A DNA stretch of 47,445 nt from an uncultured Selenomonadales bacterium (GTDB lineage: Bacteria > Bacillota > Negativicutes > Selenomonadales > Selenomonadaceae): the NCBI GenBank assembly GCA_900314765.1, contig OMWN01000079.1, positions 1-47,445 of the forward strand. Direction: 5' to 3'. Position 1 is the stretch's first letter, and the number at the start of each line of letters is the position of its first letter. The notes below the pieces were generated by a model. That model saw nothing but the letters and a program-made list of their open reading frames with translations. It did not search any database and had not been told where the DNA came from. Positions 1-47,445 of this stretch are shown here, piece by piece. Both the position numbers and the translations under genes were made by a program.

Positions 1-8
1 CAAACCGT

Positions 9-118
9 CCTCAATCCGCGAATATTGCGGCTTGAGGAACTGTAGATGTTAAATTGTTACCCACACTTATGGGTGAAGAGCCGAAAAATGGCGATGAGAA
101 CGTTGAGCTGAATGCTCA
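9..118 (+). other. Leader or ncRNA-like stretch with three hairpins
   Basis: Three short inverted repeats lie one after another before the first gene. Arms at 9-14 and 32-37, with inner arms 16-19 and 27-30, enclose loop 20-26. ACCCA/TGGGT pairs at 59-63 and 70-74. TGAGC/GCTCA pairs at 104-108 and 114-118. No U-run follows, so none is a textbook terminator. The window edge cuts the 5' side. It may be the 3' part of a small RNA, a 5' leader, or the tail of an upstream gene: frame 1 is open up to a TAG at 43-45. I cannot choose among these. Confidence 0.3.
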
Positions 119-153
119 GAGTTAATAAATGATAAAAATAAGGAGGGCTTTTT

Positions 154-831
154 ATGGTTAAGTATACTTATTACGGACATGCATGCTTTCTTCTGGACGA
201 TGGCAAGTACAAGGTGCTGTGCGATCCGTTTCTGACGGGCAATCCGAAGGCCGCGATAAGGGCGGAGGACGTGGAGTGCGACTATATACTCGTCTCGCAT
301 GCGCATGGCGATCACATCGGCGACGCGGCGGCCATCGCAAAGCGCACGGGCGCGATGATCGTGGCTATCCCCGAGGTCATCGGCGTATGTGAGTCTCAGT
401 GCGCGGGGCTCAAGAGCCACGCCATGAATCTCGGCGGCTCCGTGGCGCTGCCGTTTGGCAAGGTGCGCATGACGCTCGCGCTCCACAGCACGGGCGTCGC
501 GGGCGGCATCGCGGCAGGATTTGTGATTCACATCGGCGACAAATGCGTATATTTCGCGGGCGACACGTCGCTTTTCTCCGACATGAAGCTCATCGGCAGG
601 AAGGACAGGATCGACTACGCGCTGCTCCCGATAGGCGACAATTTCACGATGGGGCTCGAGGATGCGGCTCTCGCGGCGCAGTATCTCAACGCGTCGAACG
701 TCATTCCAATTCACTATGACACATGGCCCGTCATAGAGCAGGACGTCAATCGCTACAAGCAGCTCACGGAAGAGACGACGCGCGCGAGCGTGCACATCGT
801 AAAGCCGGGCGAGACGATAGAGCTCGCATGA
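154..831 (+). CDS. UPF0173 family metal-dependent hydrolase (metallo-beta-lactamase fold)
   Basis: The protein has 225 residues, the usual size for UPF0173. The metal-binding signature HAHGDH is at residues 49-54. Further likely ligands lie in the FAGDTS segment (an Asp) and the PIHYDTWP segment near the C-terminus (a His). The fold implies a soluble cytoplasmic hydrolase with two metals; the physiological substrate of the family is unknown to me. The ATG follows AAGGAGG at 141-147. The stop codon overlaps the miaA start as ATGA, so the two are probably translationally coupled. This location before miaA is not what I would expect, since mutL usually occupies it. Confidence 0.93.
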   Translation: MVKYTYYGHACFLLDDGKYKVLCDPFLTGNPKAAIRAEDVECDYILVSHAHGDHIGDAAAIAKRTGAMIVAIPEVIGVCESQCAGLKSHAMNLGGSVALPFGKVRMTLALHSTGVAGGIAAGFVIHIGDKCVYFAGDTSLFSDMKLIGRKDRIDYALLPIGDNFTMGLEDAALAAQYLNASNVIPIHYDTWPVIEQDVNRYKQLTEETTRASVHIVKPGETIELA

Positions 832-1793
832 GCGATGAAATCAAAAATGGCGACGCGCGCGAAAAGCTCATAGCAGTCATCGGTCCCACGGCCGTGGGAA
901 AGACTGCGCTGTCAATGGAGCTCGCCCGCATATACGACACCGAAATCATCTCGGGCGACTCGATGCTCGTCTATCGAGGCTTCGACATTGGCACGGCAAA
1001 GCCGACGGCTGATGAACGCGCGAGGGTGCACCATGAGCTCATAGACATCCTCGCGCCAGAGGAACATTTCAGCGTGAGCGATTTTCAGAAGCGCGCGGGT
1101 GCGCTCATCAAAAGCGCAAATGAGCGCGGCAAAATTCCTATCCTCGCGGGCGGCACGGGTCTCTATGTCAAGGCGCTGCTAGAAGGCTACGAGCTCAATG
1201 AGCAGCCGGGCGATGAGGCGTACAGGATGAGCCTCGAGGTGCTCGCGCGTGAGCATGGCAAGGCGTACGTTCATGACATGCTCGCGAAGGTGGACCCGAA
1301 GACGGCCGCGCGGCTTCACGTCAATGATTTTCGGCGCGTCGTGAGAGCGCTCGAAGTTTATCACCTCGGTCAAGAGAAAATCTCGACGTCGCGCGAGAGC
1401 GACGGTGTGTCGTCGCCGCTCATCTACGACGCCTTCGTGATTGGCCTGCGTCGCGAGCGCGCGCTTCTATATGAGCGCATCGAGCGGCGCGTCGACATGA
1501 TGATGGCGGCAGGACTCGAGCGCGAGGTGCGCGAGCTCATGCGCACGGGTGTTAGGCGCGATGCGCCAGCGATGCGTGGCATTGGCTACAGGGAGATGGC
1601 GGCGTATATCGACGGAGAGATGACGCTCGACGAGGCCGTGTCAGAGATAAAGAAATCGACGCGCCATTTCGCGAAGCGCCAGTTCACGTGGTATCGCAAG
1701 ATGCCGTATATTCATTGGTACGACGTGGATGGCGTCGATCTTCAGTTGCTTTTGGCGCGTGTCACGAATGATTTGCGGGCAGCATTTCCCTAA
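828..1793 (+). CDS. miaA: tRNA dimethylallyltransferase MiaA
   Basis: MiaA transfers the dimethylallyl group from DMAPP to N6 of A37 in tRNAs reading codons that begin with U. The product has 321 residues. It shows the P-loop GPTAVGKT (about residues 19-26), the DSMLVYRGFDIGTAKPT segment (the family usually has Gln where Leu stands here), LAGGTGLYV, and the C-terminal RHFAKRQFTWYR region that contacts tRNA. The frame is open further upstream, but the ATG at 828, overlapping the preceding stop, gives the family N-terminus. MiaB, which methylthiolates the same nucleotide, is encoded near the other end of this window. Confidence 0.97.
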   Translation: MSDEIKNGDAREKLIAVIGPTAVGKTALSMELARIYDTEIISGDSMLVYRGFDIGTAKPTADERARVHHELIDILAPEEHFSVSDFQKRAGALIKSANERGKIPILAGGTGLYVKALLEGYELNEQPGDEAYRMSLEVLAREHGKAYVHDMLAKVDPKTAARLHVNDFRRVVRALEVYHLGQEKISTSRESDGVSSPLIYDAFVIGLRRERALLYERIERRVDMMMAAGLEREVRELMRTGVRRDAPAMRGIGYREMAAYIDGEMTLDEAVSEIKKSTRHFAKRQFTWYRKMPYIHWYDVDGVDLQLLLARVTNDLRAAFP

Positions 1794-1908
1794 TTTATTT
1801 TAAAATTTTTGATTTATTAGCAGGAATTATCATCATAAAAATAGAATATATACTTATGAATGTCACAAAGTATTTTACCGCGAGAAAATCGCAAAAGGAG
1901 AGAGTAAA

Positions 1909-2178
1909 ATGGCGGCAAAGGTTATTAATCTGCAAGACAGTTTTCTCAATCAGGCGCGCAAGGAGAACGTCGGCGTCATCATTCATCTGGTGAACGGCTT
2001 TCAGCTGAAGGGCAATGTGCGCGGCTTTGATAATTTCACCGTGCTCTTGGAGGCAGCGGGAAAGCAGCAAATGGTATATAAGCACGCCATCTCGACAGTG
2101 ACGCCGATGAAGCCGCTCTCGTCTATGACGAAGGACGGGGAGAAGTCAGAGGCGGAGACGGCCACAAAGACAGAGTAA
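1909..2178 (+). CDS. hfq: RNA chaperone Hfq
   Basis: The product has 89 residues with a complete Sm-like core: the Sm1 region ([19 protein letters not shown]) and the Sm2 signature YKHAIST. It should form a hexameric ring that binds U-rich and A-rich RNA and helps small RNAs pair with mRNAs. The tail after about residue 73 is short, polar and charged, and probably disordered. The start ATG follows AAAGGAGAG. The 115-bp AT-rich gap after miaA may hold a promoter, but I found no clean -35/-10 pair. The miaA-hfq order is widely conserved. Confidence 0.97.
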
Positions 2179-2201
2179 CGGCGTCAGCAAATAAAAATAT
2201 G

Positions 2202-2229
2202 GCCGCGTCTTTTTGGGGCGCGGCTTTTT
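2202..2229 (+). terminator. Rho-independent terminator after hfq
   Basis: An 8-bp stem (2202-2209 with 2217-2224, including one G-T pair) is followed by five T residues. It sits between hfq and dut, and its T-run is about 15 bp before the dut start, so dut expression by read-through is possible. Confidence 0.75.
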
Positions 2230-2243
2230 CTTTGGAGGGCAAT

Positions 2244-2699
2244 ATGAGGAAAAGAGGATTTGAAGTCGTATCGAAATATGAGGGCAAGGGCATAAACATC
2301 CCGACGCGGCACACGGCAGCGAGCGCGGGCTACGACATGGAGGCGGCGGAGGAGACGGTGCTCGCGCCGCATCGCGTGACGATTGTGCCGACGGGGCTCA
2401 AGGCGTACATGCAGCCGGACGAATATCTCGCGCTTCACGTGCGCTCGGGCTTTTCCATCAAGAACATGGTCTCGTGCGTCAACGACGAGGGCGTCATCGA
2501 TGCCGACTACTACAACAGCAGCGCGAATGAGGGACATATCATGGTGGCGCTCATGAATTTCGGCGACGAGCCCGTGAAGGTGGACAAAGGCATGAGGATA
2601 GCGCAGGGCATTTTCCATCGCTACTTGACCGTCGACGGCGACGAGGCGGGCGAGGGCGAGAAAAGAGCGGGCGGCATGGGCTCGACGGGTCTAAAATAA
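2244..2699 (+). CDS. dut: dUTP diphosphatase (dUTPase)
   Basis: The enzyme hydrolyses dUTP to dUMP and pyrophosphate, keeping uracil out of DNA and supplying dUMP for thymidylate synthesis. The 151 residues carry the trimeric dUTPase motifs in order: AGYDMEA, VRSGFSIKN, the GVIDADYY substrate loop, the MRIAQGIF region, and a glycine-rich C-terminal arm ending GGMGSTG that closes over the active site. The ATG at 2244 follows GGAGGG; an in-frame ATG at 2199 lies before the hfq terminator and is not credible. It appears to be a single-gene unit. Confidence 0.95.
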   Translation: MRKRGFEVVSKYEGKGINIPTRHTAASAGYDMEAAEETVLAPHRVTIVPTGLKAYMQPDEYLALHVRSGFSIKNMVSCVNDEGVIDADYYNSSANEGHIMVALMNFGDEPVKVDKGMRIAQGIFHRYLTVDGDEAGEGEKRAGGMGSTGLK

Positions 2700-2713
2700 A
2701 GTGCTTAAATAAA

Positions 2714-2742
2714 TTGTTTTTCTCATTCGTTTCATGTATAAT
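2714..2742 (+). promoter_or_regulatory. Sigma-A type promoter for the rodZ-like gene
   Basis: TTGTTT (2714-2719) is separated by 17 bp from a perfect TATAAT (2737-2742). A second TATAAT at 2803-2808 lacks a good -35 at the right distance and could be an alternative start point. Both lie in the AT-rich gap before the gene at 2857. Confidence 0.7.
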
Positions 2743-2856
2743 GAAAAATGATACGCTGATATATTTGTGTTTATTTTTAGAATTAATTTTCACAAATGTG
2801 GATATAATAGATAGATGTAAATTGAAGCACATGAAACGCATGGGAGGAAGACACTG

Positions 2857-3762
2857 ATGGTTGGTGGTACCCTTAGGGCTGCGCGTGAGAAGCTGGGCCT
2901 GACGGTTGAAGATATAGCAAATGAGACGAGCATACGTGCCGCGTATATAGAGGCCATCGAAAAGAGCGACAATGACAGTCTGCCGAGCGAGGTCTATGTC
3001 AAAGGATTTATCAGGAACTACGCGGAGATGCTTCATCTTGACGGCGATGCGCTCGCGCGCGAATATCATGAGGAAATACACGGCGCTGACGAGCCGCCAG
3101 CGCCGGAGGTGAAGCCCGTGGCAGACGCGTCGCGTGGGCCGTTCTCGTCCGGCTCTGATTTCCATGAGCGCGTTGAGAAATCGCACCGCACGCAAAACCT
3201 CATCATCGTCGCGGCAGTCATCGTGATTGCTTTTGTCGGCGCAATTTATTATTTCTTCGGCGATGGCGGCGCACTCGCGCCGAAGCAGGAGGCGGCGAAG
3301 CCGCAGACGACTGTCACGACCAGCAGCAACAATGGCAAAAATAACAATAATAACGTGCAGAACACGACGCCTGCGCAGAATGCCGCGAGCAATAATGCGA
3401 GCAGCAAAAATAACGGCGCGGCAAACAATGCGACTGCCAATGTTTCGAGCAATGCGGCGAACGGCTTAGGCAACACGCAGGCGACGGCGCAGGCAGCCGC
3501 CGCGGGGCCAGTGCAGGTGTCGGCGCATTTCACGGGGCGTTGCTGGGTCGAGATCGTCTCGGACGGTGATGTCGTGTTTGAGGGCACGGTCGAGAGCGGC
3601 AAGACGATGAACTGGAGCGGCAAAGAGCGCATCACGATGACGGCGGGCAACGCGGGCGCCGTCGACGTGACGTATAATGGCAAAAATCTCGGCAAACTCG
3701 GCAAAGAGGGCGACGTCATCGAGAAACGCTTCACGAAGGACAAGGCAGAGGACGTCAAGTGA
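2857..3762 (+). CDS. RodZ-like helix-turn-helix membrane protein
   Basis: The architecture matches RodZ, the cell-shape protein that links MreB to the membrane. Residues 1-65 form a cytoplasmic Xre-like HTH (HTH_25). Residues 115-134 form one transmembrane helix preceded by basic residues. Residues 140-218 are a low-complexity Asn/Ala/Thr linker with a run of five Asn. Residues 219-297 resemble the DUF4115 extracytoplasmic domain. There is no signal peptide, consistent with an N-in topology. The stop (TGA, 3760-3762) overlaps the next ATG by one base, so it is probably coupled to the YgiQ-family gene. The role is inferred from architecture only. Confidence 0.85.
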   Translation: MVGGTLRAAREKLGLTVEDIANETSIRAAYIEAIEKSDNDSLPSEVYVKGFIRNYAEMLHLDGDALAREYHEEIHGADEPPAPEVKPVADASRGPFSSGSDFHERVEKSHRTQNLIIVAAVIVIAFVGAIYYFFGDGGALAPKQEAAKPQTTVTTSSNNGKNNNNNVQNTTPAQNAASNNASSKNNGAANNATANVSSNAANGLGNTQATAQAAAAGPVQVSAHFTGRCWVEIVSDGDVVFEGTVESGKTMNWSGKERITMTAGNAGAVDVTYNGKNLGKLGKEGDVIEKRFTKDKAEDVK

Positions 3763-5663
3763 TGGGCGATTTTCTGCCGATGACGCGGGCGGACATGAAG
3801 GCGCGCGGCTGGGATGAGCTCGATTTCATATTCGTGTCGGGCGACGCGTATGTCGACCACCCAAGCTTCGGCCCTGCCATCATCACGCGACTCTTAGAGT
3901 CACATGGCTATCGCGTCGGCATCATCGCTCAGCCCGATTGGCGCCGCGATGATGATTTTCGTGCGCTCGGCAAGCCGCGCCTCGGCTTTCTCGTGTCGAG
4001 CGGCAACATGGACTCGATGCTCGCGAAGTACACGGCGGCGAAGCGCATTCGCCATGTCGATGACTATTCGCCGGGCGGGCGCGCAGGTCTTCGCCCAGAG
4101 CGCGCCGTCATCGTCTACGCGAAAAAGCTGCGCGCAATTTATCCCGACGTGCCCATCATCATCGGCGGCATAGAGGCGAGCCTCAGACGATTTGTCCACT
4201 ACGACTATTGGAGCGACAGGCTCCGCCCTTCGGTGCTCGTGGACAGCGGCGCGGACCTTTTGATTTACGGCATGGGCGAGCGCGCGATGATAGAGGTTGC
4301 GGCAGACCTTCATCGCGGCGTTGACATAAAAAATATACAGGACGTGCATGGCACGTGCTACGTCGTGCCGAATTACGATTACACATACGATTATGTTGCG
4401 CTGCCGACGATGGACGAAATCTTGGGTGACAAGATGAAATTCGCCGAGGCGTACAAACTCGAGTATCTCGAGCAGGACGCCATACGCGGAAGGCGGCTCG
4501 TGCAGATGAACGGCAGTGCTCTCGTCGTGCAGAACCCGCCCGCCATGATGCTCACGGAGGCGGAGATGGACGAGGTGTATGACCTGCCATATACGCGGAC
4601 GTATCATCCGAGGTACGAGGCGGCGGGCGGCATTCCCGCGCTCAAAGAAGTCGAGTTCGGCATCATCAGTCACCGCGGCTGTTTCGGCGGCTGTAATTTT
4701 TGCGCCATCGTGTCGCATCAAGGGCGCATCGTGCAGCGGCGCAGTCATGAGTCGATACTGCGCGAGGCAAAAATCATCACGCAGCAACCCAGCTTCAAAG
4801 GATATATACACGACGTCGGGGGGCCGACGGCGAATTTCAGGCGCACGTCATGCGACGGCCAGCTGAAGCGCGGCACGTGCCGTGGCAAGGAATGTCTGTC
4901 GCCTGCGCCATGCCGTCAGCTCATCGCGGACCACAGTGACTACATAAAGCTGTTGCGCGAGGTGCGGGCGGTGCCCGGCGTGAAAAAGGTGTTTGTGCGT
5001 TCGGGCATACGATTTGATTATTTGATGGCGGCGCATGACGCGAAAGAATTTTTGCGCGAGCTCTGCGAAAACCACGTGAGCGGGCAGCTCAAAATCGCGC
5101 CGGAGCATATTTCTGACCGTGTGACGCGGCTCATGGGCAAATCGAACCGCGAAACATATATGAAATTTGTGCGTGAATTCAATAAGATGAATGAAAAGCT
5201 TCACAAGAAGCAATATCTTGTGCCGTATTTCATGTCGAGCCACCCGGGTGCGACGATTGACGACGCCATAGAGCTCGCGGAGTTCATTCATGAGCTCGGC
5301 TATCACCCGCAGCAGGTGCAGGACTTCATTCCGACGCCGGGGACGATTTCGACGGCGATGTACTACACGGGCGTCAATCCATTGACAGGGGAAAAGGTCT
5401 TTGTCGCGCGGAGGCCCGAGGAAAAAAGAGCACAGCGCGCATTGATGCAGTATTGGCTGCCAAAAAATTACGATATCGTATGCGATGCACTCGTGAAAGC
5501 GCACAGGCAGGATTTGATTGGCTACGGCAGGAAATGTCTGATTCGCCCACGGAAAACGGAAACGAGCGCGAAGGATAAGCGCGTGAAAATGAAAGTGCAA
5601 AATCAGAGAAAGAATGAGCCAGCGAGAAATGCGAAACGTGGGAAAACGCTAAGGAAACGCTGA
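3762..5663 (+). CDS. YgiQ family (UPF0313) radical SAM protein
   Basis: The 633-residue product matches the YgiQ family. The N-terminus (LPMTRADMKARGWDELDFIF, then GDAYVDHPSFG) is the characteristic cobalamin-binding-like region. The radical SAM cluster motif CxxxCxxC is at C307, C311 and C314, followed by a second cysteine-rich stretch (CDG..KRGTCRGKEC). The last 60 residues are Lys/Arg-rich and probably disordered. The reaction catalysed by the family is not established as far as I know. The ATG at 3762 is preferred over the overlapping GTG at 3759. The stop codon lies inside a repeated intergenic motif (5651-5670). Confidence 0.9.
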   Translation: MGDFLPMTRADMKARGWDELDFIFVSGDAYVDHPSFGPAIITRLLESHGYRVGIIAQPDWRRDDDFRALGKPRLGFLVSSGNMDSMLAKYTAAKRIRHVDDYSPGGRAGLRPERAVIVYAKKLRAIYPDVPIIIGGIEASLRRFVHYDYWSDRLRPSVLVDSGADLLIYGMGERAMIEVAADLHRGVDIKNIQDVHGTCYVVPNYDYTYDYVALPTMDEILGDKMKFAEAYKLEYLEQDAIRGRRLVQMNGSALVVQNPPAMMLTEAEMDEVYDLPYTRTYHPRYEAAGGIPALKEVEFGIISHRGCFGGCNFCAIVSHQGRIVQRRSHESILREAKIITQQPSFKGYIHDVGGPTANFRRTSCDGQLKRGTCRGKECLSPAPCRQLIADHSDYIKLLREVRAVPGVKKVFVRSGIRFDYLMAAHDAKEFLRELCENHVSGQLKIAPEHISDRVTRLMGKSNRETYMKFVREFNKMNEKLHKKQYLVPYFMSSHPGATIDDAIELAEFIHELGYHPQQVQDFIPTPGTISTAMYYTGVNPLTGEKVFVARRPEEKRAQRALMQYWLPKNYDIVCDALVKAHRQDLIGYGRKCLIRPRKTETSAKDKRVKMKVQNQRKNEPARNAKRGKTLRKR

Positions 5664-5710
5664 TTAGAAGTAGAAATATTTTTAAAATAAAGTGAAATGA
5701 AGGGAAAGCA

Positions 5711-6178
5711 ATGCGTTGTCCATATTGCAAGAAGGAAGACAGCAGGGTCATAGACTCGCGGTCCGCTGATGACGGTAACTCCATACGCAGAAGGCGCGAG
5801 TGCACATCGTGCGGCAGGCGCTTCACGACGTATGAGGTCGTCGAGAAGACGCCGCTCATGGTCATAAAAAATGATGGCCGCCGCGTCGTGTTTGACCGCA
5901 ACAACCTGCTCAAGGGGCTCATTCGTTCGTGCGACAAGCGCGACATACCGACGGAGCGCATCGTGGCGCTCGCCGACGAGATAGAGCGCGAGCTCAGGAA
6001 CACGATGGAGCGCGAGGTCACGACGAAGCATATCGGTGAGCTCGTCATGGAGAGACTGAAAAATTTCGATGAGGTTGCGTATATCAGATTTGCCTCCGTG
6101 TACCGCAAATTTGCCGACATAAGCATGTTCAAGGAGGAGCTCGAGGAGCTTCTTCGCGAAAAAAGGGAAAACAAATAA
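5711..6178 (+). CDS. nrdR: Transcriptional repressor NrdR
   Basis: NrdR represses ribonucleotide reductase genes in response to bound ATP/dATP. The 155-residue product has the N-terminal zinc ribbon (CPYC at residues 3-6 and CTSC with GRRFTTYE around residues 31-45) followed by an ATP-cone domain from about residue 49. The start ATG follows AAGGGAAAG. No ribonucleotide reductase gene is in the window. Only 11 bp separate it from the radical SAM gene downstream, so the two are probably co-transcribed. Confidence 0.97.
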   Translation: MRCPYCKKEDSRVIDSRSADDGNSIRRRRECTSCGRRFTTYEVVEKTPLMVIKNDGRRVVFDRNNLLKGLIRSCDKRDIPTERIVALADEIERELRNTMEREVTTKHIGELVMERLKNFDEVAYIRFASVYRKFADISMFKEELEELLREKRENK

Positions 6179-6189
6179 GGAGCGTTAAT

Positions 6190-7905
6190 TTGTCCTGGAA
6201 ACTGGTCACCGAGCTAAAAAATACGTTGGCTCGCGAAAAGGGATATTATCTTTACGCCGCGGGCGCGCGGAGAAGGATGGCACTCGCATATCCGAACAGC
6301 TATCGCGTCGGGATGAGCAATCTCGGCTTTCATATCATATATGACATCATGAACCGCCGTATGGATACTGCCTGCGAGCGGTTCTTTTTGCCTGAGCGGG
6401 CAAGCCGTGCCGAGCACTTGCGGACGAATACGCCGCTCATGAGCCTCGAGACGCAGACATTTCTTTCTGATTTTCCGCTCATAGGGTTTGATATTTCATT
6501 TGAAATGGATTATTTCAATATCCTCGACATGCTGAGCCTCGGCAAAGTCAAGGTAAAGGCCGCAGAGCGCGGCGACGGCGACCCTATCGTCATCGCGGGC
6601 GGGCCGTGCGCCACGTTCAATCCCGAGCCGCTGTCGCCGTTCATCGACGCATTCATCATCGGCGAGGGCGAGGAGACGATGATGCGCTTCATGGATGCAT
6701 TCTATGCGGCGCAGGACGAGGGCGTCGGGCGGCGTGAGCTCCTCATGAGGCTCGCGCACGTCGATGGTGTCTATGTGCCGTCGCTCTACGATGTGAGCTA
6801 TCATGACGATGGCACGATAAAATCGATAGAGCCGAAAGACGGCGCGCCATCATCCATAAAGCGACAGTGGGTGAAGAACCTTGATGAATACCCCGCGCAT
6901 ACCATCGTCGTGACGGACGACGCGGAGTTTGACATGTATCTCATCGAGACAGCGCGCGGCTGTGGCAGGCATTGCCGCTTCTGCATGGCGGGGTACTGCT
7001 ATCGCCGCCCGCGCAACAGGTCTCTCGATGTGCTGCGCGCTGAGCTCCGCGATGCCAAAAAATATCATAAGCGCATCGGGCTCATGGGTGCGGCGATTTC
7101 CGACTATCCCGAGATAGACGATCTCTGCCGCTCCATCACGGGCGAGGACATGACGATGTCGGTCGCGTCGTTTCGCGCGGACTCCGTGACAGAGACGCTC
7201 GTCGAGTCGCTCGTGGGGAGCGGCATGAAGACGCTGACGCTCGCGCCGGAAGCGGGGAGTGCGCGCATGCGCGCCGTCATAAACAAAGGCATAGAGGAAG
7301 AGCATCTTTTTCACACGATGGATCTCGGCATGGCGGCGGGCATCAGACGCTACCGTCTCTACATCATGATTGGGCTGCCGTATGAGACGGAGAACGACAT
7401 ACTGGCGGTCGCAGACCTCGCGCGGCGGCTCAAGGACTACGTCGGCAAAAACGGGATGCTGACGCTCTCGGTAAATCCGTTCATTCCAAAGCCGTTCACG
7501 CCGTTTCAATGGTTGCCGATGGAGCAGAAAAAGACGATAGAGCATGATTTCAAATTGCTCAAAAGCGGGCTGAAAGGCGAGAAGGGCGTCGAAATACTCA
7601 TGGAACCGATACGCTCGTCATACATTCAGGGCGTGCTCGCGCGCGGCGACAGGCGCGTCGGTGAGGCACTTTACGCGGCGCATGTGAGCGGCGGCGCGAA
7701 GTCTTTCAGGCGCACGATGAAGGAGCGCGGGCTCGACCCGTCGTTTTATCTTTACCGCGAGCGCGAGGACGATGAGATTTTCCCGTGGGAAATGCTCGAC
7801 ATGCTCGTCACGCGCAAATACCTCTTCAACGAGCTCGTAAAGGCGAAAAAAGGCGAAGCCACGATAAAATGTTTCGATAACTGCCATCGTTGTGGAGTTT
7901 GCTAG
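6190..7905 (+). CDS. Uncharacterised radical SAM protein with N-terminal B12-binding-like domain
   Basis: The 571-residue product begins with a region typical of cobalamin-binding-like radical SAM enzymes (LAYPNSYRVGMSNLGF, then FDISFEMDYFN and IAGGPCATFNPEP). The core has ETARGCGRHCRFC with ligands C258, C262 and C265. Later segments (TLAPEAGSARMRAVINKG, MIGLPYETENDI) are radical SAM barrel elements. The protein ends with a cysteine cluster, C561, C565, C568 and C571, that could hold a second metal centre. Start TTG at 6190 follows AAGGAGCG. Related proteins exist in other anaerobes, but I know no assigned reaction. It lies 11 bp after nrdR. Confidence 0.85.
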   Translation: MSWKLVTELKNTLAREKGYYLYAAGARRRMALAYPNSYRVGMSNLGFHIIYDIMNRRMDTACERFFLPERASRAEHLRTNTPLMSLETQTFLSDFPLIGFDISFEMDYFNILDMLSLGKVKVKAAERGDGDPIVIAGGPCATFNPEPLSPFIDAFIIGEGEETMMRFMDAFYAAQDEGVGRRELLMRLAHVDGVYVPSLYDVSYHDDGTIKSIEPKDGAPSSIKRQWVKNLDEYPAHTIVVTDDAEFDMYLIETARGCGRHCRFCMAGYCYRRPRNRSLDVLRAELRDAKKYHKRIGLMGAAISDYPEIDDLCRSITGEDMTMSVASFRADSVTETLVESLVGSGMKTLTLAPEAGSARMRAVINKGIEEEHLFHTMDLGMAAGIRRYRLYIMIGLPYETENDILAVADLARRLKDYVGKNGMLTLSVNPFIPKPFTPFQWLPMEQKKTIEHDFKLLKSGLKGEKGVEILMEPIRSSYIQGVLARGDRRVGEALYAAHVSGGAKSFRRTMKERGLDPSFYLYREREDDEIFPWEMLDMLVTRKYLFNELVKAKKGEATIKCFDNCHRCGVC

Positions 7906-7930
7906 AATTATAGTTTTGTGCTTTCCCCGA

Positions 7931-8070
7931 GGCGATGCCAGTCCAAAGTAACTTAGCGATTTCTTACAGGCTCTTAAGCCAGCTCCGAAACGGCGTGTTC
8001 TCGCTTTTGCCGTGAGGAGCTGGCACTAGAGCCTGTTGAAATTGCGCAGTGGATGAGGACTGGCATCGCC
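7931..8070 (+). repeat. 140-bp nested palindrome with perfect 14-bp terminal inverted repeats
   Basis: The outer arms GGCGATGCCAGTCC (7931-7944) and its exact reverse complement (8057-8070) enclose further matched pairs: 7966-7974 with 8028-8036 (9 bp), 7978-7986 with 8016-8024 (9 bp), and 7990-7994 with 8009-8013 (5 bp). A weaker pair joins 7956-7963 with 8038-8045. The whole can fold into one long hairpin. There is no coding capacity and no obvious target-site duplication. It resembles a miniature inverted-repeat element or a structured RNA in the gap between the radical SAM gene and pgeF. Confidence 0.75.
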
Positions 8071-8133
8071 AAGTCACATTTCCTATACTTTTGCAAATTC
8101 ATAAATTATCCCGAAAGGACTGGTGAGGCATCT

Positions 8134-8946
8134 TTGTTTTACATAAAGCATCATAAGAATGATATATGGACGGGGCATTTTTCCATGTTCCCAGAGAGCG
8201 TCGCGACGTGTGCCGTGTCTACGCGGCTCGGCGGTGTGAGCGCGGCGCCATACGCGTCGCTCAATCTCGCGCTGCATGTCGGCGACGATGCGGCGGCAGT
8301 GCGCGAAAATCGCAATAGATTTTGCGCGGCGCTCGGACTCGATGCGCGCGCCATCGTGACGCCCGAGCAAGTGCACGGCGATGTCATCTATCAAGCGAAA
8401 CGCGAGGACGCAGGACGCGGCAGCATGTCGTACGACGACGCGATAAAGGGCACCGACGCGCTCATGACGAATGAGTCGGGCTTGCCGCTCATGCTCTGCT
8501 ACGCCGACTGCACGCCCATCGTGATGCTCGACCCCGTTCATCACGCCGCGGCCGTGGCGCACGGCGGGTGGAAGGGCACGGTGAGTCTCATCGCGGCGAA
8601 GACCATCGCGGCGATGGGCGAGGCGTACGGCACGCGCCCCGAGGATGTGCTCGTCGGCATTGGTCCCGCCATTGGCCCGTGCTGCTACGAAGTGGGCAAC
8701 GACGTGGCGGCGCGATTTGACGACGTGTTCGCTGACGACGCGAAGAAAATAGTAAGCGTGGTGAACGGCAAAAAGCACGTGAACCTGTGGGCCGCGAATA
8801 AAGCGCAGCTCGTGAAGGCGGGCGTCCTGCCTGAGCATATAGACGCGGCCGATGTCTGTACGTCGTGCAATCACGAGCTTTTCTATTCGTACCGCGCGGA
8901 GAGTGGCAAGACGGGACGCATAGCATCAATCATAGCGTTGAAATAA
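8134..8946 (+). CDS. pgeF: Peptidoglycan editing factor PgeF (YfiH/laccase-domain family)
   Basis: The product has about 270 residues of the multi-copper-oxidase-like family DUF152. Members have been linked to removal of wrongly incorporated amino acids from peptidoglycan precursors; purine nucleoside activity is also reported for the fold. Family segments seen are STRLGGVS, YASLNLALHVGDD, VTPEQVHGD, MLCYADCTPI, AVAHGGWKGTV, GIGPAIGPCCYEVG and the C-terminal CTSCNHELFYSYRAESGKTGR with metal-binding Cys/His. I chose TTG at 8134 because GGTGAGG lies 5 bp upstream and the length fits. ATG 8185 is an alternative; an ATG at 8053 falls inside the palindrome and is unlikely. Confidence 0.93.
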   Translation: MFYIKHHKNDIWTGHFSMFPESVATCAVSTRLGGVSAAPYASLNLALHVGDDAAAVRENRNRFCAALGLDARAIVTPEQVHGDVIYQAKREDAGRGSMSYDDAIKGTDALMTNESGLPLMLCYADCTPIVMLDPVHHAAAVAHGGWKGTVSLIAAKTIAAMGEAYGTRPEDVLVGIGPAIGPCCYEVGNDVAARFDDVFADDAKKIVSVVNGKKHVNLWAANKAQLVKAGVLPEHIDAADVCTSCNHELFYSYRAESGKTGRIASIIALK

Positions 8947-8999
8947 AATAAGGTGTGAAAGATTTTGTGATAAATGGCTAGTGAAATTCTGTGCTTTGT

Positions 9000-9042
9000 C
9001 CGCCCCCTGAGGGGCGGGGGACCGCCGTAAGCGGTGGTGGGG
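9000..9042 (+). repeat. GC-rich REP-like hairpin element
   Basis: Two adjacent hairpins: CCGCCCC/GGGGCGG (9000-9006 with 9011-9017, loop CTGA) and ACCGC/GCGGT (9021-9025 with 9031-9035). The first shares a GGGGGCGGA-like core (in reverse complement) with the elements at 38171-38222 and 38370-38413, so it may be another member of that family. It could also terminate pgeF transcripts, but no U-run follows. Confidence 0.55.
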
Positions 9043-9101
9043 TGACAGAATGAAGTGTCATTACACACAAAATTGGTGTATTTCAATAGGAGGAATAAAC
9101 G

Positions 9102-9800
9102 ATGATAGCGGAAAAACTCAAAACAGTGCTCGAAAACATAGAGGCGGCGAAGACGAAGCGCACAGGCGACGACAATCCGAAGGATGCGGCGGTGACGCTC
9201 GTCGCCGTCACGAAGAATCACGATGTCGAGGCGATGCGCGAGGCCATAGACGCGGGCGTCACGATTGTCGGCGAGAACCGCGTGCAGGAGGCTGTGAAGA
9301 AGCACGAGACGCTCGAGCGCGATGTCTCGTGGCACCTCATTGGCCATCTGCAAACGAATAAGGTAAAGCAAGCCGTCCGCCTTTTTGACCTCATTCATTC
9401 CATTGACAGCGAGCATCTTTTGACGGCAGTCGACGAGGCCGCGGGCAAAATCCACAAAGTGCAGGACATACTCATTCAAGTCAACCTTGCGAAAGAGGAC
9501 TCAAAGTTCGGCATTTATCAAGAGGATTTGCCATTTCTCATCAAAAAAGCGGACGCGATGAAGAATGTTCACCTCGTCGGACTCATGTGTATCGCGCCAA
9601 ATTATGAGAACGTGGAGGAGTGTCATCCGCTGTTCCACAAGATGCACGACATCTTCGAGGGACTCAAGATGCTGCCGCTCATGAATTCGGAGATGAAATA
9701 TCTCTCGATGGGCATGACGCACGATTACGAGATTGCTGTCGCCGAGGGAGCGAATATTGTCCGCGTGGGAACGGCAATTTTTGGTCCAAGGCAATACTAA
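9102..9800 (+). CDS. YggS family pyridoxal phosphate homeostasis protein
   Basis: The 232-residue product is a single-domain TIM-barrel PLP carrier of the YggS/PLPBP family, which buffers PLP and affects amino acid and keto acid pools. The PLP lysine is expected in VAVTKNHDV (about residues 30-38). Other family segments are GENRVQEA, WHLIGHLQTNKV, HSIDSE, QVNLAKEDSKFGI, the LMCIAP segment, LSMGMTHDYEIAVAEGAN and the VRVGTAIFG phosphate-binding region. The ATG follows AGGAGG. In many Bacillota it precedes cell-division genes such as sepF; here a promoter for amino acid genes follows. Confidence 0.94.
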   Translation: MIAEKLKTVLENIEAAKTKRTGDDNPKDAAVTLVAVTKNHDVEAMREAIDAGVTIVGENRVQEAVKKHETLERDVSWHLIGHLQTNKVKQAVRLFDLIHSIDSEHLLTAVDEAAGKIHKVQDILIQVNLAKEDSKFGIYQEDLPFLIKKADAMKNVHLVGLMCIAPNYENVEECHPLFHKMHDIFEGLKMLPLMNSEMKYLSMGMTHDYEIAVAEGANIVRVGTAIFGPRQY

Positions 9801-9811
9801 TTATCATCCCC

Positions 9812-9840
9812 TTGCAATTTATGTCAAAAATGAGTATTAT
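9812..9840 (+). promoter_or_regulatory. Sigma-A promoter for the ACT-hom-thrB operon
   Basis: TTGCAA (9812-9817), a 17-bp spacer and TATTAT (9835-9840) form a strong promoter starting 11 bp after the yggS stop. Transcription would begin near 9847, giving a leader of about 110 nt before the TTG start at 9956. An ATG at 9848 would sit essentially at the transcript start. Confidence 0.75.
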
Positions 9841-9955
9841 ATTATCATGTTTGACAATATAGATGATTTTTTTGACGTGGACAATCGGGATTTTACAGCC
9901 CTAAATCTACTGTGCAAGGAAATCCATCCATCTTATGTAAACGGGGGCGTTCATA

Positions 9956-10402
9956 TTGAAAAAGGGTGAGAGCGGATTTTTCCTCGTTCGCGAGGAGATT
10001 CTTCCTGAGGCAATCAAGAAGACGATCAAGGTAAAGGAGCTTTTGAAGCGCGGCGAGGCGCGCACAATCAATGAGGCCGTGAGCCGCATGGATTTGAGCC
10101 GCAGCGCGTACTACAAATACAAGGACTATGTATTCCCGTTCTATGAGGCGAGCAAAAACAAAATCGTGACGCTGACATTCCTGCTCGACCACAAGAAGGG
10201 TGTGCTCTCGGACGTACTCACGACGATTGCGCACGACTCCGGCAGTGTGCTCACCATCAATCAGGGCATACCGCTTCAGGGCGTCGCGAATGTCACTATT
10301 TCCATTGAGACAATCAATCTCTCCGTCGACCTTGAGGCGCTCTTGGACAAGCTGCGCATGATTGACGGCGTGAAGCGGCTCGACGTTTTGGGACAGGTGT
10401 GA
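9956..10402 (+). CDS. ACT domain-containing protein (PheB/UPF0735 family)
   Basis: The 148-residue product has an N-terminal helical region (residues about 1-65; INEAVSRMDLSRSAYYKYKDYVFPF resembles a small HTH) and a C-terminal ACT domain (about 70-146; VTLTFLLDHKKGVLSDVLTTI and VANVTISIET). ACT domains bind amino acids, so a regulatory role in the threonine/methionine branch is likely given its place before hom and thrB. Start TTG at 9956 follows a GGGGG run 8 bp upstream and gives the family N-terminus. The name pheB used for some relatives should not be read as a proven link to phenylalanine. Confidence 0.9.
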   Translation: MKKGESGFFLVREEILPEAIKKTIKVKELLKRGEARTINEAVSRMDLSRSAYYKYKDYVFPFYEASKNKIVTLTFLLDHKKGVLSDVLTTIAHDSGSVLTINQGIPLQGVANVTISIETINLSVDLEALLDKLRMIDGVKRLDVLGQV

Positions 10403-10421
10403 GACAAATAAAGGATAAATC

Positions 10422-11717
10422 ATGGGCAAAACGATCAGAATAGGTCTTTTGGGCTTCGGCACGGTTGGCTCAGGCGTCGCTCGCGTGCTGCGTGAGAATG
10501 CGCATGAGATAGAGAAGAAGGTGGGAGCGCCCGTCGAGATAAAGTCGGTCCTCGTGCGCGACACGAAGAAAAAGCGTCAGTACATGGAAGGGCTTCACGC
10601 GACTGACAGCATCGACGAGATAATAAACGACAAGGAAATCGATATTGTCGTCGAGCTGATGGGCGGCATGAGCCCTGCGCATGACTACATGATATGCGCG
10701 CTGAAGGCGGGAAAGCATGTCGTCACCGCGAATAAGGATGTGTTGGCGGAGTCGGCGCGCGACATTTTCGATACGGCGAAGGAGCATCATGTCGAGTTCA
10801 TGTTCGAGGCGAGCGTCGGCGGTGGCATCCCCATCATCACGCCGCTAAAGGAGTGCCTCACGGCCAATCGCATCTCCGAGGTCGTCGGCATCGTGAACGG
10901 CACGACGAACTATATGCTGACGAAGATGACGGAGTGCGGCGCGAGCTACGACGCCGTGCTGAAGGAAGCGCAGGAAAAAGGCTACGCCGAGGCGAATCCG
11001 TCGGCGGATGTCGAGGGCCTCGATGCGGCGCGCAAAGCCGCGATACTCGCGTCGCTCGCGTTCAATACGCGCGTGTCGCTTGAAAATGTCGCGGTCGAGG
11101 GCATCACGCATATCACGCCAGAGGACATCGACTACGCCACGCAGCTCGGCTACGTCATAAAGCTCCTCGCCATCGCGCGAGACACGCCGGAGAACGGCGT
11201 GGACGTGAGAGTTCATCCGGCGTTCTTGCCAAAGGAGCATCCACTCGCCTCCGTCAATGGTGTTTACAACGCGATTTACGTCAAGGGCAACGCCATCGGC
11301 GAGGCGATGTTCTACGGGCAGGGGGCGGGGTCGCTCCCGACGGCGTCGGCCGTCATCGCGGACATCGTCTCCGTGTCGCGCGACATTGAGCGCGGCATAT
11401 TCAGAGGCATTGGCTGCACGTGCTTTGAGACGAAGAAGTTCTGCCCTGTCGCAAAGACGGAGTCCGACTACTATATTCGCTTGCTCGTCGCCGATGAGCC
11501 CGGCGTGCTCGGCAAGATTGCGACGACATTTGGCGACCAGGGCGTGAGCCTGAAGTCCGTCATACAGACGCGCGTCGTCGATGACAACGCGGAAATCGTC
11601 GTCATAACGCATCATGTGAAGCATGAGCGCATCGACAAGGCGGAGCGCGCGCTGACGGATTTGCCCGTCGTGACGAAAATCAGCAATGTCATACGCGTCG
11701 AGAGGACGGTGGTATGA
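10422..11717 (+). CDS. hom: Homoserine dehydrogenase
   Basis: The enzyme reduces aspartate semialdehyde to homoserine with NAD(P)H, the branch to threonine and methionine. The 431 residues comprise a Rossmann domain (GLLGFGTVGSGV at about residues 8-19), the catalytic/dimer domain (VTANKDVLAE, GGGIPIITPLKE, VNGTTNYMLTKM, SADVEGLDAARKAAILASLAF) and a C-terminal ACT domain from about 350 (YYIRLLVADEPGVLGKI) for feedback control, probably by threonine. The stop overlaps the thrB start as ATGA. Confidence 0.98.
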   Translation: MGKTIRIGLLGFGTVGSGVARVLRENAHEIEKKVGAPVEIKSVLVRDTKKKRQYMEGLHATDSIDEIINDKEIDIVVELMGGMSPAHDYMICALKAGKHVVTANKDVLAESARDIFDTAKEHHVEFMFEASVGGGIPIITPLKECLTANRISEVVGIVNGTTNYMLTKMTECGASYDAVLKEAQEKGYAEANPSADVEGLDAARKAAILASLAFNTRVSLENVAVEGITHITPEDIDYATQLGYVIKLLAIARDTPENGVDVRVHPAFLPKEHPLASVNGVYNAIYVKGNAIGEAMFYGQGAGSLPTASAVIADIVSVSRDIERGIFRGIGCTCFETKKFCPVAKTESDYYIRLLVADEPGVLGKIATTFGDQGVSLKSVIQTRVVDDNAEIVVITHHVKHERIDKAERALTDLPVVTKISNVIRVERTVV

Positions 11718-12667
11718 TGACATCGGAAAGCAAAAAGAAAATGCCTCATTTCGGACGCACTGTGAAGGTGCGCGTGCCGGGCACGAGCGCGAACTGCGGT
11801 GCAGGATTTGACACGCTCGGGCTCGCCTGCACGATTTACAATGAACTCGAGCTCACGCTGAATGATAACAGCGAGCTCATCATAGAAAATTTCGGCGACG
11901 GCGCCGATGATATACCGAAAGATGAGAGCAACATGGTCTGGCAGGCCATCAAGACGACGCTGAAAAAAGCCGAGGTGGACAGTGACGAGATAGGCGGCCA
12001 TCTGCGCATGTGGAGCGAGGTGCCGCTGTCGCGTGGGCTTGGCAGCAGCGCGACGGCTATCGTGGCTGGCATAAAGGCCGCGAATGAGCTCATGGATGGC
12101 CGCTTTAGTGACAGCGATATGCTTCAGATTGCGACGGGCATAGAGGGACATCCTGACAATGTCGCGCCCGCCATCTACGGCGGCTTCACGGTGAGCGTCG
12201 TGACGGACGGCGTGGCGGAGACGATGGCGTTCATGCCGCGCTTTGACATGCACCTCGTCGTGGCGGTGCCGGACTTCCCGCTTTCGACGAAGGCCGCGCG
12301 CGATGCGTTGCCAAAGATGGTGCCGCTCAAAGATGCGGTGTTCAATGTCGGCCATGCCGCCATGCTCGTCGGCGCGCTCGCGAGCGGCGACGACAGGTTC
12401 CTGCATCACGCGTTTGAGGACGCGCTTCATCAGCCGTACAGGGCGAAGCTGATACCAGGCATGAGCGACGTCTTTGATGCGGCGAAGAAAGCAGGCGCGC
12501 TCGGCGCGACAATCAGCGGCGCGGGCTCGAGCCTCATCGCCTATACGCTCGAAAATGAGCGCGCGGTCGGCGATGCCATGCTCGAGGCATTCGCTCGAAA
12601 CGGCGTAAACGCGAAAGTGCTGTATCTCGAAGTGGACAGGCACGGCGCTCACGTCGTGAACGAATAA
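11714..12667 (+). CDS. thrB: Homoserine kinase
   Basis: ThrB phosphorylates homoserine with ATP, the step before threonine synthase. The 317-residue GHMP kinase shows VRVPGTSANCGAGFDTLGLA at the N-terminus, the ATP-binding PLSRGLGSSATAIVAGI loop (about residues 98-114), GHPDNVAPAIYGG, and the C-terminal GATISGAGSSLIAY motif. The ATG at 11714 overlaps the hom stop by 4 bp, and GAGAGG lies just upstream. Threonine synthase (thrC) is not in the window. Confidence 0.98.
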   Translation: MMTSESKKKMPHFGRTVKVRVPGTSANCGAGFDTLGLACTIYNELELTLNDNSELIIENFGDGADDIPKDESNMVWQAIKTTLKKAEVDSDEIGGHLRMWSEVPLSRGLGSSATAIVAGIKAANELMDGRFSDSDMLQIATGIEGHPDNVAPAIYGGFTVSVVTDGVAETMAFMPRFDMHLVVAVPDFPLSTKAARDALPKMVPLKDAVFNVGHAAMLVGALASGDDRFLHHAFEDALHQPYRAKLIPGMSDVFDAAKKAGALGATISGAGSSLIAYTLENERAVGDAMLEAFARNGVNAKVLYLEVDRHGAHVVNE

Positions 12668-12670
12668 AAT

Positions 12671-12730
12671 AAAATCCATTTTTACGACTTCTGTTGAGAC
12701 TCTAATGAAATCGTGAAAATGGATTTTTTT
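12671..12730 (+). terminator. Long terminator after thrB
   Basis: A 12-bp AT-rich stem (12671-12682 with 12716-12727) is extended inward by a wobble pair and ACGA/TCGT (12684-12687 with 12711-12714). It ends in seven T residues. It closes the threonine operon and insulates ndk. Confidence 0.85.
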
Positions 12731-12851
12731 ATGAAAAATTTTCGTTTGTCGTGTCATCGCAAAGCCGTGAAGATTTGTTATAGCCTTTTTCATGTTTTTG
12801 ATGTATACTCATTATTGTTAAATTTTTTATTTATAAGTGAGGTATATATTC

Positions 12852-13268
12852 ATGGAAAAAACTCTTGTACTTGTAAAACCAGACGCATTCAAAGCTCATC
12901 ACACGGGCGACATCATCAAAATCTATGAGCAGAATGGGCTCTCCCTTCTCGCCATGCGCATGATGAAGATGACGCCGGAAGTCGCTGCGAAGCATTATGC
13001 TGAGCACATCGGCCGCCCATACTATGCTGAGCTCGAGACGTTCATGACGTCTGGCCCAATCGTCGCAATGGTCCTCGCGGGCGAGGGCGCAATCCAGAAG
13101 GTTCGCGACCTCAACGGCAAGACGGACCCGAAGGAAGCAGCCGAGGGCACAATCCGCAAGCTCTACGCCGCAAGCAAGGGCGAGAACGCCGTTCATGCGT
13201 CCGACAGCCCAGAGAGCGCGGCTCGCGAGATTCATATTTTCTTCAACGAGACGGAAATTTTCGACTGA
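12852..13268 (+). CDS. ndk: Nucleoside diphosphate kinase
   Basis: Ndk moves the gamma phosphate of ATP onto other (d)NDPs through a phosphohistidine. The 138-residue product has the N-terminal TLVLVKPDAF strand-loop and the active-site segment NAVHASDSPESAAREI with the catalytic His at about residue 115. The ATG at 12852 is preferred; an in-frame GTG at 12837 falls within the probable ribosome-binding site GTGAGG. The upstream 120 bp are AT-rich, but I could not fix the promoter. Confidence 0.97.
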   Translation: MEKTLVLVKPDAFKAHHTGDIIKIYEQNGLSLLAMRMMKMTPEVAAKHYAEHIGRPYYAELETFMTSGPIVAMVLAGEGAIQKVRDLNGKTDPKEAAEGTIRKLYAASKGENAVHASDSPESAAREIHIFFNETEIFD

Positions 13269-13272
13269 TAAA

Positions 13273-13308
13273 ACTTCAAGACAAATTTCGAGACAAATTT
13301 CAAAACAA
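13273..13308 (+). repeat. Three tandem 12-bp repeats
   Basis: The units are ACTTCAAGACAA, ATTTCGAGACAA and ATTTCAAAACAA, head to tail with no spacer, in the 66-bp gap between ndk and the adenosyltransferase gene. They end 26 bp before the next start codon. They may bind a regulator or be a neutral microsatellite-like expansion. Confidence 0.6.
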
Positions 13309-13334
13309 TCTATGTGAATTGAGGTGCATACAGC

Positions 13335-13838
13335 ATGGGCGTTTACACAAAAACGGGTGACAAGGGACAGACGAGCCTCTACTCCGGCGAGCGCGTTGAC
13401 AAAGATTCTCTTCGTGTCGAGACGTACGGTACGATTGATGAGATGAACTCTGCGCTCGGCATGGCGAGAGCTTTTTGCGAGAATGAGGAAGTCAAGGGAC
13501 TCATTCTTATGCTGCAGAAGGATGTATCGCTTTTCATGGCGGACCTCGCCAGCATCGGCAAGGAGCCATACATCAATCAGACGCATATCGAGGACATCGA
13601 GCACGAGATTGACCGCATTGAGGGTATCGTCGGGCCGCTCGCGTGCTTCCTCGTGCCGGGTGACACGAAAGGCGGAGCGATGCTTGACCTCGCGCGTACG
13701 ATTGCGAGACGCGCTGAGCGCCAGATGCTCAGGCTCGCCAAGAGCGGCGAGGAGGTCCACGAGTCGGATCGCCTCTACATCAATCGCCTCTCCGACTATT
13801 GCTTCATGCTGATGCGCTACGAAGAGCATAAAGACTAA
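13335..13838 (+). CDS. Corrinoid adenosyltransferase, PduO type
   Basis: The enzyme adds the 5'-deoxyadenosyl group of ATP to cob(I)alamin (or cob(I)yrinic acid diamide), making adenosylcobalamin. The 167-residue product has the N-terminal ATP-binding motif VYTKTGDKGQTSLYSGERV (residues about 3-21), YGTIDEMNSALG, and the C-terminal R..ARRAERQMLRLA and YINRLSDYCFMLMR helices of the trimeric PduO/EutT class. The ATG follows GAGGTG. Two B12-binding-like radical SAM proteins occur upstream, though a functional link is only inference. The stop is followed at once by a terminator. Confidence 0.95.
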   Translation: MGVYTKTGDKGQTSLYSGERVDKDSLRVETYGTIDEMNSALGMARAFCENEEVKGLILMLQKDVSLFMADLASIGKEPYINQTHIEDIEHEIDRIEGIVGPLACFLVPGDTKGGAMLDLARTIARRAERQMLRLAKSGEEVHESDRLYINRLSDYCFMLMRYEEHKD

Positions 13839-13843
13839 TGAAT

Positions 13844-13870
13844 AGCCCCGCGGCTTTTGTCGCGGGGCTT
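13844..13870 (+). terminator. Terminator after the adenosyltransferase gene
   Basis: A 9-bp GC-rich stem, AGCCCCGCG (13844-13852) with its exact complement (13861-13869), loop of 8 nt, followed by a weak T-rich tract. A promoter for the next gene overlaps its 3' arm. Confidence 0.75.
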
Positions 13871-13884
13871 CTTTGTGTTATAAT
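13857..13884 (+). promoter_or_regulatory. Extended -10 promoter for the DUF2905 gene
   Basis: TGTTATAAT places an extended -10 (TATAAT, 13879-13884). A weak -35 such as TTGTCG (13857-13862, 16-bp spacer) lies inside the preceding terminator stem. This supports the downstream ATG at 13904 as the true start. Confidence 0.6.
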
Positions 13885-13903
13885 GCTGATGGGAGTGATG
13901 GAC

Positions 13904-14119
13904 ATGCCATCAGATATTGGCAAGACAATCATGATATTTGGGCTTTTGCTTGTGGTGGTCGGGGCGGTCATTCATTTCGGAGGCAGGATATTGCCGCTCG
14001 GTCATCTGCCAGGCGACATATTCATCGGCGGCGAGCATGGCTCGTTTTATTTCCCCGTCGTCAGCTGCATCGTCATCAGCATCGTGCTGAGTGTGCTCGC
14101 AAATATTTTCATGCGCTGA
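13904..14119 (+). CDS. DUF2905 family small membrane protein
   Basis: The 71-residue product has two hydrophobic helices (about residues 7-27 and 51-69) separated by a polar loop with the family signature GRILPLGHLPGDIFI and then GSFYFP. It should sit in the inner membrane; its function is unknown. The frame is open back to 13838, but that stretch encodes the preceding terminator and this gene's own -10 box. The ATG at 13904, with GGGAG 8 bp upstream, matches the usual family length of about 70. Confidence 0.88.
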   Translation: MPSDIGKTIMIFGLLLVVVGAVIHFGGRILPLGHLPGDIFIGGEHGSFYFPVVSCIVISIVLSVLANIFMR

Positions 14120-14165
14120 CGGCGGCAGACAATATTATATGATGATTTACTTCGTTTGACTTTCG

Positions 14166-14194
14166 GCGATGTGCGAATTGCGCATCGCTTTTTT
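14166..14194 (+). terminator. Terminator after the DUF2905 gene
   Basis: A 9-bp stem (14166-14174 with 14180-14188, one G-T pair), loop GAATT, followed by six T residues. Confidence 0.85.
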
Positions 14195-14269
14195 ATTTTG
14201 CGAATAAACTGCGAGTTCAGTTTTTCCGTTGTGAACTCATGGTGAAGTGATTTTTCTGCGCGGCTATCA

Positions 14270-14275
14270 TATAAT
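14270..14275 (+). promoter_or_regulatory. Probable -10 box for the AAA+ gene
   Basis: TATAAT lies 29 bp before the preferred GTG start and 76 bp after the previous terminator. The -35 region (about 14247-14252, GTGATT) is a poor match. The placement argues against translation starting at 14247. Confidence 0.5.
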
Positions 14276-14303
14276 TTCAAAAAACAGAATAGAGGGTGAT
14301 TGC

Positions 14304-16367
14304 GTGATTTTTTATGATTTGCGTATTGGTTACAAATGCGAAGCAGAAAAGGACGCGGAAAAAAAGCATGCGCGCGGCAGGGAGCATGAGCATGACCACA
14401 TGGAGCGCGACATAAGAAGCGTGAATGAGGCAATCAATGGTCGCCGCTCTGAAAAATGTGATTTCTACGCGTATGCGTATGACGCGACGGAGTCGGCGGT
14501 GTCGTTTGCGTATGGCTATGAGCCGAAGAAGATGGCGCGCGATGGCGCCATAAAGAAAATCACGGACGCGCTGTCGAGGGAGTTCAAAAAGGCGGAGTAC
14601 AGCGTCGCCTCTTTTGATGAGATTACGGCTGAGAGATTTTCGGATTTGCTCGCGCTCATGGAGGAGCGAGACATGGCGCCTTTCCGCAGCCATCGCGTGA
14701 GCCGCATGCTCGACATGGATTATTTTGATGCGTCGTCGTTCAGCGTGAGCGAGGAGACGATGGACGAGGCGCCGCTCTCGCGCGAGGAGGCCATCGTCGA
14801 GGCGCGTCGGCTGATGTGCGACGACTCGATGACGGAGGAGCTCGAGCGCATCTACTCCGATGAGAATGTCCACGAATTTTTTGGTCATCCCGTCCATTAC
14901 AGGATCGTGTGCGGCCATCGCGAGACGGGGCTTCTCATGGCGAAGCTCATCATCAGGGCGCTGTATACGAACGGCAGGCTCATCGGCACGAGGCTGTCGC
15001 GCATATACGACATCGAGGAAGGCTTCTACGATGAGGACACGGAAACGGTTTTCGAGAAATCGTCGGGCGCCTCTTTGATGATTGAGCTTCAGGGCACGCC
15101 GGGCGAGCATGGCAATTTCGCGTCGAGCTACGAAGGCATCATTAATCTTTTTTCCAATTTAATAAAGAAAACGAGCGACTACACGCTGTTCTTTCTCGTG
15201 GAGAACACGGAGCAGCCGGGCTTTGGTCCAGCGTTCTGCGAGAAAATAAACGACACCGTGAATTTCATAGAGCTCAGAGAGGGCGGCGGCTCGCGCGACG
15301 AGGCAACGGCCTATCTGAAAAAGCTTATTGGCAAATCGAAGATGGCAAGCCTCGGCGACGAAGGCGCGGAGAAATATCTGCCGCAAGGCAGGAAAACGTA
15401 TCGCCCGTATGAGGTCTATGAGGCGTACGAGGCATGGGAACGCGACGCGCTGCGCGAGAGAGCGTACAAGGCGTATCGAAAAATCGAGCTCGTGAAGCCG
15501 AAGAAAAAGGATGAGAGGAGCAAGCCGTATGAGAGGCTTCAGAAAATGGTCGGCCTCACGGAAGTGAAGAGCATAATCGACAGCATCGTCGCGACGAGCA
15601 AAGTTGACAAGCTCCGTGAAAAGCTTGGCGTGGACTGCGAGCCTAAGTCACTGCACATGGTGTTCACGGGCAACCCGGGCAGCGCGAAGACGACGGTCGC
15701 GCGTCTGCTCGGAAAAATACTGAGGGATGAGGGCGTTCTCGAGAGTGGCAGATTTGTCGAGTGTGGCCGTCAGGACCTCATAGCGAAGTACGTTGGCTGG
15801 ACGGCGAAGGCGGTCGAGAGAAAATTTCGTGAGGCAATGGGCGGCGTGCTCTTCATCGATGAGGCGTACTCGCTCGTCGATGACAGTCACTCATTCGGCG
15901 ACGAGGCCATAAACACCATCGTGCAGCAGATGGAAAACATGCGCGGCAAGGTCGCAGTCATATTCGCGGGCTATCCCGGCAAGATGAAGGAATTTCTGAG
16001 CAAAAATGAAGGCTTGAGGAGCCGCATCGCCTTCCATGTAAATTTCCCCGACTACACGGCTGATGAGATGACAGAAATTTTGAAGCTACTCGCCAACGAA
16101 AGAGAATATGAAATGGACGACGAGGCCGCGCAGAAATGTCACGAAATTTTTGCGCAGGCAGTGCATCAAAAAGATTTTGGCAACGGCCGATTTGCGAGAA
16201 ATCTTCTTGAGCGTGCGGTCATGAGGCAGTCAAAGCGCATCAGCGAGATGAACAATGCAAAGAGCCTCGCGAGGGCGGACCTCATGAGGCTTACGGCGGA
16301 CGATTTCGAAATCACCGCGCCGATGAAGACAGTCAAAAAGAATAAAATTGGATTCGCTGTTGAATGA
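14304..16367 (+). CDS. AAA+ ATPase of the CbbX/SpoVK-like group with a divergent N-terminal half
   Basis: The 687-residue product has a C-terminal AAA+ domain (about 425-680): Walker A GNPGSAKT at 456-463 (the group usually has TGK where SAK stands), Walker B VLFIDEAYSL with D519 and E520, sensor-1 VIFAGY, and LRSR with R572 and R574 as candidate arginine fingers. Residues 1-50 are rich in Lys, Glu and His. Residues about 198-330 look like a degenerate AAA core: YRIVCGHRETGLLMAKLI in place of a P-loop, LMIELQG in place of Walker B, then LFFLVEN. I chose GTG 14304 because AGAGGGTG precedes it; an upstream in-frame GTG at 14247 lies before a TATAAT at 14270-14275. Substrate unknown. Confidence 0.85.
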   Translation: MIFYDLRIGYKCEAEKDAEKKHARGREHEHDHMERDIRSVNEAINGRRSEKCDFYAYAYDATESAVSFAYGYEPKKMARDGAIKKITDALSREFKKAEYSVASFDEITAERFSDLLALMEERDMAPFRSHRVSRMLDMDYFDASSFSVSEETMDEAPLSREEAIVEARRLMCDDSMTEELERIYSDENVHEFFGHPVHYRIVCGHRETGLLMAKLIIRALYTNGRLIGTRLSRIYDIEEGFYDEDTETVFEKSSGASLMIELQGTPGEHGNFASSYEGIINLFSNLIKKTSDYTLFFLVENTEQPGFGPAFCEKINDTVNFIELREGGGSRDEATAYLKKLIGKSKMASLGDEGAEKYLPQGRKTYRPYEVYEAYEAWERDALRERAYKAYRKIELVKPKKKDERSKPYERLQKMVGLTEVKSIIDSIVATSKVDKLREKLGVDCEPKSLHMVFTGNPGSAKTTVARLLGKILRDEGVLESGRFVECGRQDLIAKYVGWTAKAVERKFREAMGGVLFIDEAYSLVDDSHSFGDEAINTIVQQMENMRGKVAVIFAGYPGKMKEFLSKNEGLRSRIAFHVNFPDYTADEMTEILKLLANEREYEMDDEAAQKCHEIFAQAVHQKDFGNGRFARNLLERAVMRQSKRISEMNNAKSLARADLMRLTADDFEITAPMKTVKKNKIGFAVE

Positions 16368-16375
16368 TTTTGCGG

Positions 16376-16400
16376 CCAGCCTTCGGGCTGGTCATTTTTT
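16376..16400 (+). terminator. Terminator after the AAA+ gene
   Basis: CCAGCC/GGCTGG (16376-16381 with 16386-16391) closes a stable TTCG tetraloop and is followed by a run of six T residues. It separates the AAA+ gene from the str operon. Confidence 0.9.
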
Positions 16401-16639
16401 ATGGAAATAATTTGAGCAACGAGAGCAAAATTTACGTCAAAAATCAAATTTTAATTTTGTAAGACTATAGTCCAATTTTTTAGTAAAGTTGCCATCAAAT
16501 TGTCAGATAATGAAGAGGTTTTGTTTACAAATGGGAAGTTTTTGAATAAAAAGCAGGACTTTAGTCTAAATTTTTATGTCCAAAATTTGATGATGAAACA
16601 CGCGGGCGCGTGTACATGAGAAACGGCGAAAAATAAGTG
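16401..16639 (+). promoter_or_regulatory. AT-rich upstream region of the str operon with paired palindromes
   Basis: This gap holds no gene. It contains GACTATAGTC (a perfect 10-bp palindrome, 16463-16472) and the related GACTTTAGTC (16557-16566), whose centres are 94 bp apart. A 16-bp inverted repeat, ACACGCG-GG-CGCGTGT (16598-16613), lies 27 bp before the -35 box. These could be operators or UP-like elements; nothing else is recognisable. Confidence 0.45.
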
Positions 16640-16668
16640 TTGACAACGATTTTTGCGAGTGCTAATAT
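16640..16668 (+). promoter_or_regulatory. Strong sigma-A promoter of the str operon
   Basis: A perfect TTGACA (16640-16645), a 17-bp spacer and TAATAT (16663-16668). It is the best promoter match I saw in the window and would start transcripts near 16675, about 80 nt before the L7Ae-like gene. Confidence 0.88.
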
Positions 16669-16754
16669 ATAGAAGTGCCGCACGACGGGACGAGAATGCT
16701 CAAAGCCTTATGTGACGCGGCATGTGGGGACTTAGGCACTTGGGAGTGACAGAT

Positions 16755-17003
16755 TTGACGCTTGAAAATTTATCTAAGATGCACCACGTTGCAGGCATGA
16801 AGCAAGTGAAAAAAGTGATTGCCCGCGGCGACGCAGCTTGTGTTTTCATAGCAGATGACGCTGATGAGGCAGTGACAGAGGAAATGAAGTCGCTGTGCCA
16901 GTCAAATGATGTCGAAACGGTCGAAAACGTCACGATGGCAGAAATCGGAAGGGCGTCAGGCATCGATGTCGGCTCAGCGGTTGCAGCGGTATTAAAGTCC
17001 TGA
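16755..17003 (+). CDS. L7Ae/L30e/S12e/Gadd45 family ribosomal-associated protein
   Basis: The 82-residue product is the small kink-turn RNA-binding protein found just before rpsL in many Bacillota (YbxF/RplGB-like). Family features seen: MTLENLSKMHHVAGMKQVKKVI at the start, VFIADDADEAV, the ETVENVTMAEIGRASGIDVGSAVAAVL C-terminus. Start TTG 16755 has GGGAG 8 bp upstream and matches the family start. In-frame GTG 16746 and ATG 16722 are alternatives with weaker ribosome-binding sites. It is the first gene of the str operon and may bind a kink-turn in ribosomal RNA or in its own mRNA; that is inference. Confidence 0.88.
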   Translation: MTLENLSKMHHVAGMKQVKKVIARGDAACVFIADDADEAVTEEMKSLCQSNDVETVENVTMAEIGRASGIDVGSAVAAVLKS

Positions 17004-17101
17004 ATCACCTAGTTAAAAATCTTTGCTTCATATCATATAGGGTGTGGGCGAGGGTTTTAATAAATCATGAATAATCGATGTGAAGGAAGGAGGTGTAGGT
17101 T

Positions 17102-17976
<875 letters not shown>

Positions 17977-18069
17977 TCAGCGGGCACGTCCCGCTGCGGC
18001 GTGAATGCGGCAAGGGATGATGCCTTTGCGGTTTAGAAGATTTTTAGAGAAACAAGGAGAGAAAAGATA

Positions 18070-20148
18070 GTGGGCAGAGAGTTTTCACTCGAAAAAACTC
18101 GTAATATTGGTATCATGGCACACATCGATGCCGGCAAGACGACGACCACTGAGCGCATTCTCTTTTACACGGGCGTCAACCACAAAATCGGCGAGGTTCA
18201 TGATGGAGCCGCGACGATGGACTGGATGGCACAGGAGCAGGAGCGCGGCATAACGATTACGTCCGCTGCGACGACCTGCCACTGGAAGGGCTATCGCATC
18301 AACATCATTGATACGCCAGGCCACGTGGACTTTACTGTTGAAGTCGAGAGATCGCTCCGCGTGCTCGACGGTGCCATCGCGGTGCTCACGGCACGCGGCG
18401 GCGTCGAGCCACAGACCGAGACGGTCTGGCGCCAGGCAGAGAACTACCACGTTCCTCGCATGGCGTATGTCAACAAGATGGACGCCACGGGCGCAGATTT
18501 CTTCAACGTCCTCAAGATGATGAAGGAGCGCCTCAATGCAAATCCTGTTGCAGTCCAGATCCCAATCGGCGTCGAGGACACGTTCGTCGGCGTTGTCGAC
18601 CTCATAAAGATGGATGCCATCATTTATGAAGATGATCTCGGAAAGGTCAGCGACGAGGTTGCCATACCTGATGACCTCAAAGATGTTGCTGAGGAGTATC
18701 ATGAGAAGCTCCTCGAGGCTGTCGCTGAGTCCGACGATGAGCTCATGGAGAAATATCTCGGCGGCGAGGAGCTGACCGAGGAGGAGATAAAGAAGGCCAT
18801 CCGCAAGGCGACAATCGCCTGCAAGATGTGCCCTGTCACCTGCGGCTCGTCCTACAAGAACAAGGGCGTACAGCCAATGATCGACGCTGTCGTCGACTAC
18901 ATGCCGTCGCCAGTCGATATTCCGCCAATCAAGGGCGTCAACCCTGAGACGGGTGAGGAAGATCACAGGCCGTCGAGCGACTCCGAGCCGTTCTCGGCGC
19001 TTGCGTTCAAGATCATGGCTGACCCGTATGTCGGCAAGCTCGCGTTCTTCCGCGTATACTCGGGCACGCTCGATGCGGGTTCTTATGTGTACAACTCGAC
19101 GAAGAACAAGAAGGAGCGCCTCGGCCGTATCCTTCAGATGCATGCAAATCATCGCGCTGAGATTCAGAAGGTTTACAGCGGCGACATCGCTGCGGCCGTC
19201 GGCCTCAAAGACACGACGACGGGCGACACGCTCTGCGATGAGGAGCATCCAATCATCCTCGAGTCGATGGTGTTCCCAGACCCAGTTATCTCGGTCGCTG
19301 TCGAGCCAAAGACGAAGGACGATCAGGAGAAGATGGCAATCGCTCTCCAGCGTCTCGCTGAGGAAGACCCGACGTTCCGCGTTCGCACGGACGCTGAAAC
19401 GGGCCAGACGATCATCAGCGGCATGGGCGAGCTTCATCTTGAAATCATCGTCGACAGAATGCTGCGCGAGTTCAAGGTCGACTGCGAAGTCGGCAATCCG
19501 CAGGTTGCTTACCGCGAGACCATCAGAAAGACGGTCGAGGCGGAAGGCAAGTTCGTCCGTCAGACGGGCGGCCATGGCCAGTACGGTCATTGCTGGCTGC
19601 GTCTCGAGCCGCAGGAAGCCGGTCAGGGCTTCGCGTTCGAGAACAAAGTCGTCGGCGGCGCGATACCGAAGGAATTCATCAACCCAATCGAGGCAGGCGT
19701 CAAAGAAGCAATGGAGACCGGCGTTGTCGCTGGGTACCCGATGGTCGACATCAAGGCTACCGTCTACGACGGCTCCTACCATGAAGTTGACTCCTCGGAA
19801 ATGGCGTTCAAGATTGCGGGCTCGATGGCTTTCAAGGCGGGCGCAGAGAAAGCAAACCCGGTTCTGCTCGAGCCTTATGTCAAGGTCGAGGTCACGGTGC
19901 CGGAGGACTACATGGGCGATGTCATCGGCGATCTCAATTCTCGCCGTGGCCGCATAGAGGGCATGGAGCCGAGAAACGGACTTCAGGTCATCGATGCGAT
20001 GGTTCCGCTCGGGGAAATGTTCGGATACGCAACGGATCTTCGCTCGAAGACGCAGGGCCGTGGAACTTATTCCATGGAGGTCGCGTACTACGACGAGGTT
20101 CCTAAGAATATATCAGATGCCATTGTGGCAAAGAACAAAGGCGAATAA
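18070..20148 (+). CDS. fusA: Elongation factor G
   Basis: EF-G is the GTPase that drives translocation. The 692-residue product has G1 [12 protein letters not shown], switch [19 protein letters not shown] and G4 [10 protein letters not shown], then domains II-V with the domain IV tip segment [18 protein letters not shown]. Start GTG at 18070 follows AAGGAGAG. It is the third ribosomal-class gene of the str operon. Confidence 0.99.
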
Positions 20149-20165
20149 GGGAGGAAAATTAAGAA

Positions 20166-21350
20166 ATGGCTAAACAGAAATTTGACAGAAGCAAACCGCA
20201 TGTCAACATTGGTACGATTGGTCACGTTGACCACGGCAAGACGACCCTCACGGCTGCAATCACGAAGGTCCTTTCCGAGAGAGGCGGCGCAGACTTCCTC
20301 GATTACAACATGATTGATAAGGCTCCAGAGGAGCGCGAGCGCGGCATCACGATCAACACCGCACACGTCGAGTATCAGACTGAGAAGCGTCACTATGCAC
20401 ACGTTGACTGCCCGGGCCATGCTGACTATGTCAAGAACATGATCACCGGTGCTGCTCAGATGGATGGCGCAATCCTCGTCGTCAGCGCTGCTGATGGCCC
20501 GATGCCTCAGACTCGTGAGCACATCCTGCTCGCTCGTCAGGTCGGCGTGCCAGCTATCGTCGTCTTCCTCAACAAAGTTGACCAGGTCGATGACCCGGAG
20601 CTCCTCGAGCTCGTCGAGATGGAGGTCCGTGATCTCCTCACTGAGTACGACTTCCCAGGCGACGATGTTCCAGTCGTCGCTGGCTCCGCACTCAAGGCTC
20701 TCGAGGGTGACCCAGAGCAGGAGAAGAAGATCCTCGAGCTCATGGACGCTGTCGATGAGTACATCCCAACGCCGACCCGCGACGTTGATAAGCCGTTCCT
20801 GATGCCAATAGAGGATGTCATGACGATTTCCGGCCGCGGCACTGTTGCTACGGGCCGTGTCGAGCGTGGCGTTCTGAAGCCAAATGACAGCGTTGAGATC
20901 GTCGGTATCCATGACACTCAGACGACTGTTGTCACGAGCATGGAGATGTTCCGCAAGACCCTCGATGAGGCTGTCGCAGGCGACAACATCGGTGCTCTTC
21001 TCCGCGGCATTGACCGTGACAAGGTCGAGCGTGGCCAGGTTCTCGCAAAGCCGGGCTCCATTCATCCACACACGAAGTTCAAGGCTCAGGTCTATGTCCT
21101 TACGAAGGAAGAGGGCGGCCGTCATACTCCGTTCTTCTCCAACTATCGCCCACAGTTCTACTTCCGCACGACGGATGTCACGGGCGTCATCACGCTTCCA
21201 GAGGGCACTGAGATGGTCATGCCTGGCGATAACGTCGAGATGAGCGTCGAGCTTATCACCCCAATCGCTATCGAGAAGGGTCTCCGCTTCGCTATCCGCG
21301 AGGGCGGTCACACGGTCGGCGCAGGCAGCGTCACTGAGATTGACGAATAA
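20166..21350 (+). CDS. tuf: Elongation factor Tu
   Basis: EF-Tu delivers aminoacyl-tRNA to the ribosome as a GTP complex. The 394-residue product shows [13 protein letters not shown], the [20 protein letters not shown] switch [22 protein letters not shown] and the C-terminal [15 protein letters not shown] at 20166 follows GGGAGG. Whether a second tuf copy exists cannot be judged from this window. A 333-bp structured gap follows. Confidence 0.99.
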
Positions 21351-21353
21351 TTC

Positions 21354-21483
21354 AAGGAAACGATGATTAATTAGGGTGGGAGTATTGACGAGAGATTTTT
21401 TCGTATAGCAAGGAGAGGCGAAGAAGCGTAGTGGTGCTACGCTGATGAGCATCGACGAAGATATACGGAAAAAGATCCGTCAA
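21354..21483 (+). repeat. Intergenic element with AAGGAAACGATGATTAA end and a large stem structure
   Basis: The motif at 21354-21370 recurs exactly at 38083-38099. It is followed by a near-continuous stem of about 18-20 pairs: TTGACG (21385-21390) with CGTCAA (21478-21483), then TTTTTTCGTATA (21396-21407) with TATACGGAAAAA (21462-21473, one G-T pair). Inside lies a 7-bp hairpin, AGCGTAG/CTACGCT (21425-21431 with 21437-21443). No coding capacity is seen. It may be a miniature mobile palindromic element or a structured leader for the S10 operon. Confidence 0.65.
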
Positions 21484-21516
21484 GACGACTGCTTGAAGTA
21501 AATAGGGTGTCATATA

Positions 21517-21626
21517 AAGGGCGGCGAATTCGTCGCCCTTATGTATGGCAACAAGCCTTGTTTATGAATAAAATATACAAAGCTTAAATGCGATGAAGCG
21601 GCAGATTGCTCGCCCATCGTGGCGAG
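21517..21626 (+). other. S10 operon leader hairpins
   Basis: A 10-bp hairpin with loop AATT spans 21517-21540 and lacks a following T-run. A second, CTCGCC/GGCGAG, is at 21609-21614 with 21621-21626, about 58 bp before the rpsJ start. AT-rich DNA between them (21556-21585) contains -10-like TAAAAT and TATACA, but no convincing -35 was found. This may be an untranslated leader used in autogenous control of the S10 operon; that is not shown by the sequence. Confidence 0.4.
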
Positions 21627-21683
21627 GGAACTGGCGCTGAGAATTGTCGGGGCCATGAGTTCCGGCGTAAGGAGGAAAACATT

Positions 21684-21995
21684 TTGTCCAAGAGTCAGAA
21701 AATCAGGATTCGTTTGAAGGCATACGATCACACTGCACTCGATCAGAGCGCTGTGAAAATCGTCGAGACTGCAAAGCGCACAGGTGCTATCGTCTCTGGC
21801 CCGATTCCGCTTCCGACAGAGAGAAACATCTACACTATCCTGCGTTCCCCACATGTCAACAAGGACTCGCGCGAGCAGTTCGAGATGAGGACCCACAAGC
21901 GCCTCATCGACATAATGCAGCCGTCGAACAAGACGGTCGACGCGCTGATGCACCTTGACCTGCCAGCGGGCGTGGACATTGAGATGAAGCTCTGA
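21684..21995 (+). CDS. rpsJ: Small subunit ribosomal protein S10
   Basis: The 103-residue product begins [15 protein letters not shown] and contains the [30 protein letters not shown] core that contacts 16S rRNA; the protein also serves in NusB-dependent antitermination. Start TTG 21684 follows GGAGG; upstream in-frame sequence back to 21606 is not family-like. It is the first gene of the S10 block. Confidence 0.98.
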
Positions 21996-22009
21996 TAGGA
22001 GGTGGAAAT

Positions 22010-22654
22010 ATGTCAAAAGCATTACTTGGAAGAAAACTTGGCATGACACAGATTTTCACCGAAGAGGGCAAGCTCATCCCTGTGACGGTCATTGAGTCCG
22101 GCAAGAACGTCGTGATTCAGAACAAGACCGAGGATGTCGACGGCTACAACGCTGTGCAGCTCGGCTTTGGTGATATTAAGGAAAAACATTTGACGAAGCC
22201 TCTCAAGGGCCAGTTCAAAAAAGCTGGCGTCGATGCTGTGAAGCTCGTTCGCGAATTCCGCCTGAAGGATAAGTCCGAATTCAAAGTCGGCGATGTCCTC
22301 GGCGTTGACACGTTCGCAGCAGGCGACCTCGTTGACGTGACCGGCACGTCAAAGGGCAAAGGCTTCGCGGGCACGATAAAGCGTCACGGCTTTGCGCGTG
22401 GCCCAATGGGACATGGCTCGAAATCACATCGTGAGCCGGGCTCGACTGGCGCCATGATATCTGGTCCAGGCGGACGCGTGCTCAAAGGCAAGAAGCTCCC
22501 AGGCCACATGGGCCATGAGCGTGTCACGGTGCAGCGCCTCACAGTCGTGAGGGTCGATGCTGACCGCAACATCATCCTTGTCAAGGGTGCAATCCCAGGC
22601 CCAAAGAAGGGCTTCGTAATGATAAAATCAACGGTTAAGCCGAATTTAAAATAA
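22010..22654 (+). CDS. rplC: Large subunit ribosomal protein L3
   Basis: The 214-residue product begins [14 protein letters not shown] and contains the conserved [15 protein letters not shown] loop that reaches toward the peptidyl transferase centre, with the Gln/methylation region nearby. ATG 22010 follows GGAGGTG. Confidence 0.99.
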
Positions 22655-22677
22655 TTGGAAGGAGGAAAAGCTAGATT

Positions 22678-23301
22678 ATGCCTAATGTAGCAGTTTATGA
22701 TATCGCTCACAATCAGGTAGGCGATATTGATCTTAATGAAGATGTTTTTGGCGTTGAAGTGAATGGCCCCCTCCTTCATCAGGCGGTTGTCATGCAGCTC
22801 GCCTCGCAGCGTCTCGGAACTCATTCGACGAAGACGCGCGCGATGGTTCGCGGCGGCGGAAAGAAGCCTTGGAAGCAGAAGGGCACCGGTCATGCGAGAA
22901 GCGGCTCACGTCGTTCCCCAGTGTGGGTCGGCGGCGGCATCACGTTTGGTCCGCATCCACGCTCCTATGCTTTCAGCATGCCTAAGAAGCAGCGCCGTCT
23001 CGCGATAAAGTGCGCTCTCTCCGACAAGGTGCAGAGCGGAGATTTCCTCGTCCTTGACGCCATCGATTTCGATGCCCCAAAGACGAAAAATGTTGTCAAG
23101 ATGCTGAAAGACTTCGGCGTAGACTCCAAGGCGCTCATCATCACGGCTGAGGCCAAGGAGAACGTCGAGAAGTCAGCGAGGAACATCCAGGGCGTCAAGG
23201 CCATAAACACGACGGGCCTCAACGTCATCGATATCCTGCACCATGACAAGCTTTTCATAACGAAGGACGCTATTGCCCGCATTGAGGAGGTGCTTGCGTG
23301 A
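22678..23301 (+). CDS. rplD: Large subunit ribosomal protein L4
   Basis: The 207-residue product has the typical extended loop ([32 protein letters not shown], about residues 44-75) that lines the exit tunnel and where macrolide-resistance changes can occur. In gammaproteobacteria L4 regulates its own operon; this is not established here. The stop overlaps the rplW start. Confidence 0.99.
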
Positions 23302-23582
23302 TGGAGTCACGTGATGTCCTGATCCGCCCATGGATCACAGAGAAAGCCACTGCCTTGATGGAAGAAGGCAAGTACACCTTCCAGGTCGCCAAGAAAGCCA
23401 ACAAGATCGAGATAGCGAAAGCAGTCTCAGAGATTTTCGGCGTCAAGGTTGTTTCAGTCAATACGATGAACCTGCCTGGCAAGGTAAAGAGAGTCGGCCG
23501 CAGCTACGGCAAGCGCCCAGACTACAAGAAAGCAATCGTGAAGCTCGCCCCGGGCGAGACAATTCAGTTCTTTGAGGGCTGA
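23301..23582 (+). CDS. rplW: Large subunit ribosomal protein L23
   Basis: The 93-residue product ([16 protein letters not shown]) sits at the tunnel exit and is the docking site for trigger factor and SRP. ATG 23301 overlaps the rplD stop by one base; GTG 23298, overlapping by four, is an equally coupled alternative one codon longer. The ribosome-binding site is GGAGG at 23286-23290. Confidence 0.97.
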
Positions 23583-23602
23583 TGAAAAGGAGGGAAATCT
23601 AA

Positions 23603-24427
23603 GTGGCAATCAAGAGCTTTAAACCATATTCACCTGGCCGTCGCTTCATGACAGTTTCCTCCTTCGAGGAGCTCACGACGGACAAGCCTGAAAAATCACT
23701 CGTCACGCGTCTCAAGAAGCATGGCGGCAGAAACAATCAGGGACGTCTCTCCGTACGCCACAAAGGCGGCGGACACAAGCGTCTTTATCGTATAATAGAT
23801 TTCAAGCGCAACAAGGACGGCATGAAGGCCGAGGTCAAGACCATAGAGTATGATCCAAACCGCAGCGCTCGCATCGCTCTCGTCCAGTACGAGGACGGCG
23901 AGAAACGCTACATCCTCGCGCCGAACGGCCTCAAGGTCGGCATGCAGATTGAGTCTGGCTCGCAGGCTGACATAAAGGTCGGCAACACGCTTCCAATCGC
24001 TGACATCCCGGTCGGCACGATGATCCACAATGTCGAGCTCAAGATCGGCAAGGGCGCACAGCTCGTTCGCTCCGCGGGCGCAGGCGCACAGCTCATGGCA
24101 AAGGAAGGCAGCTACGCACTTCTCCGCATGCCGAGCGGTGAGCTCCGCAAGGTGCACATCAACTGCCGTGCAACCATCGGCGAGGTCGGAAACCTCGAGC
24201 ATGAGAACATCACGATCGGCAAGGCTGGCCGCAGCCGTTGGCTCGGCATCCGCCCATCGGTCCGCGGTGTTGCGATGAACCCGAACGACCATCCACACGG
24301 CGGCGGCGAAGGCAGAAGCCCAGTCGGCAGAAAGCATCCAGTCACGAAGTGGGGCAAGATCGCCATCGGCGGCAAAACGCGTCACAAGAAGCCATCCGAC
24401 AAGTTCATTGTCAGAAGGCGCAAGTAA
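23603..24427 (+). CDS. rplB: Large subunit ribosomal protein L2
   Basis: The 274-residue product shows the conserved RNA-binding regions and the C-terminal [17 protein letters not shown] segment with the essential histidine near the peptidyl transferase centre. Start GTG 23603 follows AAGGAGGG. Confidence 0.99.
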
Positions 24428-24467
24428 TCGCCATTTTCATGTATACTGCGGCGATAGCGTATTCGCT
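24427..24467 (+). other. Two hairpins between rplB and rpsS
   Basis: ATCGCC/GGCGAT (24427-24432 with 24450-24455) is followed immediately by AGCG-TATT-CGCT (24456-24467). The first arm begins at the last base of rplB, and the second hairpin ends about 7 bp before the rpsS ribosome-binding site. They may protect or process the message between the two genes; they are not terminators. Confidence 0.4.
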
Positions 24468-24487
24468 GCCTGAAAGGAGGATACATC

Positions 24488-24769
24488 TTGTCAAGATCTG
24501 TTAAGAAGGGGCCTTACGTGCAGGAGGCACTTTTGAATAAGATTGCGGCTCTGAACGAGAAGAATGAGAAGAAGGTCGTGAAGACCTGGTCGAGAAGCTC
24601 GACGATTCTTCCGGAGTTCGTGAGCCACACGATCGCGGTGCATGACGGCCGCAAGCACGTCCCTGTATACATCACTGAGGACATGGTTGGACACAAGCTC
24701 GGTGAGTTCGCGCCAACTCGTACTTTCAAGGGCCATTCCGGCTCTGAGAAAAAGACAGAGCTCAAATAA
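24488..24769 (+). CDS. rpsS: Small subunit ribosomal protein S19
   Basis: The 93-residue product has [15 protein letters not shown] and the [19 protein letters not shown]-terminal motif; it lies in the 30S head with S13. Start TTG 24488 follows AAAGGAGG. Confidence 0.98.
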
Positions 24770-24789
24770 TTAGGAAAGGAGTAGCCCAC

Positions 24790-25122
24790 ATGGAAGCCAA
24801 AGCAGTTGCAAGATATGTTCGCATAGCGCCGCGCAAAGTTCGTGTCGTCATGGATCTCATCCGTGGCAAGAACGTCGCGGACGCATTTGCGATTTTGAAA
24901 TTCACGCCGAAAGCCGGCGCTGAAGTCATAGAGAAAGTTTTGAAGTCCGCTGTCGCGAACGCGGAGAACAATTTCGATATGAATGTCGACAAGCTCTACG
25001 TTTCGTCAGCATTCGTTGATCAGGGTCCGACGCTCAAGCGCATTCATCCGCGTTCCCGCGGGCAGGCGTTCAGCATCCTGAAAAGAACATCGCACGTCAC
25101 GGTCGTCGTTGCCGAAAAATAA
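24790..25122 (+). CDS. rplV: Large subunit ribosomal protein L22
   Basis: The 110-residue product begins [23 protein letters not shown]. Its beta-hairpin ([19 protein letters not shown]) lines the nascent-peptide tunnel near L4. ATG 24790 follows AAAGGAG. Confidence 0.99.
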
Positions 25123-25140
25123 TTCAAGGAGGGAAACGTA

Positions 25141-25815
25141 TTGGGTCAGAAAGTCAATCCGAATGGCATGCGCCTCGGCGTCATAAAGTCATGGGACGCC
25201 AAGTGGTATGCCGACAAGGATTTTGCAAAGAATCTGCATGAGGACATAAGAATCCGCGATTACCTGATGAAAAGCCTCCAGGCAGCGGGGATTTCTCGTG
25301 TCGAGACAGAGCGCTCCAAGAAGCGCCTTCGTCTCACGATACACACCGCGAAGCCGGGCATGGTCATTGGCAAGGGCGGCGCTGGCATCGAGCAGATAAA
25401 GAATGGTCTTAAGAATTACACGGACGCGGAGCGCGTTGACATAGACATCGCCGAGGTCAAGTCCCCGGACATGGACGCAAAGCTCGTCGCGGAGAATGTC
25501 GCATCGCAGCTTGAGCGCCGCATCGCATTCCGCCGTGCAATGAAGTCCTGCGTAGGCCGCACGATGCGCGCCGGCGCACAGGGCATAAAGATAATGGTCT
25601 CCGGTCGCCTCGGCGGCGCTGAGATCGCGCGCAGGGAGTCATATCGTGAGGGAAGCATTCCGCTTCATACGCTCCGCGCTGACATAGACTATGGGACGGC
25701 GGAAGCCAACACGACCTACGGCCGCATCGGCGTGAAGGTCTGGATCTTCAAGGGCGAGATACTCCCTGAGAGGAAAGCAAAGGCTCCTGTCGTCAAGGAA
25801 GGGAGCGAAGCCTGA
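25141..25815 (+). CDS. rpsC: Small subunit ribosomal protein S3
   Basis: The 224-residue product has an N-terminal KH domain with the GXXG loop in [13 protein letters not shown] and the C-terminal [12 protein letters not shown] domain; it forms part of the mRNA entry channel. Start TTG 25141 follows AGGAGGG. All three Ile-Lys pairs use ATA for Ile. The stop overlaps the rplP ATG by one base. Confidence 0.99.
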
Positions 25816-26255
25816 TGCTGTTACCAAAAAGGACAAAATACCGCAAGCAGTTCCGCGGCCGCATGAAGGGCAAGGCCCATCGCGGCAACACGGTGTCCCA
25901 TGGCCAGTTCGGCCTCATGGCCCTCGAGCCGGCATGGATCACGAACCGTCAGATTGAGGCAGCCCGCATAGCGATGACCCGCTACATAAAGCGCGGCGGC
26001 CAGGTCTGGATAAAGATATTCCCTGACAAGCCAGTCACGGCGAAGCCGGCTGAGACCCGCATGGGCAGCGGCAAGGGATCACCTGAGTACTGGGTGGCAG
26101 TCGTAAAGCCTGGTCGCGTGCTCTTCGAGATGGATGGCATCCCAGAGGAGGTAGCGAAAGAGGCAATGCGCCTCGCGGGAAACAAGCTTCCAATCAAGAC
26201 GAAGTTTGTGAAGCGTGAGGACAGCAAAGAGGGCGGTGAAGTAAATGAAGGTTAA
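25815..26255 (+). CDS. rplP: Large subunit ribosomal protein L16
   Basis: The 146-residue product begins [23 protein letters not shown] and contains [18 protein letters not shown], organising the A-site region of 23S rRNA. ATG 25815 overlaps the rpsC stop, and its own 3' end overlaps rpmC by 11 bp. Confidence 0.99.
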
Positions 26256-26463
26256 TGAGATTCGCAAGGAGATACGTGAAATGCAGGACGGCGAGCTCGT
26301 CACAAAGCTTGCCTCTCTCAAAGAGGAGCTCTTCAACCTCCGCTTCCAGCTCGCCACGGGTCAGCTAGAGAACCCGGCGCGCATCCGCGAAGTCAAAAAG
26401 ACGATAGCGCGCATTAAGACCGTTCAGAGAGAGCGGGAACTTGAGGCACAGAAGAAGGCCTGA
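26245..26463 (+). CDS. rpmC: Large subunit ribosomal protein L29
   Basis: The 72-residue all-helical protein ([44 protein letters not shown]) sits near L23 at the tunnel exit. Its ATG lies within the last codons of rplP, so it is translationally coupled. Confidence 0.98.
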
Positions 26464-26493
26464 TGGCCTTATTAAAGAGGAAGGAGGCTCCCT

Positions 26494-26751
26494 ATGAGCG
26501 AGAGAAACATGCGCAAGACGCGTGTGGGCGTTGTCACGAGCGACAAGATGGACAAGACCGTCGTCGTCGCCGTCAAGGATATCGAGCAGCACAAGCTTTA
26601 CAAGAAGGCCGTCAAGAAGACCGTCAAGTTCAAGGCGCATGACGAGGAAAATGATGCTCACATTGGCGACAAGGTTGAGATCATGGAGACGCGCCCACTT
26701 TCGAAGGACAAGCATTTCCGCGTTGTCAAAGTCTTGGAAAGGGCAAAATAA
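26494..26751 (+). CDS. rpsQ: Small subunit ribosomal protein S17
   Basis: The 85-residue OB-fold protein has [21 protein letters not shown] and the [19 protein letters not shown]-terminal segment typical of the family. ATG 26494 follows AAGGAGG. Confidence 0.98.
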
Positions 26752-26777
26752 TTTAAACCCATGAAGGAGGGAAAGAA

Positions 26778-27146
26778 ATGATACAGCAGCAGACCATGCT
26801 GAACGTTGGCGACAACACAGGCGCCAAGCAGATCATGTGCATCCGCGTCATGGGCGGCTCATTCAGGAGATATGCCAATATCGGTGATGTCATCGTTGCA
26901 TCAGTGAAGCAGGCAGCACCTGGCGGAATGGTAAAGAAGGGCGAGGTCGTCAAGGCTGTCGTCGTCAGGAGCGTGAAGGGCGTCCGTCGTGCTGATGGCT
27001 CCTATATCCGCTTCGACGAGAACGCAGCTGTCATCATAAAGGATGACAACACGCCGCGCGGCACACGTATTTTTGGCCCAGTGGCCAGAGAGCTTCGTGA
27101 CAAGAACTTCATGAAGATCGTCTCACTGGCACCAGAGGTACTTTGA
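26778..27146 (+). CDS. rplN: Large subunit ribosomal protein L14
   Basis: The 122-residue product ([54 protein letters not shown]) contributes to subunit bridges. ATG 26778 follows AAGGAGGG. It is the first gene of the classical spc set, but no promoter separates it from rpsQ. Confidence 0.99.
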
Positions 27147-27175
27147 TAGATATCTTTTAGCGAGGAGGTGTCATT

Positions 27176-27526
27176 TTGCTTACAAACAAAGGTCCACAGC
27201 CAAAGAATCACATGCACGTGAAGAAGGGCGACAAGGTCGTTGTCCTTTCCGGCAAAGATAAAGGCCAGCAGGGCGAGATCATTGAGGCTATACCAAAGAA
27301 GATGAAGGTCGTCGTCGCAGGCGTCAACAAGGTGAAGCGCCACATGAAGCCGAACCAGAAGTACCCGAACGGCGGCATCATCACGCGCGAGTCGCCTCTC
27401 AATGTGTCGAAGGTCATGCTTGTATGCCCGTCATGCAAGAAGCCGACCCGCATTGCGAAGAAGCTCGTCAATGGCAAGTTCGTCCGCGCCTGCAAGAAGT
27501 GCGGCGAGGTCATCGACAACAAATAA
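27176..27526 (+). CDS. rplX: Large subunit ribosomal protein L24
   Basis: The 116-residue product has the KOW domain ([22 protein letters not shown]) and a C-terminal zinc-ribbon-like pair, CPSC and CKKCG. It initiates 50S assembly. Start TTG 27176 follows GAGGAGGTG. Confidence 0.98.
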
Positions 27527-27549
27527 AAAATCGGAAAGGAGGATCATAG

Positions 27550-28089
27550 TTGGATAGATTGCAGGAAAAGTACGTTAAGGAAGTCTGCCCGGAGATGACG
27601 AAGAAGTTCGGCTATAAGAACGTCATGGAGCTTCCGAAGATCGAAAAGGTCATCATCAACATGGGCGTCGGTGAGGCTGTTGGCAATCCGAAGGCACTCG
27701 ATGCCGCTGTCGCAGACCTTACTCTCATCGCTGGCCAGAAGCCAGTCGTCACCCGCGCAAAGAAGTCCATCGCGACATGGAAGGTCCGTCAGGGCATGCC
27801 AATCGGCGCGAAGGTCACGCTCCGCGGAGTCAGGATGTATCAGTTCCTCGATAAATTCATGAACATCGCGCTGCCGCGTGTTCGCGATTTCCAAGGTGTG
27901 AGCGGCAAGGCATTTGATGGCCGCGGCAACTACTCCGTTGGCCTCAAGGAGCAGCTCATATTCCCAGAGATCGATTATGACAAGATCGACAAGGTTCGCG
28001 GCATGAATGTCGTCATCGTCACCACGGCGAAGACGGACGAGGAGGCAAAAGAGCTCCTCGCGCTCATGGGCATGCCGTTTGCCGCATGA
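27550..28089 (+). CDS. rplE: Large subunit ribosomal protein L5
   Basis: The 179-residue 5S rRNA-binding protein shows [20 protein letters not shown] and [27 protein letters not shown]. Start TTG 27550 has AAGGAGG upstream. Confidence 0.99.
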
Positions 28090-28110
28090 AGCTAAAAGGA
28101 GGATTATACA

Positions 28111-28296
28111 GTGGCTAAAAAGGCTTTGATTGAGAAATGGAGCCGTGAGCCGAAGTTCAAGGTTCGCAAGTACAACCGTTGCAAGATTTGCGGTCGTCCG
28201 CATGGCTATATGAGAAAGTTTGACATGTGCCGCATTTGCTTCAGAGAGCTGAGCTATGCCGGCGCTATCCCTGGCGTGACAAAGGCCAGCTGGTAA
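28111..28296 (+). CDS. rpsZ: Small subunit ribosomal protein S14, zinc-binding type Z
   Basis: The 61-residue short form of S14 carries two CxxC pairs, CKIC and CRIC, separated by [12 protein letters not shown], that bind zinc. This compact type is usual in Bacillota and differs from the about 100-residue zinc-free form, which may exist elsewhere in the genome. Start GTG 28111 follows AAAGGAGG. Confidence 0.98.
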
Positions 28297-28330
28297 CAAT
28301 AAACATTGAAAGAAAGGAGGATATCGATTC

Positions 28331-28729
28331 ATGACAATGACTGATCCTATTGCAGATATGCTTACCCGCCTTCGCAATGCGAACTCTGTTCTGCACGACA
28401 AGGTGGAAATCCCTGGCTCAAAGATAAAGAAAGCGATTGCAGCCGTCCTGAAGGATGAAGGCTTCATAAAGGACTTCGTCTTCAAGGAAAATGAGAAGCA
28501 GGGCGTCCTCATCGTGACGCTCAAGTACGGCCCGAACCGCGAGAAGGTTATCTCCGGCATAAAGCGCATATCGAAGCCTGGCCTTCGCATGTACGCGAAG
28601 TGCGCAGAGCTTCCGCGCGTTCTCGGCGGCCTCGGCATCGCCATTATATCCACATCGCATGGCATAATGAGCGACAAGGCTGCACGCAAGGCCGGACTCG
28701 GCGGCGAGATCATCGCTTACGTCTGGTAA
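28331..28729 (+). CDS. rpsH: Small subunit ribosomal protein S8
   Basis: The 132-residue product has [15 protein letters not shown] and the C-terminal [26 protein letters not shown] motif that binds helix 21 of 16S rRNA. S8 represses the spc operon in E. coli; no such site is identified here. ATG 28331 (second Met two codons later is also possible). Confidence 0.98.
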
Positions 28730-28755
28730 AATCTTTTGAGCTAGGAGGTGGAAAG

Positions 28756-29307
28756 ATGTCAAGAATTGGAAGAGCACCAATAAATGTTCCGTCCGGCGTG
28801 ACTGTCACGCTTGGCGATGATAATAAAGTTACGGTCAAAGGACCAAAGGGCGAGCTTTCAAGGACGCTCCATCGCGACATGAAGGTCGAGATGAAGGACG
28901 GTGTCATCACTGTCTCGCGTCCGTCCGATGAGAAAAATCATCGCTCGCTTCACGGCCTCACGCGCACGCTCATCAACAACATGATCGAGGGCGTGACGAA
29001 GGGTTTCTCTAAGAACCTCGAGATAAACGGCGTCGGCTATCGTGCCGTAAAGCAGGGCAAGAACCTCACGCTGTCGCTCGGCTTCTCGCATCCAGTTATC
29101 GTTGAGCCGCCTGCGGGCATCACGCTCGACGCACCGGCAGCCAACAAGATTGTCGTCTCCGGCCCCGACAAGGAGCTCGTCGGCGAGATGGCTGCAAAGA
29201 TCCGCGCTTTCAGAGGTCCAGAGCCATACAAGGGCAAGGGCATAAAGTATGAGGGCGAGCACATTCGCCGCAAGGTCGGCAAAGCTGGAGCAAAGGGCAA
29301 GAAATAA
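28756..29307 (+). CDS. rplF: Large subunit ribosomal protein L6
   Basis: The 183-residue two-domain protein begins [14 protein letters not shown] and ends with the [23 protein letters not shown] motif that contacts the sarcin-ricin region. ATG 28756 follows AGGAGGTG; the open frame upstream overlaps rpsH and is not used. Confidence 0.98.
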
Positions 29308-29340
29308 GACCCTGACATTATATAGAAAGGAGCGATTCGT

Positions 29341-29700
29341 GTGTTTCGTAAGTTCGACAAGAACGCAGCGCGCATCAAGCGCCATCTCCGTATCCGCAAC
29401 CATGTTGCGGGCACGGCTGAGCGTCCTCGCCTCGATGTCTTCCGCAGCCTGAACCATATCTACGCTCAGGTCATCGATGACAAAAAGGGCATAACGCTCG
29501 TATCGGCAAGCACGATGGACAAGGACTTCGAGGGCTACGGCGGCAACGTCGAGGCTGCAAAGAAAGTCGGCGCGGCCATCGCGAAGAAGGCACTCGAAAA
29601 AGGAATAGATACGGTCGTTTTCGATCGTGGCGGATATATATATCATGGCCGTGTAGCGGCGCTTGCTGAGGCAGCTCGCGAAGGCGGACTCAAATTCTAA
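29341..29700 (+). CDS. rplR: Large subunit ribosomal protein L18
   Basis: The 119-residue 5S rRNA-binding protein shows [20 protein letters not shown] and the C-terminal [24 protein letters not shown] motif. Start GTG 29341 follows AAAGGAGCG. Confidence 0.98.
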
Positions 29701-29722
29701 TAAAAGAAAAGGAGGTAAATGA

Positions 29723-30247
29723 ATGGCTAGGAATGACAGAGATCGTGACAGGAACAGGGAAGAGAATCCTGAGTTCCAGGAGAAAGTCGTTTACATAAAT
29801 CGTGTTGCTAAGGTCGTCAAAGGCGGTCGCCGTTTCTCGTTCTCCGCGCTTGTCGTCGTCGGCAACCAGAAGGGCAAGGTCGGCGTTGGACTCGGCAAGG
29901 CAGCTGAGGTGCCGGAGGCAATCCGCAAGGGCATCGAGGATGCGAAGAAGAACCTCATCGAGGTCGCTCTTCATGGCCAGACCATCCCTCATGAGATCAT
30001 CGGCGTGTTCGGCGCAGGCAGGGTGCTTTTGAAGCCGGCTGCAAAAGGTACCGGCGTCATCGCCGGCGGCCCGGCGCGTGCAGTGCTCGAGCTCGCGGGC
30101 GTTCGTGACATCCTCACGAAGTCGCTTGGCTCGTCGAACCCGAACAACATGGTCCGCGCGACCATCACAGGACTCTCGCAGCTGAAGCGCGCAGAGCGTG
30201 TGGCTGAGCTCCGTGGCAAGACGGTGCAGGAACTTTTGGGATACTGA
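29723..30247 (+). CDS. rpsE: Small subunit ribosomal protein S5
   Basis: The 174-residue product has the double-stranded-RNA-binding-like N domain ([27 protein letters not shown]) and [20 protein letters not shown], where error-prone or spectinomycin-related changes map in other species. An Asp/Arg-rich N-terminal extension (about 16 residues) precedes the core. ATG 29723 follows AAGGAGG. Confidence 0.98.
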
Positions 30248-30261
30248 GGAGGATATTTTTA

Positions 30262-30447
30262 ATGGCAAAGCTAAAAGTAACTCTGACCAGAAGTGTCATC
30301 GGCCGTCCGGAGACGCAGCGCAAGACTGTCAAATCTTTGGGGCTTCACAAGATGCATTCGTCGAACGTGCTTCCTGACGATCCATCTACCCGCGGTCAGA
30401 TTTTCAAAGTCAAACACCTTGTTACGGTGGAAGAGATAGCAGACTGA
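30262..30447 (+). CDS. rpmD: Large subunit ribosomal protein L30
   Basis: The 61-residue product ([27 protein letters not shown], then the [15 protein letters not shown] segment) is the usual bacterial length. ATG 30262 lies 14 bp after rpsE. Confidence 0.97.
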
Positions 30448-30465
30448 AAAAGGGAGGTGCAATAG

Positions 30466-30906
30466 ATGAAACTTCATGAATTAGCTCCAGCTGAGGGTGC
30501 AAGATCAAAGCGCACGCGTCGCGGTCGTGGCCTCGGCTCAGGACTTGGCAAGACGGCAGGCCGTGGCATGAAAGGCCAGAAGTCGCGCACGGGCGCAAGC
30601 ATCCGCACGGGCTTTGAGGGCGGCCAGATGCCAATCTATAGGCGTCTTCCTAAGCGCGGATTTAAGAATATCTGGGCTAAGGTCTACGCAGAGGTCAATG
30701 TCTCGACGCTCAATCGCTTCGAGGACGGCGCAAAGGTTGATCCAGTCGCGCTCGTTGAGGCTGGCATTTTGAAGAACGTGCATGACGGCGTGCGCATCCT
30801 TGGCGACGGCGAGCTCACGAAGAGCCTCACGGTCGTGGCGCACGGCTTCACGAAGACGGCACAGGAGAAAATAACGGCGGCAGGCGGAAAAGTCGAGGTG
30901 ATCTGA
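30466..30906 (+). CDS. rplO: Large subunit ribosomal protein L15
   Basis: The 146-residue product has the long Gly/Arg-rich N-terminal extension ([20 protein letters not shown]) that threads into 23S rRNA, followed by [18 protein letters not shown] 30466 follows GGGAGGTG. The rplO stop is directly followed by secY. Confidence 0.98.
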
Positions 30907-30907
30907 G

Positions 30908-32164
30908 GTGCTCTCAGCCCTTGCGAACATCTATCGGATCCCGGAGCTGCGCGACAAGGTGATATTCACCCTCATCATGTTCGCAGTCTTCAGGCTCGGG
31001 ACTCACATCCCAGTGCCGGGAGTCGATCCGGCCGTCATTGAGAGGCTTTTCAATAGCGGCAACCTTTTCGGCTTGCTTGACTTGTTCTCTGGCGGTGCGC
31101 TCAGCAAATTTTCCATCTTTGCGATGAGCATCACCCCTTATATCAACGCTTCCATCATCATACAGCTTCTCACGGTCGTCATACCGAAGCTGGAAGAGTG
31201 GTCTAAGGAAGGCCAGGAAGGGCATAAGAAAACAACCCAGGTCACACGTTATCTCACAATAGCGCTTGCGCTCATTCAGGCAATCGGCATGTCGATTGGT
31301 CTGAAGGATGCAATCCTCAATCCGGGGATTGTGTCGATACTCATCATAGCAATAACGCTCACGGCGGGAACGGTGTTCCTCATGTGGGTGGGCGAGCAGA
31401 TCACGGCTCAGGGCGTCGGAAACGGCATATCGCTCATCATCTTCGCCGGCATCGTGGCTGCGCTGCCAAAAAATCTTGGAACCATATACCAGTACTTGAA
31501 GGCTGGCACAATAAGTGGCATAAACGTTGTAGTGTTTTCCGTAATAGCGGTCGCCATGGTCGTGTTCGTCATCATGATACACCAAGGCTATCGCAGAATC
31601 CCGATTTCGTACGCGAAACGGGTTGTCGGCCAGAGATCTTATGGCGGACATTCGAGTCACATCCCGCTGAAGGTTGACCAGGCGGGAGTCATCCCAATAA
31701 TCTTTGCGTCATCCGTGCTGATGTTTCCAGTAACCATTGCCCAGTTTATTGATGTACAATGGGTAAAAACAATCGCCAGGTATTTTGAGTGGGGTACACC
31801 GCTGCAGACGAGCCTCTACGCGCTCCTCATCATATTCTTCACTTATTTTTACACTGCGGTTACTGTAAAGATATCGGATATGGCAGAGAATCTGAAAAAA
31901 TACGGTGGCTTCATACCGGGCATTCGTCCGGGCAAGCCCACTGAGGATTATTTGGATCATGTCTTGACGCGTATCACGCTTGCAGGCGCATTTTTCCTCG
32001 CGTTCATCGCGATACTGCCGAATATGGTCGCAGGAGCGACTCATATCGAAGGTGTGTACTTCGGCGGCACGGCTCTCCTCATCGTTGTCGGGGTTGCGCT
32101 CGACACGATGAAGCAGATTGAGGCGATGGTCGTCATGCGCCACTATGAAGGATTTATGAAATAG
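30908..32164 (+). CDS. secY: Protein translocase subunit SecY
   Basis: SecY is the channel of the Sec translocon in the inner membrane. The 418-residue product should have ten transmembrane helices; recognisable parts are [12 protein letters not shown] (first helix end), the [27 protein letters not shown] plug/TM2 segment, and [31 protein letters not shown]. Start GTG 30908 lies 1 bp after the rplO stop with GAGGTGA 6 bp upstream. Confidence 0.98.
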
Positions 32165-32174
32165 GAGGAAAAAC

Positions 32175-32825
32175 ATGTATATCCTGCTGATGGGGCCTCC
32201 GGGTGCCGGAAAGGGCACTCAGGCTGCCAATCTTGTAAAGGAATTCTCCATACCTCATATCTCGACCGGCGACATGTTCCGTGCCGCGGTCAAGGAGGGA
32301 ACGGAGCTTGGAAAAAAGGCGAAGGCCTGCATGGACGAGGGCAAGCTCGTGCCTGACGATGTCACGATCGGCATTGTCCGCGAGAGACTCGGAAAGCCTG
32401 ACTGCAGGAAGGGATTCATCCTTGATGGGTTCCCGAGGACGGTCGAGCAGGCGGATGCCCTCGGCGAGATCCTTGATGGGCTCAATATAAAGCTGACACG
32501 CGTGATCGACATAACGGTGCCCAGCGATGAGCTCATTGATAGGGCAGTCGGACGCCGCATCTGTAAGAAGTGCGGAGCCACGTACCACGTCAAGTTCAGC
32601 CCGACTAAAAAGGAAGGCGTATGCGACGTGTGCGGCGGCGAGACGTATCAGAGGGCAGATGACAGCGCTGAGACAATGAAGAACCGTCTCTCCGTGTACG
32701 AGGAGCAGACGAAGCCTCTCATAGACTACTATCAGAAGGCCGGCGTCTACAGCCGCATCGACGGCAGCCAGCACATCGACAAGGTCTACGAGGATGTCAA
32801 GAAAGCCTTAGACGTCTTGAAGTGA
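32175..32825 (+). CDS. adk: Adenylate kinase
   Basis: Adk interconverts ATP + AMP and 2 ADP. The 216-residue long form has the P-loop [43 protein letters not shown], and a LID with zinc ligands CKKCG and CDVCG. It follows secY by 10 bp. The map gene usually found next is absent. Confidence 0.98.
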
Positions 32826-32855
32826 TCCCCCAATGAGGAAGTCACCGATACGAAA

Positions 32856-32876
32856 GCGCCCGGATGGAAGGGGCGC
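32856..32876 (+). other. Hairpin between adk and infA
   Basis: GCGCCC/GGGCGC (32856-32861 with 32871-32876), 9-nt loop, no T-run. It fills much of the 74-bp gap where map is expected in other genomes. Possibly an mRNA processing or pausing structure. Confidence 0.45.
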
Positions 32877-32899
32877 CATAAAGCATAAGGAGTTTGTTT

Positions 32900-33118
32900 A
32901 TGTCCAAGCAAGATGTTATTGAAGTGGAAGGAAAGGTACTTGAGGCATTGCCCAATGCGATGTTTCAGGTCGAGCTGGAAAACGGCCACGTCGTATTGGC
33001 ACATGTCTCAGGCAAGATCCGCATGAATTTCATTCGCATCCTGCCTGGCGACAAGGTCACGATTGAGCTTACACCGTACGACTTGACTCGTGGCCGTATA
33101 ACCTATCGTTTCAAATAA
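32900..33118 (+). CDS. infA: Translation initiation factor IF-1
   Basis: The 72-residue OB-fold protein ([30 protein letters not shown], ending [14 protein letters not shown]) has exactly the usual length. ATG 32900 follows AAGGAG at 7 bp; a TTG two codons upstream is not needed. Confidence 0.98.
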
Positions 33119-33182
33119 GACTGAAACGCTGATGTGATGTACGGCTGCGCGCGCGTACAGGAAAGGAAAAAGGAGAGAGCTT

Positions 33183-33296
33183 ATGAAAGTCAAACCTTCA
33201 GTAAAGCCAATTTGTGAAAAATGCAAAGTAATCAAGCGCAAAGGCCGTGTGATGGTCATTTGCGAGAATCCAAAACATAAGCAGAGACAGGGCTGA
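33183..33296 (+). CDS. rpmJ: Large subunit ribosomal protein L36
   Basis: This 37-residue protein ([21 protein letters not shown], then [15 protein letters not shown]) is the zinc-binding form, with Cys11, Cys14, Cys27 and His32/33 region as ligands. ATG 33183 follows AAGGAGAG. It is very short and easily missed. Confidence 0.98.
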
Positions 33297-33317
33297 TAAA
33301 AAGGAGGTGCTTTTTAC

Positions 33318-33692
33318 ATGGCACGTATTGCCGGCGTTGATTTGCCGCGTGACAAAAGAATCGAAATAGCTTTGACATACATTTTCGGCATCGGCCTCAC
33401 GACCTCGAAGAAGCTTCTTGCTGAGGCGGGCGTGAATCCGGATACCCGTACCCGTGACCTCACAGAGGACGAGGTCATAAAGCTCCGTGACCTCATCGAC
33501 AAGGAGGTCGTGGTCGAAGGTGACCTCCGCCGTGAGGTCTCGCTCAACATAAAACGCCTCGTGGAGATTGGCTGCTATCGCGGCCGTCGCCATCGTCTTG
33601 GTCTCCCAGTCCGCGGGCAGAACACGAAGAACAATGCCCGCACACGCAAGGGACCACGCAAGACGATTGCTGGCAAGAAAAAGGAATCATAA
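33318..33692 (+). CDS. rpsM: Small subunit ribosomal protein S13
   Basis: The 124-residue product has [25 protein letters not shown] and the basic C-terminus ([20 protein letters not shown]) that reaches the P-site tRNA. ATG 33318 follows AAGGAGGTG. Confidence 0.99.
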
Positions 33693-33706
33693 GGGAGGGA
33701 TAGCAG

Positions 33707-34099
33707 TTGGCAGTTAAGAAATCAGTTCGTCCAAAGAAGAAGGACCGCAAAAACGTAGAGTACGGAGTTGCTCATATCAGCTCCACCTTCAACAACACAA
33801 TCGTGACGCTCACTGACAAGAACGGCAACGCGCTCTCATGGGCATCAGCCGGCGGCCTCGGTTTCCGCGGCTCAAGGAAGTCCACGCCTTTCGCGGCTCA
33901 GATGGCAGCGGAGACGGCAGCAAAGGCTGCAATGGAGCACGGCCTGAAGCAGGTCGAGGTCTATGTCAAGGGACCGGGCGCTGGCCGTGAGGCAGCTATC
34001 CGTTCTCTTCAGGCGACAGGCCTGGAAGTCAACATGATAAAAGACGTCACGCCGATTCCGCACAACGGGTGCCGCCCGCCGAAGCGTAGAAGAGTGTAA
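33707..34099 (+). CDS. rpsK: Small subunit ribosomal protein S11
   Basis: The 130-residue product shows [30 protein letters not shown] and ends [17 protein letters not shown]. It forms the 30S platform. Start TTG 33707 follows GGGAGGG. Confidence 0.99.
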
Positions 34100-34115
34100 T
34101 GGAGGCATGAACTAG

Positions 34116-34709
34116 ATGGCAATAGATAGAACCCCAAGACTTAAGAGGTGCCGCGCCCTCGGACTTGAGCCGGCAGTCGTTGGCCTCTCGAAGAAGTCAA
34201 AGCGCCAGCCGAAGCGCCAGATGAGGAAGGTCTCTGAGTACGGCGCACAGCTCAAAGAGAAGCAGAAGGCAAAGTTCATCTACGGCGTGCTCGAGAAGCA
34301 GTTCCGTGGATACTACGACAAGGCAAAGAAGATGCAGGGCGTCACCGGCGAGAATCTTCTCTCACTGCTCGAGCGTCGCATCGACAATGTCGTGTTCCGC
34401 CTTGGCCTTGCGAATACGCGCCGCCAGGCTCGTCAGATTGTCCGTCATGGCCACATTCTGGTCAACGGCAAGAGACTCAATATCCCATCCGCGCTCGTTT
34501 ATGCGAACGACGTGGTAAGCATCGCCGAGAAGAGCCGCTCGAACGGCTTCTTCAAGGAGCTCGCTGAGAACTACAAGGCACTTGCTGTGCCTGGCTGGCT
34601 CTCCGTCGACAGGGATCACCTCACGGGCACCGTGCTCCGCACGCCGAGCCGCGAGGACATCGATGTCCCAGTGAACGAGCAGGCTATCGTCGAGCTCTAC
34701 TCTAAATAA
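34116..34709 (+). CDS. rpsD: Small subunit ribosomal protein S4
   Basis: The 197-residue product is the zinc-free type: its N-terminus ([21 protein letters not shown]) has one Cys only. The S4 RNA-binding domain ([36 protein letters not shown]) is complete. It nucleates 30S assembly and represses the alpha operon in E. coli. ATG 34116 follows GGAGG. Confidence 0.98.
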
Positions 34710-34763
34710 TCTCTTAACATTTCTCCGAATTATTAATGAGATTAGTGGAGGAGGGTTTGGAAA

Positions 34764-35729
34764 ATGGCCGAAAATGAAAAGCCGAAAATCGAAATCGTTG
34801 AGACAAGCGAGGACAATCGCTACGGTAAGTTCGTCTGCGAGCCTCTGGAGCCTGGGTATGGCACGACGCTTGGCAACAGCCTGCGCCGCATCCTGCTTTC
34901 GTCTCTTCAGGGCGCAGCGATAACGACCATCAGGATCGATGGCGTGCTTCATGAGTTCTCGACGATTCCGGGAGTGCGTGACGATGTCACGAATATTATC
35001 CTGAACCTCAAAGAGATGTGCTTCAAGATGTACACCGACGAGCCGAAGGTGCTGCGCATAGACGTCGACGGCGAGAAGGAAGTCACTGGCGCCGACATAA
35101 CGACGGACGCCGACATCGAGGTGCTCAATCCTGAGCAGCACATAGCTACGCTCAACGAGGATGGATCGCTTCACATGGAGATGACTGTCGAGCGTGGCTA
35201 TGGCTACGTCGCGGCAGACAAGAACAAGAAGCCGGACCAGGTCATTGGCATCATCCCGATTGACTCTATATTCTCCCCGGTTGTCCGCGTCAACTACTCT
35301 GTTTCTGACACGCGCGTTGGACAGGCGACCGACTATGACAAGCTGACCATAGAGATATGGACCGACGGCTCGATACGCCCGGAGGAGGCCCTTTCTAGAG
35401 CGGCGATGAACCTCATATCGCACCTCAAGATATTCCAGAACATGGCAGGGCTCCCGGACGAGGAGATAGAGGAAGAGGAAAACCTTCAGCAGGAGGAGGA
35501 CGCGGATACCTCAAAGGTCATGGAAATGACGATAGAGGATCTGGATCTCTCCGTACGCTCGTACAACTGCCTGAAGCGTGCCAATATCAACACGGTGGCA
35601 GACCTCACAGCGAAGACCGAGGAAGACATGATGAAAGTCAGGAACCTCGGCAGGAAGTCGCTTGAGGAAGTCAAGAAGAAGCTCGCTGAGCTCGAGCTGT
35701 CGCTGCGTCACCAGGCACCGGAAGACTAA
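34764..35729 (+). CDS. rpoA: RNA polymerase subunit alpha
   Basis: The 321-residue product has the N-terminal assembly domain ([29 protein letters not shown]), an acidic linker around residues 230-250 ([14 protein letters not shown]), and the C-terminal domain ([37 protein letters not shown]) that binds UP elements and activators. ATG 34764 follows GGAGGAGGG. It is co-transcribed with rpsD and rplQ. Confidence 0.99.
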
Positions 35730-35747
35730 GAGGAAAGAGGGAAATAA

Positions 35748-36086
35748 ATGGCACATAGAAAATTGGGGCGCGACTCAAGCGCGCGCAAAGCGCTTTTCAG
35801 GAGCATCCTGACTTCCTTCTTCAGACATGAGCGCATTGAGACGACCGAGGCAAAGGCAAAGGAAATCAGAAGCCTTGCCGATGAGCTCATCACGCTGGCA
35901 AAGCGTGGCGACCTCTCGGCTCGCCGCATGGCGATTGCCCGTCTCTATGACGAGGATGTCGTAAGGAAGCTCTTCAGTGAGATCGCACCAAAATATACGG
36001 ATCGTCAGGGTGGCTACACCCGCATCCTGAAGCTCGGCCCACGTCGCGGCGACGCCGCTCCGATGGTTCTCATCGAGCTTGTGTGA
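35748..36086 (+). CDS. rplQ: Large subunit ribosomal protein L17
   Basis: The 112-residue product begins [38 protein letters not shown] and ends [12 protein letters not shown]; it lies at the tunnel exit. ATG 35748 follows GAAAGAGGG. A strong terminator follows, so it ends the ribosomal block. The ecf/truA genes that often follow are not here. Confidence 0.99.
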
Positions 36087-36109
36087 TATAAAATAAAAAA
36101 AATAAAAAG

Positions 36110-36138
36110 ACGCTGCTCTTTGCGAGCGGCGTTTTTTT
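36110..36138 (+). terminator. Terminator of the ribosomal block
   Basis: ACGCTGCTC (36110-36118) pairs with GAGCGGCGT (36124-36132, one G-T pair), loop TTTGC, then a run of seven T residues. Confidence 0.92.
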
Positions 36139-36276
36139 GTGCGCGTGATTAAGATTTTCAATGGGCAATTTGCAAACAATACGCATTTGATTGCGCAAAG
36201 TATTCGCAGGGAAACATCATTGTTTGTAAATTCAATATTAAAGTTACATTATTTGCCAAAAAATGTAAAAATACTG

Positions 36277-36305
36277 TTGACAAATTGAGTTAATCCTGTA
36301 ATAAT
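36277..36305 (+). promoter_or_regulatory. Sigma-A promoter of ilvN-ilvC
   Basis: A perfect TTGACA (36277-36282) lies 17 bp before AATAAT (36300-36305), which is preceded by TGT as in an extended -10 (TAATAA with a 16-bp spacer is the alternative). Transcription would start near 36312, leaving a leader of about 135 nt. The region 36139-36276 is AT-rich and shows no other feature. Confidence 0.82.
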
Positions 36306-36324
36306 GTATACATGTTTACAGACA

Positions 36325-36344
36325 GCCGCATCTGATGATGCGGC
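36325..36344 (+). other. Hairpin in the ilvN leader
   Basis: GCCGCATC (36325-36332) pairs with GATGCGGC (36337-36344), loop TGAT. It is followed by GTATTCTTT, too weak a T-run for a sure terminator. It could be an attenuator element; no leader peptide rich in branched-chain residues and no T-box motif was seen. Confidence 0.45.
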
Positions 36345-36353
36345 GTATTCTTT

Positions 36354-36398
36354 AGGAAACGCCGATTGATGTGGACAAAACTTCAATTATCGTTTCCT
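36354..36398 (+). repeat. 45-bp palindromic element in the ilvN leader
   Basis: AGGAAACG (36354-36361) and its exact reverse complement CGTTTCCT (36391-36398) end a 45-bp unit; pairing continues imperfectly with ATTG/CAAT. The left end matches the AAGGAAACG motif found at 5651, 21354 and 38083. It ends 50 bp before the ilvN start. Confidence 0.6.
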
Positions 36399-36447
36399 CG
36401 AATGCGACCCTGAATGATTTATTCTCACATGGATGGAGGAGTACAGT

Positions 36448-36978
36448 ATGCGCAATGTTTTGTCTGTCCTCGTGAGAAATCAGGCCGGCGTCCTCGTCAG
36501 AGTCGTGGGGATGTTCGCGAGGCGTGAGTTCAACATAGACAGCCTGTCTGTCGGCGTCACGGAGACGCCGGGGTACTCGCGCATCACGATCGTCGTCCAC
36601 GGCGATGAAAATCTCATCGACCAGATGATGAAGCAGCTCGAGAAGCTCCCAGACGTGACGAACGTCGAGAGGCTCAGCGAAGGCTCATCCGTGTTTCGCG
36701 GCATGACGATGATAAAGGTCAAGGCTGATGATGCAAGCCGCCTCGATGTACTCAAGATGGCGGAGCTTTTCAGGGCGCATGTCATCGACGTCCAGCCGAC
36801 GACGCTCATATTTGAGATAACGGGCGACGATGACAAAGTGACGGCTTTTACGCAGCTCCTAGCGCCGTACGGCGTGCTCGAAGTCATTCGGGCAGGGCTC
36901 ATCGGACTGGAGCGCGGCGAGCATACTATATATGAACATTGTGAGGAGAGACAGTATTATGGAAAAAACTTGCTATGA
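36448..36978 (+). CDS. ilvN: Acetolactate synthase small (regulatory) subunit
   Basis: IlvN activates the catalytic subunit of acetolactate synthase and confers feedback inhibition by valine. The 176-residue product has the N-terminal ACT domain ([34 protein letters not shown]) and a C-terminal domain from about residue 80. ATG 36448 follows GGAGGA at 7 bp; an in-frame ATG at 36433 overlaps that site. The 3' end overlaps ilvC by 20 bp. The catalytic partner ilvB lies about 4.5 kb downstream in a different transcription unit. Confidence 0.96.
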
Positions 36979-37996
36979 AATGACTTCCAAGACGTACTAC
37001 GATCAGGATGCTAATTGGGATATCATGAAGGGCAAAACGATTGCCATTATTGGATATGGCAGCCAGGGCCACGCTCATGCTCTTAATCTTAAGGACAGCG
37101 GCGCAAACGTCATCGTCGGCCTCTATGAAGGCTCTAAGTCCAAGGCTATTGCCGAGTCACACGGTCTCAAGGTATACACGGTCGCCGAGGCAGTCAAGCA
37201 GGCTGATATAACGATGGTTCTTATCCCAGACGAGAAGCAGGCGGACGTCTACAAGACGGAGATTGGACCAAACCTCAAGCCAGGCAGCGCTCTTGCGTTC
37301 GCTCATGGATTCAATATACACTTCCAGCAGATTATTCCACCAGAAAATGTCGATGTGTTCATGGTTGCGCCAAAAGGCCCAGGCCATCTTGTTCGCCGCA
37401 CATTCACTGAGGGCAGCGGCGTTCCTGATGTCTTCGCTGTGTATCAGGATGCGTCGGGTCAGTGCTTCGACATCGCTGTCGCGTATGCGCGCGGCATCGG
37501 CGGTACGCGTGCTGGTATTCTCCAGACGACGTTCAGAGATGAGACAGAGGAAGACCTCTTCGGTGAGCAGTGCGTGCTCATGGGTGGCCTCTGCCAGCTC
37601 ATGAAGACCGGCTTCGAGGTGCTCGTCGAGGCAGGCTACCCACCAGAAATGGCATATTTCGAGTGCTTCCATGAGATGAAGCTCATCGTTGACCTCTGCT
37701 ATGAGGGCGGCATCACGAAGATGGTCAACTCCTGCTCCGATACGGCTGAGTATGGCAGCTACGTCATCGGCCCACGCATCATCACCGAGGACACGAAGAA
37801 GGAAATGAAGAAGTGCCTCGAGGAAATCCAGAACGGCAAGTTCGCAAGCGAGTGGCTCCAGGAGAACCGTGCTGGCGGCCGTGCACGTTTCAAGGCAATG
37901 CGTCGTCTCGCACAGGAGCATCCAATCGAAAAGGTCGGCGCAAGGCTCCGCAACATGATGCCGTGGCTCAAAGGCCAGGACAAGCTTCAGTTCTGA
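36959..37996 (+). CDS. ilvC: Ketol-acid reductoisomerase
   Basis: IlvC isomerises and reduces acetolactate or acetohydroxybutyrate to the dihydroxy acid using NADPH and Mg2+. The 345-residue class I enzyme has [17 protein letters not shown] (Rossmann loop), a short cofactor loop (LYEGSKSKA), the AHGFNIHF and [12 protein letters not shown] segments, and the metal site in [13 protein letters not shown] and [15 protein letters not shown] 36959 follows GAGGAGAG; earlier in-frame ATGs lie inside ilvN. The coupling to ilvN suggests coordinated supply of the first two steps. Confidence 0.98.
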
Positions 37997-38042
37997 TTTT
38001 GCGTCGCTGACACAATATATGGCTGATAGCCAAGCATAAAAT

Positions 38043-38080
38043 ACGGTTTGCATGTCGTCATGGTATGCAAACCGTTTTTT
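38043..38080 (+). terminator. Terminator after ilvC
   Basis: A perfect 11-bp stem, ACGGTTTGCAT (38043-38053) with ATGCAAACCGT (38065-38075), followed by six T residues. It ends the ilvNC unit. Confidence 0.93.
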
Positions 38081-38082
38081 AT

Positions 38083-38099
38083 AAGGAAACGATGATTAA
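38083..38099 (+). repeat. Second exact copy of the 17-bp AAGGAAACGATGATTAA motif
   Basis: Identical to 21354-21370. It begins 3 bp after the ilvC terminator T-run and runs into a small hairpin (TGATTAAAAATCA, 38094-38106). No matching right end of an element was found nearby. Confidence 0.6.
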
Positions 38100-38170
38100 A
38101 AATCATATTCCCATGAATTTGTAAATTTGTGAAATACGATAAAATCACCTTACTACCGCCTGCGGGAGCA

Positions 38171-38222
38171 ACCCTCTCCGCCTCGCAGCCGCTCGGCACC
38201 TCCCCCATTGGGGAGGCTGGCG
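38171..38222 (-). repeat. REP-like GC-rich element, copy in minus orientation
   Basis: The reverse complement carries GGGGGAGGTGCC and ends GGCGGAGAGGGT. The hairpin CCTCCCC/GGGGAGG is at 38199-38205 with 38210-38216. A short CCGC/GCGG hairpin lies just before it (38156-38165). It faces a related copy at 38370-38413. Confidence 0.7.
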
Positions 38223-38241
38223 TTACAGAGTCTGTGATTAT

Positions 38242-38325
38242 TTACATTTGCTGAATCAATCCACACATGAAAGTGCGAGACCTTTACACTAGCTGAATAA
38301 TCGACTCATGAAAGCGTAACGTCTT
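38242..38325 (+). repeat. Imperfect 42-bp direct repeat
   Basis: Two adjacent units (38242-38283 and 38284-38325) share TTACA, GCTGAAT, CATGAAAG and other blocks in the same order. They lie between the inverted REP-like copies. No coding or RNA function is apparent. Confidence 0.5.
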
Positions 38326-38369
38326 CTATTCATTCGTTGGATTCATAGCGCAACCCTTCTCATCCTATG

Positions 38370-38413
38370 CCTCCCACTTTGGGGGAGGTGCCCCCGTAGG
38401 GGGCGGAGAGGGT
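38370..38413 (+). repeat. REP-like GC-rich element, copy in plus orientation
   Basis: Hairpins CCTCCC/GGGAGG (38370-38375 with 38383-38388) and CCCCC/GGGGG (38391-38395 with 38399-38403), ending GGCGGAGAGGGT. It is the inverted partner of the copy at 38171-38222. Confidence 0.7.
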
Positions 38414-38500
38414 CACGCAAGAGTATTCAGTAAGGCATACATCTTTGCAATGTAAATGGCAGAGAATAAATTTTTTCCGCAGACCTTGATGGTATTTCGA

Positions 38501-38529
38501 TTACATTTCACAAATTTATGACATACAAT
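38501..38529 (+). promoter_or_regulatory. Probable promoter of leuCDB-ilvB
   Basis: TTACAT (38501-38506), 17-bp spacer, TACAAT (38524-38529). It would give a leader of about 135 nt. The leader holds the hairpin ATTGCGCAT-GAAA-ATGCGCGAT (38576-38597). No T-box signature or obvious leader peptide was seen. The region 38414-38500 shows nothing else. Confidence 0.6.
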
Positions 38530-38670
38530 AATATTTGAGAGAAACATCAGCGACATCACTCTTGCTGTTTCATACATTGCGCATGAAAATGCGCGATGGT
38601 AAACGCAAGGGCGTGAAAGCTGAAACGTGAAACGAAATCATAAAAGGGAGAAAGTGAAGGGGGAAATCAC

Positions 38671-39933
38671 ATGGGCATGAACATGACCGAGAAAATCCTC
38701 GCGCAGCATGCGGGGCTTGAAAGTGTCGCGCCGGGGGACATCGTGACGTGCAACCTCGACATGGTGCTGGCGAATGACATCACGGCGCCGCCGTCCATAA
38801 AGGAATTTGAGAAAATCGGGCGGCCTGTATTCGACAATACGAAGATTGCGCTCGTGCCAGACCATTTTCAGCCGGCGAAGGACATAAAGTCGGCAGGACT
38901 CGCGAAAATCGTGCGCGACTTCGCTCATAAAAACCACATCGTGAATTATTTCGAGCAGGGCCGCGTCGGCATAGAGCACGTCATATTGCCGGAGTTCGGC
39001 ATCGTGGGGCCGGGCATGCTGACGATAGGCGCCGACTCCCACACGTGCACGTACGGCGCGCTCAATGGCTTTTCGACGGGCGTTGGCTCGACGGACCTCG
39101 CTGTCGCGATGGCGACGGGCAAGGCGTGGTTCAAGGTGCCGGAGGCCATAAAAGTCGAGCTCACGGGCAAGAAGCCCGCGGGCATAAACGGCAAGGACGT
39201 CATACTCACGCTCATCGGCATGATTGGCGTCGACGGCGCGCTCTATCAGTCGCTCGAGTTCGCGGGCGAGGGTGTCGCGTCGCTTACGATGACGGATAGG
39301 CTCACCATATCGAATATGGCGATAGAGGCGGGCGGCAAGAACGGCATATTCCCGTTCGACGAGCAGACGAAGGCGTACGAGGACGCGCACATGAAAAAGC
39401 CGTACACACCTGTTGCGCCGGACGACGACGCGAAATATGCGCGCACGGTGACGATTAATCTCTCAGAGCTCAAACCTGTCGTCGCGTTCCCGCATCTGCC
39501 GGGCAATACGAAGCGTGTTTGCGACATAAAGGAGCCCATAAAAATCGATCAAGTTGTCATTGGTTCGTGCACGAATGGCAGACTCGAGGACCTCGAGATT
39601 GCGGCCAGCATCATGAAGGGTCACAAGGTCGATGAAAATGTCCGCTGTATCGTCATCCCAGGCAGTCAGGCCATATACAAGGAGGCCATGCACCGCGGCT
39701 ACATGGACACATTCATCGACGCGGGCTGTGTCGTCTCGTGCCCGACGTGCGGGCCGTGCCTCGGCGGCTACATGGGCATCATGACGGCGGGCGAGCGCTG
39801 TGTCTCGACGACGAACAGGAACTTCATTGGCCGCATGGGTGACACGACGAGTGAGATATATCTCGCGGGGCCTCACGTGGCGGCGGCCAGTGCGATACTG
39901 GGGCGCATAGCGGTGCCAGAGGAGGTAGAGTGA
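38671..39933 (+). CDS. leuC: 3-isopropylmalate dehydratase large subunit
   Basis: With LeuD it isomerises 2-isopropylmalate to 3-isopropylmalate, using a 4Fe-4S cluster. The 420-residue product is the shorter LeuC type. Cluster cysteines are in GSCTNG and [30 protein letters not shown] and the C-terminal [10 protein letters not shown] are conserved. ATG 38671 has a purine-rich GAAGGGGG site upstream; a second Met three codons later is possible. It starts the leu unit. Confidence 0.98.
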
Positions 39934-39934
39934 C

Positions 39935-40426
39935 ATGGAGCTAAAGGGCAAGGTCTGGCGCTACGGCGACAACATCGACACAGACGTCATCATTCCCGCG
40001 CGGTATCTCAACGTGTTCACGCCGAAGGAGCTAGCCGCGCACTGCATGGAGGACATAGACAAATCGTTCGCGAAGAACGTCAAGGACGGCGACATCATGG
40101 TCGGCGGCAGGAATTTCGGATGCGGCTCATCGCGTGAGCACGCGCCGATTGCCATAAAGGCCTCGGGCATTCCCGTCATTATCGCGCACAGCTTCGCGCG
40201 CATATTCTACAGGAATGGCATCAATGTCGGTCTGCCGCTCCTCGAGATTGGCGATGACGTCGAGAAAATACATGCAGGCGATGAGCTGAGGGTCGATCCA
40301 GAGAATGGCACGATTGACGACATCACGACGGGCGACCATTTCAAGGCACATCCGCTGCCGGGCTTCGTGCAGGAAATCGCGAAGGCGGGCGGCCTCATCA
40401 ATTATATAAAGTCAAAAAAAGGCTGA
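39935..40426 (+). CDS. leuD: 3-isopropylmalate dehydratase small subunit
   Basis: The 163-residue swivelling domain that completes the LeuCD active site. Recognisable segments are [31 protein letters not shown] and the [19 protein letters not shown] segment. The ATG begins 1 bp after the leuC stop, so subunit synthesis is coupled. The short length pairs with the short LeuC type. Confidence 0.98.
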
Positions 40427-40441
40427 GAATCGAGGGAAATC

Positions 40442-41509
40442 ATGGCAAGAAAAATTGTTGTAATACCGGGTGACGGCATTGGCAAGGAAATAACGGAGTC
40501 TGCCGTCGCCGTGATGAAGAAAGCGGCAGAAAAGCATCATATTGACCTCACGTATGAATATCACGACGCGGGCGGCACGGCGTACGACAAATTCGGGACG
40601 CCGCTGCCGGAGAAGACAATCGAGGCAGCGAAGGCGTCGGACGGCGTTCTCTTCGGTGCGGTCGGCGGCGACAAATGGGACAATGTTGAGCCGACACTAA
40701 GGCCAGAGAAGGCCATCCTCGGCCTCAGGAAGCACCTCGGACTGTACGCGAATCTGCGCCCCGTGAAGGTTTCTGATACGCTCGTCGAGTATTCGCCGCT
40801 CAAGGCGGACGTCGTGCGCGGCGTTGACCTCGTCATCGTCCGCGAGCTCATCGGCGGCATATATTTCGGCGACAGGTGCGAGTCGGAGCAGCACAACGGC
40901 GCGGAGCGCGCATGGGACCTCGAGAATTACTCCGTGCCGGAGGTCGAGCGCATCGCAAAGCTCGCGTTCGAGACGGCGCGCATCAGAAAAGGCAAAGTGA
41001 CGTCCGTTGACAAGTCGAACGTTCTTGCGACGTCGAGACTCTGGCGCCGCACGGTGACGAGACTTGCTGATGATTATAAGGACGTCGCGCTCGATCACCT
41101 TTACGTCGATAATTGCGCCATGCAGCTCGCGCTCCATCCGACGCAGTTCGACGTCATTTGCACGAGCAATCTTTTCGGCGACATCCTCTCTGACGAAGCC
41201 GCTGTGCTTGGTGGCTCCATTGGCATGATGCCGAGCGCATCCATCGGCGAGAAGACGAGTCTTTTCGAGCCAATACACGGCTCGGCGCCGGACATCGCGG
41301 GCAAGGGCATAGCCAATCCGATTGGCACTATCCTCTCGGCCGCCATGCTCATGCGCTATTCGCTCAAAGAGGAAGAGGCCGCAAAGACGATAGAGGCGGC
41401 CTGCGACAAGGCGCTCGCGGACGGCTATCGGACGCCAGACCTTTACAAAGACGGCTTCAAAAAGGCGAACACGGAGAAGATGACGGAAGTCATACTGGAC
41501 AGAGTGTAA
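40442..41509 (+). CDS. leuB: 3-isopropylmalate dehydrogenase
   Basis: LeuB oxidises and decarboxylates 3-isopropylmalate to 2-oxoisocaproate with NAD+. The 355-residue product has IPGDGIGKEIT, GAVGGDKWDN, the substrate loop LRPEKAILGLRKHLGLYANLRPVK, RELIGGIYFG, and FEPIHGSAPDIAGKGIANP. ATG 40442 follows GAGGGAAA. It lies 15 bp after leuD. Confidence 0.98.
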   Translation: MARKIVVIPGDGIGKEITESAVAVMKKAAEKHHIDLTYEYHDAGGTAYDKFGTPLPEKTIEAAKASDGVLFGAVGGDKWDNVEPTLRPEKAILGLRKHLGLYANLRPVKVSDTLVEYSPLKADVVRGVDLVIVRELIGGIYFGDRCESEQHNGAERAWDLENYSVPEVERIAKLAFETARIRKGKVTSVDKSNVLATSRLWRRTVTRLADDYKDVALDHLYVDNCAMQLALHPTQFDVICTSNLFGDILSDEAAVLGGSIGMMPSASIGEKTSLFEPIHGSAPDIAGKGIANPIGTILSAAMLMRYSLKEEEAAKTIEAACDKALADGYRTPDLYKDGFKKANTEKMTEVILDRV

Positions 41510-41521
41510 GGGAGAGACACC

Positions 41522-43183
41522 ATGAAAGGAGCACAGGCAGTAGTCGAGTGCCTGAAGGAACAGGGCGTTGACACGATATTCGGATACCCGGGCGGCATGA
41601 TACTGCCGCTCTACGACGCACTGCGCGATGAGAAATCGATACGCAATATATTGACGACGCACGAGCAGGACGCGGCGCATGCCGCCGACGGCTATGCGCG
41701 TGCGAGCGGCAAGACGGGCGTTTGCATCGCGACGTCTGGACCCGGCGCGACAAATCTCGTGACGGGCATCGCGACAGCGTTCATGGACTCTATTCCCATG
41801 GTCGCCATCACGGGGCAGGTCGACACGAAGCTCCTCGGGCGCGACGCTTTTCAAGAGATAGACATCATGGGCATCACGATGCCTGTAACGAAGCAGAACT
41901 ACAAGGTCAAAGACCCGAAAAAGCTCGTGGCGACGATGCGTGAGGCGTTCGAAATAGCGCACAGCGGTCGGCCGGGGCCTGTGCTCGTCGATATACCGCG
42001 AGACGTGTTTTTTGCCGATGTGAGCTTTGCGCTGCTGAAAAAGGAAAAGAAGAAGCGCCAAAAGCCCGACGCGGATTTCCTCATCTGCGCGGCGGAGGCG
42101 GCAGACGTCATGCTCGCTGCGAAAAGGCCACTCGTCATCGCGGGCGGCGGCATCATATCGGCGGGGGCGAGCCGCGAATTCACGCACTTCGTCGAGAAAT
42201 ATCATTTTCCTGTCGCGACGACGCTCATGGGCATCGGCGCCATACCGTGCTCTCATCCGCAGCTTTTGGGCTTTGCGGGCATGCACGGCAAAAAGGCAGC
42301 GAACAACGCCATTGCGGCGGCTGACCTCATCATTGCCGTTGGCAGCAGATTTGCCGACAGGCAGACGGGCAACATCGACAAGTACACGAAGGACACGAAG
42401 TTCATCCACATAGACATCGACCCCGCTGAAATCGACAAGAATGTGGCAAGTGCCATCGGGCTCGCGGGCGACATGAAGACGATACTGCGCCTCCTGATGA
42501 AGCGCGAGCCGCAGACGAATCTCAGCGACTGGTGGAACACGATTGCGGGTTGGCGTGAGGAGTACGCGTACGATTACAGCGTCAATCGTCTCACGTTGCC
42601 GTGGGCGCTTCATCACGTGGCCGAAGTGACGGCGGGCAAGAAATTCGCGTTTGCGACGGACGTCGGACAGCATCAGATGTGGTCGGCGCTCCATCTTGCC
42701 ATCGACACGCCGCGCACATGGCTCACGTCGGGCGGCCTCGGCACGATGGGCTTTGGCCTGCCTGCGGCGATGGGCGCGCAGCTCTACTACGGCAGTACAA
42801 GGCGCGTCATCCACGTAACGGGCGACGGCAGCATCAAAATGACGGGCAGCGAGTACTACACGATTGCGCGGCTCGACCTCCCCGTCATTTCACTCATCGT
42901 CAACAACACGAGCCTTGGCATGATACGCCAACTGCAGAAAGTCAACTACGGCGAGCGCTACACCGCGTGCGAATTCGACTACCCGATGGACTTCGTTGGC
43001 TACGCCAAAAGTTTTGGCATACCCGCTGAGGAAGTGTCATCGCCCGATGGATTCATCGATGCGTTTGACAACGCCATGAAGGCGAAAGGACCATACGTCA
43101 TCGTCCTCGACATTCATCGCAGCTTCGTCGAGCCCATGACAAAAGGCGGCGCAAACATCAACGAATTCGTGGATTTCAATTAA
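41522..43183 (+). CDS. ilvB: Acetolactate synthase large (catalytic) subunit
   Basis: The enzyme uses thiamine diphosphate and FAD to condense two pyruvates, or pyruvate and 2-oxobutyrate. The 553-residue product has the catalytic Glu in THEQDAAHAADGYARA, FQEIDIMGITMPVTKQNY, the central FAD domain, and the TPP motif GDGSIKMTGSEY ending in NN. At residue 471 (LGMIRQLQK) Leu stands where many homologues have the Trp linked to herbicide sensitivity. It lies 12 bp after leuB, away from ilvN, and a terminator follows. Confidence 0.95.
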   Translation: MKGAQAVVECLKEQGVDTIFGYPGGMILPLYDALRDEKSIRNILTTHEQDAAHAADGYARASGKTGVCIATSGPGATNLVTGIATAFMDSIPMVAITGQVDTKLLGRDAFQEIDIMGITMPVTKQNYKVKDPKKLVATMREAFEIAHSGRPGPVLVDIPRDVFFADVSFALLKKEKKKRQKPDADFLICAAEAADVMLAAKRPLVIAGGGIISAGASREFTHFVEKYHFPVATTLMGIGAIPCSHPQLLGFAGMHGKKAANNAIAAADLIIAVGSRFADRQTGNIDKYTKDTKFIHIDIDPAEIDKNVASAIGLAGDMKTILRLLMKREPQTNLSDWWNTIAGWREEYAYDYSVNRLTLPWALHHVAEVTAGKKFAFATDVGQHQMWSALHLAIDTPRTWLTSGGLGTMGFGLPAAMGAQLYYGSTRRVIHVTGDGSIKMTGSEYYTIARLDLPVISLIVNNTSLGMIRQLQKVNYGERYTACEFDYPMDFVGYAKSFGIPAEEVSSPDGFIDAFDNAMKAKGPYVIVLDIHRSFVEPMTKGGANINEFVDFN

Positions 43184-43198
43184 GAGACAAGTGAAATA

Positions 43199-43241
43199 AA
43201 AAATCCCTGTTCATCATCGGTTTGGTGAATGGGGATTTTTT
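43199..43241 (+). terminator. Terminator after ilvB
   Basis: AAATCCC (43201-43207) pairs with GGGATTT (43232-43238), with inner pairing TTCATCA/TGGTGAA, and ends in a run of six T residues. Confidence 0.87.
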
Positions 43242-43277
43242 GATTCATGTGATTGTTTGTGCATGTAAAATATTTTA

Positions 43278-43286
43278 TGGTATAAT
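43278..43286 (+). promoter_or_regulatory. Extended -10 promoter of miaB-mutS-mutL
   Basis: TGGTATAAT (43278-43286) is a perfect extended -10. The -35 region is weak (TTGTTT at 43253-43258 is too far). It lies 41 bp before the TTG start at 43327. Confidence 0.68.
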
Positions 43287-43326
43287 TGCCAATATATTAG
43301 GATTTTGGATAGATAGGACGGTTAAT

Positions 43327-44661
43327 TTGGCTAAAAAAGTTTTTATGGGCGTCTACGGGTGCCAGATGAATTTCGCGGATGCGGAGCGCATGGAAGGCGA
43401 GCTTCATGGTATCGGCTATGAGCGAACGGATGACATGGAGTCGGCGGATCTCATATTGCTTCATACGTGCTGTGTGCGCGAGACGGCTGAGGACAAGGTC
43501 TACGGGAAAATCGGCGAGATAAAGCGGCTGAAGCGTGAGCGGCCAGAGCTCATATTCGGCATCACAGGCTGCATGGCGCAGAAGGAGCAGGAAAAGCTCA
43601 TCAGGCGCGCGCCGCATATCGATTTCGTGCTCGGCACGGGGCGCATTGGCGAGCTCGTGGAGACGGTGAAGCGCTTCGAGGCGCCAGAGCGTCCGCGTCA
43701 TCTCGTCGACATAGAGGGCGCTGACACGGAAATCCCTGAGAATATGAGCGTCGTGCGCAAAAGCGGCGTCTCGGCGTGGATACCCATCATGTACGGCTGC
43801 AATAATTTCTGCACGTACTGCATCGTGCCGTATGTGCGTGGCCGCGAGCGCAGCCGTGAGCCGCAGGACATCATTCGCGAGGTTGAGGAGGCTGTGCATG
43901 ATGGATTTCGCGAGGTGACGCTGCTCGGGCAGAACGTGAATTCTTATGGCAAAGACCACAAAAAGGCGGATTTCGCGGATTTACTGAAGGCGGTCGATGA
44001 GGTCGAGGGCATAGAGCGCGTGAGGTTCATGACGTCGCACCCGAAAGATTTGAGTGACAAACTCATTGAGACGATAAAGAACGGTCGCCATCTCTGCGAG
44101 CATTTTCATTTGCCTGTGCAGTATGGCACAGACCGCATATTGCACGCGATGAATCGTGTTTACACGGTGGCGGATTATAAAGCACTGCTGAGGAAAATTC
44201 GCGAGGCCGTGCCGCACGCGAGCATCACGACGGACCTCATCGTCGGATTCCCTGGCGAGACAGATGAGGATTTCCGCGAAATGATTGCATTTTTGCGTGA
44301 GGCGCGCTACGATGCGGCGTATACGTTCATCTATTCGCCGCACTCGGGCACGCCTGCGGCGGAAATGGATGGCCAAGTGCCAGACGACGTGAAGCATAAA
44401 AGGCTCCATGAGCTCATGGCCGTGCAAAACGAAATCAGCCTCGAGATAAATGAACGGCTAAAGGGCGAGACGGTCGAGGTGCTCGTCGAGGGGCCGAGCA
44501 AAGGCGACGAGGGCGTATGGACGGGGCGCACGCGCACGGACAAAATCGTGCTGTGGCGTCACGGCGCAGAGCGTGTCGGCGACCTCGCCCATGTGACAAT
44601 CACGCAGCCACAGACGTGGGTGCTGAAGGGCGAGCTTATAGGCGAGGGGCAAAGCGTATGA
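43327..44661 (+). CDS. miaB: tRNA-2-methylthio-N6-dimethylallyladenosine synthase MiaB
   Basis: MiaB adds the methylthio group at C2 of i6A37 in tRNA, downstream of MiaA. The 444-residue product has the N-terminal MTTase domain with cluster cysteines in YGCQMN, CCVRE and GCMAQ, the radical SAM motif CNNFCTYC with IVPYVRGRERSR, and a C-terminal TRAM domain. Start TTG 43327 gives the family N-terminus MAKKVFMGVYGCQMN; sequence further upstream overlaps a terminator and promoter. The stop overlaps mutS as ATGA. Confidence 0.96.
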   Translation: MAKKVFMGVYGCQMNFADAERMEGELHGIGYERTDDMESADLILLHTCCVRETAEDKVYGKIGEIKRLKRERPELIFGITGCMAQKEQEKLIRRAPHIDFVLGTGRIGELVETVKRFEAPERPRHLVDIEGADTEIPENMSVVRKSGVSAWIPIMYGCNNFCTYCIVPYVRGRERSREPQDIIREVEEAVHDGFREVTLLGQNVNSYGKDHKKADFADLLKAVDEVEGIERVRFMTSHPKDLSDKLIETIKNGRHLCEHFHLPVQYGTDRILHAMNRVYTVADYKALLRKIREAVPHASITTDLIVGFPGETDEDFREMIAFLREARYDAAYTFIYSPHSGTPAAEMDGQVPDDVKHKRLHELMAVQNEISLEINERLKGETVEVLVEGPSKGDEGVWTGRTRTDKIVLWRHGAERVGDLAHVTITQPQTWVLKGELIGEGQSV

Positions 44662-47300
44662 GCGGCAAGGATAAAGATAAATTGACGCCGATGATGGAGC
44701 AGTATCAGGCGACGAAGGCGCTTCATCCAGACGAGATATTGTTTTTCCGTCTCGGCGATTTCTATGAAATGTTTTTCGATGACGCGAGGCTCGTCTCGAA
44801 GGAGCTCGGCCTCACGCTCACGAGCAGGAGCGGCGACATGGCGCGTGCGCCGATGTGCGGCGTGCCGTACCATGCGGCGGAGAGCTATATATCGCGGCTC
44901 ATAGCGCGTGGGTACAAGATAGCGATAGCGGAGCAAATCGGCGACCCGAAGGCGCCGGGGCTCACGAAGCGCGAGGTCATAAAGGTCGTGACGCCGGGCA
45001 CCGTGCTGTCGGAGGACGCGCTTCCTGCTGCGCAGAATAACTACATCGCGCTCATCTACGAGCCGAACGCGGACGAGAAAAATGGCCGCGTCATACTCGC
45101 GGGCGCAGACATATCGACGGGCGAATGTTTCTACGGCGTCTACAGCGGCGCAGGGCGCGTAGACCGCCTATTCGATGAGCTGTATAGGCTCATGATGCCC
45201 GAGCTCATCATCGTGGGTGACATCCATTTCGAGAAAGAGCTCGAGTCGTTCGTCTCGCTGAGGCTCAAGCAGTGCGCGTTCACGCGCCTAGATGCGCCGT
45301 CTGAGCACGTATCGGAGCGGCTCGCGCAGCATTTCTCTGAGGACAATCAGCCGAACGGTGATGATGAGCGGGCGGCCGTGGCGACGCTGCTCGACTACCT
45401 CCACGACACCGTGAGGACGGATTTGTCGCATCTCAATCGCTTGACATTCATCGACGCGTCGGACAACCTCGTGCTTGACACATTCACGTTGAGAAATCTC
45501 GAGGTCACGCGAAATCTACGCGACGGCGGCAAAAAGAATACGCTGCTCGACGTGCTCGACTTCACGCAGACGGCGATGGGCGGGCGGCTTTTAAAGCATT
45601 GGCTTGAGTCGCCGCTTGTCTCTGTGCCGGACATAGACCGTCGCCTCGACGCCGTCGCGGAGCTTGTTGATGGCTTTTCGCTGCGTGATGAGCTCGGCGA
45701 GCGGCTGAAGTCGATATATGATTTCGAGCGCCTTTTGACGCGCGCGGAGGTCGGTACCGCGAATGCGCGCGACCTCGCGGCGCTCAGGACGTCGTTTGAG
45801 ACGCTGCCGAGCATAAAATCGTCGCTCGAGGGCGTGAGGTCTGACCTTCTAAAGTCCGCTAATCGGAACATCGACACATACGACGCACTCGCGGAGCTCC
45901 TGCGCCGCGCTATCGTTGACGAGCCGCCGCTTTCCGTGCGCGAGGGCGGGCTCATCCGCGAGGGGTACAACGCGGACCTCGATGAATATCGGCGCATTGC
46001 GCACGACTCGAAATCGATGCTGCAGGAGATGGAGGAAAGCGAGAAGGAGCGCACGGGCATAAAGACGCTCAAAATCGGCTATAACAAGGTGTTTGGCTAC
46101 TATATCGAGGTCAGGAACAGCGGCAAGGACCTCGTGCCCGACAATTACATCAGAAAGCAGACGCTCGCGAATGCCGAGCGCTTCATCACGCCCGAGCTCA
46201 AAGAATTCGAGACGAAAATACTCGGCGCGCAGGAGAAAATCGTGAATCTCGAGTACTCGCTTTTCACGGAGGTGCGCGAGGCCATCGTGAAGGAACTCAC
46301 GCGCGTGCAGAAGACGGCGCACGAGATAGCGCTTGTCGATGTGCTGCGGAGCATGGCCGAGGCGGCGTCGCAGTACGGCTACACGCGCCCGAGGATGCGC
46401 TCAAACGGCGAGATAAAGATACGCGATGGCCGTCATCCGCTCGTTGAGCGAATACTGAAGACAAAGCTTTTCGTGCCGAACGACACGGACCTCAATCACG
46501 CAGACAGCGAAATCATGCTCATCACGGGGCCGAACATGGCGGGCAAATCGACGTACATGCGGCAGACGGCGCTCATCACGCTCATGGCGCAGGCGGGGAG
46601 CTTCGTGCCGGCGCGCGAGGCGTTCATATCGCCCGTTGACCGCATATTCACGCGCATTGGCGCGAGCGACGACCTCGTGAGCGGGCAGAGCACGTTCATG
46701 GTCGAGATGAATGAGGTCGCGGACATACTCGACTACGCGACGAAGAACAGCCTCGTCATACTTGACGAAATCGGCCGTGGCACGAGCACATACGACGGCA
46801 TGAGCATTGCGCGAGCCGTCGTCGAGCACATAAGGGACCACATTCACGCGAAGACGATGTTCGCGACGCATTACCATGAGCTCACGGACATGGAGGGCGG
46901 CGTCGTGAAGAATTACTGCGTCGCTGTGAAGGAGCGCGGCGGCAGGGTCGCGTTTTTGAGGCGCATCGTCGCGGGCAGTGCTGACAAATCGTACGGCATA
47001 CACGTGGCGAAGCTCGCGGGGCTGCCGTACGCCGTGACGAAAAGGGCACAGGAGATACTGGACGCGCTTGAAAGCTGCGCGGACAAAGGCGGCGAAAAAG
47101 GCGCGCTGTCGGGTGAGATTTCCAATGAAAATAATGAGCGCAAAAATCAGCGTGATGCGATGGAAATGGGCTCTCTGTTCTCGTCGCCGCTCGCCGATGA
47201 GATCATGTCGCTCGATGTGATGTCGATGACGCCGATAGAGGCCATAAACGAGCTGTATAAGCTCAAGGAGCGCGCGAAAAAGGAGGCGGGCATCTCGTGA
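44658..47300 (+). CDS. mutS: DNA mismatch repair protein MutS
   Basis: MutS recognises mismatches and recruits MutL. The 880-residue product has the mismatch-binding motif [13 protein letters not shown] (with the Phe-X-Glu), connector, lever and clamp domains, Walker [10 protein letters not shown], and [12 protein letters not shown] (Walker B and signature). A helix-turn-helix dimerisation region ends the protein. ATG 44658 is coupled to miaB; the frame extends upstream inside miaB but is not family-like. Confidence 0.98.
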
Positions 47301-47445
47301 GCATTCATCTTCTCGATGACGGCACGATTAATAAAATAGCGGCGGGCGAGGTCGTCGAGCGGCCCGCATCTGTCGTGAAGGAGCTCATGGAGAATTCGCT
47401 CGACGCGGGTGCAAAGCGCATAGAGGTCGAGGCGATGGCGGGCGG
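47297..47445 (+). CDS. mutL: DNA mismatch repair protein MutL (5' part, cut by window end)
   Basis: Only the first 49 codons are present. They encode [22 protein letters not shown] and then [19 protein letters not shown], which are the GHKL ATPase motif I region with the catalytic Glu and the metal-binding Asn. Start GTG 47297 overlaps the mutS stop by 4 bp and follows AAGGAGGCGGG. The gene runs off the window. Confidence 0.96.

Follow-up and report, generated by a model that had tools for sequence, protein, structure and literature searches.

A palindrome between tuf and rpsJ in a Selenomonadaceae genome as a probable IS5-type MITE of a class-wide family with a strand-specific fold

The stretch of DNA analysed in this work (the window) comprises 47,445 nucleotides of contig OMWN01000079.1 (assembly GCA_900314765.1), from an uncultured Selenomonadales bacterium. 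In it, the tuf coding sequence (20166-21350, + strand) precedes rpsJ, which has the same orientation, and the gap between both genes was considerably longer (333 nt) than in most relatives (around 170 nt). A palindrome of 157 nt (21356-21512) begins 6 nt beyond the stop codon of tuf and is followed, on its 3' side, by the 24-nt terminator palindrome of tuf (21517-21540, + strand; a terminator-like scan match conserved in relatives) and by a probable S10 ribosomal-protein leader belonging to rpsJ itself (21585-21668, + strand), also conserved in relatives. This leader matched RF03136 with 27.7 bits, under the gathering score of 35.1, and its orthologue in a relative (L150, 1400-1484) obtained 44.4 bits, above the gathering score; the Rfam model may under-represent the S10-Clostridia leaders of Selenomonadaceae.

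The palindrome was delimited by alignment of copies and by a covariance model, R1, which was built from other copies and placed a complete element at 21356-21512 on the + strand (100.2 bits, E 5.4e-21, all 158 positions). A previous sequence-only reading had rightly seen a palindrome here, but its span, 21385-21483, corresponds to the core alone. The near-continuous outer stem that it described was recovered, with TTTTTTCGTATA (21396-21407) facing TATACGGAAAAA (21462-21473) at 92% complementarity and further pairing of GTATTGACG (21382-21390) with CGTCAAGAC (21478-21486), as was the enclosed 7-bp hairpin AGCGTAG/CTACGCT (21425-21443, + strand). Inverted-repeat search and helix covariation set the arms of this stem, which is internal with respect to the whole element, at 21385-21407 (5' arm, TTGACG and TTTTTTCGTATA) and 21462-21483 (3' arm), both on the + strand; in the helix matching it 13 of 15 consensus pairs changed on both sides across genera, and the apical helix, delimited by the same means, had eight pairs, five of them with changes on both sides. 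The region 21370-21500 folded with an energy of -49.4 kcal/mol, compared with -26.8 ± 3.0 in shuffled sequences (z = -7.5; z = -7.1 for the whole element against shuffles), and the data speak for one folded strand more than for a cruciform-like structure; in this copy it is the + strand, co-directional with tuf and rpsJ.

The 17-bp motif noticed at 21354, which recurs exactly at 38083, turned out to be the terminal inverted repeat of the element. Its core, GGAAACGATGATTAAT (21356-21371, + strand), differs by one mismatch from the genome-wide repeat GGAAACRCTGATTA, whereas the right repeat, GAAGTAAATAGGGTGTCA (21495-21512, + strand), has around seven mismatches to the consensus GAAATAATCAGTGTTTCC. 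Because this right end is decayed, the boundary at 21512 is approximate and the target duplication of the focal copy is unclear, no clean one being found. The empty site of a same-genus relative (G001) reads GTCAA joined to TATAAGGGCGG and the occupied site reads TTCAA, the element and then TATAAAGGGCGG; by this comparison the left flanking target sequence is TCAA (21352-21355, + strand), and a TCAA target duplication may have left the TCA at 21510-21512 as its remnant.

The sequence-only reading had raised the possibility of a mobile palindromic repeat, to be checked by a genome-wide search, and both proved well founded. The search with 21370-21500 yielded 40 matches in the source genome at E <= 0.001, those listed being 80-98% identical, so that the genome holds at least 40 dispersed, intergenic copies; the case for mobility is completed, as described below, by target duplications, by relatives lacking the insertion and by transposase genes lying between matching ends. 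All of the 23 own-genome copies that were fully assessed are intergenic. When copies were aligned together with their flanks, similarity extended outward to the inverted ends GGAAACRCTGATTAATT ... AATAATCAGTGTTTCC, giving full copies of 155-157 bp (typically 156-157 bp) without coding sequence. The end motif GGAAACRCTGATTA, allowing up to one mismatch, occurred at 146 sites in the genome, in contrast with none for the reversed control. This genome is also rich in short palindromes (32-51 bp) bounded by the same ends, and contains further size forms of 79, 98, 106, and 143 bp; all of these look like internal deletions sparing the ends. In the window, the same end sequence was present in short palindromes at 36355-36397 (43 bp) and 38085-38112 (28 bp), and a lone, decayed copy of it at 5653-5666. 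The plasmids and phages searched gave no match to the element.

Insertion left a recognizable trace. In the source genome an exact 4-bp duplication flanked 12 of 54 paired elements, full-length and short forms together, vs. 3.2 expected, and identity was 133 vs. 109 ± 4.7. In G035, a recent burst has left copies most of which, among those sampled, are identical to one another at 155-160 of 160 bases. Considering 40 recent copies drawn from this genome and from G003, G123, and G305, the exact 4-bp duplication appeared in 28 of them, the shuffled mean being 8.9 and the maximum 19, and YTAR was present on 30 and 32 of 40 sides. IS5 is reported to duplicate a YTAR target (PMC10359306). Relatives carry IS5-group insertion sequences of about 1.18-1.29 kb with the same ends and YTAR-like flanks; the best DDE_Tnp_1 genes of G123 and G003 (L269 and L270) are flanked by these ends, 1.25 kb apart, and the transposon in L270 lies between TTAA and TTAA. 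The transposase of these sequences shows the IS5-type domains DUF772 (PF05598) and DDE_Tnp_1 (PF01609), according to Pfam. Among named relatives, insertion sequences with the same ends occur in Selenomonas artemidis, S. massiliensis, and several Lachnospiraceae. Across 151 genomes of the family, 26 had the transposase in intact or broken form, and at least 18 of these 26 also scored for the element. Wide-spaced pairs of ends in G019 and G030, which resembled transposons, were discarded as such, as they enclose ordinary genes, e.g., recA and genes of the ftsZ region.

Neither the cognate transposase nor a fragment of it was found in the 98%-complete draft of the source genome, so that the mobilizer acting here is deduced from relatives. 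Two DDE_Tnp_1 genes of this genome (L119 and L120) were considered as the parent transposon and rejected, since they lack the ends of the element; beside the transposase gene in L120 there is a sequence resembling a type I-C CRISPR repeat (GTCGCGCCCCTCGCGGGCGCGTGGATTGAAAT, 110-150). The element is short, multi-copy, and non-coding, with inverted ends, target duplications, and, in relatives, an autonomous partner with the same ends, as is characteristic of MITEs. Given the IS5-group elements of relatives with the same ends and target duplications, it is almost certainly an IS5-type MITE, and mobilization in trans by an IS5-group transposase is the mechanism that we infer from these data. Such a transposase would recognize the ends of about 16 bp and move the element into a YTAR-like, A+T-rich site, and insertion would duplicate 4 bp of the target. 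The MITE resembles the insertion sequences of Selenomonas and Lachnospiraceae in its terminal repeats (GGAA.CRCTGATTAA) and in the 4-bp, YTAR-like duplications, but does not code for a protein, and apart from those 16 bp or so of end sequence its interior bears no relation to them. The interior is not transposase-derived; it forms an imperfect hairpin of 138-162 nt, kept across the class, in which the + strand folds far better than the - strand and the purine-rich internal loops stand at fixed places.

Two other identities were weighed. A strongly structured element located upstream of rpsJ on the same strand could be a cis-regulatory leader RNA of rpsJ or the S10 operon, as the sequence-only reading had proposed, and it does occupy the same gap as the S10-Clostridia leader (RF03136). 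However, it precedes the tuf terminator, it has no match to RF03136, the S10-type leader at 21585-21668 is a separate element, and its numerous further copies sit in unrelated intergenic places. The alignment of the tuf-rpsJ gap across relatives, which had been suggested as a check, was also decisive in this respect: the terminator and the leader are conserved, but the palindrome is not. It was found neither in the same-genus relative G001 (L122) nor in any other relative with a readable gap, all of which have the terminator and the S10-type leader only, and among them the insertion was seen in this species alone. Considering its position upstream of the terminator, its absence from the gap of relatives, and the separate leader downstream, the palindrome is therefore not the rpsJ leader, an identity that we regard as very improbable; from the sequence comparison it is best described as a recent passenger in the tuf 3' region, between stop codon and terminator, where it would be transcribed at the 3' end of the tuf mRNA as a passive hairpin. 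A palindrome of the REP/REPIN type, spread by a RAYT (Y1 transposase), would likewise be small and dispersed, with GTAG/CTAC in an apical hairpin as seen here, and REPs constitute one of the major classes of repeats of this sort (PMC3733652). This identity is contradicted by the terminal inverted repeats, the 4-bp target duplication, and the ends matching IS5-group transposons, and a RAYT/IS200 mobilizer was rejected on account of the absence of any Y1_Tnp gene (PF01797) in the source genome; its likelihood is negligible. The complete genome of one relative, G030, contains six near-identical Y1_Tnp genes (L160, L162, L164, L166, L168, and L169), corresponding to a separate, active IS200-type element.

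The IS5-type MITE family extends well beyond the source genome. Of 30 genera sampled in the family Selenomonadaceae, 14 contained the element by DNA similarity, at about 70% identity, its length staying constant at around 156-161. With R1, the range extended to the class Negativicutes, where the element was detected in 84 of 250 genomes, belonging to 33 of the 92 genera sampled and to many families, with a recurring core fold of 138-162 nt. Copy numbers reached 114 in G159 and 75 in G305. No Rfam family matched above its gathering threshold in the window or in ten loci from other genera; PrrB_RsmZ and hammerhead, which appeared with weak scores far below threshold, were discarded as identities. 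Open-access papers yielded no report of this repeat in Selenomonas or other Negativicutes. R1 can serve as a model resembling that of an RNA family for annotating many repeats that lie outside Rfam.

Pairing was conserved across this range, contrary to the outcome that the sequence-only reading had named as refuting its proposal. Among the 42 consensus pairs, 28 showed changes in both partners when 24 sequences, each taken from a different genus, were compared. Doubly changed cells amounted to 172, whereas shuffles gave 54 ± 6 and slid controls no more than 38; 95% of the cells pair, vs. at most 55% in the slid controls. As inverted ends alone could yield such covariation at the DNA level, the test that matters is strand asymmetry, for which the arms of 50 elements, representing many families, were aligned in a manner neutral to the type of mismatch. 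The + strand was the more stable one in all 50 elements. Purine-purine (G.A-type) mismatches outnumbered pyrimidine-pyrimidine (C.U) ones by 481 to 18 and G.U exceeded A.C by 273 to 100, counts in which elements within one genome and lineages across genera are non-independent observations; 84% of the unpaired bases were purines. It is thus probable that selection acts on one strand in its folded form, as a nucleic acid that would most simply be RNA. The idea that RNA folding matters, already present in the sequence-only reading, holds for a fold conserved on one strand across the class, as a property of the element family, but not for control of rpsJ.

In 30 own-genome copies, 26 private stem variants break pairs, 8 make GU, and 5 compensate, and strand-sensitive transitions keep pairing on the + strand 13 times vs. 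12 on the - strand, in a small sample of about 40 variants. In tandem settings 11 copies were co-directional with the genes and 4 opposed, a bias that was not significant (P = 0.12; gene orientations from a codon-usage gene caller checked on the window, own-genome copies only). Thus, a host function at each insertion was rejected, as neither private mutations nor gene orientation in this genome gave any sign of it, and individual insertions appear not to be maintained. Since private mutations show no upkeep of the fold, we infer that it is selected in propagating elements and not insertion by insertion; it is for the elements that propagate that the fold seems to matter.

These same observations, private mutations that are mostly pair-breaking without strand bias and the lack of a significant gene orientation, are what would be anticipated for a MITE without any RNA role, in which the palindrome represents extended transposase-binding ends and the strand bias an accidental inheritance. 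We consider this improbable, given that so many pairs co-vary across genera, that the mismatch types are extremely strand-asymmetric in elements of many families, and that the ends of the IS5 group match the element only over the terminal 16 bp or so. The conserved form could also be folded single-stranded DNA, for instance on the lagging strand, aiding transposition or preventing instability of the palindrome: G.T and tandem G.A pairs form in DNA too, and folding of one DNA strand would presumably give the same asymmetry. IS5-type enzymes, however, belong to the DDE transposases, for which double-stranded ends are the expected substrate, and the fold contains many pairs of the GU type, which are more stable in RNA than G.T in DNA; this form is accordingly rated as unlikely. 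The explanation as a whole, an IS5-mobilized MITE with a one-strand conserved fold, remains highly probable. In it, the + strand would act as RNA at a step affecting the element's own spread or its tolerance by the host, e.g., by forming, in host mRNAs that read through it, a hairpin that is self-contained and free of a terminator, as ERIC does, although any particular reason for the strand selection is put forward with reserve and is rather doubtful.

The closest known architecture is that of ERIC (IRU), an intergenic, long imperfect hairpin of 127 bp with high and variable copy numbers across many genera (PMC10969869, PMC2229807), features which, with a similar size, the Negativicutes family shares. 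In both families one strand folds better and the internal loops are purine-rich; in six E. coli ERIC copies from four distinct loci (L405-L410), purine-purine mismatches numbered 9-12 vs. 1-3 for pyrimidine-pyrimidine, and the + strand was 9-13 kcal/mol more stable. R1 matched ERIC weakly (11.7 bits, E 0.009), aligning the AAGG and GACGCA loop letters, a result that may be taken as a lead on common architecture and not as proof of descent. The two differ in length, ends, and duplication, ERIC termini carrying TA (PMC2229807), and the cited literature names no mobilizer for ERIC, whereas that of the MITE family is identifiable as IS5-group. The Negativicutes family works like ERIC but is not ERIC. 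Other repeats are comparable in part. The bcr1 repeat of the Bacillus cereus group is a high-copy, mobile, MITE-like intergenic repeat that is frequently found in the untranslated regions of transcripts (PMC3446304, PMC6542083), and mRNAs commonly include bcr repeats (PMC3446304), but BCR mobility is associated with TTTAT motifs and the elements are confined to that group, as opposed to the YTAR-type, class-wide family. Correia (NEMIS) elements of Neisseria are MITEs of 107-155 bp whose transcript hairpins act on mRNA through RNase III (PMC2229807), but have TA-type termini and other ends. Transcripts of both ERIC and Correia have been reported to affect mRNA stability (PMC2229807, PMC10969869).

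The palindrome behind tuf is a new member of an IS5-type MITE family and its insertion is in itself ordinary; the interest lies in a class-wide, strand-specific fold together with an identifiable mobilizer. For decades, ERIC-like repeats have served as typing markers, and this family provides handles on what mobilizes them and on why their folds are conserved: recently inserted copies whose target duplications are clean, the matching IS5-group transposase in cultured Selenomonas artemidis and S. massiliensis, and a fold followed over 33 sampled genera. Because ERIC shares the strand-specific architecture, 'RNA-shaped MITEs' could represent a kind of mobile element that is general among bacteria. 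That a class-wide selfish family of the Negativicutes carries a conserved structured RNA serving its own spread or host tolerance, and that this kind, so far unnamed, is perhaps general, is a suggestion to which we give somewhat under an even chance. A direct test of whether the RNA fold of a DNA transposon affects its spread is now possible.

Some further arrangements were observed among the copies of the source genome (G000). Short palindromes occurred in adjacent pairs, the two units measuring 40 bp each or 44 bp each and being separated by a few bases (L045, 1083-1165; L033, 551-640), as if one unit had been copied beside the other. Draft contigs break within the element (at the end of C33 and at the start of C78 and C32, two of them near the central hairpin), which indicates that the assembly lacks some of the copies or else a longer form. 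Several copies (L008, L009, L010, L013, L017, L018, and L022) are embedded in another repeated segment, with GTCCGAAGTAACTTAGCAATTTC on one side and GGCTCCGAAGCGGCGTGTTTTCGCTTTTGCCGC on the other, thus pointing to a second, larger repeat family in this genome.
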